Shown here in pieces: positions 1 to 64,000 of a DNA stretch of 64,000 bases (position 1 is the stretch's first letter; each line of letters opens with the position of its first letter). The stretch is taken from contig NZ_FTNC01000001.1 in assembly GCF_900156285.1 (NCBI RefSeq), forward strand, positions 124,001-188,000. Reading direction: 5' to 3'. The DNA is from Halanaerobium kushneri (lineage in GTDB: Bacteria > Bacillota > Halanaerobiia > Halanaerobiales > Halanaerobiaceae). Made by a program: the position numbers and the translations under genes. The notes under the pieces are model-generated. The model saw only the letters and a program-made list of their open reading frames with translations. It was not told where the DNA came from and did no database searches.

Positions 1-10
1 TGCAATAATA

Positions 11-79
11 GGGAATTTTAGTTTGCAACTTCCGGGAATACTACTTTGCAATTCCCGGTAATTTTAGTATACAACAAAT
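11..79. repeat. Three tandem 23-bp repeats, possible transposon end
   Basis: Units at 11-33, 34-56 and 57-79 share the pattern GGGAATTTTAGTTTGCAA followed by a short pyrimidine-rich stretch; positions 1-10 look like the tail of a fourth unit. The third unit contains TACAACA at 70-76. Short tandem repeats ending in ACA are known at the ends of IS21-family and Tn7-like elements, where they bind the transposase. No transposase lies inside the window, so the element body would be left of position 1. The repeats are seen directly; the family is inferred. Confidence 0.5.
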
Positions 80-122
80 AATTAATGTTCTTAATTAATA
101 AAGATAAGAGCAAAACCAACGG

Positions 123-260
123 TCGTATAACATGTGATTGGAGTCATGCCTCCTGTCATAAAGCTTGCAGACTTGACCAATTACGGATATGAAAAAGCAA
201 GCTTTAGGCCATTTCCTGACGGAATCAGGCACGAGCGCAAATCCCAGGAACGTTATACGA
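123..260. repeat. Nested perfect inverted repeats around a small ORF remnant
   Basis: The outer pair is TCGTATAAC (123-131) with GTTATACGA (252-260). The inner pair is AAAGCTTGC (160-168) with GCAAGCTTT (197-205). Both are perfect 9-bp pairs, so a single strand could fold into a two-tier hairpin. The AAC/GTT outer ends are reminiscent of integron attC sites, but the outer boxes do not match the RYYYAAC/GTTRRRY consensus and no similar site is seen between the genes downstream. Confidence 0.4.
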
Positions 261-292
261 AAGAGCTGGTTTACAAAAGTCTTTTAAAATAA
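146..292 (+). pseudogene. Unidentified 48-codon ORF, probable gene remnant
   Basis: An open frame starts with ATG at 146 and ends with TAA at 290-292. It has no convincing ribosome binding site, and its base composition is richer in G and C than the flanks. The C-terminal part reads RHERKSQERYTKEL. A second remnant at 787-906 shares the H-E-x-KSQ-x-RY pattern and 20 of 22 bases at the DNA level (239-260 against 874-895), so both probably derive from one gene family. I do not recognise the family. It is more likely the decayed end of a larger gene than a functional small protein. Confidence 0.3.
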
Positions 293-414
293 TATATAAA
301 TTCTAAGCTAAAACACTTCTATAAATCAAAACTAAAAATATTACAATAGATTTTACATATAATTTAATTAAGATAATCATTTATGAAATATTTTAATTTA
401 TGGAGGTGCCGATA

Positions 415-714
415 ATGGTTACTTTAAGAATTGATAGAGAGCATATGGTCTCATCTTCTGAAATTGTTCGTAATTTTAGTAAAATGTTAGATAAAACAAA
501 AGAAGGCCCGCTTTTTATTACCAGAAATAATGATATTGAAGGTATTATGATGGATATTGAAGAATATGAAATGTTACTAGAACAAATTGAATTTCTGGAA
601 AATCAAATTGAAGATGTCCATATTGAAAAGATTATAGCCAAAAGAAAAGAAAACTTTGATCTTAAAGATGCAGTAAGCGAAAAAGAAATCATGGATTTAT
701 TAGATAAAGAATAG
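415..714 (+). CDS. Phd/YefM-type antitoxin, orphan
   Basis: A 99-residue protein. The N-terminal half (SSSEIVRNFSKMLDKTKEGPLFITRNNDIEGIM, read here as SSSEIVRNFSKML then PLFITRNNDIEGIM) has the Phd/YefM fold pattern: a segment that dimerises and binds DNA, followed by an acidic helical tail that normally wraps a RelE- or Doc-type toxin. The start is ATG at 415, because the in-frame ATG at 400 lies inside the ribosome site GGAGGTG (402-408). No toxin gene follows; the next 250 bases hold only a hairpin and a gene remnant. It may be a decayed toxin-antitoxin locus, or an antitoxin acting on a toxin elsewhere. The family call is fairly sure; an active role is unknown. Confidence 0.7.
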   Translation: MVTLRIDREHMVSSSEIVRNFSKMLDKTKEGPLFITRNNDIEGIMMDIEEYEMLLEQIEFLENQIEDVHIEKIIAKRKENFDLKDAVSEKEIMDLLDKE

Positions 715-727
715 ATTTTAGGGGACT

Positions 728-753
728 TAAAAAGGGGAGATAAGCCTTTTTAA
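728..753 (+). terminator. Hairpin after the Phd-type gene
   Basis: TTAAAAAGG (728-736) pairs with CCTTTTTAA (745-753) around an 8-nt loop, 14 bases after the stop codon. The right arm supplies the T-rich tract, so this is a plausible rho-independent terminator for the antitoxin-type gene. Confidence 0.5.
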
Positions 754-786
754 ATTTATGATAATTTCTAAAATTTATCAGAATAG

Positions 787-906
787 CAAACCACCTATGG
801 GATTGAAGATTCCTTTACGCTCTACGAAAATTCATTCGGCATGGGCAGTCGCACTAAACCTCACGAACTTCTTAAATCCCAGGGACGTTATATGAATCTT
901 AGCTAA
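787..906 (+). pseudogene. Unidentified gene remnant related to 146-292
   Basis: After a TAG at 784-786 an open frame runs to TAA at 904-906, with no start codon near a ribosome site. It reads through YGIEDSFTLYENSFGMG and ends PHELLKSQGRYMNLS. The KSQ-x-RY part and the underlying DNA at 874-895 match the remnant at 239-260 with two differences. I read both as truncated tails of related genes left after rearrangement. Function unknown. Confidence 0.35.
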
Positions 907-939
907 TGCTTTAATATTTTAAAACTTATAACATAAGAA

Positions 940-968
940 AACAGTGCCGTTGAACCTTTAGCACTGTT
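940..968 (-). terminator. Terminator of the XRE-type gene
   Basis: AACAGTGC (940-947) and GCACTGTT (961-968) form a perfect 8-bp stem. Read on the - strand it overlaps the stop codon of the XRE gene and runs into TTTTCTT, so it fits a rho-independent terminator for that gene. Confidence 0.65.
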
Positions 969-1245
969 AATTAAATCTAATTTCAAGTTTTTTACCAAGT
1001 GCATGAGCAACTTTATCAAGAAATTCAACACTCGGATTATAATCATCATTTTCTAGTCTGGAGATGGTAGACTGTTTAGTTCCTATTCTATCTGCTAATT
1101 CTTTCTGAGTTAAATCATTTTCTATTCTATACCTAATTATTTGTTTTTTTATTTCATACATAACATTCATTTTTTCATATTCTTCTTTAACTTCTTCAGA
1201 TTCAAAAAGTTCATTTTTAAGACTTTTATGATCAATAAAGGCCAC
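967..1245 (-). CDS. XRE-family HTH protein, HigA-like antitoxin
   Basis: A 92-residue protein with a GTG start preceded by GAGGTG. The first 30 residues are acidic and helical (LKNELFESEEVKEEYEKM). Residues about 35-90 are a helix-turn-helix: IRYRIENDLTQKELADRIG, then STISRLENDDYNPSVEFL and a C-terminal AHALGKKLEIRF. This architecture is typical of antitoxins that pair with HigB/RelE-type toxins. No toxin gene is adjacent: upstream on its strand comes an unrelated small charged protein about 110 bases away. It could repress its own promoter. Family call is good; the antitoxin role is inferred from architecture only. Confidence 0.75.
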   Translation of the reverse strand: MAFIDHKSLKNELFESEEVKEEYEKMNVMYEIKKQIIRYRIENDLTQKELADRIGTKQSTISRLENDDYNPSVEFLDKVAHALGKKLEIRFN

Positions 1246-1354
1246 TTTGTTTCACCTCACTTGATAGAATTAAATATGGTTATTTTCAAAAAAGATATAT
1301 AATTTAACTAAAAAAATTTATGAAGTATTAGAATATGTGCTTATATTACATAAA

Positions 1355-1603
1355 TTATTCTTCAAGCTCTTTTCTAATCTTTTCTATAAGGTTATCATGA
1401 GAAGTACCAACCATATTATCTTTACTTTCGTTTTCAGCTTTCTCTAGTTCTCGGAATAATTCTAAAAGTTCTTCTTTTTTCTCATCATTTGTTATATTAT
1501 AAAATTTTTCACTATCACCTTCAGGATTGGCTAGTCTTTTTAATGCTTGATCATATTTTTTCTTTGTTCGTAAAAATGCTTTTAAACATTTTTCAAATTT
1601 CAT
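1355..1603 (-). CDS. Small charged helical protein, unknown
   Basis: An 82-residue protein that is very rich in Lys and Glu, probably all helical, with no signal peptide or membrane segment. I chose the ATG at 1603 because AGGTG sits six bases before it; ATG 1609 and GTG 1612 are also in frame but overlap that site. It ends in the run DNLIEKIRKELEE. I do not recognise a family. It sits between an XRE-type antitoxin gene and a VOC protein and may belong to the same decayed accessory patch. Confidence 0.45.
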   Translation of the reverse strand: MKFEKCLKAFLRTKKKYDQALKRLANPEGDSEKFYNITNDEKKEELLELFRELEKAENESKDNMVGTSHDNLIEKIRKELEE

Positions 1604-1720
1604 TTTCATCACCTATTAATATTATACTATTTGTATTATTTATAAAGCAAGTAAAAACTATATTTTTAAACTTCTAATTAACCAAAAATAAAAACCAATC
1701 TCTAGGAAGTATAATAACTT

Positions 1721-2080
1721 ATGAAACCTAAATTAGAATCTGCTTACATAGCTGCAGAAAATATTAAGAGAGCAATAAATTTTTATGAATGGTTTTTAGA
1801 AAGATCAGCAGCTAAGAAAAGGGAGAGTTTATATCTCTTTGATGTGGATGGATTCCGCCTTTTCCTGTTTGATCATAATAACGAGAATGAAGAAGTAAAG
1901 TATGGGGATAACTGTTTATTAAGTTTTGAAGTTGATAATGCTGAGAAAACAAAAGAAAAGATAGAAGTCCGGGGTTTAAATATCATTTTTCCTTTAACAA
2001 AAATCCTGGATAATATAGTTTTTGAGTTTGAAGATCCTGAAGGAAATCAGATAGAAGTCTTTTCTAAGGTATCAGATTAA
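1721..2080 (+). CDS. VOC (glyoxalase/bleomycin resistance) family protein
   Basis: A 119-residue single-module protein with the vicinal-oxygen-chelate pattern: YIAAENIKRAINFYEWFL at the start, a central FDVDGFRLFLFDH strand, and the ending FEFEDPEGNQIEVFS, where DPEGN and the Glu near the end are typical VOC metal-site context. Such proteins act as glyoxalase I, fosfomycin or bleomycin resistance proteins, or dioxygenase-like enzymes. The substrate cannot be told. Expected length for one betaalphabetabetabeta pair is about 120 residues, so it is complete. It stands alone, 38 bases before an aldo/keto reductase. Confidence 0.8.
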   Translation: MKPKLESAYIAAENIKRAINFYEWFLERSAAKKRESLYLFDVDGFRLFLFDHNNENEEVKYGDNCLLSFEVDNAEKTKEKIEVRGLNIIFPLTKILDNIVFEFEDPEGNQIEVFSKVSD

Positions 2081-2118
2081 TTTTATAAATTTTCTAATTA
2101 AACAAGGGGGAATCATTT

Positions 2119-3051
2119 ATGAAGAAAAGAAGAAAGGGAAGCACCGGTTTAATGGTATCAGAAGTTGGTTTTGGAGCCTGGCAGTTGGGTAATACAAAGA
2201 GTTGGAAAGGAGCCACAGATAAAGAAGCGATTAAACTTGTTCATAAAGCTATAGACCTGGGCTGTAATTTTTTTGATACTGCTCCAAACTATGCAGGTGG
2301 AAAGAGTGAAGAACTTTTAGGTAAGGCTTTAAAAGGAAAAAGAGAGCAAGTAATAATCAGTACTAAGTTTGGCCATTTCGCTGATGGACATACAGATTAT
2401 AGACCTTCTTTAATAAAAGATTCGGTCGAGACCAGTTTGAGAAAGCTGCAGACAGACTACCTTGACTCCGTATTGTTACATAGTCCACCACATGAGATTA
2501 TGAGAGAGGAACAGAATCATTATCAAGTTTTAGAGGAATTAAAACAGTCTGGTAAGATTAAAAGTTTTGGTGTATCTGTTGATACTAGTACTGAAATGAA
2601 ATATGTTTTAGAAAATAGTGATTCAGAAGTTTTGGAGATATTCTTTAATATTTTTCACCAGGAGACAAAAGATGCTTTTTCTTTAGTTAGAGAAAAGGAT
2701 GTAGGGCTGATAGTAAAAGTTCCTTTAGATTCAGGTTGGTTGACTGGCAAATATGATCACAATAGTGAATTTTCTGGAATAAGGGACCGCTGGTCACCTC
2801 AGGTTATTAAAAGAAGGGCAGATTTAGTTGAAAAAGTTAAGGAGATAAAGAGTAAAAGCAATAGTATGGTACAGGAGGCTTTAGGGTATATATTGAGTTA
2901 CCCTGAAGTTTCGACAGTTATCCCCGGTGTTAGAAATGAGAAACAGTTAAAAGAGAATATGAGTGCAACTGATAATATATCTCAAGAGAAGATTAAAGAA
3001 TATGAGAGACTCTATAGTGAAAATATAGAGGGTAATTTACTGCCGTGGTAA
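2119..3051 (+). CDS. Aldo/keto reductase
   Basis: A 310-residue NADPH-dependent aldo/keto reductase of the TIM-barrel type. The usual four catalytic residues are visible: Asp53 and Tyr58 in FFDTAPNYAGG, Lys83 in IISTKFGH and His121 in SVLLHSPP. Near the C-terminus IPGVRNEKQLKENM is the cofactor-binding stretch of this family. It starts at an ATG after AAGGGGGAA. Substrate unknown; proteins of this subgroup reduce sugars, aldehydes or small ketones in the cytoplasm. A hairpin with a T run follows, so it is probably transcribed alone or with the VOC gene. Confidence 0.88.
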   Translation: MKKRRKGSTGLMVSEVGFGAWQLGNTKSWKGATDKEAIKLVHKAIDLGCNFFDTAPNYAGGKSEELLGKALKGKREQVIISTKFGHFADGHTDYRPSLIKDSVETSLRKLQTDYLDSVLLHSPPHEIMREEQNHYQVLEELKQSGKIKSFGVSVDTSTEMKYVLENSDSEVLEIFFNIFHQETKDAFSLVREKDVGLIVKVPLDSGWLTGKYDHNSEFSGIRDRWSPQVIKRRADLVEKVKEIKSKSNSMVQEALGYILSYPEVSTVIPGVRNEKQLKENMSATDNISQEKIKEYERLYSENIEGNLLPW

Positions 3052-3072
3052 AAAAATTAAAAAGAATGGGCT

Positions 3073-3093
3073 GGCCTAGTGCTGGCCTTTTTT
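3073..3093 (+). terminator. Terminator after the aldo/keto reductase
   Basis: GGCC (3073-3076) can pair with GGCC (3084-3087) around a 7-base loop, followed by six T. It is short but GC-rich compared with its surroundings and lies just after the stop codon. Confidence 0.5.
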
Positions 3094-3221
3094 GTTTATG
3101 AATATTAAATTTTTTGTATTATTAAAAAATCAGATGTTTTTCTTGTATAAGCAGGTTTTTTTTCTTTTAGATGAACTATATAATAATATATATTTTATGA
3201 ATTAGTTTTTAATACTGCTTA

Positions 3222-3316
3222 TCATAAGTGTTTTCTGGAATATTGGTTTTGGAGTAGATAAAGTTGATATTAAACAAGATAATAAAGGTAAATCATATAT
3301 TATAAAATTTGCTTAA
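3222..3316 (+). pseudogene. Possible C-terminal gene remnant, unknown
   Basis: An open stretch ending in TAA at 3314-3316 reads ISVFWNIGFGVDKVDIK and then QDNKGKSYIIKFA, with protein-like composition but no start codon or ribosome site. Stop codons interrupt it upstream near 3200. It may be the tail of a lost gene. Family not recognised; nothing else is seen between 3094 and the next gene at 3342. Confidence 0.25.
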
Positions 3317-3341
3317 TGACAATGATTGAGGGGTGAGATTA

Positions 3342-3638
3342 GTGGAAAAAGGTGATAAATTATTTGTAAGAATAGATTATAGAAATAATAATAAAAAATT
3401 TGAAACTAATGATTTTGATGATCATATAGATTACCTGGAAAAAATTGCAGCGGAGAGATTTTTTATTGGTGGCGGATTTGAGAATAAAAAAGGCGGAATG
3501 ATAATTTTTAAAGCTAAAAATTTGAAAGAAGCAAAAAAAATTGCAAAAAAGGATCCCCTTATCAAAAAAGCTTTATATACTTATAAGATATATGAATGGA
3601 ACTTAGTATTATTATCAGAGAAAATAGAAGGTTATTAA
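3342..3638 (+). CDS. YCII-domain (YciI-like) protein
   Basis: A 98-residue single-domain protein. HIDYLEKIAAERFFIGGGF, followed by GGMIIFKAKNLKEAKKIAKKDPLIKKALYTYKIYEW (read as several short motifs), matches the YCII ferredoxin-like fold: the His in HIDYL and the later Asp in KKDPL are the two conserved polar residues of the family. I place the start at GTG 3342, five bases after AGGGG; the in-frame GTG at 3333 lies within that site. Family members are small, often hydrolase- or dehydrochlorinase-like, and mostly of unknown role. Confidence 0.75.
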   Translation: MEKGDKLFVRIDYRNNNKKFETNDFDDHIDYLEKIAAERFFIGGGFENKKGGMIIFKAKNLKEAKKIAKKDPLIKKALYTYKIYEWNLVLLSEKIEGY

Positions 3639-3675
3639 TATAATTTGTTCTGCTAATCCAAAGGAGGTAAATAAA

Positions 3676-4221
3676 ATGATTGATAAAAGTAAAGAAGTAA
3701 TGAAGTTCTGGTTTGAGGAATTAACTCCAAAGCAGTGGTTTAATTCATCTGATGAGCTTGATGCCAAAATTTGTGATCGATTTGGTATGATTCATGATGC
3801 CGCAGCAAAGGGAGAACTTGAATCCTGGCGGGTGACACCGGAAGGAAGCCTTGCAGAAATAATAGTCCTGGATCAATTTTCTCGAAACATTTACCGTGGA
3901 AAACCGGGTGCTTTTGCAAACAATCTTGGCGCTTTAGTTCTGGCACAGGAAGCTATTCGAAAGGGTTTTCACATCAAGGTTGAAACTTTCAAGCGCAGTT
4001 TCTTCTATATGCCATTTATGCACAGTGAATCTCTAAAGGTACACAAAAAGGCAGTGAGACTTTTTAATGAACCTGGCATGGAAGATTCTTTTGATTATGA
4101 AATCAAGCACAAAAATATAATAGAGCGATTTGGAAGATTCCCTCACCGCAATGAAATACTCGGACGAAAATCTACTGCTGAAGAAATTGAATTCCTTACT
4201 CAGCCAGGTTCGTCCTTCTGA
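3676..4221 (+). CDS. DUF924 family protein
   Basis: A 181-residue complete DUF924 protein: it begins with VMKFWFEELTPKQWF, has LDQFSRNIYRGKPGAF in the middle and FFYMPFMHSESLKVHKKAV, and ends with RFPHRNEILGR and FLTQPGSSF, all hallmarks of the family. The ribosome site is AAGGAGG. The biochemical role of DUF924 is unknown; the fold is helical and related to TPR-like proteins. G+C content is higher than in neighbours, and a DNA fragment of a close relative lies at 9949-9986, so the gene has probably moved horizontally. The following methyltransferase fragment starts right at its stop codon. Confidence 0.88.
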   Translation: MIDKSKEVMKFWFEELTPKQWFNSSDELDAKICDRFGMIHDAAAKGELESWRVTPEGSLAEIIVLDQFSRNIYRGKPGAFANNLGALVLAQEAIRKGFHIKVETFKRSFFYMPFMHSESLKVHKKAVRLFNEPGMEDSFDYEIKHKNIIERFGRFPHRNEILGRKSTAEEIEFLTQPGSSF

Positions 4222-4222
4222 A

Positions 4223-4465
4223 TTCATCAATAAAAAAACTGCTGAGTTCATTGCCAGGATCACAAGTGATGATGATTATGGTACAGGAGTCCACCGCGGA
4301 GAAGACCTATATGAGGTAGGTGGGTTTATTGTTCATTTCTTTAGTGAGGAAAAAGTAAAACATTTAGCAAAAGGATTTAATATGGTTGAAATTAATGAAT
4401 TTGAAGAAGGAGGACTTCCGAGAAAATTATTTCAGGTAACACTCAAAAAAATAGATAATAACTGA
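4223..4465 (+). pseudogene. 3' fragment of a class I SAM methyltransferase
   Basis: The open frame here begins out of frame inside the DUF924 gene, but resemblance to a methyltransferase starts only after 4223. It reads ARITSDDDYGTGVHRGEDL, VGGFIVHFFSEEKVKHLAKGF and then EFEEGGLPRKLFQVTLKK. This is the C-terminal third of small SAM-dependent methyltransferases, where the DYG-x-G and HFF-x-x-E-x-V elements precede the last strands. The SAM-binding N-terminal two thirds are missing, so I read it as a truncated gene joined to the end of the DUF924 gene. Confidence 0.6.
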
Positions 4466-4519
4466 AATTATGATTATTAATTTAATTATGGTTAGCAGAG
4501 AATCAGGGGGATAAATAAA

Positions 4520-4885
4520 ATGAATCTTTTAACGCTATTTTATATTCTCAATGCAACTTTATTAATACTTCACGAGATTGAGTCAGGGTATGAAAGGGAG
4601 TGGAAAATACTAAAATTACCGGGTGAAATAACTAGTTTTCTTATCCTGCATGTTCCCATAATTTTTGTTTTATTCTATGGTTTATTAGAAGTTGATCAGC
4701 TATCAAATTTTAGATTTATTATGGGACTATTAACAGGTTTAGGAGGAATTATCCCCTTTTTAGTACACAAAATATTTGTTAAGAGAGAAGAAAGATTCAA
4801 TTTGTTAATTTCAAATATTATTATTTATTCTAATATCTTAACTGGAATTATATTATTTATATCCTCCTTATATTTTTTGATATGA
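4520..4885 (+). CDS. Small four-helix membrane protein, DUF6713-like
   Basis: A 121-residue protein with about four hydrophobic segments. The N-terminal signature LHEIESGYEREW followed by LKLPGEITSFLILHVP resembles DUF6713 proteins, whose motif is a His-Glu-x-(Asp/Glu) pair, Tyr-x-x-Glu-Trp, then Leu-Pro-Gly. The function of that family is unknown. The ribosome site is CAGGGGG. It lies 27 bases before the UbiA gene on the same strand and may be co-transcribed with it. Confidence 0.6.
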   Translation: MNLLTLFYILNATLLILHEIESGYEREWKILKLPGEITSFLILHVPIIFVLFYGLLEVDQLSNFRFIMGLLTGLGGIIPFLVHKIFVKREERFNLLISNIIIYSNILTGIILFISSLYFLI

Positions 4886-4912
4886 AAAAATTGATTTTAA
4901 AAGGAGACTAAA

Positions 4913-5767
4913 ATGACAAAAGAAAAGATAAAAGGACTATTTAAATTATTGCGGCCAGAATTACCTTTTGCTGCAGGAGTTTCTGTGATTTTAGGTGAAA
5001 TAATTTCACTTGGAAATTTACCCTCATTCTCAGAATTGTTTTTGGGCTTTATGTGGGGTTTTCTTCTATCAGGATCAGCAATGATTTTAAATGATTTTTT
5101 TGATATTGAAGTTGATAAAGTAAATGCACCAGAACGTCCTTTAGCATCAGGCTTGATTTCTTCAACTACAGCTATAGTTTTTACTATTATTATATCATTA
5201 TTAGGTTTGGCGGTATCATTTTTTATTAACAGAACTGCTGTTTTGTTATACATTGTTTTTTGGATTGTTGGTTTTTTATATAATTGGAAGTTTAAAGAAA
5301 AAGGTTTAGTGGGTAATTTATTTGTCAGTTCTTCAGTTGCAATTACAATCATTCTTGGAGGAATAGTGGTTGGTAACCCCTGGAATACAGCGGCTGTGAT
5401 TTTTAGTATGATGCTTTTTGTTTTTGATCTTGGGGAAGAAATTGCAGCAGATGCAATGGACGTTGAGGGAGATAAAAAGAGGAATATTAAATCGATTGCT
5501 ATACTAATGGGAAGAAATAAAGCTCTTTATATTTCATTTTTATTATTTTTAATTTTTATGGTATTAAGTTTTCTCCCAGTTATTTTAGGAATATTTGGTA
5601 ACTTTTATTTGATTATTATTTCTGTGACAAATATTTTAATTTTATATTGGGGTATAAAACTTATAAAAACTCAAACTATAAAAGAAGGTCGCCTTTATGT
5701 CCGCAGATTATATCTTAGTGGTCTGTTGGGATTGCTTTTAATTATCATGAGTATGATTGATATTTAA
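4913..5767 (+). CDS. UbiA-family prenyltransferase
   Basis: A 284-residue polytopic membrane protein of the UbiA superfamily. The first Asp-rich motif is ILNDFFDIEVDKVNAPERP (N-D-x-x-D-x-x-x-D); the second, EEIAADAMDVEGDKKR, supplies the D-x-x-x-D of loop 6-7. These bind magnesium and the diphosphate of the isoprenoid donor. About eight to nine hydrophobic helices are visible. The PERPLASG stretch recalls archaeal geranylgeranylglyceryl-phosphate and related synthases. The acceptor substrate cannot be decided; quinone, haem or lipid prenylation are all possible. The ribosome site is AAAGGAG. Confidence 0.82.
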   Translation: MTKEKIKGLFKLLRPELPFAAGVSVILGEIISLGNLPSFSELFLGFMWGFLLSGSAMILNDFFDIEVDKVNAPERPLASGLISSTTAIVFTIIISLLGLAVSFFINRTAVLLYIVFWIVGFLYNWKFKEKGLVGNLFVSSSVAITIILGGIVVGNPWNTAAVIFSMMLFVFDLGEEIAADAMDVEGDKKRNIKSIAILMGRNKALYISFLLFLIFMVLSFLPVILGIFGNFYLIIISVTNILILYWGIKLIKTQTIKEGRLYVRRLYLSGLLGLLLIIMSMIDI

Positions 5768-5798
5768 TTTAGAAATTAATATTAGGAGGTTCTTTAGC

Positions 5799-6839
5799 AT
5801 GCCTGAAATAAGAGCTATGAAAAAAAACGAAGCAGAGCAGGTTAGAAGACTTGGGAAAAAGACCTTTGAATGGTTTGAGAGCCTTTTTATACCAAAACCA
5901 AAAGATTGTTATGTTGCTCTTGAAGACAATAAAATTATAGGTGCAGTATTATATAAATATTTAACTATAGCTGATAAAAAGATTGGTTATGTTGATTATA
6001 TTTTTGTGGATAAGGCTTTCCATGGAAAAGGTATTGGTAGCAAACTGGTTGATCACTGTTTAGATACAATGAAAAAAGAAGAATGTGATGGTTATAGTGC
6101 CGTAGTAAGAGATGATAATGTTGGATCCTGGAAGATGTTTATTAATAAAAATTTAAAAAGAGTTGGATTAAATGATCTAATTAGACAATTTGGAGTTCTG
6201 GGTATGCTTAATCTGACATTTAAAACTCCTTTCAATTTTGCAACAGGTATGGACTATTATCTAAAGTTAGAGGATAATGCCATCTCTCAGAGTGGAGAAA
6301 AATCAATTTTTCAGATTTTTAAATATTTAATTTTTACCGCTTTATTATTACTACCACTATTTATTTATGGTTTTAAAAATGCTTTTTATATTATTGGAGC
6401 GGTAGTATCAATTTTAGCTATTAGATTAGTTTTTGGCTATCTTGGGACATTATTTTCAAATGAAAATTGGTATTTTAGAGTCTGTGATGGTGGTTATCTA
6501 ATACCTTTTATAGCTGCTCTTTTGGGAGGAATATTTTTTATTTCAGGGAACTGGTATCCAAAAGTTTACAGACAGCAGAAAGACTTTAAACGCTCTCTGG
6601 GTTTAACAGCTTTGACCCAATTGATTTCTTTATTCTTGATAGTATTTCTAACAAGAACACTTCTAAGCGAATTTAGTTTTTTTAAAACTATGTCATCTAT
6701 CTCTGCTACTTTTATGATAATTAATGTTGTTCCTTTTTATCCCCTGGCTAGCTTTGGCGGGAAGAGATTATTTGAATGGAATAAATGGCTTTATGCTATT
6801 GTTTTATTAATTTCTATTTATATAATATTTTTGTATTAG
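5799..6839 (+). CDS. GNAT acetyltransferase fused to a degenerate M50-like membrane domain
   Basis: A 346-residue protein starting at ATG 5799 after AGGAGG. Residues about 1-140 form a GNAT domain with the acetyl-CoA loop FHGKGIGSKL. Residues about 175-346 hold five or six hydrophobic segments. Their order recalls site-2 proteases: a loop NWYPKVYRQQ between helices and the late motif NVVPFYPLASFGGKRLFEWN, which lines up with the N-x-x-P-x-x-x-L-D-G-G motif of M50. The zinc HExxH motif is absent (RLVFGYL is in the expected place) and the catalytic LDG Asp is replaced, so the membrane part should be proteolytically inactive. Role unknown; perhaps a membrane-anchored acetyltransferase. Confidence 0.65.
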   Translation: MPEIRAMKKNEAEQVRRLGKKTFEWFESLFIPKPKDCYVALEDNKIIGAVLYKYLTIADKKIGYVDYIFVDKAFHGKGIGSKLVDHCLDTMKKEECDGYSAVVRDDNVGSWKMFINKNLKRVGLNDLIRQFGVLGMLNLTFKTPFNFATGMDYYLKLEDNAISQSGEKSIFQIFKYLIFTALLLLPLFIYGFKNAFYIIGAVVSILAIRLVFGYLGTLFSNENWYFRVCDGGYLIPFIAALLGGIFFISGNWYPKVYRQQKDFKRSLGLTALTQLISLFLIVFLTRTLLSEFSFFKTMSSISATFMIINVVPFYPLASFGGKRLFEWNKWLYAIVLLISIYIIFLY

Positions 6840-6975
6840 TTAAAAGGTTGATTTTGCAAATTTTAAAAATTATTATTTAAAGATCAATAATTTATTTATC
6901 CTTTCTAAACCATTAATTTCTTGCTATAATGATTACAGTAATTTAAATTTTATATTAGTTTAGAAAGGTGATCAA

Positions 6976-7488
6976 ATGAGTTTATCAATAATTGCAGCAA
7001 TGGATCAAAATCAGTTAATTGGTGAGCAGGGAAAAATCCCCTGGAAATTACCGGCTGATTTAAAATATTTTAAAGAAATAACTATGGGAGCACCGGTCAT
7101 CATGGGAAGAAAGACTTTTAAATCAATTGGTTTTCCCTTGCCCGGCAGGAAAAACATTATTCTAACAAGAAATAAAGATTATACAGCTGAAGGCTGTGAA
7201 GTAGTTCATTCAAAAAAAGAAATATTGAATGAATTTTTGAAGAAAAAAGAAGAGGCTTTTATCATCGGTGGTGCAGAAATTTATAAACAGTTTTTAAAAT
7301 ATAGTGATAAATTATATCTAACAATCATTGAGCATCAGTTTTCTGGAGATACATATTTCCCGGAGGTAGACTGGCAGAAGTGGTATAAAGTATCAGAAAA
7401 GAAGGGAACTACTGAAAGCGATAATCCATATTCATATTCTTATCATATTTTTCAGCGAAAAAATCAAAAATCTAGGAGTGATTTTTAA
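6976..7488 (+). CDS. folA: Dihydrofolate reductase
   Basis: A 170-residue NADPH-dependent reductase that makes tetrahydrofolate. The signature is complete: [13 protein letters not shown] at the start, the substrate loop [14 protein letters not shown] with the conserved Asp, [13 protein letters not shown] for cofactor binding, and [12 protein letters not shown]. The ribosome site is AAAGGTG. The stop codon shares its last base with the thyA start (TAATG), so the two are translationally coupled, and ThyA regenerates the dihydrofolate that FolA reduces. Confidence 0.95.
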
Positions 7489-8279
7489 TGAAACAGTATC
7501 TTGAGATGTGTCAGCAAATTTTAGACAGTGGAGTTGATCGCGAGGATAGAACAGGTACAGGTACCAGGAGTATTTTTGGTCATCAGCTGAGATTTGATCT
7601 GCAGAAAGGTTTTCCTCTAATGACCACTAAAAAGGTTTACTGGAAAGGAGTTGCCCATGAGCTGCTCTGGTTTTTAAAGGGAGATACAAACATAAAGTAT
7701 TTAAATGATAATGATGTACATATCTGGGATGAATGGGCAGATGAAAATGGAGATTTAGGCAATGTTTACGGTCATCAGTGGAGAAGTTGGGAAGGCAGAG
7801 AGGGTACAATAGATCAAATTTCTGAGGTAATTGAACAGATTAAGGAAAATCCATATTCCAGAAGATTAATTGTGAATGCCTGGAATGTTGGAGATTTAGA
7901 TAAGATGGCCCTCCCCCCCTGTCACCTACTTTTTCAGTTCTATGTGGCCGATGGTAAACTTTCCTGTCAGCTATATCAGCGCTCCTGTGATACTTTCTTA
8001 GGCGTTCCCTTCAATATTGCAAGCTACAGTTTATTAATTCATATGATAGCCCATGTAGTTGGACTTGAAGTTGGAGAATTTGTCTGGACCGGTGGAGATG
8101 TACATATATATCACAATCATTTTGATCAGATAAAGGAACAGTTAAGCAGAGAGCCGAGACCTTTACCTCAGCTAAAAATAAATAAAGAAACTGATAATAT
8201 TTTTGACATTAAATTTGAAGATATAGAACTGATCGGATATGACCCACATCCTACTATTAAAGGAGAAGTTTCTGTTTAA
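7488..8279 (+). CDS. thyA: Thymidylate synthase
   Basis: A 263-residue thymidylate synthase converting dUMP to dTMP with methylene-tetrahydrofolate. Visible motifs: [11 protein letters not shown], the active-site Cys145 in [29 protein letters not shown] for nucleotide binding, and the final [10 protein letters not shown]. The length equals that of E. coli ThyA. It is coupled to folA by one overlapping base and followed by a terminator. The classic operon order is reversed here (folA first). Confidence 0.96.
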
Positions 8280-8310
8280 TATATTCATTTATATTCAAAA
8301 CAAATATCTA

Positions 8311-8345
8311 CAGCCTGGCTGTTGAAAATACTGTCAGGCTTTTTA
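8311..8345 (+). terminator. Terminator of folA-thyA
   Basis: AGCCTG (8312-8317) pairs with CAGGCT (8335-8340), with a further possible pairing of the flanks of the loop, followed by TTTTAT. It is a standard rho-independent terminator. Confidence 0.75.
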
Positions 8346-8380
8346 TACAAAAATAGTCAATAAATTTTTTTAAGATAAAC

Positions 8381-8409
8381 TTGACAGCATATATCGCAAA
8401 TGATATAGT
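8381..8409 (+). promoter_or_regulatory. Sigma-70 type promoter of the MarR gene
   Basis: TTGACA (8381-8386) and TATAGT (8404-8409) are separated by exactly 17 bases, close to the sigma-A consensus. Transcription should start near 8416, just before the palindrome at 8423-8440. Confidence 0.75.
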
Positions 8410-8422
8410 TTGATTATATTAA

Positions 8423-8440
8423 TTAGATTGTACTAACTAA
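8423..8440. promoter_or_regulatory. Probable MarR operator
   Basis: TTAGATTGTACTAACTAA is an 18-bp imperfect palindrome with seven of nine pairs matching and GTAC at its centre, located just downstream of the -10 box. Size and position fit a MarR-family dimer repressing its own gene. Confidence 0.55.
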
Positions 8441-8465
8441 AATTAATATAAGGAGGGAAAAACTA

Positions 8466-8891
8466 ATGGAACCACGCAAAGCACTAGTAGATGTAGTTGA
8501 AAAGATATCTTCCATGATGGGAGAATTTGAAGATAAAGCCCTAAATAGTGATGAATTATCAGATTTGACAGTTAGGCAATTGTATTATCTTGACATAGTA
8601 AAAAAATTAAGCTATCCAACCTTTACAGACTTAAGTGAAGAGATAGGTGTAACCAAACCCACAATCACTACAGCAGTTAATAAATTAATAAAACAGGGTT
8701 ACTTAAAAAAAGTACACTCTATCGAAGATAGAAGAGTTTATAATTTACTTTTAACAGAGGCAGGAAAAAGAGTTGTAGATATTCATGATAAAGCCCATAA
8801 CGATTTTGCTCTGATGATATCTAACTGTTTAAATGATCAGGAATTAAACAAAGTGGTTGAAATATTTACAAAGGTGATCGACTGTCAATAG
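8466..8891 (+). CDS. MarR-family transcriptional regulator
   Basis: A 141-residue winged-helix protein. The recognition region is FTDLSEEIGVTKPTITTAVNKLIKQGYL, read here as FTDLSEEIGVTKP then TITTAVNKLIKQGYL, and the wing contains the family's SIEDRRVYNLLLTEAG motif with conserved Asp-Arg-Arg. The ends form the dimer helices. The ribosome site is AGGAGGG. It stands 90 bases before a cation diffusion facilitator gene and both upstream regions share AATCAAACTA-type half sites, so it probably controls itself and the transporter. The ligand is unknown; a metal such as zinc or manganese is possible. Confidence 0.85.
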   Translation: MEPRKALVDVVEKISSMMGEFEDKALNSDELSDLTVRQLYYLDIVKKLSYPTFTDLSEEIGVTKPTITTAVNKLIKQGYLKKVHSIEDRRVYNLLLTEAGKRVVDIHDKAHNDFALMISNCLNDQELNKVVEIFTKVIDCQ

Positions 8892-8911
8892 AAATTTTTT
8901 TAAATAATTAA

Positions 8912-8935
8912 TTAGATAAATCAAACTAACTATTT
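8912..8935. promoter_or_regulatory. Second MarR-type site before the transporter
   Basis: TTAGAT (8912-8917), AATCAAACTA (8919-8928) and CTAACTA recur here. AATCAAACTA is the exact reverse complement of TAGTTTGATT at 8406-8415 in the MarR promoter, and TTAGAT and CTAACTA match the halves of the palindrome at 8423-8440. A -10 like box TATAAT lies at 8942-8947. Binding by the same regulator is inferred. Confidence 0.45.
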
Positions 8936-8983
8936 ATTTTATATAATGTTTAGAAATCAAATTAATTTAAAGGGGTGAATATT

Positions 8984-9853
8984 TTGTTTGAAGAAAAAAG
9001 GTATAAGATTGGAAAAAAGGTGAGTATTATAGGTTTGATAGTAAATATATTATTATCAATTATTAAAATTATAGTAGGTATAACTTTTTCAAGTATGGCT
9101 TTAATTGCTGATGGGCTCCATACTGTTTCTGACATAGCCTCTACTATAGTTATTCTGATAAGTATTAGGTTTTCACAGACTCCAGCGGATAGAAATCATC
9201 CTTATGGGCATGGGAAAGCAGAAGCTATAGGAACTGCATTACTTGGACTTATTTTACTAACTACTGGTTTTTTATTAATCAAAAATACTTATTCTAGTAT
9301 TTTTGATGAGAATATAATTCAACCTGGTTTTATAGCTTTGTGGATTGCATTTTTTTCAATAATTATAAAAGAAGCTTTATATCAGTATACAGTGAAAATG
9401 GGGAGAAAAATTAATAGCAAGGGTTTAATAGCGGATGCACATCATCATCGTTCAGATGCATTTTCTTCAATTGCTGCTTTAATAGGGGTAACTGGATCTA
9501 GACTCGGGTTTTCTTATCTCGATCCTCTTGCTGGTCTAATAGTTGCAATTTTTATAGCCAAAATAGGATTTGATATTTTAAAAGACGCCGTTAATGAATT
9601 AATGGATTGTATACCCGACCTAAGTCAAGTCAAGGAGTTTAAGCAGATTGCAAACGCAGTTAACAGGGTAAATAATGTTGGTGATATCAAACTTAGATCA
9701 TATGGTCCAAGTATTTTTGTTGAAATATCAATTGCAGTAGATAATAATTTGACTGTTGGAGAAGGACACAATGTTGCAAAAGATGTAGAGAAGCGACTTA
9801 AAGATAGTGATGAAAGTATTCAGGATGTGTTAGTCCATGTAGATCCCTGGTAA
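8984..9853 (+). CDS. Cation diffusion facilitator (CDF) metal exporter
   Basis: A 289-residue CDF transporter with six membrane helices and a cytoplasmic C-terminal domain. Metal-site residues are visible: ALIADGLHTVSDIAS in helix 2, HPYGHGKAEAIG in the loop, and ADAHHHRSDAFSS in helix 5, the family's HxxxD pattern. Proton-coupled export of zinc, iron, manganese or cobalt is the usual role. I place the start at TTG 8984, eight bases after AAAGGGG; the GTG at 8975 overlaps that site. It follows the MarR gene and probably belongs to its regulon. Confidence 0.87.
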   Translation: MFEEKRYKIGKKVSIIGLIVNILLSIIKIIVGITFSSMALIADGLHTVSDIASTIVILISIRFSQTPADRNHPYGHGKAEAIGTALLGLILLTTGFLLIKNTYSSIFDENIIQPGFIALWIAFFSIIIKEALYQYTVKMGRKINSKGLIADAHHHRSDAFSSIAALIGVTGSRLGFSYLDPLAGLIVAIFIAKIGFDILKDAVNELMDCIPDLSQVKEFKQIANAVNRVNNVGDIKLRSYGPSIFVEISIAVDNNLTVGEGHNVAKDVEKRLKDSDESIQDVLVHVDPW

Positions 9854-9948
9854 AAAATTAATTACTTGCAGGAATTATTTTATTTAGCGCTAAATTTATT
9901 ATATAACTTTTTTTAAAATGAAAAAATAATCTCTATCTACCGCACTGA

Positions 9949-9986
9949 TCCACAAAAAGACAGTAAGACTTTTCAACGAACCTGGG
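9949..9986 (+). pseudogene. DUF924 gene fragment
   Basis: The stretch encodes HKKTVRLFNEPG and closely matches the DNA of the intact DUF924 gene around 4050-4076, with only a few differences, some of which are silent third-position changes. Nothing else of the gene remains. It runs directly into a CPBP protease fragment in the same reading direction, so two unrelated gene pieces are joined here. Confidence 0.65.
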
Positions 9987-9989
9987 GGG

Positions 9990-10103
9990 ATTATTGGTGG
10001 AGGTTTGTTAGAGGAAACTGGTTGGACTGGTTTTGCAGTATTATATTTACGGAAAAAATACAGTATATTATCTATCGGTTTTATAATTGGTTTATTATCA
10101 TGA
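9990..10103 (+). pseudogene. CPBP intramembrane protease fragment
   Basis: The frame reads IIGGGLLEETGWTGFAVLYL and continues to a TGA at 10101-10103. EETGWTGF corresponds to the EExxxR glutamate motif of CPBP (CAAX/Abi) proteases (EESGWRGF in the intact gene at 25.6 kb), but the conserved Arg is Thr here. Only this motif and the next helix are left; the His-containing helices are missing. It is a dead fragment. Confidence 0.6.
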
Positions 10104-10127
10104 TTATGCTGAGAAATGAATAAATAA

Positions 10128-10568
10128 ATGATCAATTTAGGAGTAGGCTGCAGTTTAGAAGATTTCAAAGATAAAAAATTTCCTAAAGATTTTTCTCTTA
10201 TAAATATAGAAAATCCTTTATATCCAGGCTATTTAGAAAAATATAATGACAAAGATCTTTTATTTATAAAAAAATTAAAAGAATTTAGATATATTGTTGA
10301 TGGTGCCTATATTGATTTAAATCCAGGGACTAATGAACCAAAAATTAGAAAAATAACAAAAGAGAAAGTTATAGAATCAATAGAATTTGCCAAAAAAATA
10401 GAGGCTGAAGAAATTATTTTTTTATCAACTTTTATCCCTTTTATTAATGTTGAATTTTATGAGCAGGGTTGGTTAGATGAATCAAAGAAATTTTGGGATG
10501 AAATACTTGAAGAAGAAAAGAAAATAAGGATTTCGCTCTGCTTTTATCAAAATCTTAAGGAGGAAAAT
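10128..10568 (+). pseudogene. Truncated xylose-isomerase-like TIM barrel, in frame with the next gene
   Basis: This 147-codon frame reads LINIENPLYPGYLEKY, VDGAYIDLNPG and EEIIFLSTFIPF, which fit the first half of a sugar-phosphate isomerase/AP-endonuclease-2-like TIM barrel (normally 250-280 residues). The second half, with most metal ligands, is missing. There is no clear ribosome site at ATG 10128. The frame continues without a stop into the FMN-binding gene whose own ribosome site lies at 10557-10563. A deletion that removed the second half of the barrel is the simplest reading; a made fusion protein is possible but less likely. Confidence 0.55.
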
Positions 10569-10994
10569 ATGCATATTCCAGAAGAAATAAAAAACTTACT
10601 TGAAAATAAAAATTTATGCACAATGGCTACCACATGGGAAGATAAACCCTATTTATCACTAATGAATTTTACCTACTTGGAGTCAGAAAACAAAATCATT
10701 TTAAGCAGCAGAAAAAACAGCAGGAAATATTATAACATTCAAAAAAACAAAAACATATCACTACTTGTATTCTCCAGTTCAGATAAACTGAGTGCTACTT
10801 TATTAGGAACTGCTGAGACTATTGAATCAGGAAATGCAAAAGAAGAGCAATATAGAAAAACACATCTAAAAAAGAACAATATGCCTCAATTCATTTTAGG
10901 AGATAACATAGGTTTAATTGTTTTCAGCATTAAAGAAATTATTATTTCAAACAGCCAGGATCAGGTCAGATATATTAGTGACTTCTCAGAATAA
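10569..10994 (+). CDS. Pyridoxamine 5'-phosphate oxidase-like FMN-binding protein
   Basis: A 141-residue split-barrel flavoprotein. It opens with IPEEIKNLLENKNLCTMATT, followed by KPYLSLMNFTYLES and IILSSRKNSRKYYNIQKN, the usual order for PNPOx-like proteins that bind FMN or F420 between dimer subunits. The start is ATG 10569 because AAGGAGG lies six bases upstream; the frame is open further upstream through a truncated TIM-barrel gene. The substrate is unknown; relatives are general stress or cofactor-reducing proteins. Confidence 0.72.
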   Translation: MHIPEEIKNLLENKNLCTMATTWEDKPYLSLMNFTYLESENKIILSSRKNSRKYYNIQKNKNISLLVFSSSDKLSATLLGTAETIESGNAKEEQYRKTHLKKNNMPQFILGDNIGLIVFSIKEIIISNSQDQVRYISDFSE

Positions 10995-11058
10995 TTTTTA
11001 ATAACGAAAAATATTTTTTGATTAATAAATATAAAATTTACTAATGGGGGAAATTACA

Positions 11059-11643
11059 ATGAATAAATCAATAAGAAAAGATATTACAATCCGTCCAGAA
11101 ACTCACAAAGATTATAAAGATATTGTATCTCTCGTCTTACGTTCTTTTAAGGAGGGAACCCCATATTCAGATGGCACTGATATTATTGCATTAATTGAAG
11201 AAATTAGAGATTCTAAATATTATATTCCTCAATTGTCATTTGTAGCTGAACTAAATGATAAAATTGTCGGTCATTTTCTATTTTCACACTTCCCCTTGTC
11301 TCCAACCAAAGAAGGGGGACATAAAGATAAAGCTGAAAGTGAAATAGTTATGCTTGCACCGGTAGCAGTACATGCAGATTACTTTAAAATGGGAATAGGT
11401 ACAGCTATGCTGACTCAGGGAATTGAAAAAGTAAAAAAATTAGCATATAGAGGGATAACAGTTGAAGGAGATTTCAATTTTTACAACAGAGTTGGTTTTG
11501 AAACTTCGAGCAAGTATGGCATCTATCCAACAAGCGGCTACCCTATGGAAGAACCAAGATGTATGATGTGTCAGGAAACATTTCCGGGCTCCCTTGCTGA
11601 AATTGATGGCTATGTTGTTTACGATATGTATTATAATGCTTAG
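11059..11643 (+). CDS. GNAT N-acetyltransferase (YhbS-like)
   Basis: A 194-residue acetyltransferase. The acetyl-CoA region is VMLAPVAVHADYFKMGIGTAML (the Q/RxxGxG/A equivalent being KMGIGT), and GDFNFYNRVGFETSS follows as the late beta-bulge motif seen in YhbS-type proteins. The start is ATG 11059 after TGGGGGAAA; an in-frame ATG at 11044 overlaps the site. Substrate unknown. It is complete, in contrast to the broken GNAT gene just after it. Confidence 0.8.
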   Translation: MNKSIRKDITIRPETHKDYKDIVSLVLRSFKEGTPYSDGTDIIALIEEIRDSKYYIPQLSFVAELNDKIVGHFLFSHFPLSPTKEGGHKDKAESEIVMLAPVAVHADYFKMGIGTAMLTQGIEKVKKLAYRGITVEGDFNFYNRVGFETSSKYGIYPTSGYPMEEPRCMMCQETFPGSLAEIDGYVVYDMYYNA

Positions 11644-11703
11644 ATATTGCTGAAAAAGTATTTATATTCTTTTATATTAAGCATATTTTTTGAGGAGATA
11701 AAG

Positions 11704-12077
11704 ATGAGTGAATTAAAAATTTCAACTGAAAGACTATTTTTAAGAGGAACAAGTATGTCTGATGCAGAATCAATGTTTAAATATCGATCCAATCCAAAAA
11801 TATATGAATACCAAGTGAGATAGGATATTCACTATCTTTGAAATATCAAGGAAAAGGACTTGCTACCGAAGCTGTAACAGCTGTACTAAATTATTTATTT
11901 TTTGATTTAAACAAACATAGAGTAACTGCTTCTGTTGATCCGGATAACTTAAAATCTATTAATCTTTTAGAAAGACTTGGAATGAGAAAAGAGGCACATT
12001 TTAAGAAAAGTGTTTTCATTAATGGAAAATGGAAAGACGATATTATTTATGCGGTATTAAAAGAGGAATGGATTTGA
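11704..12077 (+). pseudogene. RimJ-type GNAT gene with internal deletion and frameshift
   Basis: The first 39 codons from ATG 11704 (after GAGGAGATAAAG) give a normal RimJ/RimL start, STERLFLRGTSMSDAESMF, up to PKIYEYQVR and a TAG. In the next frame the protein resumes as PSEIGYSLSLKYQGKGLATE and continues to a normal end, DIIYAVLKEEW. The roughly 50 residues that usually separate these parts are missing, and the junction near 11810-11825 shifts the frame. The gene is therefore broken by one internal deletion. Confidence 0.75.
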
Positions 12078-12135
12078 AAGATATCTTAATCAATTGGAGA
12101 CAGATATAAAAATATAGAAAGGCAGTGTTATTTTT

Positions 12136-13173
12136 ATGATAAAACCCGAAGGATTAAAAAGAGGAGATAAAATGGCAGCAGTAAGTTTGTCATGGGGTGG
12201 TGCAGGAGATCAAGATCTTAGATACAGATATGAGATAGGTAAAAAAAGAATTGAAAAATTATTTGGACTAGATGTTGTTGAAATGCCAAATAGTCTAAAA
12301 GGGAGTGAGTATTTATATAATCATCCAGAGGCAAGGGCGGAAGATATGATGAGTGCTTTTAAAGACAAAGATATTAAAGCCATTTTTTCTAATATAGGTG
12401 GAGATGATACGCTTAGATTATTACCTTACATAGATTTTAATGTTATAAAAAATAATCCAAAAATATTTATGGGATATTCAGACACAACAGTAAATCATTT
12501 TATGTGCTATAAAGCCGGGTTGAGAAGTTATTATGGCCCTAGTATTTTAGCTGAATTTGCAGAAAATGTAGAAATGCATGATTATACGGTAAAGTGGATC
12601 AGGAAGGTTTTATTTAGTAATGAAATCATAGGAGAAATTAATGAGAGTAAATATTGGACTTCTGAATTGCTGCCCTGGGAAAACAAAGAAAAGAGTAAGA
12701 TAAAAAGGAAATTAAATAAAGAAATAAGGGGCTATGAACTTCTTCAGGGGAGTGGTAAAGTAAGAGGTGAGTTGATTGGCGGCTGTATTGAAGTAATGGA
12801 TTGGCTGAGGGGAACGTTCTTATGGCCTGATTTAAAAGAATGGGAAAATAAAATATTATTTTTAGAAACAAGTGAAGATAAACCCTCTCCAGATTACATA
12901 AGATGGTATCTTAGAGCTTTAAATGCTTTAGGAATATTCGAAAGAATAAATGGATTAATTATTGCTAAACCTCATGATGAAAAGTATTATGAAGAATATA
13001 AAAAAGAGTATTTGAAAGTAATAAAAGAGGAAGCAAAACGAGATGACTTACCGATACTATACAACATGAATTTTGGCCATACGGCGCCAATGTTCATATT
13101 ACCTTATGGAGCAGAGGCTGAGATAAACTGCAATAATAAAAAATTTATAATTAATGAATCAGGTACTAAATAA
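12136..13173 (+). CDS. S66 family LD-carboxypeptidase / MccF-like peptidase
   Basis: A 345-residue serine peptidase of the S66 family. The nucleophile is Ser115 in IFMGYSDTTVN, the Glu is in FLETSED and the His in MNFGHTAPMF. SNIGGDDTLRLLPYID is the family's nucleotide-elbow-side motif. MccF members cleave the bond that links the toxic nucleotide to its peptide in processed microcin C and so give immunity; others trim peptidoglycan tetrapeptides. Here the long insert and lack of signal peptide favour the cytoplasmic MccF-like type. It starts at ATG 12136 after AAAGGCAG and is followed 22 bases later by a VOC gene. Confidence 0.82.
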   Translation: MIKPEGLKRGDKMAAVSLSWGGAGDQDLRYRYEIGKKRIEKLFGLDVVEMPNSLKGSEYLYNHPEARAEDMMSAFKDKDIKAIFSNIGGDDTLRLLPYIDFNVIKNNPKIFMGYSDTTVNHFMCYKAGLRSYYGPSILAEFAENVEMHDYTVKWIRKVLFSNEIIGEINESKYWTSELLPWENKEKSKIKRKLNKEIRGYELLQGSGKVRGELIGGCIEVMDWLRGTFLWPDLKEWENKILFLETSEDKPSPDYIRWYLRALNALGIFERINGLIIAKPHDEKYYEEYKKEYLKVIKEEAKRDDLPILYNMNFGHTAPMFILPYGAEAEINCNNKKFIINESGTK

Positions 13174-13195
13174 TTTAATTTTAGTAGGTGAACAA

Positions 13196-13567
13196 ATGAA
13201 ATTAGGAGCTTTCTCAATTAGTCTAAATGTAAAGGATCTTAAAGTATCAAGAGATTCTTATCAAAGTTTGGGATTTGAAATTTTTGGCGGTAAAATTGAG
13301 CATAATTATTTAATTATGAAAAATGGAGATGCACTGATTGGTTTGTTTCAAGGAATGTTTGATAAGAATATTCTTACCTTTAACCCCGGCTGGAACCAGA
13401 ATGCTGATGAGTTAGATGAATATTCAGATGTGCGTGAGTTATATAAAAAAATAAAAAATAAAAGCATTGAGACAGAACAAGAATCACTTGACGGTGAAAA
13501 GGGGCCAGGTAGTTTTGTAATTATTGATCCAGATGGTAATCCTATTTTAATAGATCAGCATATTTAA
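13196..13567 (+). CDS. VOC-family protein
   Basis: A 123-residue single-module glyoxalase/bleomycin-resistance-like protein: FSISLNVKDLKVSRDSYQSL at the start, LIMKNGDALIGLFQGMF in the middle, and FVIIDPDGNPILIDQH at the end, where DPDGN is typical. The start is ATG 13196, preceded by GTAGGTGAA. Asparagine-, tryptophan-rich FNPGWNQNADE in the middle resembles VOC proteins of unknown substrate in Bacillus relatives. It may be co-transcribed with the S66 peptidase. Confidence 0.78.
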   Translation: MKLGAFSISLNVKDLKVSRDSYQSLGFEIFGGKIEHNYLIMKNGDALIGLFQGMFDKNILTFNPGWNQNADELDEYSDVRELYKKIKNKSIETEQESLDGEKGPGSFVIIDPDGNPILIDQHI

Positions 13568-13581
13568 TAAAAATTTTAAAA

Positions 13582-13610
13582 ACCCTAACTTTAGATGGGT
13601 GTCTTTTTTT
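13582..13610 (+). terminator. Terminator after the VOC gene
   Basis: AACCC (13581-13585) and GGGT (13597-13600) form a short stem followed by GTC and seven T. A weak but well-placed rho-independent terminator. Confidence 0.5.
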
Positions 13611-13658
13611 ATTTAATAATATATTATTAATTTAAGATAAATCTTTAGGAGGGTAATT

Positions 13659-15146
13659 ATGATATTTTCAGTCAATCAGTCAAGTCTTTTGCCGGTTAAT
13701 ACGATTATTTCATTTGCAGTAATCTTTATTTTTTGCTCACTTATCTTGGTATTTTCATTTATTGCATTAAGAAAGAAGCTGCAGGGGAAAAGAATAAAAA
13801 TATTTGGGGGTTGGACTGTTCTTTGCTTGCTTGCGGCTCTCATATTATACTATACAGGCTTTTTTGGCACTTATATTAATGTGGAAGCTGCTAAAAGTAA
13901 AACATACAGTAGAGAGGAATTAGTTCAGGATCTAAAAGAAATCGAAAGAACTATTATGGATGAAAATCCTCTTTTCTTTGCTAATAAAAATGAATTACAA
14001 GCAGATTTTGCTAAAACTTATGGTCGAATTGAAGAGGGAATGACAGAGTCAGAATTTTACAGATTAATTAATCCTTTAGTTGCCGATATTAACTGTGGCC
14101 ATACAAATTTATATATTTCTGAAGCTTTAGAAAAAAATAGAGAAGATAAGGTAGAATTTTTCCCATTAAAAGTAACTCTGATAAATGATGAACTTTTTGT
14201 TTTGGAAGATGATCAGGATAGTGGAATTAGAAGAGGTAATAAAATTAAGTCAATTAATGGTTTGAACAGCAAAAAAATTATAGAAAAGTTAATTGAAAAT
14301 ATTAGTGGTGATGGAGAAGGTGAAGCAAAACAGAGATTTATAATCAGCAAATATTTTAACAGTAGATTCTATGATTTTGTTGATAATTCAGATAGATTTA
14401 AGGTTGAGTATCTTAACGAAGATGGAAAGTTATTAACTGCAGATTTAAATGCCGAACAAAATAAAAGCTATAACTTAACTTCCTGGAGCCTTCACTTTGC
14501 AGGTTATAGGGACGGAAATTATTATGATAATCAAATAGTTAATGATTATGCACTGCTTAATCTAAATGTTTTCTTGCAGGAAGATGAAGAAAAATTTGAT
14601 TCATTTTTAGAAGAATTTTTCCTGAATTTAAAGAAGAGAAATATTTCTAATTTAATTATAGACCTCAGAGGGAACTTTGGGGCCAATCCATTTATGTCAA
14701 AAGCTTTACTTTCTTATCTAGTTGATAAAGAAACTGAATATTTTACAGATGAGCTTCCTTTTCTCCAGCGATTATTGGGCTTTACAGACCCAATTGAAGC
14801 TGCTGAAAACAATTTTGAGGGAGAGGTAGTTCTGATAACAGATGGAGCAAATTTTTCAACCGCCGCCCATTTTACTGCATTTTTTAAATACAATAAACTT
14901 GGTACTATAGTAGGAAGTGAAACTGGTGGTTCATATGTCTGTACTGATAGTTCAAAAGATATTGTCTTAAATAATACCAGGATGCGCCTTCATTATTCTA
15001 CTCTGGTATATGAGCTTGCCGTAGAGGGTCTTCCCAAAAATAAAGGGATTAAACCCGATATAATCGTTAAAGAGGATATAAATGATATATTAAATCAGAG
15101 AGACCCTCAGTTGGAACTTGCTTTAGAAATATTAGAAGTAAGTTAA
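13659..15146 (+). CDS. Membrane-anchored S41-family peptidase
   Basis: A 495-residue protein. Two hydrophobic segments near the N-terminus (about residues 10-40 and 48-70) anchor it; the rest is outside the cytoplasm or periplasmic. The S41 (tail-specific protease) core is at about residues 300-490: NLIIDLRGNFGANPFMSKAL, then VVLITDGANFSTAAHFTAFF with the nucleophilic Ser, and GSETGGSYVCTDSSKD. A PDZ-like part, GIRRGNKIKSINGLNSKKI, precedes it. Members of this group cleave C-terminal tails of unfolded or signal proteins. It ends before the MerR promoter. Confidence 0.8.
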   Translation: MIFSVNQSSLLPVNTIISFAVIFIFCSLILVFSFIALRKKLQGKRIKIFGGWTVLCLLAALILYYTGFFGTYINVEAAKSKTYSREELVQDLKEIERTIMDENPLFFANKNELQADFAKTYGRIEEGMTESEFYRLINPLVADINCGHTNLYISEALEKNREDKVEFFPLKVTLINDELFVLEDDQDSGIRRGNKIKSINGLNSKKIIEKLIENISGDGEGEAKQRFIISKYFNSRFYDFVDNSDRFKVEYLNEDGKLLTADLNAEQNKSYNLTSWSLHFAGYRDGNYYDNQIVNDYALLNLNVFLQEDEEKFDSFLEEFFLNLKKRNISNLIIDLRGNFGANPFMSKALLSYLVDKETEYFTDELPFLQRLLGFTDPIEAAENNFEGEVVLITDGANFSTAAHFTAFFKYNKLGTIVGSETGGSYVCTDSSKDIVLNNTRMRLHYSTLVYELAVEGLPKNKGIKPDIIVKEDINDILNQRDPQLELALEILEVS

Positions 15147-15164
15147 CTTTTAAAAAAATTTTTC

Positions 15165-15195
15165 TTGACCCTCCCCTTAGAGGAGAATTTATACT
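15165..15195 (+). promoter_or_regulatory. MerR-type promoter with 19-bp spacer and operator dyad
   Basis: TTGACC (15165-15170) and TATACT (15190-15195) are 19 bases apart. The spacer begins with CTCCCCTTAGAGGAG (15171-15185), palindromic at 12 of 15 positions. A long 19-bp spacer with a central dyad is the classical target of MerR-family activators, which untwist the DNA. It lies directly before the MerR gene, so autoregulation is expected. Confidence 0.75.
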
Positions 15196-15233
15196 TATTT
15201 TACAGGATAAAAATTAGAGAAAGGAGTTAGCTG

Positions 15234-16055
15234 ATGTATCAAATAGGAGAGTTTTCAAAAATTAACAGAATAACTGTTAAAACATTACGTTATTATGATA
15301 GAATAGGACTTTTAAAACCTGCATTTGTAAATGATAGTAATGGATACCGTTACTATACTTCTGAGCAATTACCAGTAATCCACAAAATCATTGCTCTCAG
15401 ACAGATGGATTTTTCTATTAATGAAATTCTAGATATTATTAATGGGAAAGATAATAATAATGTTTTTAAAGTGAAGAAAGAAAAACTCCTAAATGATATT
15501 CAAGAAAAAAAAGACCAGCTTGCTCAAATCACACATTATCTTGAAAAAAATAAGGAGGGTTTTAAGATGAATTATGAAGTTGTGTTAAAAGAACTACCTG
15601 AGGTTATTGTTTATGCAAAGAAAATGCTGGTACCTAATTATGATTATTATTTTGAGGTAATCCCTAGAATTGGAGAAAAAATAAGTGAGGTCAATCCTAA
15701 TTTAAAAGCTGCTAAACCAAACTACTGTTTTACAATTTATCTTGAGGGAGAATACAAAGAAGAAAATTTCGAAGTAGAATTTTGTGAAGCGGTAAATGCT
15801 TTTGGCAGGGAAACTGAAGAAATCAAATTCAAAAAAATCAGGAAGGTTAATCAGGCTGCCTGTGTATTCTATAAAGGCTCTTATGATAATATAGGAGAAG
15901 CATATGCCCATCTATTTAAATGGATTGAAGATAATAATTTTATGCCAAGTGATAATCCAAGAGAATCATATATTGATGGAATTTGGAATAAAGAAAACCT
16001 ATCAGATTGGTTAACCGAAATACAAATCCCGGTTAAAAAAGTCCTAATTAACTAA
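15234..16055 (+). CDS. MerR-family regulator with GyrI-like ligand domain (BmrR/BltR type)
   Basis: A 273-residue activator. The N-terminal winged helix is typical: YQIGEFSKINRITVKTLRYY, DRIGLLKP and NGYRYYTSEQLPVI. A coiled helix (about residues 75-108) joins it to a GyrI-like effector domain whose end reads RESYIDGIWNKENLSDWLTE, with EIQIPVKK as last strand. BmrR and BltR relatives bind hydrophobic cations and induce drug efflux. No efflux gene is adjacent, so the target besides its own promoter is unknown. Confidence 0.85.
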   Translation: MYQIGEFSKINRITVKTLRYYDRIGLLKPAFVNDSNGYRYYTSEQLPVIHKIIALRQMDFSINEILDIINGKDNNNVFKVKKEKLLNDIQEKKDQLAQITHYLEKNKEGFKMNYEVVLKELPEVIVYAKKMLVPNYDYYFEVIPRIGEKISEVNPNLKAAKPNYCFTIYLEGEYKEENFEVEFCEAVNAFGRETEEIKFKKIRKVNQAACVFYKGSYDNIGEAYAHLFKWIEDNNFMPSDNPRESYIDGIWNKENLSDWLTEIQIPVKKVLIN

Positions 16056-16071
16056 GATAGAAATTTTATTT

Positions 16072-16131
16072 AGCTCCATTTCTATAAATAATTGCTTAGA
16101 TAAATTATTTTTAAGAAATGGGGCTTTTTTA
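16072..16131 (+). terminator. Terminator of the MerR gene
   Basis: AGCTCCATTTCT (16072-16083) pairs with AGAAATGGGGCT (16114-16125), with one G-T pair, over a long loop that itself may fold, then T runs. Read in the other direction the hairpin lacks a strong T run. Confidence 0.7.
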
Positions 16132-16157
16132 AAATAATATAATAAGGAGTTAATAAT

Positions 16158-16616
16158 ATGCTTAAGTTTCAAAAGGCTCAAAATGGTGATGAAGAGATCC
16201 TTAAAAATATTGCGGTTAGAGCTTTTCAAGATGATAAAGATAAATATGGTTCATTTCCTCCAGGAATTAATTTTGTTGACTGGCATAAATCTCAGATTCA
16301 TAGTGGTATGTATTATAAAATTATATTTAAAAAGATAATAATTGGAGGAATAAGGCTATTTGATAAAAATAATGGACATTACAGACTTGGGGCTATTTTT
16401 ATAAGTCCAGATTACCAAAATAGAGGAATAGGACACAAGGCTATAGAGTTTATAGAGAATTTATATCCAAATGCTAAAAAGTGGTCCCTAGATACACCAT
16501 ATCAAAATTACAGGAACCATTATTTTTATGAAAAACATGGATATGTTAAGGTTGGTGAGCTTCAGCCAAATAAAGAAGATGATTTTTATTTATTTTTATA
16601 TGAGAAGGAAAAGTAA
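16158..16616 (+). CDS. GNAT N-acetyltransferase
   Basis: A 152-residue acetyltransferase. LGAIFISPDYQNRGIGHKAIEF contains the acetyl-CoA loop (QNRGIG), and NHYFYEKHGYVKVGELQ is the late alpha4/beta7 part. The start follows TAAGGAG. It is complete; the substrate is unknown. It lies in a block with another GNAT gene downstream (60 bases), each with its own ribosome site. Confidence 0.82.
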   Translation: MLKFQKAQNGDEEILKNIAVRAFQDDKDKYGSFPPGINFVDWHKSQIHSGMYYKIIFKKIIIGGIRLFDKNNGHYRLGAIFISPDYQNRGIGHKAIEFIENLYPNAKKWSLDTPYQNYRNHYFYEKHGYVKVGELQPNKEDDFYLFLYEKEK

Positions 16617-16675
16617 ATTTATTTTTAATAGAATTAACCTAGTGCAAAAAATAAGATAGTAGTTGGAGGACCAAA

Positions 16676-17515
16676 ATGATATTTGAAATTGAAAAAGAAA
16701 ATTTTAAATCTATTTATAATATATTAGATGATGAAATTGACAATGTGGAAGTCAAAGCAGTTATTGAAGGAAATAATCCAGGCTGGATCTTTGCAGACTC
16801 TCTTAAGTCACCTGAAACTGCGGTGATCTGGTCAAAAGGTATTCAGGGTTTCTATTTTGTTGGAGATCATAACAATTCGAAATTTAATAATTATATCAGT
16901 GATTATATAGATAATGAAATTATTCCAAGAGCTAAAAAAGAAAAATTAGATCGTTTTGAATTTAGCGGAGAAAATAAAAAATGGTGCCATAAACTGGAAG
17001 AGATATTTGCTGAGAGAAAATTAAATAAATCTAAACAATTAATCTATAAATTAAAGTATGATCAGTGGAAAGTTCATAAAAAAAGAAGGTTAAATGATAA
17101 GTTCAGCTTAAAAGAAATTAATGCTGAATTATTAAATGACAAGAATATAGAAAATTTGAATTATATAACTTCAGAAATTCTCCGCTGGTGGGATTCCTGT
17201 GATAAATATTTAGAAAAAACTTTTGGCTACTGCATAATTTTTAATAATAAGATAGTAAGCTACTGCATCTGTAATTTTGTCTATGATAATATTCATACTA
17301 TAGGAATTGAAACCTTAAAAGATTATAGGAGAAAAGGTTTATCACAGGCGGCAGCAGAAGCTTTTATAGAAAAATGTACGTCAGAAAAACTAGATCCTCA
17401 CTGGGAATGCATGGAGAGTAATATAGCTTCGAGAAATTTAGCTGAAAAGTTAAAGTTTAAACTGGAACGAGTTTATAGATTATATTCATATCCACTTGAC
17501 AAAGTATTAAATTAA
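16676..17515 (+). CDS. GNAT acetyltransferase, PF12746-like
   Basis: A 279-residue two-part protein. The first 130 residues are divergent (EGNNPGWIFADSLKSPETAVIWSKGIQGFYFVGD, read as several short motifs); the last 110 form the GNAT core, HTIGIETLKDYRRKGLSQAAAEAFI, with YRRKGLS as acetyl-CoA loop, then WECMESNIASRNLAEKL. The layout and length match the GNAT_acetyltran (PF12746) family in Bacilli. Substrate unknown. The ribosome site is GTTGGAGG. Confidence 0.75.
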   Translation: MIFEIEKENFKSIYNILDDEIDNVEVKAVIEGNNPGWIFADSLKSPETAVIWSKGIQGFYFVGDHNNSKFNNYISDYIDNEIIPRAKKEKLDRFEFSGENKKWCHKLEEIFAERKLNKSKQLIYKLKYDQWKVHKKRRLNDKFSLKEINAELLNDKNIENLNYITSEILRWWDSCDKYLEKTFGYCIIFNNKIVSYCICNFVYDNIHTIGIETLKDYRRKGLSQAAAEAFIEKCTSEKLDPHWECMESNIASRNLAEKLKFKLERVYRLYSYPLDKVLN

Positions 17516-17590
17516 ATAGTATAAGATAAAGAACTATTTAAATAATTATTTAATTACAAATGATATTTACATAAAAAGGGGAGTTGAATT

Positions 17591-18304
17591 ATGAAAAAGG
17601 CAATTATTATTGGAGCTTCTTCAGGTATTGGAAAAGAACTGGCAGAGATTTTATCTGAAAATAATTATATTCTTGGCTTGGTCAGCAGAAGAGAAAAGCT
17701 CTTAGTAGAAATTCAAAAAAAGCTGCCGAAAAAATCATTTGTGAAAAGTTTTGATATTACATCTGCAAATAGTAGAGATTATTTAGAAGAGCTGATTCAA
17801 GAAATGAATGGAGTAGATTTAATTATTATCAGTGCTGGCCGCATATTTATTAATCATCAGCTTGAATTTGAGAAGGAAAAAAAGACCATTGAGCTAAATG
17901 TTTTAGCTTTCACTAAGATGATAAATACTGCCTATAAATACTTTTCTCAAAAGGGAGAGGGGCAGATAGTAGGTATTTCATCAGTTGCTGCCCTTAGAGG
18001 CGGCTATGATGCTCCTGCTTACCATGCATCAAAAGCTTTTGTTTCAAATTATATGGAAGGTTTAAGAATCAAAGCCAAGAAATCAAAATTACCGATAACT
18101 ATTACAGATATCAAACCAGGCTATGTAAATACTAGAATCCTGGTAAAAGAAAATCTTTTTTGGGTGGCAGAGCCTGAAAAGGCAGCCTTACAGATATATC
18201 AAGCTATTGATAAAAAGAAAGATCATGCTTATATTACAAAGCGCTGGACATTGATCGCCTGGTTACTTAAAATAGTGCCAGATTTTATTTATAAAAGATT
18301 TTAA
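17591..18304 (+). CDS. Short-chain dehydrogenase/reductase
   Basis: A 237-residue classical SDR. The cofactor motif GASSGIG is at residues 8-14, ISAGR follows the fourth strand, and the catalytic set is Ser131, Tyr144 and Lys148 (YHASK). Arg33-Arg34 after the second strand favour NADP(H). The C-terminal tail (WTLIAWLLKIVPDFIYKRF) is hydrophobic and amphipathic, as in SDRs that touch membranes. Substrate unknown. The ribosome site is AAAGGGGAG. Confidence 0.87.
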   Translation: MKKAIIIGASSGIGKELAEILSENNYILGLVSRREKLLVEIQKKLPKKSFVKSFDITSANSRDYLEELIQEMNGVDLIIISAGRIFINHQLEFEKEKKTIELNVLAFTKMINTAYKYFSQKGEGQIVGISSVAALRGGYDAPAYHASKAFVSNYMEGLRIKAKKSKLPITITDIKPGYVNTRILVKENLFWVAEPEKAALQIYQAIDKKKDHAYITKRWTLIAWLLKIVPDFIYKRF

Positions 18305-18322
18305 GATTAAAGATAAATATTA

Positions 18323-18742
18323 TTATTCTTTTAATATATCCTCATTCTTTCTGCTAGAAAAATACTGCATTATCAAATTAATTCCAAAAAATAATAGGAG
18401 AAAAATACTGCCACTGACTAATGCCTCAAATATTGTACCATATTGATTATTGAAAAAATTTATTATCAAAAAAACTACTGCAGCGACAATTGAGTTAGGT
18501 AATAGCTTTTTCCAGTTAACTTTGTTAGTAAGCAGACCAGAGCTAACTCTTTTTGCGGCTAAATAAAAGGTTACTCCAAAAAATAGAATGGCCAGATCCA
18601 AATAGTCTGATATAGGACTTTTAATAATATACTGTCTGTATAATAGAGCAAATAAGAGTCCAAAATATAAAATACTAAAGCCTAAATTATTTTGCTTACG
18701 AGTTTCCTGAATAATTCTTTCATCTGTTATTTGTTTTTTCAT
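18323..18742 (-). CDS. Four-helix membrane protein, DUF6773-like
   Basis: A 139-residue protein with a polar start (KKQITDERIIQETRKQNN) followed by four hydrophobic helices and a charged tail. The TDERI-x-(Q/E) start and its pairing with a small XRE regulator resemble DUF6773-type membrane proteins. Start ATG 18742 follows GAGGAGG; it overlaps the regulator's stop codon by four bases (ATGA), so the two are translationally coupled. Function unknown; such pairs often sense membrane state. Confidence 0.65.
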   Translation of the reverse strand: MKKQITDERIIQETRKQNNLGFSILYFGLLFALLYRQYIIKSPISDYLDLAILFFGVTFYLAAKRVSSGLLTNKVNWKKLLPNSIVAAVVFLIINFFNNQYGTIFEALVSGSIFLLLFFGINLIMQYFSSRKNEDILKE

Positions 18743-18942
18743 GATTGATCCTCCTCTTTCCAAAATAAATCATTTAAGGTTTTATTTAATGCATAACAAA
18801 TTTCTAAACATAAGTTTAATGAAGGGTTATAGCTGCCCTTTTCAATTAAGTGTATGGTCTGCCTTGTAACACCTACAGTATCTGCCAGTTCTTGCTGGGT
18901 TAGTTCAAGCTCCATGCGAGCTAACTTAATGCGATTAATCAA
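18739..18942 (-). CDS. XRE-family HTH regulator
   Basis: A 67-residue single-domain protein: INRIKLARMELELTQQELAD, then GVTRQTIHLIEKGSYNPSLN and LEICYALNKTLNDLFW, the compact Cro/CI type. I place the start at TTG 18942, nine bases after AGGAGGTG; a GTG at 18954 overlaps that site. It is followed by a coupled membrane protein. In such two-gene operons the regulator controls its own promoter, perhaps at ACATATGT near 18984-18991. This pair is the only - strand insertion inside the + strand run from 1.7 to 42 kb apart from the small gene at 23.8 kb. Confidence 0.8.
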   Translation of the reverse strand: MINRIKLARMELELTQQELADTVGVTRQTIHLIEKGSYNPSLNLCLEICYALNKTLNDLFWKEEDQS

Positions 18943-19124
18943 ATTAGAGCTCACCTCCTTTATTATATTGTATCATATATCTTACATATGTTAAATATAT
19001 ATTACATAAATAATTTAAATGCAGGTATTATTTTTTCTTGCAAGAACTATATTAATAATATTTTTAAAAGCTTAGAATTTGATATAAATTTATACCTAAA
19101 TAATATATAGGAAAGGGGCTTTTG

Positions 19125-19688
19125 ATGATTAATCACAACGGAACTCAAAAAATTAAAACTGAAAGATTAATCTTGCGCAAATTTAAGATTAGTGATGCTG
19201 AGTATATGTTCAATAACTGGGCCAATGATTCTGAGGTAACAAAGTATTTATCCTGGCCTTACCATAAAGAACTTGCTACAACTAAAAAGATTATTAATAT
19301 TTATCTAGAGGAATATAAAAGTTCTGAAGTTTATAATTGGGCAATTGTTCCTAAAGAATATGGTGAGGTTATAGGATCAATAACCGTTGTTGAAATGTCT
19401 AATGAAAAAGAGCAGTGTGAAATTGGATATTGTATATCAAAGTCATACTGGAATCAGGGTATAACTACTGAAGCTCTTAAAGCTGTAATTAATTATTTAA
19501 TTAATGAAATAGGTTTTGAGAGAATACAGGCTAAACATAATAGTGATAATCCTGCTTCTGGTAAAGTTATGCTTAAAGCTGGAATGAAATATGAAGGAAG
19601 GTTAAGAAAATATAATAAAAATAATGCAGGTGAATTAGTAGATTGTGATATGTACTCTATACTGAAAGAAGAATTAGTATATAATTAA
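19125..19688 (+). CDS. RimJ/RimL-type GNAT N-acetyltransferase
   Basis: A 187-residue acetyltransferase with KTERLILRKFKISDAEYMF at the start, CEIGYCISKSYWNQGITTEAL as the acetyl-CoA binding part and NPASGKVMLKAGMKYEGRLR near the end, the ribosomal-protein acetyltransferase subgroup. The start is ATG 19125 after AAAGGGG. Substrate unknown; relatives acetylate ribosomal proteins, antibiotics or polyamines. Confidence 0.85.
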   Translation: MINHNGTQKIKTERLILRKFKISDAEYMFNNWANDSEVTKYLSWPYHKELATTKKIINIYLEEYKSSEVYNWAIVPKEYGEVIGSITVVEMSNEKEQCEIGYCISKSYWNQGITTEALKAVINYLINEIGFERIQAKHNSDNPASGKVMLKAGMKYEGRLRKYNKNNAGELVDCDMYSILKEELVYN

Positions 19689-19706
19689 TAAAAAGGTAGT
19701 GCTATT

Positions 19707-20450
19707 ATGCAAAAAATATCTTTATCAAATAAAATATATCTGCTTCTGATTATAATTCTCGCTATTTTATCAGCGCTTAATGTATTTTTACCTCAGGGTG
19801 ATTTTTTAGCTGTACAGGAAATAGAAGTTTCCAAAACGGTATTGGCCTCTGGAATTGCAGCTCTTATGCTTATTTTATATGGTGGACTGGGATATTTTGG
19901 GTTAAAGCTTTCAAAAAAAATAGCTTTTGCAGATATCTGGGATTCAAAAGTTTCTAACAAAGAAAGGTTTTTATTTCCTGCTTTAATTGGAATCTTTCTC
20001 GGAATTATTTTTATTATTTTAGATCTTATATTAACTCAATTTCATACTCTGGGATCAATTCCACATCCACCGTTTCCAACTTCTATTATAGCTTCAGCTA
20101 CTGCTGCTATTGGGGAAGAGATAATTTATCGACTGTTTTTTATTTCCTTCTGGGTATGGCTTATTTCAAATCTAATATTAAAAAGAAAACGGAGGAATAA
20201 AGTTTTCTGGATTATAACACTATTTTCAGCTCTTTTATTTGCTTCAGCACATTTGCCCTCAATAATCGCATTATATGGTTTAAATACTTTAAGAGAGATT
20301 CCATTTGCTATTATTTTAGAAATATTTATTTTAAATGGGTTATTATCTATCTCTGCAGCTTATTATCTTAGAAAATTTGGCCTGCTGGCTGCTGTTGGTA
20401 TCCACTTTTGGGCAGATATTGTCTGGCATGTTCTTTGGGGATTATTTTAA
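19707..20450 (+). CDS. CPBP (CAAX/Abi) intramembrane metalloprotease
   Basis: A 247-residue membrane protein with about eight helices. The conserved motifs are IGEEIIYRLFF (E-E-x-x-x-R), FASAHLPS with the second metal His, and VGIHFWADIVWH with the third His region. All metal ligands are kept. Family members process prenylated proteins or peptides, or protect against self-made bacteriocins. It lies 18 bases after the GNAT gene and 45 before a related degenerate membrane protein. Confidence 0.8.
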   Translation: MQKISLSNKIYLLLIIILAILSALNVFLPQGDFLAVQEIEVSKTVLASGIAALMLILYGGLGYFGLKLSKKIAFADIWDSKVSNKERFLFPALIGIFLGIIFIILDLILTQFHTLGSIPHPPFPTSIIASATAAIGEEIIYRLFFISFWVWLISNLILKRKRRNKVFWIITLFSALLFASAHLPSIIALYGLNTLREIPFAIILEIFILNGLLSISAAYYLRKFGLLAAVGIHFWADIVWHVLWGLF

Positions 20451-20458
20451 ATATAATT

Positions 20459-20530
20459 ATTAGAAAAGATCTAACTACAATTATTAAGGCTCCTGATGGT
20501 GAATACGCCTGTTACGCACTCTTTTTATAG
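20459..20530 (+). pseudogene. Internal fragment of a GNAT gene
   Basis: This frame reads RKDLTTIIKAPDGEYACYALFL and stops at TAG 20528-20530. The pattern R-x-DL-x-x-(I/V)-APDGEYA is common in the middle of GNAT acetyltransferases. There is no start codon. It overlaps the 5' end of the next membrane-protein frame in a different phase, so that frame's first residues may be encoded by foreign DNA. Confidence 0.5.
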
Positions 20531-21104
20531 TAAGATTTTAGGAGAGTTAAATCCAATACCAATATTTCTAGTTTTTGGAATAGCAGCTTTTCTATCATTT
20601 TATTATATTAAGCAATTTGATCTTTACTTTATTAGTAAATCTGTTTCAAATAAAAAATTAATTTTTTATTTCTCAATTTCAATAATACTTGGATTTATGC
20701 CAGTTTTAATAGATCTTTTTATAACTTTTCCAAAAGATATAAATATATTATTTCCTGAATCAATTCTATTTTATCCGACTATTGGAGTACTTGCAGAGAT
20801 AATTTTTCATTTACTTCCAACAACTCTATTACTTTTTATTTTTGGTTTTAAAATCAGAAATCATCCTATGTTAATAATTATTATAATTGCTGCAGTTGAA
20901 CCATTTTTTCAAGTTTTTATTGGTACAGGCTCCAGTAATATTGTTCTTCGAGATGTACTTGTATTTTTGGAAGTTTTTATTTTTAGTGTTATACAGATGC
21001 GTGTATTTTTTAAATATGGATTTTTGGCAATGTATATTTGTCGTATTGGTTTTTATTTAACCTGGCATTTTTTATGGGGAACTATACGCTTAGGAATAAT
21101 ATAA
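20496..21104 (+). CDS. Degenerate CPBP-like membrane protein
   Basis: A 202-residue protein with six or seven hydrophobic helices. The layout follows the CPBP gene just before it: GVLAEIIFHLLPTTLLLF occupies the place of the E-E-x-x-x-R motif and GFYLTWHFLWG that of the last His motif. The glutamate pair is reduced to one Glu and the Arg is gone, so protease activity is doubtful. The start is uncertain: ATG 20496 has no good ribosome site and the first 15 residues overlap a GNAT fragment in another frame. It may be a non-catalytic partner or a 5'-truncated gene. Confidence 0.5.
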   Translation: MVNTPVTHSFYSKILGELNPIPIFLVFGIAAFLSFYYIKQFDLYFISKSVSNKKLIFYFSISIILGFMPVLIDLFITFPKDINILFPESILFYPTIGVLAEIIFHLLPTTLLLFIFGFKIRNHPMLIIIIIAAVEPFFQVFIGTGSSNIVLRDVLVFLEVFIFSVIQMRVFFKYGFLAMYICRIGFYLTWHFLWGTIRLGII

Positions 21105-21161
21105 TAAATATGATTTATTATCAAAAAGTTTAATATATAATATCAGATAAGGGGGAAAAAG

Positions 21162-21731
21162 ATGAATAAGTTTATTAAACAAATAGAAATGGGAAAATCC
21201 AATGCTTATTTAATAGAGACTGCAAAGGGTTATATTTTAGTTGATGCCGGAACGCCAGATAAAGTTGGAGAAGTAGAAAAAATTTTGGCTGAAAAAAATG
21301 CTGATTTAAAAGATATTTTGCTAATTATAATAACCCATGTTTATTATGACCATGTGGGCAGTTTAGCTGCTCTCAAAGAAAAGACAGGTGCTAAAATACT
21401 GGTTCACGAAAAAGAAAAAGAATTCTTAGAAAAAGGCAGAACTGATTTTCCTGCCGGAACAGTTATTATATCTAAGTTAATTTCTAAGCTGAGCAATCTT
21501 ATTTCAGAATCTAAGTTTAAAGCACTAAGCCCAGATATTACATTTGAAGATCATTATGACTTAAAAAAATATGAAATCGATGGGGAAATCATCCACACTC
21601 CGGGCCATACCAGGGGATCTATAAGTGTAATAATAAATGGAGAAGATATAATTTGTGGTGACACTTTATTTAACTTTATGCCTCATTCTGTATATCCTCC
21701 CTTTGCCAATAAAAAAATATGGCTTAACTGA
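21162..21731 (+). pseudogene. 3'-truncated metallo-beta-lactamase fold hydrolase
   Basis: The gene starts well (ATG 21162 after AAGGGGG) and shows the MBL fold: ILVDAGTPDKVGE, IITHVYYDHVGS, IIHTPGHTRGSISV and IICGDTLF. Two things are wrong. The first zinc motif HxHxDH reads H-V-Y-Y-D-H, so one His is Tyr, and the last strand-helix with the PGHG motif is missing: the frame ends about 60 residues early at 21731, where the DNA switches to a DUF2164 gene. Some activity cannot be excluded, but I read it as a decayed gene. Confidence 0.65.
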
Positions 21732-21948
21732 AGAGGATAAGGAAAAATTAATTGAAGAAATAAAATACTATTTTGAAGTAGAAAGAGATGAACAACTAGG
21801 TATTATTGCCTCTGAAAAAATACTGGATTTCTTTTTAGAAACCATGGGAGATTATGTCTATAATAGAGCTCTTGATAATACAAAACAGTGGTATGATAAG
21901 CGGATGAAAAATATGGAATCAGATTTTTTTGCACTTTATAAATATTAA
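21718..21948 (+). pseudogene. 5'-truncated DUF2164 gene joined to the MBL gene
   Basis: In another frame from the MBL gene, YGLTEEDKEKLIEEIKYYF, EVERDEQLGIIASEKILDFF and GDYVYNRALDNTKQW match the complete DUF2164 family apart from its first few residues (normally Met-Ile-x-Leu). No start codon with a ribosome site is present at the junction (about 21710-21720). The body is intact and ends at a normal stop. A deletion has fused the two genes and removed one end of each. Confidence 0.65.
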
Positions 21949-21975
21949 TTTTGAACTTGGTTAATTGAAAAAATT

Positions 21976-22230
21976 TTGAATATGAAAGTGATTCAAATGA
22001 CTGACCCAGCTGAATTTACTCCCTGCATAGAAATTGGATGGAGATTAAAAAGCAAGTATTGGAACAAAGGCTATGCAAAAAGAATTCGATCATCCCAGTT
22101 TGGAAAAAATGCAGAATTAAGGGGTCCAGATGGATGTAAAGGTTTTGCAGCTTTATATCAAAATAAATTGGCCGGATTTAAAGAATATAATAAAAAAGAT
22201 GATTTAATAGAAATGATAAATTTTATATAG
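21976..22230 (+). pseudogene. Chimeric ORF: GNAT piece plus unknown piece
   Basis: The 84-codon frame starts with DPAEFTPCIEIGWRLKSKYW and NKGYA, which is the central acetyl-CoA part of a RimJ-like GNAT protein without its N-terminal half. After about residue 35 the sequence changes to RIRSSQFGKNAELRGPDGC and KGFAALYQNKLAGFKEY, which do not continue a GNAT fold; I do not recognise them. No strong ribosome site. I read it as two joined gene fragments. Confidence 0.45.
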
Positions 22231-22290
22231 CTTTTTTAAAAAAAGGTGATTAAAAACATAAAATAATACAGGAAAAGGAGTCAAATATAA

Positions 22291-22710
22291 ATGAAAAGGA
22301 ATATAAAAGTTTATCCTAACAAAGCAATTTTTGGTTGGGAAGGGGATAATGGAATAGGTGAAATGTTAATTAATCAGATCATAAATGGTGAAAAAACAGC
22401 AACCTGTAGTTTTAAAATTGAGTATACTGATGAAGAATTAAAAGAATTATATGCAACAAAAGGTAAAATTGTAACTGTTGTAAATAAAGAAGGAGTTCCA
22501 AAGTGTAATATAAAGATCCTGGATATTTTTGAAACTAAGTTTGGTGATCCTGATCTGAGATTGGTAAAAGGTGAGGGAGATGGAAATGATGTAAAGAAAT
22601 TTCAGGACGATCACAGAAAAGCCTGGAATGAAACAATTAAAGATAATGATATAACTGATGATACTAAATTAATTGTAGAGCTTTTTGAATTAATAGAAAC
22701 TGCAGAGTGA
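22291..22710 (+). CDS. ASCH-domain protein
   Basis: A 139-residue single-domain protein. The ASCH signature is INQIINGEKTATCSF with the conserved G-E-K-T-A/S-T, followed by KGKIVTVVNKEGVPKCNIKI and FGDPDLRLVKGEGDG, ending HRKAWNE. ASCH domains have a PUA-like RNA-binding fold; E. coli YqfB of this superfamily is an amidohydrolase of N4-acetylcytidine. The role here is unknown. The ribosome site is AAAAGGAG. Confidence 0.8.
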   Translation: MKRNIKVYPNKAIFGWEGDNGIGEMLINQIINGEKTATCSFKIEYTDEELKELYATKGKIVTVVNKEGVPKCNIKILDIFETKFGDPDLRLVKGEGDGNDVKKFQDDHRKAWNETIKDNDITDDTKLIVELFELIETAE

Positions 22711-22825
22711 AAAATAATCTATATAATCACCTACCTTCATCATATATATCAGCAGGTTTTAAGTTTTAATTAAATAAAGTTGAATAGTATTTTTATCTTA
22801 TTTATATTTGAAAGGGGAAGAAATT

Positions 22826-23695
22826 ATGAGCAGTAATGAAAAGCCTAAATGGCTTAATATTAATCAATATCCCTTTAAAGATCATTTTTTTAAAACAGAA
22901 GCCGGAAAAATTCATTATCTTGATGAAGGAAAAGGTGATGCAGTAGTTTTTGTGCACGGAAATCCTTCCTGGTCATTTGAATTTAGAAATTTGATAAAAG
23001 AGTTGAGAAATACAAATCGATGTATAGCACCAGATCACATTGGATTTGGATTATCAGATAAACCTCTTAACTGGTCATACCGACCAGAAGAACATGCCAA
23101 AAACTTAAATGAGCTTTTAAATTCATTAAATTTAAACAATATCACCTTAGTAGTTGGAGATTGGGGTGGCCCAATTGGACTATCTTATGCAATAAATAAT
23201 CCTGAAAAAATCAAAAATATTGTTATTACAAATACCTGGTTCTGGTCTGTAAAAAATGAGCTCTATTATCAAATTTTCAGCAAATTTGCTGGTGGTTTTA
23301 TTGGCAGATATCTAATTAAAAAGAGTAATTTCTTTGCTAAATATATTCTTAAGCTTCTTTATGGAAATAAAAAAAGATTAACAGCAGAAGTTCACCGCCA
23401 TTATTTAATGCCACTTATTAATCCAAAAGAAAGAAAAGGAAATTGGACATTTCCAAAAGAAATTATTGACTCTTCAAAATGGCTTGAATCAATTTGGAAT
23501 AAGTGCAGTGTTTTAAAAGAGAAGAATGTTATTATTGCCTGGGGGATGAAAGATATTGCTTTTAGAGAAAAAGAACTTAAGCGATGTATAAGAGCATTTC
23601 CTGGAGCAGAAGTCATCCGTTTTCAGGATGCCGGGCATTTTCTTGCAGAAGAAAAAGAATTTGAATTTATTTATGAGATTCAAAAAATAATTTAA
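22826..23695 (+). CDS. Haloalkane dehalogenase-like alpha/beta hydrolase
   Basis: A 289-residue alpha/beta hydrolase. The nucleophile is Asp112 in VVGDWGGPIGL (a serine would be expected in esterases), with the adjacent Trp, HGNPSWS as oxyanion and halide-binding loop, and the catalytic His in FQDAGHFLAEE. This Asp-Trp pair and HGNP(T/S)S-like loop mark haloalkane dehalogenases, which replace a carbon-bound halide by hydroxyl. Start ATG 22826 follows AAAGGGGA. Halide specificity cannot be told from sequence; a saline setting makes the activity plausible. Confidence 0.78.
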   Translation: MSSNEKPKWLNINQYPFKDHFFKTEAGKIHYLDEGKGDAVVFVHGNPSWSFEFRNLIKELRNTNRCIAPDHIGFGLSDKPLNWSYRPEEHAKNLNELLNSLNLNNITLVVGDWGGPIGLSYAINNPEKIKNIVITNTWFWSVKNELYYQIFSKFAGGFIGRYLIKKSNFFAKYILKLLYGNKKRLTAEVHRHYLMPLINPKERKGNWTFPKEIIDSSKWLESIWNKCSVLKEKNVIIAWGMKDIAFREKELKRCIRAFPGAEVIRFQDAGHFLAEEKEFEFIYEIQKII

Positions 23696-23787
23696 GTCTA
23701 CTAAAATTTTAATATCAGATATAGAAATAGGCTAAAAATTGCTTTAATAGTTATGACAAAAGAATTGAGATTTCCCAGGCTTTTATT

Positions 23788-23961
23788 TTAGGATTTCATT
23801 GAAATAATCGAAGCAACTAAAAGTCCTAGACCTAAACCTACCAGAATACTTCCTACAAATGCTAAAGCAGATTCACTTAGGAAGAAGAATCCAACACCAA
23901 GACCAACAATTAATCCTCCCCCAACTGCCCATGAACTTTTATCTGATTTATTGTTCATCAT
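23788..23961 (-). CDS. 57-residue glycine-rich two-helix membrane protein
   Basis: On the - strand ATG 23961 (or ATG 23958) follows AAAGGAGGTG and opens a 57-codon frame. The protein has a polar start MMNNKSDKSS and then two hydrophobic glycine-rich stretches, VGGGLIVGLGVGFFF and GSILVGLGLGLLVASII, separated by LSESALAF. The strong ribosome site and balanced two-helix pattern make it a real small gene. Family unknown; it resembles small hairpin membrane proteins. It lies alone between the dehalogenase gene and gene fragments. Confidence 0.72.
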   Translation of the reverse strand: MMNNKSDKSSWAVGGGLIVGLGVGFFFLSESALAFVGSILVGLGLGLLVASIISMKS

Positions 23962-24152
23962 TTCACCTCCTTTATTTGATCAAGTTTTTGTTATATCAAC
24001 TATATTGTATATTAAAATAATATCATAAAAATTTTATATTTAAAATAATTTTTTGTAATATTTGTTATATTTATAAACATAAATGATCTTAAAAATGGTA
24101 TAATTTAATTAAGAATAATCTTCTGCTTAAAATTTTTTAAAAAACTATTAGG

Positions 24153-24173
24153 CCCAACTTAACTGGGTTTTTT
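24153..24173 (+). terminator. Short hairpin with T run
   Basis: CCCA (24153-24156) and TGGG (24164-24167) pair around ACTTAAC, followed by six T. It looks like an orphan terminator left from a lost gene, since no + strand gene ends here. Confidence 0.45.
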
Positions 24174-24178
24174 ATAAA

Positions 24179-24265
24179 GACTTATGGGTATTTCTTAGCT
24201 CAGATAAAAAAATTATTGGTGGAATTGCAGTTGAAGAGAAATCTGATTTAGAGTTTTTAAGAAAA
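24179..24265 (+). pseudogene. Short GNAT-like fragment
   Basis: Reads DLWVFLSSDKKIIGGIAVEE and stops at TAA shortly after. The strand-turn-strand W-x-(F/V)-x-x-S-x-D-x-K-I-I-G-G-I-x-V is the beginning of the GNAT core. It has no start and is cut off by the joined dehydrogenase fragment. Assignment is tentative because so little remains. Confidence 0.35.
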
Positions 24266-24390
24266 TAATTGAAGAAGGTAAATTTAAAGCTGTTATTGGT
24301 AAAACATTTTCTTTAGAAGAAATATCAGAGGCCCATAAATATGTTGAAACAGGTCATAAGGTTGGAAATGCGGCAATAAAAATTAAATGA
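24256..24390 (+). pseudogene. 3' fragment of a medium-chain dehydrogenase
   Basis: In another frame from the GNAT piece, [20 protein letters not shown] then [19 protein letters not shown] matches the C-terminal 45 residues of zinc-independent medium-chain reductases (quinone oxidoreductase type). It is a relative of the end of the intact gene at 26902-27879, but far from identical, so it is not a recent copy of it. Everything before it is lost. Confidence 0.7.
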
Positions 24391-24426
24391 GGCCTGCTTT
24401 TTTCTTAGAATAATGAGGTGAAAATT

Positions 24427-25566
24427 ATGCCCGAAAATAAAGAACAAAATTTATCCTTTCCCAGAGGTTATTATGATTTTCATAAAAACCAGTTATTTAA
24501 TTATCAGCTTAACAGGTGGTATTCACTCGGCCTTGCAGACTTTGAAGATTTCAAATTAACTGCTGAGAAAATAAATTCATTTGAAAACTGGAAAACTGAA
24601 ATGGAAAGACTGGCAGAAAAAGTTCTTTCAGAAAATAGAATTATGAATGCGGCTATTTATTATCGGGCAGCTGAATTTTATACTTTTAATAAAGAGCAAA
24701 AAGAAAAATTATATGATCAGTTTTCTGAGTTATTCTACAGAGCTATATCGGATGAAAAAATAGAAAAACTAAAAATACCTTATGAAGCAGGATATTTACC
24801 AGCAATCAGATTAAGCCCTGAAAAAGAGGAAAAAGGGACAATAATCTTACATGGTGGCTTTGATTCTTTTATTGAAGAGTTTTATTATCTGATCAAATAT
24901 CTTAAAACCCATGGTTATCAGGTTATTGCTTTTGAAGGACCGGGCCAGGGCAATGTTTTAATCAAACAGGAAATTGCATTGGATTATAAGTGGGAAAAAG
25001 CGGTTAAGGAAATTCTGGATTACCTTCATTTAACCGATGTCTCGATTTTTGGTATTTCTATGGGAGGCTGGTTTGCTTTAAGAGCAGCAGCCTTTGAACC
25101 CAGAATCAAAAATGTAATTGCCACCGGCCATGCAGTAGATTATATGAAAATTCCACCTGCTGCAGCAGCCTGGCTTATGCTCTTTTTTATAAAACACTTT
25201 AGGAATTATACAATTAAATCTTTTAAAAAAGAAATTGAAAAAGGTGGGCAGAACAGCTGGCAGATAAGAAATTTAATGCAGATCACCCAAAAAGATAATC
25301 CTCTTGAGGCTTTTGAATATGCAATGAATTTAAATAAAGAAAATCTTCATCCTGATTTAATTAAAAAGAATCTTCTTTTAATGACTGCTGAAAATGATCA
25401 CTTTATCCCCTTTAAGCTGCAGAAGATACAGAATAAGACCTTTTTAAATGCTAAATCTCTAACTGAAAGAATATTTACAGAAGATGAGCAGGCTGATAAT
25501 CACTGTCAGATTGGCAACATCCAGTTAATGCTTGATACTGTTTTAGACTGGCTGAAAGATAAATAA
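24427..25566 (+). CDS. Alpha/beta hydrolase (FrsA/DUF1100-like)
   Basis: A 379-residue serine hydrolase with a 130-residue helical N-terminal extension and a C-terminal alpha/beta fold. The nucleophile elbow is FGISMGGWFALR, the oxyanion loop ILHGGFDSF, the Asp lies in TAENDHFIP and the His in ADNHCQIGN. The long N-terminal part and FEGPGQGN motif fit EstFrsA/DUF1100-type esterases. Start ATG 24427 follows GAGGTG; the in-frame GTG 24418 overlaps it. Substrate unknown. Confidence 0.8.
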   Translation: MPENKEQNLSFPRGYYDFHKNQLFNYQLNRWYSLGLADFEDFKLTAEKINSFENWKTEMERLAEKVLSENRIMNAAIYYRAAEFYTFNKEQKEKLYDQFSELFYRAISDEKIEKLKIPYEAGYLPAIRLSPEKEEKGTIILHGGFDSFIEEFYYLIKYLKTHGYQVIAFEGPGQGNVLIKQEIALDYKWEKAVKEILDYLHLTDVSIFGISMGGWFALRAAAFEPRIKNVIATGHAVDYMKIPPAAAAWLMLFFIKHFRNYTIKSFKKEIEKGGQNSWQIRNLMQITQKDNPLEAFEYAMNLNKENLHPDLIKKNLLLMTAENDHFIPFKLQKIQNKTFLNAKSLTERIFTEDEQADNHCQIGNIQLMLDTVLDWLKDK

Positions 25567-25620
25567 TTTCACTTTTTATAAGTATTTAATAACTAAGCTA
25601 ATATCCAGGAAGTGATGAAA

Positions 25621-26424
25621 ATGAATAAAAAACAAGGTCAATTTAATTATAAGAGAATTACTACTTTTATAATAACAGCTTACACAATTTCCTGGCTGAT
25701 CTGGCTGCCAAATCTAGTCAGCCACAACTTTAATGTTGGCTGGAGTCAGTCTAAGCTCTTGCATTTAACTGGTGGTTTTGGACCACTATTTGCTGCCATT
25801 ATTTCTACTAAGATTTATTACAAGAAAAAAGGTTTAAAAGAATACTTAAAGCACAAATTTTTAAAGTTTTCAGAGTCAAAATGGATACTTATTGCCTTAT
25901 TAGTTCCGGGCGGCTTTTTTCTATTTTCTTATTTAATTAGAGGGGTAATTTTTGGAGAGTGGACTGATCCAACTTTAATTGGAATTAATTCTAAGGTCCC
26001 TTTTGAAAATCAGTTTTTAATCTTATTGAGCTGGATCTTCTTTTATGGAATTGGAGAAGAAAGCGGCTGGAGAGGTTTTTTATTTCCTGAACTTATGAAA
26101 AAATTTAATTTACAAACTTCAGCATTATATACAGCTTTAATCTGGGCCGGCTGGCATTTACCAATCTTTTTTTATGATAATAATTTTCTGGCAATGGGAA
26201 TAATGGGCCTATTGGGCTGGCTGGTAGGTCTTATTTTTGGATCATTTATTTTAGGCTGGCTTACTCTAAAGGCAGAGTGGAATTTATGGCCGGCAATTTT
26301 ATGGCATGCTGCATTTAATTTCTTTACAGCCGGTGATAAAATAACCCCTCTATATCCTGCTCTAATAACAATGATGCTCATAATTTTTGGACTGTGGCTT
26401 TCCAGAAAATATAAGTTTGAGTAA
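25621..26424 (+). CDS. CPBP (CAAX/Abi) intramembrane metalloprotease
   Basis: A 267-residue polytopic protein with eight helices. All CPBP motifs are present: GEESGWRGFLFPELM (E-E-x-x-x-R), IWAGWHLPIFF and PAILWHAAFNFFTAG. I chose ATG 25621, eight bases after AGGAAG; ATG 25615 is also possible. The family cleaves substrates inside the membrane. The gene follows the alpha/beta hydrolase gene by about 50 bases. Confidence 0.82.
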   Translation: MNKKQGQFNYKRITTFIITAYTISWLIWLPNLVSHNFNVGWSQSKLLHLTGGFGPLFAAIISTKIYYKKKGLKEYLKHKFLKFSESKWILIALLVPGGFFLFSYLIRGVIFGEWTDPTLIGINSKVPFENQFLILLSWIFFYGIGEESGWRGFLFPELMKKFNLQTSALYTALIWAGWHLPIFFYDNNFLAMGIMGLLGWLVGLIFGSFILGWLTLKAEWNLWPAILWHAAFNFFTAGDKITPLYPALITMMLIIFGLWLSRKYKFE

Positions 26425-26493
26425 TTAGTGCAATATCAATTCTGAATTCTAAATAAATAATAATCAAACAATCACTTTTTAAAGGAGCAAAAA

Positions 26494-26883
26494 ATGAAAG
26501 ATAAAAATAAAACACCCAAATTAATGAAAATATTTAAAAAGCTAAAAAAAATATTAGAACCGTATGAAGCTTCATTAAGGCTAAAATTTGACCTCAAAGA
26601 AAAATATGAATTATGGACTGATAAAGAAGTAAAGATTGCTGGGAAAAATAAAAAAGAGATATTTTTTGCAGGTGTCACCATCCAGAAAAATTATGTTAGC
26701 TTTTATTTTATGCCTATTTATGTTGAGCCAGAGCTTAAGCAAAAGCTTGATCCAGAATTATTAAAACTATTAAAAGGAAAATCTTGTTTTCATATAAAAA
26801 GCATAGATCAAGAGCTTGAAAATAAAATAAATGACGCTCTGCAGAAGGGATATAAGCTATATCAAGATAATGAGTTTATCTAA
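26494..26883 (+). CDS. DUF1801 (YdhG-like) protein
   Basis: A 129-residue single-domain protein: LKKILEPYEASLRLKFDLKE, EIFFAGVTIQKNYVSFYFMP, IYVEPELKQKL and LKGKSCFHIKS, the DUF1801/YdhG order. The family has an alpha/beta fold of unknown function and is often found singly in Firmicutes and Bacteroidetes. The ribosome site is AAAGGAG. It is 18 bases before the dehydrogenase gene and may be co-transcribed with it. Confidence 0.75.
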   Translation: MKDKNKTPKLMKIFKKLKKILEPYEASLRLKFDLKEKYELWTDKEVKIAGKNKKEIFFAGVTIQKNYVSFYFMPIYVEPELKQKLDPELLKLLKGKSCFHIKSIDQELENKINDALQKGYKLYQDNEFI

Positions 26884-26901
26884 TTTAAAAGGAGGAAGAA
26901 A

Positions 26902-27879
26902 ATGGAATCAAATAAAATGAAAGCGGCTTATAGAAAAGAATATGGAGCTCCTGAAAGCTTAAAAATCAAAGAATTAGAGATTCCAAAGATAAAGGGAAAT
27001 GAACTTTTAATAAAAGTACATGCAGCAACTGTCAATAGAACAGATTGTGCAGTGCTCAGCGGCAGCCCTTATATAATGAGGATTTTTACCGGTTTATTAA
27101 AGCCTAAACTGTCAATTACCGGCACGGATTTTGCTGGAGAAATTAAAGCTGTTGGTAATAAGGTAGACTCTTTTAAAGTAGGTGACAGAGTTTTTGGTTT
27201 TAATGACAGCGGCTTAGCTTCTCATTCCCAGTATATGAAGATATCAGCAGATAAAGCTTTAAGTTTAATACCAGAAAAATCATCTTACGAGGAGGCTGCA
27301 GCCAGTCTTGAGGGGGTCCATTATGCCTACAATTTTATTAAGAAAGTCGAAATAAATGAGGGAGATAAGGTTCTTATTAATGGAGCAACAGGGGCAATTG
27401 GTTCTGCCTTAGTCCAGTTGGCAAAATACAACGATGCTTATGTTACAGCAGTAGGCAACAGCAAAAATATAGAATTAATGAAATCTTTGGGTGCTGATAA
27501 AGTTATTGATTATCAGACAGAAGATTTTACAGAAGATAAACTAAAATATCAATATATCTTTGATGCAGTTGGTAAAAGCTCATTTGCTAAATGCAAAAAT
27601 ATTTTAAAAGCAGATGGAGTTTATATATCATCAGAATTAGGCAGCCTGGGAGAGAATCTTTTCTTAGCATTAATAACTAAGATATCTTCTGGAAAAAAGG
27701 TTATTTTTCCTGTTCCCTCAGATATTAAGGGCAGTATTGAATTTATCAAAAAGCTGATAGAAGAAGATAAGTTTAAGGCGGTTATAGATAGAAAATTTCC
27801 TTTAGAAAAAATTAGTGAAGCCTTTACTTATACTGCAGGCGGTCAAAAAACTGGGAATGTTGTTTTGAAAATTAATTAA
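26902..27879 (+). CDS. NAD(P)-dependent medium-chain dehydrogenase (quinone oxidoreductase type)
   Basis: A 325-residue zinc-independent MDR protein. The N-terminal GroES-like part has AATVNRTDCAVLSG and ITGTDFAGEIKAVGN; the Rossmann motif is LINGATGAIGSALVQLAK, followed by SLGADKVIDYQ. No structural zinc cysteines are present. The C-terminus is GGQKTGNVVLKIN. Such enzymes reduce quinones or enones with NAD(P)H. A related 3' fragment lies at 24256-24390. The ribosome site is AAAAGGAGG. Confidence 0.85.
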   Translation: MESNKMKAAYRKEYGAPESLKIKELEIPKIKGNELLIKVHAATVNRTDCAVLSGSPYIMRIFTGLLKPKLSITGTDFAGEIKAVGNKVDSFKVGDRVFGFNDSGLASHSQYMKISADKALSLIPEKSSYEEAAASLEGVHYAYNFIKKVEINEGDKVLINGATGAIGSALVQLAKYNDAYVTAVGNSKNIELMKSLGADKVIDYQTEDFTEDKLKYQYIFDAVGKSSFAKCKNILKADGVYISSELGSLGENLFLALITKISSGKKVIFPVPSDIKGSIEFIKKLIEEDKFKAVIDRKFPLEKISEAFTYTAGGQKTGNVVLKIN

Positions 27880-27930
27880 AATATATGTTTTTTTATAAAT
27901 TTAAAAATTAGCTTAAATGAGGTTTGATAT

Positions 27931-29445
27931 ATGAAATATAATTTTATAAACAAAGTAAAAAAAGAAAAATTCAGAATAATTATTATCGCATTAATAACTG
28001 CAGTTCTTTTATTTTCTGCTGCAAAAATTTATCCTGATGGAAGTATTAATGAAGATCAAAGTTTAGATGAATTTATCAATGATCTTGATTCTCGAATTTC
28101 TATTTTGATGAAAGATTATCAAATACCCGGACTCAATATTGCTTTAATCAAAGAGGGTAATTTAAGCTGGATAAAAGCTTATGGTTATGCAGATCTTAGT
28201 GAAAATAGGGAAATGACTACTGATACTTACTGCAGGGTAGAATCTATATCTAAATCTGTTACTGCCTGGGGGATTATGAAACTGGTAGAAGAGGAGAAAT
28301 TAGCTCTCGATGAACCAGTTGAAAAGTATATAAAAAACTGGAAGTTTCCAGATTCAAATTTTGAGCATCAGAAAATAACTGCAGAGCAATTATTAAGTCA
28401 TACTGCAGGTCTGCCGCTGGGGACTATTGGTGAAGATGCTTTATATCACCCTGAAGAAGATATACCTTCTCTTAGGGATGCTTTAAGCAGTGAAGTAATT
28501 CCTTTCCAGGAAACTGCTAAGTCTTTTTACTATTCTGATACAGGCTATAATCTCTTAGAACTGCTCATTGAAGAAATAACCGAGCAAAATTTTGCAGAAT
28601 ATATGAGAAAAGAGATTCTGCTTCCACTTGGAATGAACAATTCAAGTTACAGCTGGAGTAAAGAGTGGAAACCTGAAGTTCCTAATGGTTATGATGTTAA
28701 CGGAAAAGCTGTACCTGTCTACACATATTCAATGAAGGCATCTGGAAATCTATATTCAACAGTTGAAGACACTGCTAAATTTGTGATCGCTGGTCTTAAC
28801 AGTTCATTTAATAATAATCAACTTCTTAAATCAGAGAGTCTAGAGAAAATGTACAAGCCGGCAGTAAAAGATATCCCAGGCTATTATGGAATTGTATTTG
28901 AATCCTATGGTTTGGGCCATTATCTTGAATGGTTTAAAAATGGGATGAAATCAGTCTCACATGGAGGCCAGGGAACTGGCTGGATGTCTCACTTTCAGTC
29001 AGTACCTGAAACAGGGGATGGAATAATTATTTTAACTAACAGTCAGCGCAGCTGGCCTGCCTTTGCTTATATATTAAGAGCTTGGACCTCCTGGTCCGGT
29101 CTCTCTGCAGCCGGAATGGAGATAATTATTACAGGGCAAAAACTTTTATGGGGGATTACAGCCTTACTTATATTTATTTCTCTCTGGAAACTATCATTAA
29201 TTATTGAAGGGTTGATCAGCAGCAGACAAAATTTTTCACCTAAAAAAAAGATTTCAAAAATTATTCTCATTTCTAAATTAGCATTATCTCTATTAATTAT
29301 TTTTATTGTATTATATGCTGTCAACATGGAATATCAGCCCTTATATTCCATATTTCCCATAGCTTCTCACTGGTTTTTTTACTCGCTGCTGAGTGTAGGT
29401 GTTTTAATTATGCTTCAGTTATTATTCTCTGTTCAAAGAAATTAG
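27931..29445 (+). CDS. Membrane-anchored serine hydrolase (class C beta-lactamase/PBP4* family)
   Basis: A 504-residue protein. An N-terminal hydrophobic segment (about residues 15-33) anchors or exports it. The hydrolase core shows VESISKSVTAWG with the S-x-x-K nucleophile, FYYSDTGYNLLE in place of the Tyr-x-Asn motif (here Tyr-Ser-Asp), and VSHGGQGTGW as the H-x-G motif. Three hydrophobic helices follow near residues 390-500. Relatives are D-amino-acid or peptidoglycan peptidases and esterases; true beta-lactamase activity is not implied. The ribosome site is weak (TGAGGTTTG). Confidence 0.8.
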   Translation: MKYNFINKVKKEKFRIIIIALITAVLLFSAAKIYPDGSINEDQSLDEFINDLDSRISILMKDYQIPGLNIALIKEGNLSWIKAYGYADLSENREMTTDTYCRVESISKSVTAWGIMKLVEEEKLALDEPVEKYIKNWKFPDSNFEHQKITAEQLLSHTAGLPLGTIGEDALYHPEEDIPSLRDALSSEVIPFQETAKSFYYSDTGYNLLELLIEEITEQNFAEYMRKEILLPLGMNNSSYSWSKEWKPEVPNGYDVNGKAVPVYTYSMKASGNLYSTVEDTAKFVIAGLNSSFNNNQLLKSESLEKMYKPAVKDIPGYYGIVFESYGLGHYLEWFKNGMKSVSHGGQGTGWMSHFQSVPETGDGIIILTNSQRSWPAFAYILRAWTSWSGLSAAGMEIIITGQKLLWGITALLIFISLWKLSLIIEGLISSRQNFSPKKKISKIILISKLALSLLIIFIVLYAVNMEYQPLYSIFPIASHWFFYSLLSVGVLIMLQLLFSVQRN

Positions 29446-29523
29446 TGAATATATTTTTTCAAAGGTTTAAAGTTCTACTGATAAATATTTTCTAAAAATC
29501 ATTAAAAAGAAAGAGGGATCAGA

Positions 29524-30714
29524 ATGAAAAAAATCATGATATTTACAGTCGTTTTAATAATTATCTCTTTAACTTTAAATGTTAATGCTCAAACTGTCAC
29601 AGAAATAGAAATATCTGAGCTGGAAAGAAGCAGCAGAGAGTTAATCTTAAAACAGCTTCCCTATACAACCGGAGATATCTATGGTGAGCAAAAACTTATC
29701 CTATCCAGAAAAAGAATCTTTAATAGTGATTTATTTAATCCAATAACTTTTCAGCTTTCAGCTCAAGAAACAAAAAATAATAACTATAAAATATTCATTA
29801 ATGCTGAAGACAGCGGCATCTTTATGATCCATCCCTGGGAGTTTGCAATTAGAAAGACAACAGGTCTGCTTGGAGAAAAATTTGAACAAAAAATACGAAA
29901 CCCTCAGGGTAATGGATTAAGTTACTTATTTGCTCTAGACTGGAGTAATGATTCCTATCAGGACTATGGGCTTGAGTATCTTGGGAAAAAGGGCAGAATT
30001 TATAACTTTAATTACAGAAATTTTGATAGAGATTTAGAATTCAATCAGCAGGACTTTAAATCTAAAGGAGATTTTTATCAGTTTAGTCTAGAAAGCATCC
30101 CGACTGCAGAGATAAAAAATCAATACAGCCTTAAATTTCAGGAAAATGATTACCAAATAAATAACTTAATTCAAAAACAGCAGTACTTAATTCCTGTATA
30201 TAATTTAAACTATGATAAAAGTTTCAACTTTGAGTTTGAGCTCAGCCGTGCATTTTCTTTAAATGACAATTATAATGATTTTAACAGTTTTAAACTCAAT
30301 TTAAATAAAGAATTCAAGCTTAATAATAAATCAAGAATTATTGCTGATTTCAAAGGGGGATTCAGCTCAGATAACACCCCACTTAATTACCAATTTACTG
30401 CCGGAGGATTTAGTAAAATTGATGGTGGGATTCCTATTCGAGGACAGGACTATGAGTTTGCAGGAACAAAATATATTAAAAACACTCTGGAATATCACAG
30501 GATGCTCTGGAGGAGGGACTTATGGGGAGTTATTTTTATTGATAATGCTAAAATTGCAGCTGCGGATAAGGAATTTGGAGATCTCAGCTGGGAAAATGAT
30601 GCTGGCTTAGGATTGATCTATTATACATTTTTAGGGCCGATTAGAGCAGATATTGCTTTTGATAATGGAAATAGTTCACCACAATTTAAGATTGGTTTTG
30701 GAAACTCATTCTAA
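29524..30714 (+). CDS. Small Omp85-superfamily outer-membrane protein (one POTRA plus barrel)
   Basis: A 396-residue exported protein. Residues 1-22 are a signal peptide ending VNA. Residues 23-95 look like one POTRA module (VTEIEISELERSSRELILKQ, then TGDIYGEQKLILSRKRIFNS). The rest alternates polar and hydrophobic residues, as a beta barrel does; GGIPIRGQDYEF recalls the Omp85 lid-lock motif VRGY/F, and the chain ends FKIGFGNSF with a final Phe, the classical outer-membrane insertion signal. BamA has five POTRAs, so this is a reduced form. It implies a second membrane. The ribosome site is AGAGGGA. Confidence 0.72.
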   Translation: MKKIMIFTVVLIIISLTLNVNAQTVTEIEISELERSSRELILKQLPYTTGDIYGEQKLILSRKRIFNSDLFNPITFQLSAQETKNNNYKIFINAEDSGIFMIHPWEFAIRKTTGLLGEKFEQKIRNPQGNGLSYLFALDWSNDSYQDYGLEYLGKKGRIYNFNYRNFDRDLEFNQQDFKSKGDFYQFSLESIPTAEIKNQYSLKFQENDYQINNLIQKQQYLIPVYNLNYDKSFNFEFELSRAFSLNDNYNDFNSFKLNLNKEFKLNNKSRIIADFKGGFSSDNTPLNYQFTAGGFSKIDGGIPIRGQDYEFAGTKYIKNTLEYHRMLWRRDLWGVIFIDNAKIAAADKEFGDLSWENDAGLGLIYYTFLGPIRADIAFDNGNSSPQFKIGFGNSF

Positions 30715-30739
30715 ATTAAATTAAAAGTGGTTGAAAAAA

Positions 30740-30811
30740 ATGTTAAAATTAGAATCTGATAGATTAATTATTATAGTCCTTGATTTAAAAAACTTATTGG
30801 TACAAAATTAA
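30740..30811 (+). pseudogene. 5' stub of a GNAT gene
   Basis: ATG 30740 opens a 23-codon frame, MLKLESDRLIIIVLDLKNLL, that ends in TAA. The start is the usual first strand of RimJ-type GNAT proteins (L-x-S-D-R-L-x-I). Nothing of the rest of the gene follows; the DNA instead leads into the ribosome site of the next gene. A remnant of a deleted gene. Confidence 0.6.
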
Positions 30812-30837
30812 TAAAACTAATTAAAGTAGGTGATATC

Positions 30838-31455
30838 ATGAAAAAACTGCTTTTAAAAAGCATAATTACAGCTGGATTATTTCTGATCTTTGTACTTTTA
30901 TTAAACACAGCTGCCGCAGCTGAAGAGCAGGGGATAATTAAAGCCAAAGCTGCTGAACAGATAATTAAGGAAAAGTCTGAAAAAGTAATAGGGCTCATTG
31001 CTGCCAGGGATTTTAAGAAGCTTGCTGATTATGTGCACCCAGAAAAGGGACTGCGATTTACTCCCTACACTCACGTTAGGCCAGAAAAAGATATAAACTT
31101 GACTAAAGAACAGGTAAGCAATTTTTTTAAGATCAATAAAAATTATCTCTGGGGCTATTATGACGGCAGCGGTAAAGAAATAAGATTAACTCCAGAAGAA
31201 TATTATCATCAATTTATTTATACTAATAATTTTATAAATGCAGAAAAAATTGGGTATAATGAAATATTAAGCAGTGGTAACATGATAGAAAATCAGTTTA
31301 AAGTATATGAAAAACCAATTATTGTTGAATATTATTTTCCAGGTTTTAAAGCAAAATTTGGAGGAATGGACTGGAAAAGTTTACGCCTGGTCTTTGAAAA
31401 ATATAAAGATAATTGGAAATTAAGAGGGATTATCCATAATCAGTGGACTATATAA
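30838..31455 (+). CDS. Exported protein of unknown function
   Basis: A 205-residue protein with a clear signal peptide (KKLLLKSIITAGLFLIFVLL, cut after NTAAAA). The mature part has LADYVHPEKGLRFTPYTHV, EEYYHQFIYTNNF, IIVEYYFPGF and an end WKLRGIIHNQWTI. The pattern of conserved aromatic residues suggests an NTF2- or lipocalin-like small domain, but I do not recognise a named family. It sits outside the cytoplasm, next to a protein with an outer-membrane barrel. The ribosome site is TAGGTGA. Confidence 0.65.
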   Translation: MKKLLLKSIITAGLFLIFVLLLNTAAAAEEQGIIKAKAAEQIIKEKSEKVIGLIAARDFKKLADYVHPEKGLRFTPYTHVRPEKDINLTKEQVSNFFKINKNYLWGYYDGSGKEIRLTPEEYYHQFIYTNNFINAEKIGYNEILSSGNMIENQFKVYEKPIIVEYYFPGFKAKFGGMDWKSLRLVFEKYKDNWKLRGIIHNQWTI

Positions 31456-31484
31456 ATAAATCAAATTTTATGAGGAGAATAATC

Positions 31485-32177
31485 TTGAAAATTATTAAAT
31501 ATGATAAATTTACAGATGATTTAAAAGATAAGCTATTAAATTATAATCAAGTTACCGGGTTAGTTGCAGTAGGTTCAATGTCTAAACAGAATCATCAGCC
31601 AGATGAATGGTCTGATCATGATTTTTTTGTAATTGTAAAAAGCGGTTATCAAAAAAAGTTTCGTGAAAATTTATCCTGGCTGCCTGATTTTGAAAATATC
31701 TTATTATCTTTTCAGGAAACTGAACATGGCTTAAAAGTTTTCTATAATAACGGCCATTTAATTGAATTTGCAGTATTTGATAAAGAAGAATTGTTCCTGG
31801 CAAAAATTAATTCTTATCGTATTTTAATTGATAAAGCAAATATCAAAAAGAATATAGAAAAAATCAAAGATAAAACAACTGTTCAAACTAGTTCATATAT
31901 TGATAATGACCTTTTAATAAAACAGTTTATTACTAAACTAGTTGTTGGAATTGGTAGGTATAATCGTGGTGAAATAATTAGTGGCCATCAATTTGTAAAG
32001 GTTTCTGCTCTAAATAAGTTATTACTTTTAATCGAGAAAAATACTGCTTTCACTAAAGATAAACTGCTTGACAATCTCGATCCATTGAGGAGATTTGAAT
32101 TTGTATATCCAGAATTAGGATCAGAAATAAATAATCTTTTACTTAACCAATACCTAAAGCAGCGAAAGAACTATTAA
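31485..32177 (+). CDS. Nucleotidyltransferase-fold protein, C-terminus frameshifted
   Basis: A 230-residue protein starting at TTG 31485, which follows GAGGAG. The nucleotidyltransferase motif is VAVGSMSKQNHQPDEWSDHD, with Gly-Ser and the Asp-x-Asp-like DHD pair that binds magnesium, as in aminoglycoside (AadE/ANT6-type) nucleotidyltransferases. Near 32150 the frame appears to shift: another frame continues as PKAAKELLNILKREL and ends at TAG 32261-32263. The last 40 residues of the ancestral protein are thus out of frame. The substrate is unknown and activity after truncation is uncertain. Confidence 0.6.
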   Translation: MKIIKYDKFTDDLKDKLLNYNQVTGLVAVGSMSKQNHQPDEWSDHDFFVIVKSGYQKKFRENLSWLPDFENILLSFQETEHGLKVFYNNGHLIEFAVFDKEELFLAKINSYRILIDKANIKKNIEKIKDKTTVQTSSYIDNDLLIKQFITKLVVGIGRYNRGEIISGHQFVKVSALNKLLLLIEKNTAFTKDKLLDNLDPLRRFEFVYPELGSEINNLLLNQYLKQRKNY

Positions 32178-32401
32178 ATATATTAAAAAGAGAATTACCG
32201 AATGAAATTAAAACAAAACATAAAAAATCTATTAATATTGTCCTGGAAAAATACTTGAAATAGTTTCCGCTTAACATATTTTAATAACCATTTATTTTAA
32301 TGTTTGGATTCTGAAAGCAATTACCTAGAAGTATTTTCTTAAGTCTTAAAAATGAACTGATAATATAAAGAATGAAACTTGATTTAGCAAGGAGAATTTA
32401 A

Positions 32402-32848
32402 ATGAAATTAAAAAAACTAAATAAAAATGATTATCAAGAAATGAAAAATATTTTTTTAGATGTCTTTTCTCATAAACCCTGGTTTGATAAGTGGGAAGAT
32501 GAAAAACAGCTGGAAAAATATCTGCATCAACTCACAGATAATAATAATTCACTCTCCCTACTTTTAGTAGATGATCAGGATGAAATTATTGGTGCCTCTC
32601 TGGGCTATACTTTTAGCTGGTGGCAGGGAGATGAATATTATATAAAAGAATTTTTTATAAAAAGAATGAGGCAGAATGAAGGACTGGGAAGTAAATTTAT
32701 TGAAAAAATAAATAATCATTTGAAAGATAAAGATTTTAAATATATCATATTAAATACTGATAAAGACACTCCAGCCTATCATTTTTATCAAAAAAATGGT
32801 TTTCAGCTTGAAGAAAAAAGTGTTTTTATGAGCAAAATAATTGACTAA
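32402..32848 (+). CDS. GNAT N-acetyltransferase
   Basis: A 148-residue acetyltransferase. YYIKEFFIKRMRQNEGLGSK carries the acetyl-CoA loop (R-Q-N-E-G-L-G), and TDKDTPAYHFYQKNGFQ is the late alpha4 motif. The aromatic stretch LGYTFSWWQGDEYY suggests an aminoglycoside- or small-amine-binding pocket, but this is a guess. Start ATG 32402 follows CAAGGAG. Confidence 0.8.
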   Translation: MKLKKLNKNDYQEMKNIFLDVFSHKPWFDKWEDEKQLEKYLHQLTDNNNSLSLLLVDDQDEIIGASLGYTFSWWQGDEYYIKEFFIKRMRQNEGLGSKFIEKINNHLKDKDFKYIILNTDKDTPAYHFYQKNGFQLEEKSVFMSKIID

Positions 32849-32871
32849 TATTTAAATAAAGGAGTTTTTAG

Positions 32872-33984
32872 ATGCAGCAGATAAACAATCCATTTTTAGA
32901 AAATATGAGACCAACTGATAATACATCCTTAAACAGATTACGGGTTATTGATATACCAGATATTCCAGTTGATCCTGAAGTCAAAGGCAAAAGAGGTTTA
33001 AGGCTCATGTCAGCTGATAACTTAATTAAAGAAATTAAAAAAGAAAGTAAATATCTTGATTTAGATTTAGAAAGTATTGCAGATGTAAAACTGCCAGTCT
33101 ATTTAAATAAAGCCCTGGAGTCAGAAGAACTGAAAGTCAGGCTGACTGCAGAAAACATTGCCCGACGCTTAGGAAGAAATTTAGCCTTTATCTTACTCAC
33201 TTTAAAAAGAGGTGATCAGGTTAATAAAGACGCCAGACCGGACTGGGGAGATGAGCACTGGGATTACTGGCAGCAGGTTGAAAATATTATTTTTGCTGGA
33301 GGATTATGCAACAGCATTTTAGGCCAGAGATTAAAGTACTATATCGATAAAATATTTAGAGAAGCTGAAACACCACAGTATAATATAAAAATTGCTGAAA
33401 ACCCTTCTTTAATCCCCATGATCGGAGCTGCCAGACACGCACCAGAGAAATGCAGCAGATTATTAGTTTTTGACTTCGGTCAAACCTTAATTAAGCGCGG
33501 TTTAGCAGTTTTTAAAGAAGAGAAGTTAAAAGAAATTATTCAGTTTAACAGTTTGGAATCTGAACATGTTGGGGAAATAGAATTTAAAAATAAAAGTGAA
33601 GAAAAAATGGAAGCAGTTAAGTTAAAAAATCATATAATTAAAATCATAAGTGAGACCTGGAAAGAAATAGAAAGTGAATATAAAAACCCCTGCTCTAACA
33701 TTTCAGTGAGTATAGCTAATGATTTGATTGACGATAAGTTTTTTGGAGGGGGTTATGGTAAATTAGGATTATTATCGGATAATCTGCAGGAAGAGATAGA
33801 AGCTGAAGTAAGCAGTCTGATTGATAGAGAGATAGAGATTTCCTTTATCCATGACGGGACTGCTGCTGCAGATGCCTATGCTGAAACAGATAATTCTGTG
33901 ATGTTAAGTTTTGGTACTGCTATCGGGGTTGGCTTTCCGATTGAAAAACCAGGATTGAGATCAGTCTCAGCTGATTTATTATAG
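32872..33984 (+). CDS. ASKHA-fold (ROK/hexokinase-like) protein
   Basis: A 370-residue protein. The phosphate-binding loop LLVFDFGQTLIKRG (D-x-G-x-T-x) and the second motif FIHDGTAAADAYAE followed by SVMLSFGTAIGVGFP are typical of ASKHA kinases and actin-like ATPases. The N-terminal 130 residues (YLNKALESEELKVRLTAENI, WGDEHWDYWQQVEN) precede the kinase region. ROK zinc cysteines are not seen. A sugar or polyol kinase is the likely role; the substrate is unknown. The ribosome site is AAAGGAG. The enzyme seems complete. Confidence 0.65.
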   Translation: MQQINNPFLENMRPTDNTSLNRLRVIDIPDIPVDPEVKGKRGLRLMSADNLIKEIKKESKYLDLDLESIADVKLPVYLNKALESEELKVRLTAENIARRLGRNLAFILLTLKRGDQVNKDARPDWGDEHWDYWQQVENIIFAGGLCNSILGQRLKYYIDKIFREAETPQYNIKIAENPSLIPMIGAARHAPEKCSRLLVFDFGQTLIKRGLAVFKEEKLKEIIQFNSLESEHVGEIEFKNKSEEKMEAVKLKNHIIKIISETWKEIESEYKNPCSNISVSIANDLIDDKFFGGGYGKLGLLSDNLQEEIEAEVSSLIDREIEISFIHDGTAAADAYAETDNSVMLSFGTAIGVGFPIEKPGLRSVSADLL

Positions 33985-34099
33985 TTTTAATCTTGACTTA
34001 GACTTGTAAAACAGCAATCCCATTTATTTTAGTGAAAGCAGGGATGAAAATGGAAAATGGCAGTTTATTTAGATTCTGGATTTATAAAAAGAGCAGTAA

Positions 34100-34270
34100 T
34101 CAGCTTATCAGCAGAGCGAATATAGATTAGAAAGCAGAGAAAAGTTAATGGAATACGGAGATTTAATGCTTAAATACACACTGCTCCATTCTGATGTGAA
34201 ATCTAAACCCAGGCTGAAAGAGTGCTTAATTAGAAGTGAAAAGAGATTAAACTCATTTATCAGAAATTAA
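34100..34270 (+). pseudogene. Gene fragment of unknown family
   Basis: A 56-codon open stretch without start, reading EYRLESREKLMEYGDLML, KYTLLHSDVKSKPRL and ending RSEKRLNSFIRN before TAA at 34268. It is highly helical and charged. I do not recognise it. It lies in a 560-base stretch of fragments between the ASKHA gene and the GyrI-like gene. Confidence 0.3.
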
Positions 34271-34285
34271 AAGGGAGTGATTATA

Positions 34286-34357
34286 TTGGAATCAAAACTT
34301 ATATTAGTTGAGGGGATTCCGGGAGCGGGCAAAACAAGTACCGCTGGAGGTCAATAA
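34286..34357 (+). pseudogene. 5' stub of a P-loop kinase/NTPase gene
   Basis: TTG 34286 follows AAAAGGGAGTG and opens a 23-codon frame, ESKLILVEGIPGAGKTSTA then GGQ and TAA. EGIPGAGKTST is a perfect Walker A P-loop of nucleoside or shikimate kinase-like proteins. The gene is cut directly after it. Its stop codon touches the ATG of the next stub. Confidence 0.65.
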
Positions 34358-34429
34358 ATGAAGAGAAAAAGACTGAGAGAGTTGGGTTTTAAAATTGGTA
34401 AAATAATTATGCATTTTTCTGAAATTTGA
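34358..34429 (+). pseudogene. 5' stub, probably of a P1-family (DmpA) peptidase gene
   Basis: ATG 34358 opens KRKRLRELGFKIGKI and then diverges to IMHFSEI before TGA. The start (K)R-x-R-x-L-G-x-x-I-G-x is how P1 (DmpA/aminopeptidase) proteins begin just before their N-A-I-T-D-V motif, which is missing here. Tentative because few residues remain. Confidence 0.35.
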
Positions 34430-34549
34430 GATATAATTTACTTAGAGAAAGAAATTAGATATCTTAAGCCTTTTCTGAAGTTGATCAGGGATTTTATTTT
34501 ATTAAATTTTTAATTTATATTGTTAGAGGTCAATAAGGAGAGGATTGAA

Positions 34550-35035
34550 ATGAGGAAAAATGCTGTTGAAGAAGAAGTATGCTGTCCGCGCTTTGATCAC
34601 GAAAAATGGGATGGAAAACTATTCGAATGGGAAGATAAGAATTTTGTTAAAGATAAAGTTCACACTGCTTTCCATATGCCAATTCGCTTTGGAGCAGTGA
34701 TGAAAAAACTGGATCAGAAAATTACTGAGGCTGGAGCAGAAATTGAAGATAATCTTTGTCTTTCTAATCATACTTCCAGATGGAATATGGATCTCTATCT
34801 AGCAGTCGACAGAAAAATTCCGGGCATGAAAAATGTTTCTTTATCTGGTAAATTTCTCTGCAAAGTATATGAGGGAGATTATAAAGAAACTGAGAAATGG
34901 TGTAATGACTTCGAAAAATTTGCAGTTAATAAAGGCTATACTATAGAAGACTGGTATATGTGGTATACAACCTGTCCTAAATGTGCAAAAAAATATGGAG
35001 AAAATTATGTGGCAATTATTGCTAGAGTAATTTAG
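34550..35035 (+). CDS. Conserved GyrI-like protein, annotated elsewhere as hydrolase
   Basis: A 161-residue protein with start ATG 34550 after AAGGAGAGG. Striking features are the cysteine pair CCPRFDHEKWDGKLFEWEDK near the N-terminus and a C-terminal WYTTCPKCAKKYGENYV, a C-x-x-C zinc-type element. The middle, SLSGKFLCKVYEGDYKETEK, follows the GyrI-like small-molecule binding fold. The function is unknown; some databases call relatives hydrolases without evidence. The gene is complete. Confidence 0.6.
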   Translation: MRKNAVEEEVCCPRFDHEKWDGKLFEWEDKNFVKDKVHTAFHMPIRFGAVMKKLDQKITEAGAEIEDNLCLSNHTSRWNMDLYLAVDRKIPGMKNVSLSGKFLCKVYEGDYKETEKWCNDFEKFAVNKGYTIEDWYMWYTTCPKCAKKYGENYVAIIARVI

Positions 35036-35097
35036 TAATAATCTTCAGCTGCAGAGATTAATATTTTATTCTTAATAATAATAGCTAAAGAAGAATA

Positions 35098-35124
35098 AAG
35101 CCTCACTAAGTTGAGGCTTTTCTT
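35098..35124 (+). terminator. Terminator of the GyrI-like gene
   Basis: GCCTCA (35100-35105) and TGAGGC (35112-35117) form a stem with a 6-base loop followed by TTTTC. It lies just before the next gene's ribosome site. Confidence 0.75.
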
Positions 35125-35146
35125 TAGTAAAAGCGGGAGTGATCGG

Positions 35147-36076
35147 ATGCTAAAACTAAAAAATAAATGCTTTAAAATTATTTTTGAAAATCTAAAAGAA
35201 AAAGCAAGACCAATAGACAGAGAGCGTTTTAACTATCATTTTAATAATGCAGGGCCAGAAAAACTGCTTCGAGAAATAAAAAAGTATCAAAATGAGGATG
35301 GAGGTTTTGGTCAGGCTCTGGAGCCAGATTTCAGGCTGCCCCATTCAACACCAATGGCGACTTCAATTGCTTTAAGCTATCTAAAAAATCTTGATAATAT
35401 TAAGCCAGCTCAAGCACTTATCAAAAGGACAATTTCTTATCTTGAAAAAAGTTTTAATCAAAGTAGAAATGGCTGGTATGCAGTCAGCAACGAAGTCAAT
35501 AATTATCCCCACACACCCTGGTGGCATTATGATGAAGAAGCGAAGATGATAGTTATTGATAAAAACTGGGGTAATCCCTCAGCTGAACTGCTTGCCTATT
35601 TATACAGATATAAAGATTATAATAATTCAATTGATCTGAATCCACTAATTGATTATGCAGTTGAGCAGATTAGTGAAAAAGATAAATATGAATCAGAAAA
35701 TGAAATTTACTGTTATTTAAAATTATATGAAGAAGTGGATTCTAAAACAAAGTCTAAATTAAAAGCAGCTATTACTGAGGGGATAGACGAAGTTATAGTT
35801 TATGAGCAGGAAAAGTGGGAAGAATATGTGCCGCTACCTCTTGATTTTGTTCCAGCACCAGAAAAGGAAAGCTTTGGTGTAAGTGAATCTAAAATCGAAG
35901 CTAACCTTGACTTTTATGTTGAATTGATTCAACAAAGCAAAAATACTCTTGTCAAACCACCCTGGGGAGACAGTTTTTATCAAACAGATCTTAAAGAAGC
36001 CTATCAGGAATGGCAGGGTAACTGGACCCTTAAAATCTTAATTGCTTTAGATAATTACGACAGAATAGAAAAGTAA
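35147..36076 (+). CDS. Alpha/alpha-toroid (prenyltransferase/squalene-cyclase-like) protein
   Basis: A 309-residue helical protein. KYQNEDGGFGQALEPDFRLP near residue 50 is the QW-type repeat found in terpenoid cyclases and protein prenyltransferases; WWHYDEEAKM and YQEWQGNWTLKILIAL recur later. The catalytic D-x-D-D-T-A motif of squalene-hopene cyclase is not visible, so enzymatic cyclase activity is unlikely. Conserved in Clostridia as a hypothetical protein. Start ATG 35147 follows CGGGAGTG. Confidence 0.6.
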   Translation: MLKLKNKCFKIIFENLKEKARPIDRERFNYHFNNAGPEKLLREIKKYQNEDGGFGQALEPDFRLPHSTPMATSIALSYLKNLDNIKPAQALIKRTISYLEKSFNQSRNGWYAVSNEVNNYPHTPWWHYDEEAKMIVIDKNWGNPSAELLAYLYRYKDYNNSIDLNPLIDYAVEQISEKDKYESENEIYCYLKLYEEVDSKTKSKLKAAITEGIDEVIVYEQEKWEEYVPLPLDFVPAPEKESFGVSESKIEANLDFYVELIQQSKNTLVKPPWGDSFYQTDLKEAYQEWQGNWTLKILIALDNYDRIEK

Positions 36077-36162
36077 TCCTTACTCAATATTTTAAGAAAG
36101 AAATGAAAGATGTGAGTGGTTGATATCTATTAAATAAAAGTATAGTAAAGTGAGTGAGAATA

Positions 36163-37374
36163 ATGGATAAACTATTATATCAAAAAACAAAAAATTATCT
36201 AAATTATTTTTGTGAGGAAGTTAAGGACCGTTCTGTCGGCAGTCCCGGCAACCGCAGGGCAACAAAGTTCTTTAATAATACACTTAGGGAGCTGAACTGG
36301 CAGACAGATATCCAAAAATTTGATGCCTTTGACTGGGAAAACGGAGGTGCTGTTTTAAAAAGCGCTTCTGAAAAATATGAAGTCTTTGTCAGCCCGTATT
36401 CCTTAGGCTGCAATCTAAAAGCTGAACTGGCTGCTGCCTCAAATATTAAAGAGCTCAAAAATGGCAATTTTGTTGATGAGATTCTGCTTTTACACGGTGA
36501 TATTGCTAAAGAACAGTTAATGCCCAAGAATTTTGTTTTTTATAATCCAGAAGAGCATCAGCAAATTATTTCCTTATTAGAAAAGAGCGGGGTAAAGGCA
36601 GTCATTACAGCAACTGACAGGAATGCAGCCCTTGCTGGCGGAGTCTATCCATTTCCAATGATTGAAGATGGAGATTTTGATATTCCATCAGTCTATATGA
36701 CAGCTGAAAATGGAAAAAAACTGCTCGCTCAGAAAGGGAAGGAAGTTTTACTTAAATCTAATTCAAAAAGAATTGCTGGCCCGGGCTATAATGTTATCGG
36801 AATCAAAGGGAAAAACGAATCTCAGCGAATAGTACTAACAGCTCATATAGATGCTAAAAAAGGCAGTCCCGGAGCTATAGATAATGCTACAGGTGCTGCA
36901 GTCTTATTAGTTCTGGCTGAACTTCTAAGAGATTATGATGGTGATAAAATGATTGAACTTGTTGCTTTTAATGGTGAAGATTATTATTCAGTACCAGGAC
37001 AGATGGAATATATAAAAGCCAATCAGGATAATTTTGATAGTATTATATTGAATATCAATATTGATGGAGCGGCTTATGAAGAAGGTAATACAGCTTTTTC
37101 CACTTATGATCTAAAAGCTTCACTGGAAAATAAAGTAGATGAGCTAATAAAAAATTATCCAGGAATCGTTAGGGGCAGCAAATGGGCTCAGGGGGACCAC
37201 AGTATCTTTCTGCAGTATGGTGTGTCCGCAGTAGCTATTTCTTCCAGTTGGTTTATTGATAATCTTGAAACTCAGCAGATAACACACACTAAAAAAGACA
37301 ATTTAGAAATTGTTGATAATACTAAAATAATAGAAATTGCTGAAGCTTTAAATCAGTTTATCAGAAAAATATAA
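36163..37374 (+). CDS. M28-family aminopeptidase
   Basis: A 403-residue zinc aminopeptidase. Ligands and catalytic residues: LTAHIDAKKGSPGAIDNATG (His and Asp), FNGEDYYSVPGQ (Glu pair replaced by Glu-Asp), NINIDGAAYEEGN (Asp) and TQQITHTKKDN (His). An inserted PA-like domain lies before residue 200. No signal peptide is seen, so it is cytoplasmic. Role: release of N-terminal residues from peptides. Start ATG 36163 has a weak site (GTGAGTGAG); GTG 36154 is in frame. Confidence 0.8.
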   Translation: MDKLLYQKTKNYLNYFCEEVKDRSVGSPGNRRATKFFNNTLRELNWQTDIQKFDAFDWENGGAVLKSASEKYEVFVSPYSLGCNLKAELAAASNIKELKNGNFVDEILLLHGDIAKEQLMPKNFVFYNPEEHQQIISLLEKSGVKAVITATDRNAALAGGVYPFPMIEDGDFDIPSVYMTAENGKKLLAQKGKEVLLKSNSKRIAGPGYNVIGIKGKNESQRIVLTAHIDAKKGSPGAIDNATGAAVLLVLAELLRDYDGDKMIELVAFNGEDYYSVPGQMEYIKANQDNFDSIILNINIDGAAYEEGNTAFSTYDLKASLENKVDELIKNYPGIVRGSKWAQGDHSIFLQYGVSAVAISSSWFIDNLETQQITHTKKDNLEIVDNTKIIEIAEALNQFIRKI

Positions 37375-37399
37375 TTTTATTAAGAAAGGAAAAAATAAA

Positions 37400-37759
37400 A
37401 TGAAAGTTAAGCAGAGCAAAATCAAAATTATAAAATGGACGGCCAGAATAATGGCTCTGGGCTTATTGCTATTTTCTCTTCCCTTTTATTTTGGTTACGG
37501 TAACCCGGTTCCTTTTTTAAACCCTGATTATTCTTTTTTAGATAATCTCTGGCTGCTGATCTTCCCGCTAGTTTTTATTAGTCTTGCTCTAGGCTGGAAG
37601 TATGAAAAAATTGCCGGCTATCTGCTTATAATTTCTATTTCCACTGGTCTTCTGGCTACAGTTCTCATTGAAAATGAATTTATATTTGAAATGCTGATTC
37701 CACTTTTTATCGGTATTTTATATTTGATTACAGCTTTTAATAAAGAAAATGAAACTTAG
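37400..37759 (+). CDS. Small four-helix membrane protein, unknown
   Basis: A 119-residue protein with four hydrophobic helices, beginning WTARIMALGLLLFSLPFYFG and having ALGWKYEKIAGYLLIISIS in the second half. It resembles hypothetical inner-membrane proteins that are common in Clostridia and Bacilli, without known function. It starts 25 bases after the M28 peptidase gene and has the ribosome site AAGAAAGGA. Confidence 0.6.
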   Translation: MKVKQSKIKIIKWTARIMALGLLLFSLPFYFGYGNPVPFLNPDYSFLDNLWLLIFPLVFISLALGWKYEKIAGYLLIISISTGLLATVLIENEFIFEMLIPLFIGILYLITAFNKENET

Positions 37760-37819
37760 ACTATTTATCTTGAATTATTTTTGTTCTCAAATTATAATTA
37801 TATTACTGGGAGGATATTA

Positions 37820-38599
37820 ATGTATACTAAAAAAGATTTGATTAAGGACTTTCAAGAAATTGTTATAGACCCAAAAGGAACACTGCTCGTTCATTCTTCA
37901 ATGAAAGCAATTGGTGAAGTTAAGGGAAGGGCGGATACTGTTATTGATGCCTTTATGGAGTATATGGAAAGTGGTTTATTAGTTTTTCCAACTCACAGCT
38001 GGAGTGAAGAAAATAATGAGGACGATATTTTTAATCCCAAAACTGAAAAATCCTGTGTCGGTATTTTGACAAATATTTTTAGAAAAAGAGAAGGGGTTTT
38101 AAGATCTCTACACCCAACTCACTCACTGGCAGCCTATGGTAAAGATGCAGAAGAGTTTATAAAAGGTGAGGAAAAAAGAAAAACTCCCTGCTCTAGAGAA
38201 GGAACCTATGGTAAACTTTATGATAGAAATGCACAGATCTTATTTTTGGGATGCACTTTAAAGAGCAATACCTTTATTCACGGAGTTGAAGAATGGAATC
38301 AGATCCCTAACCGCCTGGCTGATGATACCGTTGATTATAAAATAGTTTTGGCTGACCGAACAATTGAAGTACCGATTCATCCCCATCGGGCACCGGTCGA
38401 AGATGTTTCAAAAAATTATGATAAACTAACTGAAGGGTAAAATAGGTGATGCGACATCACCGTTACTAGAAAAAAAGATCTGTCAGACTATCTCTGTCAG
38501 GCAGAGGAAATGGCAGATTTAACTTCCAGCTTTCTTCAAAAAAATCCGGACCTTTTTCTCGATAATCAGCCTGTTCCTAAAGAATGGTATCAAAAATAA
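37820..38599 (+). pseudogene. Aminoglycoside 3-N-acetyltransferase (AAC(3)) gene, broken near the end
   Basis: The first 206 codons encode the AAC(3) fold (antibiotic_NAT): LLVHSSMKAIGEVKGRADTV, VFPTHSWSE, FRKREGVLRSLHPTHSLAAY and ILFLGCTLKSNTFIHGVEEW. The reading frame stops at TAA 38438-38440, followed by TGA at 38447-38449. After these the same frame continues as CDITVTRKKDLSDYLCQAEE and NPDLFLDNQPVPKEW to TAA 38597-38599, a normal AAC(3) C-terminus. Between the two stops the +1 frame encodes KIGDA, the expected linker. Two compensating indels within about 15 bases therefore interrupt the gene. The truncated product lacks 53 residues. Confidence 0.7.
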
Positions 38600-38656
38600 A
38601 TAGATTAATATTTTTAGCAATAGGTTTCAACTACTGTAATTATGGAGAGTGATATT

Positions 38657-39250
38657 TTGCGTTTAAATCAGAAATTTTATCAAAAGGATGCAGTTCAGAC
38701 AGCAAAAGACCTCTTAGGAAAAATTATTGTCAGAAAATACTATGGAAAAACCATTAAAGTTAAAATTGTAGAGACTGAAGCCTATTGTGGAGCAGAGGAC
38801 AAAGCCTCTCATGCTTATAACAATAAAAAAACTAAACGTACAGCCCCAATGTTTAAAGAGGGCGGCCACTCCTATATTTATTTAATCTATGGCATGTATT
38901 ACTGTTTTAACGTAGTGACAGCATCTGAAAATAATCCGCATGCTGTTTTAATCAGGGCAGTCGAACCTCTAACAGGAATAAAGCAGATTAAGGAAAACCG
39001 TCAGATTAAAAGCAGCAGAACTGAAGATTTAACAAATGGACCAGGAAAATTATCTCAGGCCTTAAAAATTAATAAAAGCCTTGACGGCTGCAGCTTAGTT
39101 GAAAACTCCTCTCTCTATATAATAGATGGCAGTGCTGAAAATTTTGAAATAAACAGCTCTCCCAGAGTCAATATTGATTATGCTGAAGAATATAAGGATA
39201 AAAAGTGGCGATTTTTTATCAAAAATAATAAATATATTTCAAAATCCTAA
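38657..39250 (+). CDS. DNA-3-methyladenine glycosylase (AAG/Mpg type)
   Basis: A 197-residue alkyladenine DNA glycosylase. Motifs: LLGKIIVRKYYG, KIVETEAYCGAEDKASHAY with the catalytic Glu, GGHSYIYLIYGMYYCFNVV, and ENNPHAVLIRAVEP followed by LTNGPGKLSQAL, all characteristic. It removes 3-methyladenine and hypoxanthine during base excision repair. I prefer TTG 38657, eight bases after GGAGAG; ATG 38642 contains that site. It stands alone. Confidence 0.88.
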   Translation: MRLNQKFYQKDAVQTAKDLLGKIIVRKYYGKTIKVKIVETEAYCGAEDKASHAYNNKKTKRTAPMFKEGGHSYIYLIYGMYYCFNVVTASENNPHAVLIRAVEPLTGIKQIKENRQIKSSRTEDLTNGPGKLSQALKINKSLDGCSLVENSSLYIIDGSAENFEINSSPRVNIDYAEEYKDKKWRFFIKNNKYISKS

Positions 39251-39396
39251 CTTGATTATAAATTTCACATATTTGTGCAGGATAATTAAACTTTTTGTCT
39301 AATCTTTTTAATAAGCCCTAAAGATAATAGATAATAATTTTCTTAAGTTATAACTTTTTGTTTTTTATTAGGCAATTTTGAAAGGGGTTGATTTTA

Positions 39397-39912
39397 ATGA
39401 AAATTATTGATGTGCTGAAACTGGATGAGAATGCTGAAATCTTAAATAAAAAAGAGCTTGAAAACATCAAAGAACTTCCCGCTGTCTTTATGTCTAAAAA
39501 AGATGAGAAAGCTTTTAAAAGTGGTGGCCAGTGGCTGGTTTTAGGTGAACTGCTGGAAATTGATAATCAGTATTTACTAAATCTACAGGATAAAGAAAAT
39601 GAATTTACCTGGATCAAACTGCCGGATAATTATGTAGAAGAAGATTATATGGTTGATTATGAAGCTGAAGATCAGTGCCCCTTAGGAATTGATGTTTTAA
39701 TTAAGGAAGACGGTTATCCGATTGGTGTTATACAGGGCTGTGACTCTGTTAAACAGGCTAAAGTAGATAACAATTTGGATGGACACAGATATAAGGGTGA
39801 ATTAGGGTTAACACTCAATAGTCAGTATTTTTTAACTTTTAAAAAAGAGAATGAAGAATTTAAAGTTGTCAAAACAAATGTAGATTGGGATAGGGGTAAA
39901 CATACAATTTAA
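39397..39912 (+). CDS. Conserved hypothetical protein
   Basis: A 171-residue acidic cytoplasmic protein, beginning KIIDVLKLDENAEILNKKEL. It has WLVLGELLEIDNQYLLNLQD, VDYEAEDQCPLGIDVLIKE and DGYPIGVIQGCDSVKQAKVD. No known domain is recognised. Start ATG 39397 follows AAAGGGG by nine bases. A terminator follows the stop codon. Confidence 0.6.
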   Translation: MKIIDVLKLDENAEILNKKELENIKELPAVFMSKKDEKAFKSGGQWLVLGELLEIDNQYLLNLQDKENEFTWIKLPDNYVEEDYMVDYEAEDQCPLGIDVLIKEDGYPIGVIQGCDSVKQAKVDNNLDGHRYKGELGLTLNSQYFLTFKKENEEFKVVKTNVDWDRGKHTI

Positions 39913-39936
39913 TAGAAAATAATACAATATTAAATC

Positions 39937-39962
39937 AGGGCTGTTTTAATGCAGCCCTTTTA
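39937..39962 (+). terminator. Terminator before csaA
   Basis: AGGGCTG (39937-39943) pairs with CAGCCCT (39952-39958), loop TTTTAATG, followed by TTTT. It ends transcription of the conserved hypothetical gene. Confidence 0.75.
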
Positions 39963-39980
39963 AATGGAGGAGTCAGATTA

Positions 39981-40310
39981 ATGGCAGAATTTGAAGATTT
40001 TATGAAACTTGATATTCGAGTAGGAAAAATAATCAGAGCTGAAAATTTTGATAAGGCTAATGATCCAGCTTATAAGCTGTGGCTTGATTTTGGAGAAGAA
40101 ATTGGCAAAAAAAAATCCAGTGCTCAGATTACTGATTTATATAAGATAGAAGATTTATTAGAAAAACAGGTGTTGGCTGTGGTAAATTTTCCCCAAAAAC
40201 AAATTGCAGATTTTATGTCAGAAGTACTGGTGCTTGGTGTTTACGGTCAGGAAGGCGTTGTTTTAATAGAACCAGAACAAAGGGTAAAACTTGGTTCACG
40301 TTTGGGATAA
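39981..40310 (+). CDS. csaA: CsaA-type tRNA-binding/export-related protein
   Basis: A 109-residue single OB-fold domain (EMAP/Trbp111-like): FMKLDIRVGKIIRAENFDKA, then KKKSSAQITDLYKIEDL, QVLAVVNFPQKQIADFMSE and LIEPEQRVKLGSRLG at the end. This is the CsaA family, a dimer that resembles tRNA-binding domains and acts as a secretion-related chaperone in Bacillus. The length is exactly that of CsaA. The ribosome site is TGGAGG. Confidence 0.9.
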   Translation: MAEFEDFMKLDIRVGKIIRAENFDKANDPAYKLWLDFGEEIGKKKSSAQITDLYKIEDLLEKQVLAVVNFPQKQIADFMSEVLVLGVYGQEGVVLIEPEQRVKLGSRLG

Positions 40311-40370
40311 TTTAAATCTGATAAGTTAATACATATATATTGATTTACCCAGAAAAAGCCAGAATTATGG

Positions 40371-40399
40371 TTGACACAAATACTTTTATCTGCTAAACT
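40371..40399 (+). promoter_or_regulatory. Promoter of trpB
   Basis: TTGACA (40371-40376) and TAAACT (40394-40399) are spaced by 17 bases. The next ATG with a ribosome site is trpB at 40439. No T-box or tryptophan leader structure is seen in the 40 bases of leader. Confidence 0.7.
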
Positions 40400-40438
40400 T
40401 TTATTAAATTCAAAAAATTTGAGATGGAGGCTGAGAGA

Positions 40439-41653
40439 ATGAATAAGAAGAGTCGAGAAGAGAAGAGAGATGGTTTTTTTGGTGAATTTGGAGGCAGTAT
40501 TGTTCCTCCAGAATTAGCAGATGTTTTAGAGGACCTAAAGAATGCATTTTATGAAATTAAGGATGATAAAGAATTTAGAGATGAACTTGCCTATCTTTTT
40601 AAAGACTATGTTGGCAAACCAAGCCCTTTATATTTTGCAGAAAACTTAACTAAGGAAGTTGGAGGAGCAAAGATCTATCTTAAACGTGAGGATCTTAATC
40701 ACACTGGGGCTCACAAAATTAATAACTGTATTGGTCAGGCTTTACTTGCCCGAAAAATGGGTAAAAAAAGGATAATTGCAGAAACAGGTGCAGGACAGCA
40801 TGGTGTTGCTACTGCTACTGCCTGTGCTTTGTTTGATATGGATTGCATTATCTATATGGGAGAAGTTGATACTAAACGTCAGGCTTTAAATGTCTTTAGA
40901 ATGGAACTTTTAGGAGCGGAAGTTAAACCGGTCACTGCTGGAGATGGAACCCTAAAAGACGCTGTTGATGAGGCTTTAAAAGATTTTGTTGAACACGCTG
41001 ATAATACTTTTTATATGCTTGGTTCTGCAGTTGGTCCTAATCCCTACCCAACAATGGTCAAAGAATTTCAGTCAATTATTGGTAAAGAAGCCAGAAAACA
41101 AATATTTGAAAAAGAAGGGAAACTACCTGACTATCTTGTAGCCTGTGTTGGTGGTGGAAGTAATGCTATCGGTTTATTTGCTCCTTTTGTAGAAGATGAA
41201 GAAGTAAATATTCTAGGGATTGAACCAGGAGGTACTGGTGACAAGCCAGGACAAAACGCTGCTCCATTAACTTATGGTAAACCTGGGGAACTACACGGCT
41301 TTAAAAGTTATGTTCTTTATGATGATCAGGATGAAAATGTTATATCTCATACACATTCAATTGCAGCTGGCCTTGATTATCCGGGGGTTGGTCCGGAACA
41401 CAGTTATCTTAAAGATTCTGGTAGAGCTAAATATACAACAGCTTCTGATCAGGAAGCACTTGATGCTTTCCACTTATTATCAGAAAAAGAAGGAATTATC
41501 CCTGCGTTAGAGAGTGCTCATGCAGTAGCCGGGGGAATGAAAGTTGCTGCTGATTTAAATGAAGATCAGATTGTGATTATTAATCTTTCCGGACGCGGAG
41601 ATAAGGATGTAGCTCAAATTAAGGAATTACATGAAAATGGAAAATTAAAATAA
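40439..41653 (+). CDS. trpB: Tryptophan synthase beta chain, standing alone
   Basis: A 404-residue PLP enzyme that joins indole and serine. Key motifs: [33 protein letters not shown] with the PLP lysine, [31 protein letters not shown] (phosphate loop) and NLSGRGDKD at the end. The start is ATG 40439, eight bases after GGAGG. The sequence has the features of the canonical TrpB1, yet no trpA or other trp gene is nearby and the gene has its own promoter. It may salvage indole or have been separated from its operon. Confidence 0.92.
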
Positions 41654-41683
41654 TAATAAAATTTTAAAAATCAATAAATATAG

Positions 41684-41720
41684 GCTGAATATTTCTTTTT
41701 AAGTTATATTCAGCTTTTTT
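41684..41720 (+). terminator. Terminator of trpB
   Basis: GCTGAATAT (41684-41692) and ATATTCAGC (41706-41714) form a perfect 9-bp stem followed by TTTTTT. Confidence 0.85.
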
Positions 41721-41762
41721 GTATCATAATTTTCATATAAAATTTAAAAAGAGGTGTTAAAA

Positions 41763-42266
41763 TTGAAAAAAGTGGATTTTAGTCAGGTTTTAAATGACTA
41801 TAATAAGATACTGCCTAAAGGAGTATTTTTGACAACTAAAAATGATGGAGAAATTAACACAATGACAATGGGGTGGGGAACTGCTGGCTTTATCTGGAAT
41901 CAAAATATTTTGATGGCTCCGGTTAGAAAGTCACGCCACACTCATCAACTTATAGAAAATAGTGATTATTTTACAGTCAGCGTTCCACTAAACGGACAGC
42001 TAAAAAAAGAGCTTCAATTTTGTGGAACTAAGTCAGGGAGAGATTATGATAAAATTAAAGAATTAGATTTAGAACTGGCAGAGGTTAAAGAAGCTGAAGT
42101 TCCGATTATCAAAGGTAATGATCTGCATTTTATCTGTAAGATTAAATATCAACAGGATATGTTGAAGGAAAAACTAGATCAGGATATTTTAGATAAGAAA
42201 TATCCTGATAAGGATATGCATACTTTTTATTACGGAGAAGTTGTGGCAGTTTATAAAGAAGAATAA
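41763..42266 (+). CDS. Flavin reductase-like FMN-binding protein
   Basis: A 167-residue split-barrel flavoprotein: LPKGVFLTTKNDGEINTMTM, then GWGTAGFIWNQNILMAPVRK and SRHTHQLIENSDYFTVSVPL, followed by QFCGTKSGRDYDK. It is the NAD(P)H-flavin reductase/flavoredoxin subgroup found in anaerobes, often electron carriers to oxygen or disulfide reduction. The start is TTG 41763, six bases after GAGGTG. It ends the + strand accessory run. Confidence 0.82.
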   Translation: MKKVDFSQVLNDYNKILPKGVFLTTKNDGEINTMTMGWGTAGFIWNQNILMAPVRKSRHTHQLIENSDYFTVSVPLNGQLKKELQFCGTKSGRDYDKIKELDLELAEVKEAEVPIIKGNDLHFICKIKYQQDMLKEKLDQDILDKKYPDKDMHTFYYGEVVAVYKEE

Positions 42267-42277
42267 AATTTAAAAAA

Positions 42278-42382
42278 GCAGAGGCTCTAGAAGCAAAAAG
42301 TTTTCGCTGGGATGGGGATTTGATCAGCTTTTTAATTTATGAGGCTTTAGTAAAAGTGGAGATTATAGATAAAATTTACTGA
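42278..42382 (+). pseudogene. 3' gene remnant, unknown
   Basis: An open stretch without a start reads AEALEAKSFRWDGDLISFLI and continues YEALVKVEIIDKIY to TGA 42380-42382. It is protein-like but I do not recognise it. The 345 bases between the flavin reductase and ldh otherwise hold a palindrome and the ldh terminator. Confidence 0.3.
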
Positions 42383-42421
42383 TTTAAGCTCATTTTAGCG
42401 GAAATTTCTTTTTTAAAGTAA

Positions 42422-42453
42422 AAACTTCGTAAAATTATGATTTTACGAAGTTT
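42422..42453. repeat. Perfect 13-bp inverted repeat
   Basis: AAACTTCGTAAAA (42422-42434) and TTTTACGAAGTTT (42441-42453) are perfect complements around TTATGA. With A/T flanks on both sides it could work as a bidirectional terminator between the two convergent gene groups, or be an isolated palindromic repeat. Confidence 0.6.
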
Positions 42454-42569
42454 AATTATAGTGCTTTATATTTATTAAAAATATCCAGAATTATTATATT
42501 AAATTAATTCATCTTATTTATCCCATATCTTAAGTTTACTTAGGTTTTTGGGATACCAAAAAATATAAA

Positions 42570-42601
42570 AACCGGATACTTGAAAAAATATTCAGGTACC
42601 C
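42570..42601 (-). terminator. Terminator of ldh
   Basis: Read on the - strand, CCGGGTACCTG pairs with CAAGTATCCGG (one mismatch, one G-T) and is followed by TTTTTAT. It starts 11 bases after the ldh stop codon. Confidence 0.75.
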
Positions 42602-42611
42602 GGCACCAATC

Positions 42612-43565
42612 TTAAACTTCTAATTGCTCAAAGTTTTCTTTTAAATGAGCGGCTGACTCTTTAAAAGCTTTTTCTTCTTTTTTAGAAAGCGGCAGCTCTA
42701 GAACTCTATCAATTCCATTTGAATTAATGATTGTAGGTAAACTTAAACTTATATCTTCAATTCCATAATAAGATTCCATTAAACTAGAAACTGTCAGTAC
42801 TGCATTTTCATCTCTTAAAATTGAGCGCGCTATTCTAGCAACTGCCAGTGCTACTGCATAAAATGTAGCTCCCTTTTTTTCAATAATTTCATAAGCAGCA
42901 TTTTTGACCTGACTGCTTATCTGTTCTAAATCATCTCCACCACAAGCTTTGCTGCAAATTGGACAATACTGACTTATAGGAGTTCCTGCTATATTAGTCA
43001 AACTCCAGACAGGAACTTCACTGTCACCATGTTCTCCAATTATATAACCATGAACATTACTTGCTGCTACTCCACAATTTTTACTGAGTAAAGATCTAAA
43101 TCTTGAACTATCAAGAACTGTTCCTGATCCAATAACCCTATTTGCCGGAAAATTAGAAAGTCTATAGGTTAAATAGGTCAGAATATCTACAGGATTGGTT
43201 ACAACAAGTAATATTCCATCCTTATTATATTCAGTTATTGAAGAAACTATATTTTTAAAAATACCTGTATTCTTTTTTATTAAATCAAGTCTTGTTTCAC
43301 CTGGCTTTTGTGCAGCTCCTGCAGTAATTATAATTAACTTAGCATCTGCAAGATCACTGTAATCTCCGGCATAAATATCAACCGGATTAACAAAAGAGGC
43401 TCCATGTCTTAAATCCATAGCCTCTCCTTCAGCCTTATCTTTATTTACATCAATTAAAACTATTTCTGAGCCAATGCCCTGGACCATTAAAGCATAAGCC
43501 GTTGTTGCTCCAACTCCACCTGCTCCAATGACGGCGATCTTATTCGGATTTAAATTCTTATTCAT
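42612..43565 (-). CDS. ldh: L-lactate dehydrogenase
   Basis: A 317-residue NAD-dependent enzyme of fermentation. It has IAVIGAGGVGATTAYALM (NAD-binding), TAGAAQKPGETRLDLI with the Gln that selects pyruvate over oxaloacetate, VVTNPVDILTYL, and IIGEHGDSEVPVWS with the catalytic His. The substrate loop therefore marks LDH rather than malate dehydrogenase. Cytoplasmic; regenerates NAD. The start ATG follows AGAGGTGAT. Confidence 0.9.
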   Translation of the reverse strand: MNKNLNPNKIAVIGAGGVGATTAYALMVQGIGSEIVLIDVNKDKAEGEAMDLRHGASFVNPVDIYAGDYSDLADAKLIIITAGAAQKPGETRLDLIKKNTGIFKNIVSSITEYNKDGILLVVTNPVDILTYLTYRLSNFPANRVIGSGTVLDSSRFRSLLSKNCGVAASNVHGYIIGEHGDSEVPVWSLTNIAGTPISQYCPICSKACGGDDLEQISSQVKNAAYEIIEKKGATFYAVALAVARIARSILRDENAVLTVSSLMESYYGIEDISLSLPTIINSNGIDRVLELPLSKKEEKAFKESAAHLKENFEQLEV

Positions 43566-43697
43566 CTTATATCACCTCTAGAAAAATAGTATATTTATCA
43601 ATCTTATAGTATCCTTATTAAGTATACCACTTTAAATAGAAATTAAAGGTAAAATAATTTATATTTTAAAATGATAAGAACCCAAAATAGTTTCAAA

Positions 43698-44360
<663 letters not shown>

Positions 44361-44437
44361 TCAACCTTTCTTAATATTAGTTAATTTTAAATTAGTATAA
44401 TTAAATAGTGTGATTTATAATTAATTATAACAAAAAA

Positions 44438-44486
44438 ATGATTGCAAAACAGTGATTTTACTGGTTTACAATCATTTTTAAAACAA
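44438..44486 (-). terminator. Terminator of the LysM gene
   Basis: On the - strand AAATGATTGTAAA pairs with TTTGCAATCATTT over a long inner loop that has its own partial pairing, then a T run follows. It lies about 30 bases after the stop codon. Confidence 0.6.
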
Positions 44487-44514
44487 TAATATTTTTATTT
44501 TATTATCATAAAAT

Positions 44515-44856
44515 TTACTTTAATGGTATTATTAATTCTTTTCCAGGAGTAATTATGGCAGAATCTATATTATTAATTTTTTTGATTTCATAAATCATTT
44601 TTCTTAAATCTACCTTACCAGTTTCATAATAGTGGGCAGCTATGGACCATAGAGACTCTCCAGGTTTAATCTCATGTCTGGTAAAATTACTGCTATTTTC
44701 TCCAAATCCAATTAGTGAAAAAATCAAAATCAACAACATGCTCAGCGAAAATATAACAACTGCTGCAGTTAAAAAGCTTTTTAAAACAGTTTTTTTCTTT
44801 TTATTTGTTGATTTAGCTCCCTGATAATTTAATGTATAAGAATTTAGACCGTTCAT
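44515..44856 (-). CDS. LysM-domain membrane protein, YneA-like SOS division inhibitor
   Basis: A 113-residue protein with a basic cytoplasmic start, one membrane helix (about residues 28-51) and a C-terminal LysM domain: RHEIKPGESLWSIAAHYYE and IYEIKKINNIDSAIITPGKE. Size, topology and location divergent from lexA match B. subtilis YneA, which blocks septation during DNA damage. The promoter carries LexA-type boxes. No direct evidence of division inhibition is available from the sequence. Confidence 0.75.
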   Translation of the reverse strand: MNGLNSYTLNYQGAKSTNKKKKTVLKSFLTAAVVIFSLSMLLILIFSLIGFGENSSNFTRHEIKPGESLWSIAAHYYETGKVDLRKMIYEIKKINNIDSAIITPGKELIIPLK

Positions 44857-44893
44857 AAATAACCCCTCCTGTTATATTTTAAAACACCTGTAC

Positions 44894-44965
44894 TAAACAA
44901 CTGTTTGTTATTTATATTATAGCAGTACACATGTTCATTGTCAAGGGCTATTTGAACGATTGTTT
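44894..44965. promoter_or_regulatory. Three LexA-type boxes
   Basis: The Firmicute LexA box is close to GAAC-N4-GTTC. Here AAAC-AACT-GTTT is at 44895-44906, GTAC-ACAT-GTTC at 44925-44936 and GAAC-GATT-GTTT at 44954-44965. The second lies in the spacer of the LysM-gene promoter, the first just beyond its start, and the third overlaps the -35 region of lexA. Each matches at six or more of eight box positions. Binding itself is inferred. Confidence 0.75.
44916..44944 (-). promoter_or_regulatory. Consensus promoter of the LysM gene
   Basis: On the - strand TTGACA (44944-44939) and TATAAT (44921-44916) are separated by 17 bases: a perfect sigma-A promoter. LexA-type boxes overlap it, so it should be strong but tightly repressed until DNA damage. 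Confidence 0.85.
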
Positions 44966-44992
44966 GTCTATTTATTAATTTTATGTTATAAT
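44964..44992 (+). promoter_or_regulatory. lexA promoter
   Basis: TTGTCT (44964-44969) and TATAAT (44987-44992) with a 17-base spacer; a LexA-type box ends at 44965, touching the -35. Supports autorepression of lexA. Confidence 0.75.
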
Positions 44993-45020
44993 AGAAGAAA
45001 CTAAGAATGGAGGAATAATT

Positions 45021-45644
45021 ATGGAAGAACTATCTGAAAGACAACAAAGTATTTTACAATTTATTATAGATGAAATTAAATCCAAAGGTTATCCACCTTC
45101 TGTAAGAGAAATTGGCAAGGCTGTCGGACTTAAGTCTCCTGCTTCTGTTCACAGTCATTTAAAAACTTTAGAAAAACTGAATTATTTACGCAGAGACCCT
45201 TCTAAACCACGGGCGATTGAGGTAATTTATAATAATGGTCAGGAAGCTGCGACTGATAAAGAAATGATTAATATACCGGTTGTTGGTAAGGTTACAGCTG
45301 GTGCTCCTATTTTAGCTGAAGAAAATGTCGAAGATTATTTTCCTCTCCCATTAAGTTATTTAAAAGTAGGAAATAATGATTTATTTATGCTTAAAGTGAG
45401 TGGAGATAGTATGATTGAGGCAGGAATTCATGATGGAGATTATGTAATTGCAGAAAAGCAGAGTTATGCCGAAAACAACGAAATTGTAATTGCTCTTCTT
45501 GATGAAGAAGCAACTGTAAAACGTTTCTTTAAAGAAGATGATCATATTAGACTACAGCCTGAAAACCCAGCCTATGAACCAATTATTTCTACAGATGTTA
45601 AAATTCTTGGTAAAGTAACAGGTTTATTTAGAAAATTTGATTAA
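45021..45644 (+). CDS. lexA: LexA repressor
   Basis: A 207-residue SOS repressor. The N-terminal winged helix has [20 protein letters not shown] and the recognition helix region [18 protein letters not shown]. The self-cleavage site is Ala93-Gly94 (VTAGAPI), with the Ser130/Lys167 dyad in GDSMIEAG and EATVKRFF. Complete. Start ATG follows TGGAGGAA. It controls itself and the divergent LysM gene through the boxes between them. RecA stimulates cleavage. Confidence 0.97.
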
Positions 45645-45671
45645 ATATCTTATTTTTAAACATAAACAAAA

Positions 45672-45697
45672 AAACTAAGCAGCTTAATGCTTAGTTT
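45672..45697 (+). terminator. Terminator of lexA
   Basis: AAACTAAGC (45672-45680) and GCTTAGTTT (45689-45697) form a 9-bp stem with T-rich flanks on both sides (TTTT after, AAAA before), so it may serve both lexA and the converging uracil glycosylase gene. Confidence 0.8.
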
Positions 45698-45759
45698 TTA
45701 ATTAAAAATTTATTAATTATTAAAATAAAAATGGAAAATTGAATATTTGTAAATTGAAA

Positions 45760-46386
45760 TTACCCGCTGCTAGATAATTCTTTTATCCTGTCAGCGGCTT
45801 TTTTTATTAATTTAAAATCATGCCAGCTATACTTTTTCATTTTTTCATTTCTAAGTAAATAGGCAGGATGGAATGTTGGTAAAAAGTATATATCTCCTCT
45901 TTTAAACCATTTGCCTCTTACCTTAGTAATTGACTTACCTGGATTAATTAAGTATTTGGTTGCCGTTGAACCAAGAGTCACGATAACCTTTGGTTTGATA
46001 AGTTCAATTTCAGCTCTGAGAATGGAAACACAAGCCTCAAATTCATTTTGATGGGGAACTCTATTGCCCGGAGGACGACATTTTATTACATTAGTAATAT
46101 AAAGTTCTTCTCTCTTTAAATTAACAGCCTGCAAAATCTTATCCATTAATTTACCTGCTCGTCCCACAAATGGTCTGCCTAAACGATCTTCATTTGCCCC
46201 GGGCCCCTCGCCTATTAACATAATTCTGTTATTGATATTTCCTTCACCCATTACAACTCCCTTTGCCTCTGACCGAAGTTGACAGCGGTGACATTTTAGG
46301 GCTTCTGCTTTCAATTTCTGGTAATTACCATTGGGATAACTAAATAATTGTTGAATTTTAAAATTGCCCTGCTGGTCAAATAACAT
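45760..46386 (-). CDS. Type-4 uracil-DNA glycosylase (iron-sulfur)
   Basis: A 208-residue glycosylase that removes uracil from DNA. The four cluster cysteines are Cys32 and Cys35 (KCHRCQL), Cys103 (VIKCRPPGNR) and Cys119 (FEACVS), which ligate a 4Fe-4S cluster. LIGEGPGANEDRLGRPFVG is motif 1 and FLPTFHPAYLLR motif 2. ATG 46386 follows GGAGGAA; a TTG at 46389 is adjacent. It is the last gene of the - strand run that begins at miaB/mutS. Confidence 0.9.
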   Translation of the reverse strand: MLFDQQGNFKIQQLFSYPNGNYQKLKAEALKCHRCQLRSEAKGVVMGEGNINNRIMLIGEGPGANEDRLGRPFVGRAGKLMDKILQAVNLKREELYITNVIKCRPPGNRVPHQNEFEACVSILRAEIELIKPKVIVTLGSTATKYLINPGKSITKVRGKWFKRGDIYFLPTFHPAYLLRNEKMKKYSWHDFKLIKKAADRIKELSSSG

Positions 46387-46412
46387 CAAATTCCTCCTGC
46401 AATAAATTATAA

Positions 46413-47105
46413 TTATTCTGCAAAGTCTTGATACTCTTCACTGGCCAGAGCCTTAAATAAATTTCTGGCACTTGCAGCTTCAATAACAGCTCTAAAATAA
46501 TTACCATTTTCATAATAAGCATAGCCTTTAATTAGATGAGAATACTCATTTTCTTCCATTGAAAGTGCCTGATCAGCATAATTATGCGCTTTATCAAATT
46601 CATTAATTTCAACCAGAGCAGCCGCGGCATGATTTAAAGCCCATAAGTTTTCTGGATCAATTTTGAAAATATATTCAAACAGTGAAACAGCTTCTCCATA
46701 ATTTTTATTTATTACTTTGCTAAAAGCAGCATAATTTAAAAGCAATAAATTATCATAATCTAAATAATTTTCCCAATCAGCTAAATATGGAGAAACAGCA
46801 GTGTTAAATTCTTTACGACTTACACTGCTGCCAAAAACATCTATAATATCATATGCTTTTTTTATCTCTCCAGTATTAGCATAGGCTACTGCCAGGGTAT
46901 AATTTAACAAAATATTACTCTGGTTTTGTTCGAGCTGTTGTTGAGTAGCTCTGATCAACTCTTCCCAGTTATATTTTGACTCAGCCGCTGCATTTGTGGT
47001 CAGAAATATTATTATTAATGAAATTATTATTAAAATAAACAACTTTTTTTTCAAGAATAAATCAGCTTCCTTTATTTCTAGATTATTACTAAATTTATTA
47101 GTCAA
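46413..47105 (-). CDS. TPR-type protein with N-terminal membrane helix
   Basis: About 230 residues. A hydrophobic helix (KLFILIIISLIIIFLTT) followed by NAAAES looks like a signal peptide or anchor. The rest is three or four TPR-like helical pairs, for example LLNYTLAVAYANTGEIKKAYD, LWALNHAAAALVEINEFDKA and YSHLIKGYAYYENGNYFRAV (each a typical A/G-rich TPR). I give the TTG at 47105, which has AGAGG upstream; TTG 47054, giving a shorter signal-like start, is possible. Role: protein-protein contact outside the cytoplasm. Hfq lies 18 bases upstream. Confidence 0.65.
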   Translation of the reverse strand: MTNKFSNNLEIKEADLFLKKKLFILIIISLIIIFLTTNAAAESKYNWEELIRATQQQLEQNQSNILLNYTLAVAYANTGEIKKAYDIIDVFGSSVSRKEFNTAVSPYLADWENYLDYDNLLLLNYAAFSKVINKNYGEAVSLFEYIFKIDPENLWALNHAAAALVEINEFDKAHNYADQALSMEENEYSHLIKGYAYYENGNYFRAVIEAASARNLFKALASEEYQDFAE

Positions 47106-47122
47106 ATTACCTCTTAGTCAAT

Positions 47123-47362
47123 CTATTCCTCTTCTAAATCAAGAAGACCGCTTATTTTTTCAACTGGAGCAATAGTAGAAATTGCATGCTTATAGATCAT
47201 CTGGTCCCGCTCATCACTTCTCAAGATAACTGTAAAGTTATCATAGGCTGTAATTCTTCCCTTTAACTGATAACCATTAACAAAGTAAACAATAACCTCG
47301 ATGTCCTTTTCGTGAACACGCTTTAAAATGTGGTCCTGATAATTAATATTGTTATTACTCAT
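47123..47362 (-). CDS. hfq: RNA chaperone Hfq
   Basis: A 79-residue Sm-like protein: INYQDHILKRVHEKDIEVIV, then FVNGYQLKGRITAYDNFTVI with the Sm1 motif, and the Sm2-type end MIYKHAISTIAPVE. Its place after miaA is the usual Firmicute/proteobacterial order, here with one extra thioredoxin-like gene between them. Helps sRNA pairing. Confidence 0.95.
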   Translation of the reverse strand: MSNNNINYQDHILKRVHEKDIEVIVYFVNGYQLKGRITAYDNFTVILRSDERDQMIYKHAISTIAPVEKISGLLDLEEE

Positions 47363-47456
47363 CTCTGCAGCCCCCTTTTATATTTTTAAAAGCTTCCTAT
47401 ATTATAAATTCAATATTATTTTGAAAATTCCTGCAAAGATAAATAAATATTGTTTA

Positions 47457-47834
47457 TTATTTATTATCAGCTAATTCTTGAAAATATGAATTGCCACTAC
47501 CAAAGTAAGATTTTAACTGGTAATAAATATCATTGGGAGATCGAACCCCAAACCCAGTATAAACCGCCTCACCATCTTTAAAAACTTTGGATACCGGAAC
47601 TGAATTAATTCCATACCGTTCAAATATCTCAGGAGCATCAGCTAACTTTAATTGATATAGCTCCAGCTGTGGAAAAGAATCAATAACTTTATTTATATTT
47701 TTTTCTGCAATCTGACAGTAACCACAGCTGTCATTTGAAAAAAGCACAAAAAATGCATCTTTTTCTTCTAAAAGACGGTCAAATTCTTCTCCATTAGAAA
47801 TCAATCTTGTTTCTTTTTTGGTATTCTTGCTCAT
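47457..47834 (-). CDS. Thioredoxin-fold protein with CGYC motif
   Basis: A 125-residue thioredoxin-like protein. The redox motif is FSNDSCGYCQIAEKNI; the cis-Pro is in GINSVPVSKVFKDGEAV. No signal peptide, so it is cytoplasmic. The start ATG 47834 follows AAAGGAGAAAAAG and overlaps the end of miaA by 41 bases in another frame. Proteins like this reduce disulfides or help thiol enzymes. In this operon its role is unknown. Confidence 0.75.
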   Translation of the reverse strand: MSKNTKKETRLISNGEEFDRLLEEKDAFFVLFSNDSCGYCQIAEKNINKVIDSFPQLELYQLKLADAPEIFERYGINSVPVSKVFKDGEAVYTGFGVRSPNDIYYQLKSYFGSGNSYFQELADNK

Positions 47835-48765
47835 AATCTTTTTCTCCTTTAATTAATTTTAGCATTGTTTTTAAAATATCTTCACGTTCTTCTCTTTCAA
47901 TATTAAAAACTATTAAATTTTCTTCTTTACGCAGCCAGGTGAGCTGTCTTTTGGCAAAATGTCTGCTTCTTTTTTTAATTTCATAAACAGCTTTATCCAG
48001 ACTTATTTCACCATTCAGATGAGATATTAACTCCTTATATCCCAGGGCCTGTAGGGCAGTATCACTTAAATTTTCATAGTTTTTTAGAAGAGACTTAACC
48101 TCTTCTAAAAGCCCATCTGTCATCATAAGTTCAACCCGCTGATTTATTCTCTGGTATAAGTTCTCTCGACTTCTAATCAGAGCAAACTTGTAAGCACTGT
48201 AACGTGGCGGCCGCTGCTCCTGTTTTTCTTTATAAAAGCTTTTCGTTTTACCGGTCTGCTCATATATCTCAATTGCTCTAATTACCCGCCTCAAATCATT
48301 GGGATGAAGTTTTGCAGCTGTTTTTGGATCTCTTTCTGCAAGGATTTGATGTACTCTTTCAGTTCCCTGATCTTCTGCCATTTTTTCTAATCCATCTCGT
48401 AGCTGATAATCAGGTTCTATGTCTGGCAGCATAAACCCTTCCAGTAAAGCCCTTAAATAAAGGTGAGTTCCTCCCACCAGCAGTGGCATTTTATTCCGGG
48501 CTTTAATTTCATTTATAATTAAATCACAGTCATCCTGAAATTGAGAAACTGAATAATCTGCTTCAGGGCTCAAAAAATCAATCAAATAATGTTTTACAAG
48601 CTTTCTTTCGGTTTCAGAAGCTTTTGCGGTACCAATATCCATCTGCTGATAAATCTGCATTGAATCTGCAGAAATTATTTCAGCATCAATTTTTTGAGCC
48701 AGTTTTAATGATAGTTCTGTTTTGCCAACTGCAGTTGGTCCTGTTAAAACTATTAAATCTTTCAT
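47794..48765 (-). CDS. miaA: tRNA dimethylallyltransferase
   Basis: A 323-residue enzyme that adds the isopentenyl group to A37 of tRNAs reading U-starting codons. It starts with LIVLTGPTAVGKTELSLKLA (P-loop), ISADSMQIYQQMDIGTAK, and contains LLVGGTHLYLRALLEGF. The start overlaps the mutL stop by one base (TAATG). The C-terminus overlaps the thioredoxin-like gene. MiaB (53.5-54.8 kb) modifies the same base next. Confidence 0.95.
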   Translation of the reverse strand: MKDLIVLTGPTAVGKTELSLKLAQKIDAEIISADSMQIYQQMDIGTAKASETERKLVKHYLIDFLSPEADYSVSQFQDDCDLIINEIKARNKMPLLVGGTHLYLRALLEGFMLPDIEPDYQLRDGLEKMAEDQGTERVHQILAERDPKTAAKLHPNDLRRVIRAIEIYEQTGKTKSFYKEKQEQRPPRYSAYKFALIRSRENLYQRINQRVELMMTDGLLEEVKSLLKNYENLSDTALQALGYKELISHLNGEISLDKAVYEIKKRSRHFAKRQLTWLRKEENLIVFNIEREEREDILKTMLKLIKGEKDYEQEYQKRNKIDF

Positions 48766-50759
48766 TATCTACCAAGTCCTTTTTCTATTTCTTCTCGACT
48801 GATATTGATCATTATTGGTCGGCTGTGAGGGCAGCGATAGGGATTTTCAGTTTTGTATAAATCCTTAATCAACTGAACACTTTCTCTTTTGGTCAGTGGC
48901 TGTCCGGCTTTTATTGAAGATCTGCAGGCTAAATATTCGAGCATTGTATTTTGAATTTCTGCTGCAGATTTTGTTTTTCCTGCTTCTGCCAGCTCTGCAA
49001 TCATCTCTTCTATAATATTTCTTGTTGACTTATTTTTCAGTAAAACAGGAACTTCCTGAATTAAAATAGTGTTATTTCCAAAATCACTAAAATCAATCCC
49101 AATTTCTCTAATTTGATCTTCATACTGTCTTACAATTTCTCGTTCTTCTGCTGAAAGCTCAATTTTCACAGGCAGCAGCAGTGATTGAGATGCTCTATCT
49201 TTTTGATTAAATTCGGTATAAAATTTTTCGTATAAAATTCTTTCCTGAGCATTATGCTGATCAACAATTTTTAAACCTTGATCAGTTTCAATCAAAAGAT
49301 AACTGTTAAATATCTGCCCTAAAAACTTAAAATAGCTTTCTTCTGCTTCAACATTTTGCAGAGAAAATTCCTGATTTTCATTTTCTTCAATTATTTGGTT
49401 GAAATCAGATTTTTTTTCTGAAAGTTCTTCCTCATGCATACTACCATTACTGCTGTAATTAATATTTTTATTCAGATCCTTCTTTCTGTAATTTTTATTA
49501 TTCTGCTTACTGGATTGATTCTTAGAAGTATAATTATTACTCTTATTTGATTTTTGAGGCCTAAAATTATTTGTTGAAGATTTATTCTCAAAATTAGATC
49601 CATCATTATTCTGCTTACTAGAATCAGAATTACTTGCTCCAGATTTTTGACTGCTTTGATCCCGATTATCTTTAAACAGCCTCTCCCTGTCTGGAGTAGT
49701 TTCACCCTTAATCTCCTGATCTTTTTTATTTTTATTTTTATTCTTTTCTAGTTTTATTCTGGTAGTCGGATCATTCTCTTTTAGCGTTTTACGAACAGCT
49801 TTTTTTATCACATCAAAAATAATCTGACTGCGACTAAATTTAACCTCTCTTTTTGCCGGATGGACATTAACATCTACCAAAATTGGATTAACTTTAATAA
49901 AAAGAAAAACAATTGGTCTGCGACCTGGATCAATAAGTTTATTGTAAGCAGTTTCGACTGCTCGAGCAGTTAGATTGTTAAATATTGGTCTTCCATTAAC
50001 AAAGAATAGTTCATGACTTCTACTGGAACGAGTTAGTTCAGGACGACAAAGATAGCCGCTTAGCTTAATATACCGATCTTCTACTTCAATTGGTATTAAA
50101 TTATCAGCAATTTCACTTCCATATACAGCATAAATAGTGTCTTTTAGTTTGCCGTTACCAGGAGTTGACAAAATCTGTCTGCCATCATGGAAGAGTTTAA
50201 AACTTAAATTACTGTTAGCAGTAGCCTCTGCACTAACAATTTTACTAATATGTGAAAACTCAGTTGTTGTGGTTTTTAAATATTTGTAACGGGCAGGAGT
50301 ATTATAAAATAAATCTCTAACAGTTATTTCTGTACCGACTGTTGATCCAATCGGTTTTTTATTAATTACTTCTCCACCTTTTATTTTGATTTTTTCAGCC
50401 TGATCACTGTCCTGATGACGGCTGATCATTTCAACCTCTGCTACAGAAGCAATGCTTGCCAGGGCCTCACCTCTAAAGCCCAGGCTGTATAGTGAATAAA
50501 GATCATCAATATCTTCAATTTTACTGGTTGCATAGCGATTAAAAGCTGATTCAATATCATCAACTTGAATCCCGTGACCATCATCTTTAACTTTAATCAG
50601 CTCGCGACCACCATCTTCAATTTTAATTTCAATATTTTCAGCTCCTGCATCAATTGAGTTCTCAATTAATTCTTTAACTATGGAAGCGGGTCTTTCTATA
50701 ACCTCTCCCGCAGATATTTGATTTGCAACATTTTGGGGAAGCTGTTTTATAATTCCCAT
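48765..50759 (-). CDS. mutL: DNA mismatch repair protein MutL
   Basis: A 664-residue GHKL ATPase with C-terminal endonuclease domain. N-terminus: AGEVIERPASIVKELIENSI and LGFRGEALASI. The middle (residues about 340-460) is an unusually long Asn/Ser/Lys-rich linker. The nuclease motif is DQHNAQERILYE instead of the usual DQHA-x-x-E, so Ala is replaced by Asn while Asp, His and Glu stay; CRSSIKAG and CPHSRPIMI complete the metal site. The gene follows mutS by one base and overlaps miaA. Confidence 0.93.
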   Translation of the reverse strand: MGIIKQLPQNVANQISAGEVIERPASIVKELIENSIDAGAENIEIKIEDGGRELIKVKDDGHGIQVDDIESAFNRYATSKIEDIDDLYSLYSLGFRGEALASIASVAEVEMISRHQDSDQAEKIKIKGGEVINKKPIGSTVGTEITVRDLFYNTPARYKYLKTTTTEFSHISKIVSAEATANSNLSFKLFHDGRQILSTPGNGKLKDTIYAVYGSEIADNLIPIEVEDRYIKLSGYLCRPELTRSSRSHELFFVNGRPIFNNLTARAVETAYNKLIDPGRRPIVFLFIKVNPILVDVNVHPAKREVKFSRSQIIFDVIKKAVRKTLKENDPTTRIKLEKNKNKNKKDQEIKGETTPDRERLFKDNRDQSSQKSGASNSDSSKQNNDGSNFENKSSTNNFRPQKSNKSNNYTSKNQSSKQNNKNYRKKDLNKNINYSSNGSMHEEELSEKKSDFNQIIEENENQEFSLQNVEAEESYFKFLGQIFNSYLLIETDQGLKIVDQHNAQERILYEKFYTEFNQKDRASQSLLLPVKIELSAEEREIVRQYEDQIREIGIDFSDFGNNTILIQEVPVLLKNKSTRNIIEEMIAELAEAGKTKSAAEIQNTMLEYLACRSSIKAGQPLTKRESVQLIKDLYKTENPYRCPHSRPIMINISREEIEKGLGR

Positions 50760-50760
50760 C

Positions 50761-53367
50761 TTAATTCTCCTCTTTTTTAAGATCCTTTTTCAACTTATAT
50801 AAAAAGTTCATGGCATCCATTGGAGTCATCTCTAAAATATCCTGTTCATCTAATTTCTTTAAAACTGGGCTTTTTTCTGTATTAAATAAAGGCAATTGTT
50901 GATGTTTATCATCCATAACTGTTTTTTCAAGTTTGCGAACAGGCATCTTATTATTTTCTTCCAGCCGATTTAAAATTTTCTGAGCACTAATAATGATTTC
51001 TTCCGGCAGACCCGCCAGACGAGCAACCTCAATGCCATAGCTATCACTGGCCCTACCTTCAACAATACGGTGTAAAAAGTGTACCCCATCATTATCTTCT
51101 TTTACCAGTACATTATAATTTTTAATTCCATCATACTCATCTTCCAATCTGGTTAATTCATGATAGTGTGTTGCAAACAATGTTCTGGCACCGATACGCT
51201 CTGGATTATTGAGATATTCACTGACAGACCAGGCAATAGAGACTCCATCATAGGTGCTGGTTCCTCTTCCGACTTCATCCAAAATAATTAAACTTTTTTC
51301 CGTGCTGTTGTTAACTATATTTGCCACTTCGTTCATTTCTACCATAAATGTACTCTGACCAGTTGTCAGATCATCACTGGCACCAACTCTGGTAAAAATT
51401 CTATCTGTTAGGCCAATTATTGCTTCTTCTGCCGGTACATAAGAGCCCACCTGTGCCATTAAGACTATCAGGGCAACCTGACGCATATAGGTTGATTTAC
51501 CAGACATATTGGGACCAGTAATAATAATAAAACGCTGATCACTCTGATTTAAATAACAGTCATTGGGCACAAATTGTTCTGCAAACATCTTTTCTACAAC
51601 TGGATGTCGTCCATTTTTAATCTTTATTTCATCACTATTTGTCACCTCTGGACGACTATAATTATTTTCTATAGCTAGATAAGAAAAAGAAAGTAAAACA
51701 TCAAGTTGAGCTATAATTGCAGCTGTCTGATTGATTCTTTCTACTTCTGCTGCAATTTTATCTCTGATTTCAACAAATAACTTATATTCAAGATCATTAA
51801 TTTTTTCTTCTGCTCCTAATACCTCAGATTCCTTTTCTTTTAGTTCAGGAATAATATAGCGCTCACTGTTGCTTAAAGTCTGTTTGCGCTCATATCTTTC
51901 AGGAACTTTATCAGTATGAGAGTTTGTTACTTCAAGATAATAACCAAAAACTTTATTAAAACCAACTTTGAGTGTATTGATCCCTGTTTTTTCTCTTTCC
52001 TTTTTCTGCAGTGAGGTAATCCAATCCTTACCACTGCTGACCAGCTTTCGGAGTTCATCAAGCTTTGAGTCATAGCCGTCTTTAATTATTCCACCTTCAG
52101 TAATTGTAGTTGGGGGCTCTTCCTTAATTGACTCATCGATTAGAGAATAAATATCATCTAATAAATCAAAATCTTCCTGCATTTCAAGCAGCAGAGTACT
52201 ATTAAATTCAGTTAGTAATTCTTTAACTGCTGGTAATTTAGAAAGAGAATTTCTTAAAGCTATCATATCTCTGGCATTTGCAGACTGATAGGTAATCTTA
52301 CTCATTATTCTTTCTAAATCATAAATTTCTGATAGTTCATTTCTTAATTTCTCTAAAAACATATAATTATCTATTATTTCTGCTAAAGCATCATGTCTAT
52401 TTGTAATTGCTGGTTTTTGAATTAAAGGCTGATTTATCCACTTTTTAATCTCTCTACCTCCCATAGAAGTGACTGTCTGGTCAACTATGGAGAGCAGAGA
52501 ACCTGAACGCTGATTATCTCTAATTGTCGATGTTAGTTCCAGATTTCTACGGCTGGCAGAATCTAAAACCATATAGTCTTCTAGATGATAAGCCTTTAAT
52601 GCAGTAATTTGATTGACAGTTCTCTTCTGAGTTTCGCCTAAATAGGAAAGAACCTGACCGGCTGCATAAACAGCAGCTTTCATTTCTTCACAGCCAAAAC
52701 CTTCCAGTGATTTTAACTGAAAATGCTCAAGTAAGCCCTGATATAGCCGTTTAAACTTTTTATCATTTAAAATATTTAAAGTAAAATTATAAATATTCTG
52801 CAGTTCCTCGATTAAATCAGTTTCTGCCGTTTTTTGATCTATTAATATTTCCTGAGGTGAAATACGGTTGATTTCATCTTTGAGTTTATCCTGATCAGCT
52901 GCCGAAAACTCTGTTAGATAAAATTCACCTGTTGAAATATCTGTATAAGAAAACCCATAATAATCGCCAAATTGAAAGGCTGCAGCCAGATAGTTATTTT
53001 CATTCTCAGATAAAATTTCGTTTTCAATTACTGTTCCAGGAGTAACAACTCGAATAACATCTCTTTCTACAATTCCACTGCTTTCTGAAGGATCTTCAAG
53101 CTGTTCACAGATAGCAACTTTAATCCCACTTTTTATCAGTTTTTCTATATAAGAAGCCGCCGAATGATAGGGAACTCCTGCCATCGGTATTTTTTCTCCG
53201 CCACCTTTATTACGAGAAGTTAAGGCGATATCCAGTATTTTAGCAGCTTTTTTTGCATCATCACCAAACATTTCATAAAAGTCTCCCAGGCGAAAAAATA
53301 ACATTGCATCTTGATACTTATTTTTTAAGTCATGGTACTGCTGCATCATTGGTGTTAATTCTGCCAA
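50761..53367 (-). CDS. mutS: DNA mismatch repair protein MutS
   Basis: An 868-residue mismatch sensor. The N-terminal FFRLGDFYEMFGDDAKKAA contains the Phe-x-Glu mismatch-reading motif; FIIITGPNMSGKSTYMRQVA is the Walker A and LIILDEVGRGTSTYDGVSIA the Walker B region; ATHYHELT follows. The ending LEMTPMDAMNFLYKLKK is the beta-clamp/tetramer tail. Start is TTG after GGAGGGATTA. It opens the mutS-mutL-miaA run. Confidence 0.97.
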   Translation of the reverse strand: MAELTPMMQQYHDLKNKYQDAMLFFRLGDFYEMFGDDAKKAAKILDIALTSRNKGGGEKIPMAGVPYHSAASYIEKLIKSGIKVAICEQLEDPSESSGIVERDVIRVVTPGTVIENEILSENENNYLAAAFQFGDYYGFSYTDISTGEFYLTEFSAADQDKLKDEINRISPQEILIDQKTAETDLIEELQNIYNFTLNILNDKKFKRLYQGLLEHFQLKSLEGFGCEEMKAAVYAAGQVLSYLGETQKRTVNQITALKAYHLEDYMVLDSASRRNLELTSTIRDNQRSGSLLSIVDQTVTSMGGREIKKWINQPLIQKPAITNRHDALAEIIDNYMFLEKLRNELSEIYDLERIMSKITYQSANARDMIALRNSLSKLPAVKELLTEFNSTLLLEMQEDFDLLDDIYSLIDESIKEEPPTTITEGGIIKDGYDSKLDELRKLVSSGKDWITSLQKKEREKTGINTLKVGFNKVFGYYLEVTNSHTDKVPERYERKQTLSNSERYIIPELKEKESEVLGAEEKINDLEYKLFVEIRDKIAAEVERINQTAAIIAQLDVLLSFSYLAIENNYSRPEVTNSDEIKIKNGRHPVVEKMFAEQFVPNDCYLNQSDQRFIIITGPNMSGKSTYMRQVALIVLMAQVGSYVPAEEAIIGLTDRIFTRVGASDDLTTGQSTFMVEMNEVANIVNNSTEKSLIILDEVGRGTSTYDGVSIAWSVSEYLNNPERIGARTLFATHYHELTRLEDEYDGIKNYNVLVKEDNDGVHFLHRIVEGRASDSYGIEVARLAGLPEEIIISAQKILNRLEENNKMPVRKLEKTVMDDKHQQLPLFNTEKSPVLKKLDEQDILEMTPMDAMNFLYKLKKDLKKEEN

Positions 53368-53502
53368 ATTAATCCCTCCAAAAGTTTATATAAATAAGTT
53401 AAGACCTGAAAGATCTATTAAATTATCTCCCAGGTCTGTTGTGTGTATCATTTTTCCTGCAGCTAGTATAAAATTAGTATTTAGTACCAGCTGCCAAATA
53501 TA

Positions 53503-54828
53503 TTAAATTACTGTTCCCTCTAAAGTCCAGCTTTTTGCATCCTCAATCCGTACCTTAACAAGTTCTCCAATTAAATCTTTATTTTTTTCTATAAAACAAA
53601 TTTTATTTGTAGAAGTTCGACCTTCATATACTTCTGGATCATTACTGCTGGGACCTGTCACCAGAATCTCCTGGGTACTACCTATTAATTTTTGGTTCTT
53701 ATCATAGCTTATCTTATTCTGCAAATCCATTAATCTCTTTAAGCGGTCCTTTTTAGTTTTTTCATCGATCTGATCATCTCTCCGGGCAGCCGGTGTTCCA
53801 CTCCTGGGGGAATAAATAAAGGTATATGCCATATCAAAATTTAATTCCTTAACAAGTTCAATTGTTTGTTCAAAATCTTCTTCGCTTTCTCCAGGAAAAC
53901 CAACTATAAAATCTGTTGAGACTGCAGCTTCTGGAATTTCAGCCTGTATTTTTTTTACTCGGCTGATATAATATTCACGTGTATAACCTCTATTCATTTC
54001 TTTAAGTACCTTATTACTACCTGATTGAACTGGTAGATGAATATGATTGGCCACTTTTTCCAGATTTTTGATCTGTAATAATAACTCATCAGAAAAATCT
54101 CTTGGATGAGAAGTCATAAAACGAATTCTTTTCAGTTTTTCCACCTTATTTAATGCTTCCAGTAACTTTGGAAAATTAATTTCGTTATCCAGATCATTTC
54201 CGTAGGAATTAACATTCTGACCTAAAAGTGTAATTTCTTTAACTCCCTCTTCTGCCAATCGCTCAGCTTCCTGAACAATAGAATTAACTGGTCTGCTACG
54301 CTCTCTTCCTCTTACATAAGGAACAATACAGTAGGTGCAGAAGTTATCACAGCCCTGGATAATCGATATCCAGGCCGAATGATCAGAATCACGTTGAGAT
54401 GGAAGATCAGGTATTAAGCCCTCTTCCTCATCCCAGACTTCAACAACTCGCTCTCTTGTTTCTTCTATTTTTTTAATCAAATTGGGTAAATGATGAATAT
54501 TATGGGTACCAAAAATCAAATCGACATGACGATATTTTTTATACACCTCATCAACAGGTTCATCCTGCTGCATCATACAGCCGCCAATTCCTATAATTAA
54601 ATCGGGATTTTCTCGTTTATATTTTTTAAGTTCACCGAGTTTACCAAAAACCTTCAATTCGGCATTTTCTCTGATAATACAGGTATTTAATAAAATTATA
54701 TCTGCATCAGCCAGTTCTTCTGTATGCTGATAACCCATTTCCTCAAGCATACCGGCCAGTCTTTCCGAATCATGCTCATTCATCTGACAGCCGTAAGTTA
54801 TTATATTGTAATATTTATTTTTATTCAT
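53503..54828 (-). CDS. miaB: tRNA-2-methylthio-N6-dimethylallyladenosine synthase
   Basis: A 441-residue radical-SAM methylthiotransferase. The N-terminal cluster cysteines are in ITYGCQMNEHDSERL, NTCIIRENAE and IGGCMMQ; the radical-SAM motif is GCDNFCTYCIVPYVRG; the C-terminal TRAM domain ends VRIEDAKSWTLEGTVI. It adds the methylthio group to i6A37 made by MiaA. 135 bases with a weak hairpin (AGACCT/AGGTCT) separate it from mutS. Confidence 0.95.
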   Translation of the reverse strand: MNKNKYYNIITYGCQMNEHDSERLAGMLEEMGYQHTEELADADIILLNTCIIRENAELKVFGKLGELKKYKRENPDLIIGIGGCMMQQDEPVDEVYKKYRHVDLIFGTHNIHHLPNLIKKIEETRERVVEVWDEEEGLIPDLPSQRDSDHSAWISIIQGCDNFCTYCIVPYVRGRERSRPVNSIVQEAERLAEEGVKEITLLGQNVNSYGNDLDNEINFPKLLEALNKVEKLKRIRFMTSHPRDFSDELLLQIKNLEKVANHIHLPVQSGSNKVLKEMNRGYTREYYISRVKKIQAEIPEAAVSTDFIVGFPGESEEDFEQTIELVKELNFDMAYTFIYSPRSGTPAARRDDQIDEKTKKDRLKRLMDLQNKISYDKNQKLIGSTQEILVTGPSSNDPEVYEGRTSTNKICFIEKNKDLIGELVKVRIEDAKSWTLEGTVI

Positions 54829-54854
54829 TATTTCACTCCTGTTTATAGTTAAAA

Positions 54855-55514
54855 CTATTGTGTCTCATCAAAGTTTTTCAGTTTTTCTAAACTTTCATTT
54901 TTCCCCATTACAACCAGACGATCAGCTTCTAAAATTTTATCACCAGCTCCAGGAGAAACATTTAAGTTCTCCCCCCGCTTAATTGCCATAACATTAACAT
55001 TAAACTTTGATCTAAATTCCAATTCTTTTAAAGTTTTGCCAATCATTTTATCTGTAGCAATAATTTCAATAACACCATATTCCGGGGCAAATTCTATATA
55101 ATCAAGCACATTAGAAGAAATAAGGTTATGTGCAATTCTTGCTCCCATATCCCGTTCAGGATAAACGACTCTATCTGCTCCTACTTTACTCAACACTTTA
55201 CCGTGTAAACTGTCTGGAGCCTTAACTATTACATAAGGCACTCCAAGCTCCTTCAAAATTAAAGTACAGAGAATATTTGCAGAAACATTATCTCCGATGC
55301 TAACAACTGCTACATCAAAATTTCTGACTCCCAGGGTTTTTAATGCTTCTTCATCTGTAGCATCAGCCTCTACTGCATGTGTAACCTGATTTGATATTGA
55401 CTGGACTCTTTCCTCATCCTGATCAATTGCCAGAACATCGTAACCATTATCAGCCAGAGTAGTAGCAACACTGGAGCCAAAACGTCCCAGACCAATTACA
55501 ACAAATTGTTTCAT
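54855..55514 (-). CDS. ktrA: Potassium uptake regulatory subunit (KtrA/TrkA)
   Basis: A 219-residue cytoplasmic RCK protein. The Rossmann motif is FVVIGLGRFGSSVATTLADN with Asp-Gln-Asp-Glu-Glu after strand 2 for nucleotide binding; the TrkA_C domain begins near MIGKTLKELEFRSKFNVN and ends ILEADRLVVMGKN. It binds ATP/NAD or c-di-AMP and gates KtrB. Start ATG 55514 follows AGGAGG. It follows the KtrB gene by 35 bases, giving a ktrB-ktrA operon. Confidence 0.9.
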   Translation of the reverse strand: MKQFVVIGLGRFGSSVATTLADNGYDVLAIDQDEERVQSISNQVTHAVEADATDEEALKTLGVRNFDVAVVSIGDNVSANILCTLILKELGVPYVIVKAPDSLHGKVLSKVGADRVVYPERDMGARIAHNLISSNVLDYIEFAPEYGVIEIIATDKMIGKTLKELEFRSKFNVNVMAIKRGENLNVSPGAGDKILEADRLVVMGKNESLEKLKNFDETQ

Positions 55515-55548
55515 CTTATTTCCTCCTGTCAAATAAACTTCTAATTAC

Positions 55549-56871
55549 TTATCCAACCATTACTTTTTCGGTTGGATAATGATAAGTTCCTTTTCGCTGT
55601 TTTTCTCCAATTGCTACCGCCAGAGTCAGTGGTCCTACTCGGCCTGCAAACATAGTAATCGTAATCAGAACCCTACTAATGTCTGATAATTGACCTGTAA
55701 TGCCTGTAGATAAACCAACTGTTCCAAAAGCAGATACTGTTTCAAATAAAGCATCAATAAATCTAAAATCCTCAATGATCAATAATAATGTTGTAACAAG
55801 GATAACAAGTCCGGCAGCAAGCATTGTAATTGTAAAAGCTTTATAAACAATCTGTTTTTCAAAACGTCTATTATATATTTCCATATCTTCTTTTCCGGTA
55901 ATCATATTTTTCATTGTCACCAGAATAACACCAAAAGTTGTAGTTTTAATTCCACCACCCGTTGAACCTGGTGAAGCACCAATAAACATCAGAACAATAA
56001 TTAAAAATAATGAAGACTGTTTTAGAGCTCCAGTTGGAACCGTGTTAAAACCTGCAGTACGAGGTGTCACTGAAAGAAACATTGCTCCCAGAGTTTTATC
56101 AAGAAGTGGTAAACCAGCAAGGGTGTTGTTATACTCTAAAATAAAGAAACTAATAAATCCAAAAACAAGTAAAACAAGTGTCATTACAATAACTATTTTT
56201 GTCTGCAGAGTAGTTTTTTTAAATTTTACCCGATTATAGGCTTCCATCATTACACCAAAACCAATTCCACCAAGAATAATCAAAGCCATAATTACTATAT
56301 TAATTGTTAAATCTCCAGTAAAATTTTCCAGACTATTACCGAAAAGATCGAAACCAGCATTATTAAATGCGGAAACTGCATGAAAAATTGATAAATAAAC
56401 AGATTTCCAAAATGGATAATCCTGACTCAAACGCAAAAATAAAATTGCTGCTGCAGTACCTTCAATAGCAAAAGTAAAACCTAAAAGATACTGGACAAGC
56501 CTAACCATACCGGAAATCTGATACTGATTAAGATCTTCCTGGATAATCAGCCTTTCTTTTAAACTTATTTTTTTACCAACTATAAAGGCAAAGAGAGTGG
56601 ACATAGACATAATTCCGAGTCCGCCAATCTGAATTAAAAACATTATAACTGTGGAGCCAAAAATTGTAAAGGCTTCCTTTGTATTTACTACAATCAGACC
56701 GGTTACACAGGTAGCTGAAGTAGCTGTAAAAACTGCATCGACAGCCCCCAAACCCTGGCCGTCAGTTGTGGCAACTGGCAGCATCAAAAGCAGTGATCCG
56801 AGCATAATAATTACAAAATAGCCACTCACTAAGTATTGAGCTGGTGTTAAATTCTTTTTCTTTAAATTCAT
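55549..56871 (-). CDS. ktrB: Potassium uptake membrane subunit (KtrB/TrkH)
   Basis: A 440-residue membrane protein with four M1-P-M2 repeats. The pore loops are visible as TSATCVTGLIVV, FNNAGFDLFG, TPRTAGFNTVP and FGTVGLSTG; each has the filter glycine. It takes up potassium, driven by sodium or membrane potential, and is important for osmotic adaptation. Start ATG follows GGGGGAAA. Confidence 0.92.
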   Translation of the reverse strand: MNLKKKNLTPAQYLVSGYFVIIMLGSLLLMLPVATTDGQGLGAVDAVFTATSATCVTGLIVVNTKEAFTIFGSTVIMFLIQIGGLGIMSMSTLFAFIVGKKISLKERLIIQEDLNQYQISGMVRLVQYLLGFTFAIEGTAAAILFLRLSQDYPFWKSVYLSIFHAVSAFNNAGFDLFGNSLENFTGDLTINIVIMALIILGGIGFGVMMEAYNRVKFKKTTLQTKIVIVMTLVLLVFGFISFFILEYNNTLAGLPLLDKTLGAMFLSVTPRTAGFNTVPTGALKQSSLFLIIVLMFIGASPGSTGGGIKTTTFGVILVTMKNMITGKEDMEIYNRRFEKQIVYKAFTITMLAAGLVILVTTLLLIIEDFRFIDALFETVSAFGTVGLSTGITGQLSDISRVLITITMFAGRVGPLTLAVAIGEKQRKGTYHYPTEKVMVG

Positions 56872-56931
56872 TTTTTCCCCCGCCCTGTATCTTATTCGAA
56901 GTTATTATACTATAATTAATTTTGAAAGTAA

Positions 56932-56960
56932 AATAAAAACTGGGGTTCAAGCCCCAGCTT
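56932..56960 (-). terminator. Terminator after rubredoxin
   Basis: CTGGGG (56940-56945) and CCCCAG (56952-56957) form a stem; on the - strand it is followed by TTTTTATTT. It ends the rubredoxin transcript before the ktrB promoter. Confidence 0.8.
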
Positions 56961-56986
56961 TTAAAAATATTAAAATATAAGTAATA

Positions 56987-57151
56987 TTAGCCATCATATG
57001 GTTCGAACATATCTTTACCTACACCACATTCAGGACATGTCCAGTCATCTGGAAGATCTTCAAAAGATGTTCCTGGCTCAATTCCACCTACAGGATCTCC
57101 TTCTTCTGGATCATAAATGTACATACAAACTGTGCACTGATACTTCTGCAT
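56987..57151 (-). CDS. Rubredoxin
   Basis: A 54-residue iron protein. The two iron-binding motifs are [15 protein letters not shown] (C-x-x-C) and [17 protein letters not shown] (C-x-x-C). Cytoplasmic one-electron carrier, in anaerobes often donor to oxygen or superoxide reductases. Start ATG 57151 follows AAGGAGAG; a longer in-frame start at 57172 lacks a site. Confidence 0.95.
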
Positions 57152-57236
57152 ATTAAGTCTCTCCTTCCTCATTTTAATATTTATTTACTTAACTAATTAT
57201 AAAACAGAAATAGCTGAAATGTCAAGTTTTTACTGT

Positions 57237-58505
57237 TTACAGACGTTCAAAATATTCCGGCGAATAGGCTGATTTTAAGCCACTCATATCTGCTATTCTT
57301 TCCGCAATAAGAGAGGCAATTAAAAGCGGAATTGTCAGACTGTAATTATGAGTAAACTCCAATATAATAAAAGTAGCTGTCAGGGGTGCTCTAATAACCG
57401 CGCTGATTACTGCAGCCATTCCAATTAAGGCATACAAAGAAGGGGAACCACTTAAAAAAGGTAAAAATCTATAAAATAAAGTTCCGATAATTATACCAGT
57501 AAGGCTGCCGATAAAAAGCGAGGGTGAAAATATTCCACCTGAACCACCTGAACCAAGAGTTAGCGAAGTTGCCAGGATTTTGAATATAATAAGCAAAAAT
57601 AAAAATCCCAAATTATATTCCAGCTGATTAAATAAAGACACAATAATTCTATTTCCCGAACCCATAATCTCAGGCAGTTTAAAAGCAATTATGCCAAGCA
57701 TCAATCCACCTAAAGCAGGTTTGAAAATAATGTCAATCGGTAAACGGTCAAATCTATCTGACAACTGCCGCAAAATAGTAACAAAAATCACTGCAAAAAC
57801 TGCTGCAAAAACTCCAATTAAAGCAGCCGCTAAGAAATTATAGGCACTTCCCACCTGTCCCAGATTTAGATCAGCCAGAAAAAGATCTTTTCCACTCCAG
57901 CGAACTACCATATCTGCAGAAATAGCAGAAATAGCAACCATTATCAGGCGGTTTTTTTCTATTTTATTATATAATATTTCGGTTACAAACATAATCCCAC
58001 CCAGAGGAGCATGAAATAAACCAGCAATACCGGCAGCAGCACCACAACCTAAAAAGGTTTGATAGTCAAAAAGATTAAAGTCAAGCTTATAGGCAATTAG
58101 GTCTCCCATTCCTGCTCCAATCTCAACAATTGGTCCAATTCTTCCACCTGAACCACCACTGGAAATAGTAATCGCTGAGGCAAAACCCTCAGTTAAAAGA
58201 TCACGATATGTTAAATGTCGTTCTTTACTTTTGATTGAAGACAAAATGGCGGGAATACCATGTCCTTTAGCGGACATGCTGCCATATTTTATTATAAATC
58301 CAACCAGTAACCCCCCCAGTGCAGGCAAAAATAAAAATGTAAGGCGATTATAAAAAGTCAGTTCCATTCCTATATCAATCAGCGAAAAAGTAAAAAAATC
58401 TAAAAGATGGTTATAAATAAGAGCAATTAAGCCTACTGTCAGACCGAGTAAAAACACTAAAATTATTTTTGAAAATATATTATTGTATTTTCTTTTAGCT
58501 GACAA
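57237..58505 (-). CDS. CLC-family chloride channel/transporter lacking the gating glutamate
   Basis: A 422-residue CLC protein with about twelve helical segments. The first anion motif, normally GSGIP, is GHGIPAIL; the second, normally G-(K/R)-E-G-P, reads GGRIGPIVEIG, so the gating Glu is Ile; the third is GSGGSGGIFSPSLF. The Tyr of the central gate may lie in SAYSPEYFERL. Loss of the gate Glu predicts an uncoupled chloride channel rather than a proton exchanger. Start TTG follows GAGGTGGTG. Confidence 0.88.
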   Translation of the reverse strand: MSAKRKYNNIFSKIILVFLLGLTVGLIALIYNHLLDFFTFSLIDIGMELTFYNRLTFLFLPALGGLLVGFIIKYGSMSAKGHGIPAILSSIKSKERHLTYRDLLTEGFASAITISSGGSGGRIGPIVEIGAGMGDLIAYKLDFNLFDYQTFLGCGAAAGIAGLFHAPLGGIMFVTEILYNKIEKNRLIMVAISAISADMVVRWSGKDLFLADLNLGQVGSAYNFLAAALIGVFAAVFAVIFVTILRQLSDRFDRLPIDIIFKPALGGLMLGIIAFKLPEIMGSGNRIIVSLFNQLEYNLGFLFLLIIFKILATSLTLGSGGSGGIFSPSLFIGSLTGIIIGTLFYRFLPFLSGSPSLYALIGMAAVISAVIRAPLTATFIILEFTHNYSLTIPLLIASLIAERIADMSGLKSAYSPEYFERL

Positions 58506-58534
58506 AAAATCACCACCTCAATAACTTTTAACTG

Positions 58535-60451
58535 TTAAACATCTATAGTCTGGGCAAGTTCTGCATTGTTAAAGATAAATTCTTTTCTCAAAGAAGCATT
58601 TGATCCCATCAGACGGGTAAATATATCATCAGCTTCAATATCATCATCAATTTCGACCTTCTGCAGCACTCGATTTTCAGGATCCATGGTTGTATCCCAG
58701 AGTTGCTCTGGATTCATTTCTCCCAGCCCCTTATATCTCTGCAGAGAAAAATTGTTTTTCTCATTTGCTGCTCTAAAATCTTCTAATTCCTGATCACTGT
58801 ATAAATAATGACTTTTACCTCGTTTAGTAACCTTATATAAAGGAGGTTTGGCCAGATAAATATGACCATGATCAATAAGCTCAGGCATATAGCGATAGAA
58901 AAGAGTTAAAATTAATGTAGCAATATGAGCCCCATCCACATCAGCATCAGTCATGATAATAATTTTATGATAACGCAACTTCTTGAGATTAAAATCTTCT
59001 CCAATCCCGGCTCCCAGGGCTGTAATGATTGAAGCTACCTCTTTATTGTTTAAAATTTTATCCAGCCTTGCTCTCTCTACATTTAATATTTTACCTTTAA
59101 GCGGTAAAATAGCCTGAAATTTACGTTCTCTCCCCTGTTTTGCCGAACCACCAGCTGAATCTCCCTCAACTATGAAAAGTTCGCTTTTTTCGGCTTTTTT
59201 GCTGCTGCAGTCGGCTAGTTTACCGGGCAGTGAATTAGAAGAAAGAGCAGTTTTTCTTTTAGTTAGTTCTCTTGCCTTTTTGGATGCTTTACGAGCTCTA
59301 ACTGCCTGAACTGCTTTATCAATTACTTTTTTAGCCAGTTCTGGGTTGGTGTCAAAATATAAACTCAGATATTCATAAACTTCGCTCTCTACAATGCTTC
59401 GAATTTCGCTATTTCCCAATTTTGTTTTTGTCTGTCCTTCAAACTGTGGTTCCGGTAGTTTAACATTAATGACAGCTGTTATACCTTCTCTAACGTCCTT
59501 TCCATTCAGAGAAGATATCCTGGCCGGAAGCTGATTATTATTTTTAGCAAAATTATTAATAGATCTGGTTAAGGCGGTTTTAAAACCAGTCAGGTGATAA
59601 CCACCGTCCACAGTATTAATATTATTAGCATAAGAATAAATCCGTTCATTATAACCATCGTTATACTGAACTGCTATTTCAACCTCATACTCATCAGGTT
59701 TTGACTCAAAATATATAATATCATCATTAATTACATTACGATCCTTATTTAAAAATTCTACAAAAGCTTTTATTCCACCATCATACTGAAAATTTTCCTC
59801 TACAACCTCTTTTCCCCGTTCATCTCTTAAAATAAGAGTCAATTCTTTATTGAGATAAGCAGATTCCTGCAGTCGATGAGCTAAATTTTCATATTTAAAT
59901 TCTGTAGCTGTAAAGATTTCCGAATCAGGTTTAAAGCGAATCACTGTACCACTGCGATCAGTTTTACCAATCTTCTGTAATTTATCCTGCGGAATTCCTT
60001 TTTTATAGTGCTGCTGATATTTATTTCCTTTCCAGTGAGTTGTAATCGTTAACTTTTCGGAAAGTGCATTAACTACTGAGACACCAACCCCATGCAGCCC
60101 ACCGGAAACCTTATAACTATTATTATTAAATTTTCCTCCCGCATGCAGAGTTGTCAGAACTACTTCTACAGCAGGCAGGCCAGTATCCTGATGAATATCC
60201 GCCGGGATACCACGACCAAAATCTTCGACCGTAACTTCTTCCCCTTCGTGAATAGTAACCTTAATTTGATCACCATTTCCAGCTAAAAATTCATCTATAC
60301 TGTTATCTACTACCTCCCAGACAAGGTGATGTAAACCTTTTATCCCTGTACTTCCAATATACATTCCCGGTCTTTTACGAACTGCTTCCAGACCTTTAAG
60401 CACCTGTATCTGATCAGCATTATAATCTACATTATCAAAAAGTGTATCCAT
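58535..60451 (-). CDS. Type II topoisomerase subunit B (ParE or second GyrB)
   Basis: A 638-residue GHKL ATPase. GLEAVRKRPGMYIGSTGIKG starts it; VVDNSIDEFLAG is the nucleotide motif, GGLHGVGVSVVNALS the lid; the TOPRIM part is FIVEGDSAGGSAKQ and MTDADVDGAHI. It opposes the A subunit, which is 143 bases away and divergent. The pairing with a non-gyrAB arrangement suggests topoisomerase IV (parE), but a second gyrase cannot be ruled out. Confidence 0.88.
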   Translation of the reverse strand: MDTLFDNVDYNADQIQVLKGLEAVRKRPGMYIGSTGIKGLHHLVWEVVDNSIDEFLAGNGDQIKVTIHEGEEVTVEDFGRGIPADIHQDTGLPAVEVVLTTLHAGGKFNNNSYKVSGGLHGVGVSVVNALSEKLTITTHWKGNKYQQHYKKGIPQDKLQKIGKTDRSGTVIRFKPDSEIFTATEFKYENLAHRLQESAYLNKELTLILRDERGKEVVEENFQYDGGIKAFVEFLNKDRNVINDDIIYFESKPDEYEVEIAVQYNDGYNERIYSYANNINTVDGGYHLTGFKTALTRSINNFAKNNNQLPARISSLNGKDVREGITAVINVKLPEPQFEGQTKTKLGNSEIRSIVESEVYEYLSLYFDTNPELAKKVIDKAVQAVRARKASKKARELTKRKTALSSNSLPGKLADCSSKKAEKSELFIVEGDSAGGSAKQGRERKFQAILPLKGKILNVERARLDKILNNKEVASIITALGAGIGEDFNLKKLRYHKIIIMTDADVDGAHIATLILTLFYRYMPELIDHGHIYLAKPPLYKVTKRGKSHYLYSDQELEDFRAANEKNNFSLQRYKGLGEMNPEQLWDTTMDPENRVLQKVEIDDDIEADDIFTRLMGSNASLRKEFIFNNAELAQTIDV

Positions 60452-60594
60452 AAGTCTTCACCATCCTCCATTTCATTATTATAACAAAGAGATTTAGAGA
60501 ATGCCAGTCGTTTAAGCTTTAAATTTGCAAATTCTATGATAAGAATGATATTATAAATTAGCAGAAAACGATTAAATTTGAGAGGAGATAGATA

Positions 60595-62979
60595 ATGAAA
60601 GAAGAAATTTATCCAATTGCAATTGAAGATAAAATGAAAGACGCTTACCTGAATTATTCACTTAGTGTAATTATTGGCAGGGCTCTGCCTGATGTTAGAG
60701 ATGGTTTAAAACCGGTACATAGAAGAATACTTTATGCTGCGAGAGAACTTGGGCTTTTGCATAACCGTCCTCACAAAAAATCAGCTCGCCTGGTCGGTGA
60801 AGTTTTAGGTAAATTTCATCCTCACGGTGACAGTGCTGTTTATGATGCTATGGTCAGGATGGCTCAGGATTTTAACCAGCGTTATCAGTTAATCGATGGC
60901 CATGGTAATTTCGGTTCAATTGATGGTGATAGTGCTGCTGCCATGCGATATACTGAAACAAAATTAACAGAAATTGCTGAAGCACTTTTAGATAATATAG
61001 ATGAAGAAACTGTTAATTTTATTGATAATTTTGACGGCAGTCTGCAGGAACCTGAAGTGCTGCCCTCAAAAATACCAAATCTGTTAGTTAACGGCTCCAG
61101 TGGTATTGCTGTTGGAATGAGTACTTCTATACCACCTCATAATTTAGGAGAGGTAATAGATGCTTTAATTCACCTTCTCGACTATCCTAACGCCAGACTG
61201 GAGACAATTATTAAAAATCATCTACCCGGTCCTGATTTTCCAACCGGTGCAGCTATAGTTGGCAATGACGGTATAAAATCAGCCTATCAAAATGGTAAAG
61301 GGAAAATAACTTTAAGAGCTAAAAGTAAAGTTGAAAAAGAAGGAAGACATCAAAATCTAATTATTACTGAAATCCCATATCAGGTTAATAAAGCAAAATT
61401 AATTGAAGAAATTGCTGATCTGGTTAACAAAGGAAAAATATCAGCAGTTTCTGATTTAAGAGATGAATCCGATAAAAAGGGAATTAGAATTGTGATTGAA
61501 TTAAAAAGTAAGGCAGATCCACAATTAACATTAAATAGACTTTATAAATACACAAATCTGCAGACTAATTTTCGGATTAATCTTTTGGCCCTCAATGATA
61601 AAAAGCCAGTTGTGATGGGGCTACTCGAGATTTTGAATCACTTTTTAGATTTCCGCAAACAGGTTATTAAAAATCATACTCAATATAATTTAAATAAATC
61701 CGAAAATCGTTATCATATTTTAGCAGGTCTAAAAAGAGCAATCGATGAGCTTGATATAGTAATTAAGGTAATTAGAAACTCTCAATCAAAAAAAGAAGCC
61801 AGGGAAAAATTAATGCTGGAACTTGATATATCAAAACAACAGGCCCAGTCAATTCTGGAGATGCAGCTGCAGCGTCTAGTTGGAATGGAATTTGAAAAGC
61901 TGGAAGCTGAAAGAGAGGATCTGGCTGAGAAAATTAAGTATTACAAAAACATTTTAAATAACGAGGATGAATTGAATAATGTACTCCGTGATGAACTTAA
62001 AGAAATCAAAAAAAGCTTTGATGATCAGCGGCGAACCGAAATAATTGCTGATGACAGTAAAGCTGAAATAACTAAAGATGATTTGATCAAAGAGAAAAAT
62101 GCTGTTTTATCACTATCCTACCGGGGAATTATTAAACGAAATGAAGAGTTCAAGAATCTAAGAGCGGCTAAAAACGACTATCTTGTTGCAGCAGTTGAAG
62201 GTTCTTCGTTAGATCAACTTCTCTTTTTTAGTGATCAGGGAGAAGTATATAATTTACAGGTCCATGATATTGAAGAACATCACGGACTTGCTACCGGAGA
62301 TAATTTAAGTAAATATCTTCAGATTCCAATCAAGGAAAATATTATTTCATTAAATATTTTAGATAAGGAACAGAATAAGAATCAAAATCAATATTATACC
62401 TTTGTTACTCATTCTGGTTTGGTCAAAAGGAGTAATATCGATGAATATAGGACCAATTATAGCCATATTAGAGCAATCAAACTGGACAATGATAGCTTAG
62501 TCAATGTTGAAAAAACAAATGCGATAGAAGATATAATTGTTGTTAGCAAAAATGGTTATTTAATTAGATTTAGCGGGGATACCTTCTCGACTACCGGTCG
62601 GAATACTCTTGGCAGTAGAGCAATCAATTTAAGCAAAAATGATCATGTAATCTACTTTAACATTTTTGATAAAAATGATTTCTTAATCTCAATTAGTGAG
62701 GATGGCAGAGCTAATAAAATTAAATTAAACAATTTTAGATCTCAAAAAAGAAATGGTAAAGGAATTAGAATTTTTTCTAATAGCAAATACAAACTTGCAG
62801 GAGCAGTCACAGCAGCCAGAGATGATAAAATATTAATTGCTGCTAAAAATGGAGAAATAAATGAAATAGTTGTCGCTGATATACCAGAAACCTCACCGGG
62901 AGGTAATATGTATCAGGTTACAAAAGAACTTGATTTTGAAAAAATAGTGGCTGTCAAAAAAATTATTGAAGTGGAATAA
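60595..62979 (+). CDS. Type II topoisomerase subunit A (ParC or second GyrA)
   Basis: A 794-residue subunit. Opening: [20 protein letters not shown]; the catalytic Tyr119 is in AMRYTE; the quinolone-determining positions are Ser80 and Asp84 ([11 protein letters not shown]), wild-type-like. The C-terminal pinwheel contains [10 protein letters not shown], a degenerate GyrA box (canonical QRRGGKG), which favours topoisomerase IV-like decatenation over supercoiling. The ribosome site is GAGAGGAG. Confidence 0.88.
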
Positions 62980-62998
62980 AACTTAATAATCAAAGATA

Positions 62999-63030
62999 AA
63001 AAACCTCAGTCATATGACTGAGGTTTTTAT
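62999..63030. terminator. Palindromic terminator shared by parC-like gene and the wall hydrolase
   Basis: AAACCTCAGTCAT (63001-63013) and its complement ATGACTGAGGTTT (63014-63026) are a perfect 26-bp palindrome with A/T runs on both sides. It fits a bidirectional terminator for the converging genes. Confidence 0.85.
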
Positions 63031-63047
63031 TTAAGCTAAATAAGTTT

Positions 63048-63638
63048 TTATTTTAAAAACACATGGTTGCCAATAGTTACTACCTTATCTCTTTTAGCAA
63101 AAAACTCAGGGTTTCTTGATTTAGCAGGATTATAAAAATAAAGGCTTCCCTGACTTGGATCCAGACCGCTTACAGCATCATAGGCAGCCTTAAAAGAATC
63201 ATTATCTGGTGATAAATCAATCATCCCATTTTCAACTGGAGTAAATTGCCCAGTTTGATAAACAACCTCTCTAATTGAATTTGGAAATGAAGGATGATAA
63301 ACCCTATTAATTATAACCGCTCCTACTGCCACTTTGCCCTGGTAGCTTTCACCACGCGCCTCCGCATTAATTATACTTGCCAGTATTTCAATTTCATCTG
63401 CACTAAAATTTTTGTAACTATAAAAATCATCCCTTACTGCAACTTCTTTATTACTGCTTTTACCACCGGAAAGAACAACAAGCAAAAACATAAGTCCCAG
63501 ACCTGTGTAAATATCTTCTTTTTCTATAGATGCTGCTTTAAGTTCTGAAACAGGCATTAAATAAGGTAGAAATACTGAATTAAACAGTAAAATCAAAGCA
63601 AGTGTAATTATTATTTGTTTAAAATGAATCTTCTGCAT
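63048..63638 (-). CDS. SleB/CwlJ-type cell wall hydrolase
   Basis: A 196-residue exported protein. Signal/anchor helix IIITLALILLFNSVFLPYL; a second hydrophobic stretch GLGLMFLLVVLSG near residue 50. The Hydrolase_2 domain: ILASIINAEARGESYQGKVA with the catalytic Glu, GAVIINRVYHPSFPNSI, YQTGQFTPVENG and LYFYNPAKSRNPEFF. Such domains cleave peptidoglycan at muramic lactam or glycan sites; sporulation is not required. Start ATG follows AAGGAGAATAG. Confidence 0.85.
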   Translation of the reverse strand: MQKIHFKQIIITLALILLFNSVFLPYLMPVSELKAASIEKEDIYTGLGLMFLLVVLSGGKSSNKEVAVRDDFYSYKNFSADEIEILASIINAEARGESYQGKVAVGAVIINRVYHPSFPNSIREVVYQTGQFTPVENGMIDLSPDNDSFKAAYDAVSGLDPSQGSLYFYNPAKSRNPEFFAKRDKVVTIGNHVFLK

Positions 63639-63711
63639 AGACTATTCTCCTTATATAAGATACTTAATGATATTAAAATATAATCAATCTACCATAATCC
63701 CTTATTTTAAA

Positions 63712-64000
63712 TTAAAGAATTAAAGCAAGTAATGCCAGTGCTCCAAGTATATAACCAGTATTTAAAGAACCCTTTTCTTCTTTCAGCTCTTTATTGGCCG
63801 CTTTCTTTTCAGCTTCAAGTTCTGAAATTCTATTTTCCAATTCTTCAATTCTTGTCATATTAATACTCTGATTATCTTCCAGTTCCTGCAGCTTTTGTCC
63901 GGAAACTCCTTCTTCTTTAATAGCATTTAATTCCTTTTCTAAACTATTAATCTGGTTGTCCAGACCGTTAACATTTTCTTCTAATTCTGCCATTCTGGAT
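63712..64000 (-). CDS. Coiled-coil protein with C-terminal membrane helix, partial
   Basis: The frame is open to the right window edge, so the start may lie outside. Visible residues form a long Leu/Glu/Lys heptad coiled coil (INSLEKELNAIKEEG, MTRIEELENRISELEAEKKA) and end in a short hydrophobic helix, GYILGALALLALIL. It is probably a tail-anchored or exported helical protein. Family unknown. Confidence 0.6.
   Translation of the reverse strand, partial: SRMAELEENVNGLDNQINSLEKELNAIKEEGVSGQKLQELEDNQSINMTRIEELENRISELEAEKKAANKELKEEKGSLNTGYILGALALLALIL

What the first reader, a model, noticed from the sequence alone, without database searches (positions are those of the whole stretch)
29524..30714. 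Minimal Omp85 protein with a single POTRA domain in a low-GC Firmicute
Signal peptide, one POTRA-like module, a barrel region with an RGQ lid-lock-like motif and C-terminal Phe. It indicates an outer membrane and a reduced Omp85 that is not the five-POTRA BamA. The next-but-one protein is also exported, so they may act together.
Basis: partly seen in the sequence, partly recalled or inferred. Interest (0 to 1): 0.6.

Follow-up and report, generated by a model that had tools for sequence, protein, structure and literature searches.

The report
Orphan member of enzyme-linked Omp85 family
The gene encodes a small outer-membrane barrel protein with one periplasmic POTRA domain, and its closest relatives in other outer-membraned Bacillota are fused to, or encoded directly beside, exported hydrolase enzymes, which suggests a previously undescribed family of barrel-anchored envelope enzymes whose enzyme partner is missing in this species.

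Summary
Window 29524-30714 encodes a 396-aa exported protein with one POTRA followed by a complete Omp85 barrel region. A family profile aligns with POTRA3 plus the whole barrel of TamA/BamA (hhalign 99.8%, E=1.3e-28), and all 15 PDB profile hits are Omp85. The motif Arg and Asp are invariant in 16 relatives. The main BamA lies elsewhere in the genome, with three POTRAs and TamB directly upstream.

It is not just a shrunken BamA. It belongs to a distinct Omp85 clade found so far in two classes of diderm Bacillota. Its relatives are tied to exported enzymes of three unrelated folds: fused to an alpha/beta-hydrolase, fused to a transglutaminase-like domain, or encoded directly downstream of a C45 Ntn-hydrolase with TPRs. 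The C45 partner occurs in exactly the 12 genomes that carry that type of barrel. The window gene is an orphan nested with the fusions, still under purifying selection, patchy in its genus and decayed in H. congolense. None of the three partner domains was found in its genome, and the exported neighbours are not conserved partners.

Best reading: a barrel/POTRA platform that holds a periplasmic hydrolase at the outer membrane, as PlpD does with patatin, probably for envelope-lipid upkeep. Function is inferred, not shown.

The parts
29524..30714 (+). CDS, 396 aa: orphan single-POTRA Omp85 protein
   Evidence: ortholog 70% identical; dN 0.19, dS 1.88
29512..29517 (+). AGAGGG, ribosome-binding-site-like, shortly before the ATG
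   Evidence: read directly from the sequence (print-out)
29524..29589 (+). Sec signal peptide, residues 1-22 (likely cleavage NVNA|Q)
   Evidence: sequence; hydrophobic stretch 1-25 by Kyte-Doolittle
29590..29814 (+). single POTRA domain, about residues 23-97
   Evidence: Pfam POTRA E=0.036, residues 24-86; family profile against BamA POTRAs; hhalign to POTRA3 of TamA/BamA; AF2 b-a-a-b-b
29815..30711 (+). Omp85 beta-barrel region, about residues 98-396, ending in Phe
   Evidence: hhalign against TamA/BamA to their C-termini; NCBIfam TamA; Foldseek of AF2 models: all listed hits Omp85
30430..30447 (+). IPIRGQ (residues 303-308), counterpart of the (V/I)RG(F/Y) loop-6 motif; R306 invariant in the family
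   Evidence: alignment A3
30535..30549 (+). FIDNA (residues 338-342), counterpart of the FxDxG motif; D340 invariant in the family
   Evidence: alignment A3
27931..29445 (+). context only: beta-lactamase-family serine hydrolase with N-terminal signal/TM and three C-terminal TM stretches; not a conserved neighbour
   Evidence: Pfam E=1.1e-55; hydropathy; no homolog in G008 at E<=1e-30
30838..31455 (+). context only: exported 205-aa protein with no family assignment; not next to the ortholog in G008

Best explanation
The gene encodes an outer-membrane Omp85 barrel with a single periplasmic POTRA. It belongs to a distinct diderm-Bacillota Omp85 clade whose members serve as membrane platforms for exported hydrolases. 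In relatives the enzyme (alpha/beta-hydrolase or transglutaminase-like) is fused in front of the POTRA, or is a separate C45 Ntn-hydrolase-TPR protein made from the gene just upstream. By analogy with PlpD, the enzyme most likely stays in the periplasm, held by the POTRA under the barrel, where the Omp85 barrel disturbs the inner leaflet and presents acyl-containing substrates (lipids or acyl conjugates). In the window species the fused enzyme has been lost or was never present, and the conserved POTRA-barrel persists as an orphan that either recruits another periplasmic protein or works through the barrel alone. Shown: export signal, POTRA+barrel homology, family membership, enzyme linkage in relatives, orphan state, purifying selection. 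Inferred: location of the enzyme, lipid substrate, present role of the orphan.
For: Homology to POTRA3+barrel. Separate clade from BamA, 100/100, with the window grouped with alpha/beta-hydrolase and transglutaminase fusions at 97/90. Fusions G017 (904 aa) and G054 (932 aa) carry Hydrolase_4 E=2.6e-11 and 7.9e-13; G445 and G446 carry Transglut_core E about 1e-11. C45-TPR gene adjacent in 11 of 12 cases, with 4-bp GTGA/ATGA overlaps or 16-23 bp gaps in those measured; its full-length form is present in exactly the 6/59 and 6/29 genomes that carry this barrel type. The C45 protein is above the NCBIfam C45 cut-off (180.9 against 85) and its nucleophile Cys is invariant. PlpD precedent: patatin domain periplasmic, phospholipid levels altered in the mutant (PMC11116518). 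No Mla permease (PF02405) in 59/59 genomes of the class, in line with PMC10665443.
Against: No enzyme partner is known for the window gene: none of the three partner domains was found in G000 or G008. No substrate or location data exist. The barrel is better conserved than the POTRA between the two orphans (75% against 59%), which would suit a barrel-centred role without a POTRA-held partner. Most genomes of the class lack the family, so it is not essential there.
Confidence: 0.5

Rival explanations
1. Accessory outer-membrane protein assembly factor: a BamA-like Omp85 that helps insert a subset of barrel proteins, as TamA does; the enzyme linkage in relatives is a side development.
For: General Omp85 function; Heinz and Lithgow assign 1-3-POTRA BamA-like proteins such a role by hypothesis (PMC4104836). 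The Arg/Asp motif pair is kept. The orphan carries no enzyme.
Against: No TamB or Skp neighbour, unlike the main BamA of this genome. The linkage to enzymes in 16 of 19 POTRA-bearing family members is unexplained. Lost or decayed in most of the genus.
Confidence: 0.25
2. Translocator of a two-partner or type Vd kind: the barrel exports the linked enzyme to the cell surface.
For: Gene order enzyme-then-Omp85 with translational overlap resembles two-partner secretion; type Vd was first proposed for PlpD (PMC4104836).
Against: PlpD itself was shown to keep its enzyme in the periplasm (PMC11116518). The enzymes are compact globular hydrolases, not beta-helical TpsA proteins. The orphan has no cargo.
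Confidence: 0.12
3. Fading relic: a leftover of an enzyme-Omp85 fusion with no present function.
For: Absent from most of the genus; a deletion and stop in H. congolense; no partner domain in the genome.
Against: Intact frame in two species at 70% identity, dN 0.19 against dS 1.88, barrel 75% identical.
Confidence: 0.1
4. Soluble protein or chance resemblance, not a barrel.
For: Single-sequence Pfam hits are below cut-off; the AF2 models are of low confidence.
Against: hhalign 99.8% over POTRA+barrel; all PDB profile hits and all listed Foldseek hits are Omp85.
Confidence: 0.02

Closest known systems
PL-Omp85 / PlpD family (patatin-POTRA-Omp85; P. aeruginosa PlpD, F. nucleatum FplA)
   Same: Single POTRA plus Omp85 barrel; in relatives a hydrolase sits in front of the POTRA
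   Different: No patatin: partners are an alpha/beta-hydrolase, a transglutaminase-like domain or a separate C45 Ntn hydrolase; the window member has no enzyme at all
TamA (translocation and assembly module)
   Same: Best barrel match by NCBIfam; POTRA3+barrel homology
   Different: One POTRA instead of three; no TamB next door
BamA of the same genome (G000:C14)
   Same: Same superfamily
   Different: Three POTRAs, TamB/BamA/Skp-type locus; a separate clade with 100/100 support
BamA-like subfamily of Heinz and Lithgow 2014
   Same: 1-3 POTRAs, always in addition to a BamA
   Different: That paper describes no alpha/beta-hydrolase, C45 or transglutaminase linkage; membership of that sequence cluster could not be tested
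noNterm Omp85 proteins
   Same: G056 carries a barrel-only relative of this family
   Different: The window member keeps its POTRA

Membership tests
Omp85 superfamily | C-terminal Omp85 barrel homologous over its full length | tested here: met
   hhalign 99.8%, E=1.3e-28 to the barrel end; PDB profile hits all Omp85
Omp85 superfamily | 16 transmembrane strands | tested here: inconclusive
   AF2 models of low confidence, 10 and 14 longer barrel strands resolved
Omp85 superfamily | Loop-6 (V/I)RG motif and FxDxG motif | tested here: met
   R306 and D340 invariant in 16 members; the last G of the second motif is A in the window protein
Omp85 superfamily | At least one POTRA | tested here: met
   Exactly one
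BamA | Multiple POTRAs (three in this genome) and TamB/Skp neighbourhood | tested here: not met
   One POTRA, no such neighbours; the true BamA is elsewhere
TamA | Three POTRAs and an adjacent tamB | tested here: not met
PL-Omp85 / PlpD | N-terminal patatin domain | tested here: not met
   The signal peptide leads straight into the POTRA; relatives carry other enzymes
PL-Omp85 / PlpD | Single POTRA plus Omp85 barrel | tested here: met
PL-Omp85 / PlpD | Homodimer, periplasmic enzyme | not testable with these tools
   needs crosslinking and protease protection
TpsB (two-partner secretion) | ShlB-type POTRA_2 domain and a TpsA partner | tested here: not met
   No POTRA_2 hit; no large TpsA-like ORF among the listed neighbours
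Enzyme-linked single-POTRA Omp85 clade (defined here) | Groups with the clade apart from BamA | tested here: met
   482-545 bits for the ten class members against under 70 bits for BamA; tree 100/100
Enzyme-linked single-POTRA Omp85 clade (defined here) | Linked hydrolase | tested here: not met
   Window and G008 are orphans; no partner found in the genome

The most novel reading that the evidence does not exclude
Diderm Bacillota use one Omp85/POTRA platform with interchangeable enzymes (alpha/beta-hydrolase, C45 Ntn hydrolase, transglutaminase-like) as a modular outer-membrane-anchored enzyme system, which in Halanaerobiia could stand in for the missing Mla pathway; the window gene is a stripped platform that works through a partner in trans or through the barrel itself.
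Probability: 0.3. Interest if true: 0.75.

Novelty: new variant of a known kind. Interest (0 to 1): 0.58.

Why it matters
PlpD showed that an Omp85 barrel can carry a periplasmic lipid enzyme instead of assembling or secreting proteins. A second, independent set of enzyme-Omp85 pairings with three other enzyme folds would make 'enzyme platform' a general Omp85 role. Halanaerobiales lack Mla, so how they manage outer-membrane lipids is open; these proteins are testable candidates. The work also amends the statement that Halanaerobiales carry a single BamA homologue: some carry a second Omp85 of another kind.

Tried and rejected
Single-protein Pfam and PDB searches gave only weak hits, so profiles were used. 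The exported neighbours were considered as partners and rejected because they are not conserved beside the ortholog. Search for the three partner domains elsewhere in the window genome: none found. The promoter/terminator scan showed nothing convincing around the gene. Literature searches for alpha/beta-hydrolase, C45 or transglutaminase Omp85 linkages found none in the held library, which is not proof of absence from the literature.

Full report
WHAT IS THERE. Window 29524-30714 is an intact ORF of 396 aa. It opens with a Sec signal peptide (hydrophobic stretch 1-25), followed by about 75 residues that score weakly as POTRA (E=0.036), and about 300 residues whose last 110 match TamA (E=2.6e-7). 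It is present with 70% identity in one other species of the genus (G008), in a partly syntenic neighbourhood, with dN 0.19 and dS 1.88. The genome is of the same genus as G005, whose contig of 89,473 bp matches the length of a Halanaerobium congolense record returned for the same family query.

IT IS AN OMP85. A profile of the family searched against the PDB hit 15 chains, all BamA or TamA; one of them, entered as a POTRA domain-containing protein, is Fusobacterium BamA. A profile-profile comparison of 16 family members with E. coli TamA plus ten BamA proteins of related Bacillota aligned POTRA3 through the barrel end at 99.8% probability, E=1.3e-28. The Arg of the RGQ motif and the Asp of the FxDxA/G motif are invariant in all 16 members. 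AlphaFold models with only four sequences are weak (pLDDT 42.6 and 53.8) but show the POTRA order of elements and 10 or 14 longer barrel strands, and all 50 listed Foldseek matches for each are TamA or BamA structures. Sixteen strands are therefore likely but not shown.

IT IS NOT THE MAIN BAMA. The PF01103 search found one strong Omp85 in the genome, on another contig: 562 aa, three POTRAs, directly downstream of a 1472-aa TamB, with short exported Skp-like ORFs after it (Skp by eye). This is the TamB/BamA/Skp locus described for Halanaerobiales in PMC5007114, which states that these genomes have a single BamA homologue. The window protein is a second, different Omp85.

THE FAMILY. In 59 genomes of the class, ten carry a full-length member (482-545 bits), while the BamA proteins score under 70 bits against the same profile. 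A further relative (G056) has only the barrel, and H. congolense keeps a remnant with an internal deletion and a stop codon. A sample of the phylum found the family in one more class, where 9 of 29 genomes carry it. In a maximum-likelihood tree the 20 members form one clade apart from BamA (100/100), with two subclades.

ENZYME LINKAGE. In the subclade that holds the window protein (97/90), G017 and G054 carry fusions of 904 and 932 aa: signal sequence, alpha/beta-hydrolase (Hydrolase_4, E=2.6e-11 and 7.9e-13), a helical stretch that looks TPR-like by eye (no Pfam TPR hit), then POTRA and barrel. G017 matches the chromosome length of Halothermothrix orenii (2,578,146 bp, from memory). G445 and G446 carry a transglutaminase-like domain in front of the POTRA (E about 1e-11). 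In the other subclade (92/89) the barrel gene follows a gene for an exported C45 Ntn hydrolase with TPRs: adjacent in 11 of 12 genomes, with 4-bp start/stop overlaps in G040, G045 and G049 and gaps of 16-23 bp in G078, G293, G444 and G159. G192 has the C-terminal piece at its contig edge; in G032 the two genes lie on different contigs. The full-length C45-TPR gene occurs in exactly the six genomes of the first class and the six of the second class that have this barrel type and in no others of those classes. By counting alone that has probability 2e-8 and 2e-6, but related genomes are not independent. The C45 protein exceeds the NCBIfam C45 cut-off, and its nucleophile Cys and GRNLD motif are invariant in nine aligned members.

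THE WINDOW GENE IS AN ORPHAN. Neither the alpha/beta-hydrolase-TPR region, the C45-TPR protein nor the transglutaminase domain was found in G000 or G008 at the thresholds used. The upstream beta-lactamase-family serine hydrolase (27931-29445) has no homolog in G008 at E<=1e-30, and the exported 205-aa protein downstream is not next to the G008 ortholog. Whether the enzyme was lost from a fusion ancestor or never gained cannot be settled with this tree, since the inner order of the subclade is open.

HOW IT MOST LIKELY WORKS. The nearest working model is PlpD, in which a patatin domain sits in the periplasm against the POTRA, the protein dimerises, and loss raises phospholipid levels (PMC11116518). 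The enzyme-POTRA-barrel order of the fusions is the same as in PlpD. I infer that the linked enzymes act at the inner face of the outer membrane. A lipid or acyl substrate is plausible for the alpha/beta-hydrolase and C45 enzymes; for the transglutaminase-like domain a peptide or peptidoglycan substrate is as likely. The Mla permease is absent from the class (0/59; PMC10665443), so another lipid-maintenance route would be useful, but this is context, not proof.

NOVELTY. Heinz and Lithgow 2014 list ten Omp85 subfamilies, with patatin, metallo, WD40, lipoprotein and no-N-terminus forms but no alpha/beta-hydrolase, C45 or transglutaminase linkage. No later paper in the held library was found to describe them. 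I rate the family a new variant of a known kind, and the window protein an orphan member of it.

Noticed in passing
L132:2345-4228 (G000:C5): The window genome also encodes a 627-aa exported patatin protein with a long C-terminal region ending in a barrel-like SYSF; Pfam sees only the patatin. Patatin open frames of 612-659 aa occur in many genomes of the class.
   Followed up: partly
L085:2890-4629 (G339): A 579-aa patatin protein (best PDB match PlpD patatin) lies two genes upstream of a C45 hydrolase + Omp85 pair.
   Followed up: partly
L032:8088-12856 (G017): Upstream of the alpha/beta-hydrolase-Omp85 fusion: ABC ATPase, MacB/LolE-like permease, LolA-like protein (Pfam E=6.4e-18) and two exported proteins with barrel-like C-termini, all on one strand.
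   Followed up: no
L033:5505-8303 (G054): The alpha/beta-hydrolase-Omp85 fusion has a lipobox-like LLTAC near its N-terminus, so both ends may be membrane-attached.
   Followed up: no
L038:8771-9766 (G056): Barrel-only relative of the family (331 aa, no POTRA) on a very long branch.
   Followed up: no
L039:8030-8284 (G005, H. congolense): Pseudogene of the window gene: stop codon in the signal peptide region and deletion of most of the barrel.
   Followed up: yes
window 21162-21731: MBL-fold hydrolase gene matches its G008 homolog (224 aa, 82% identity) only to residue 188; the C-terminal 36 residues are missing.
   Followed up: partly
59 genomes of the class: No MlaE (PF02405) match in any genome, extending the published absence of Mla in Halanaerobiales.
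   Followed up: yes
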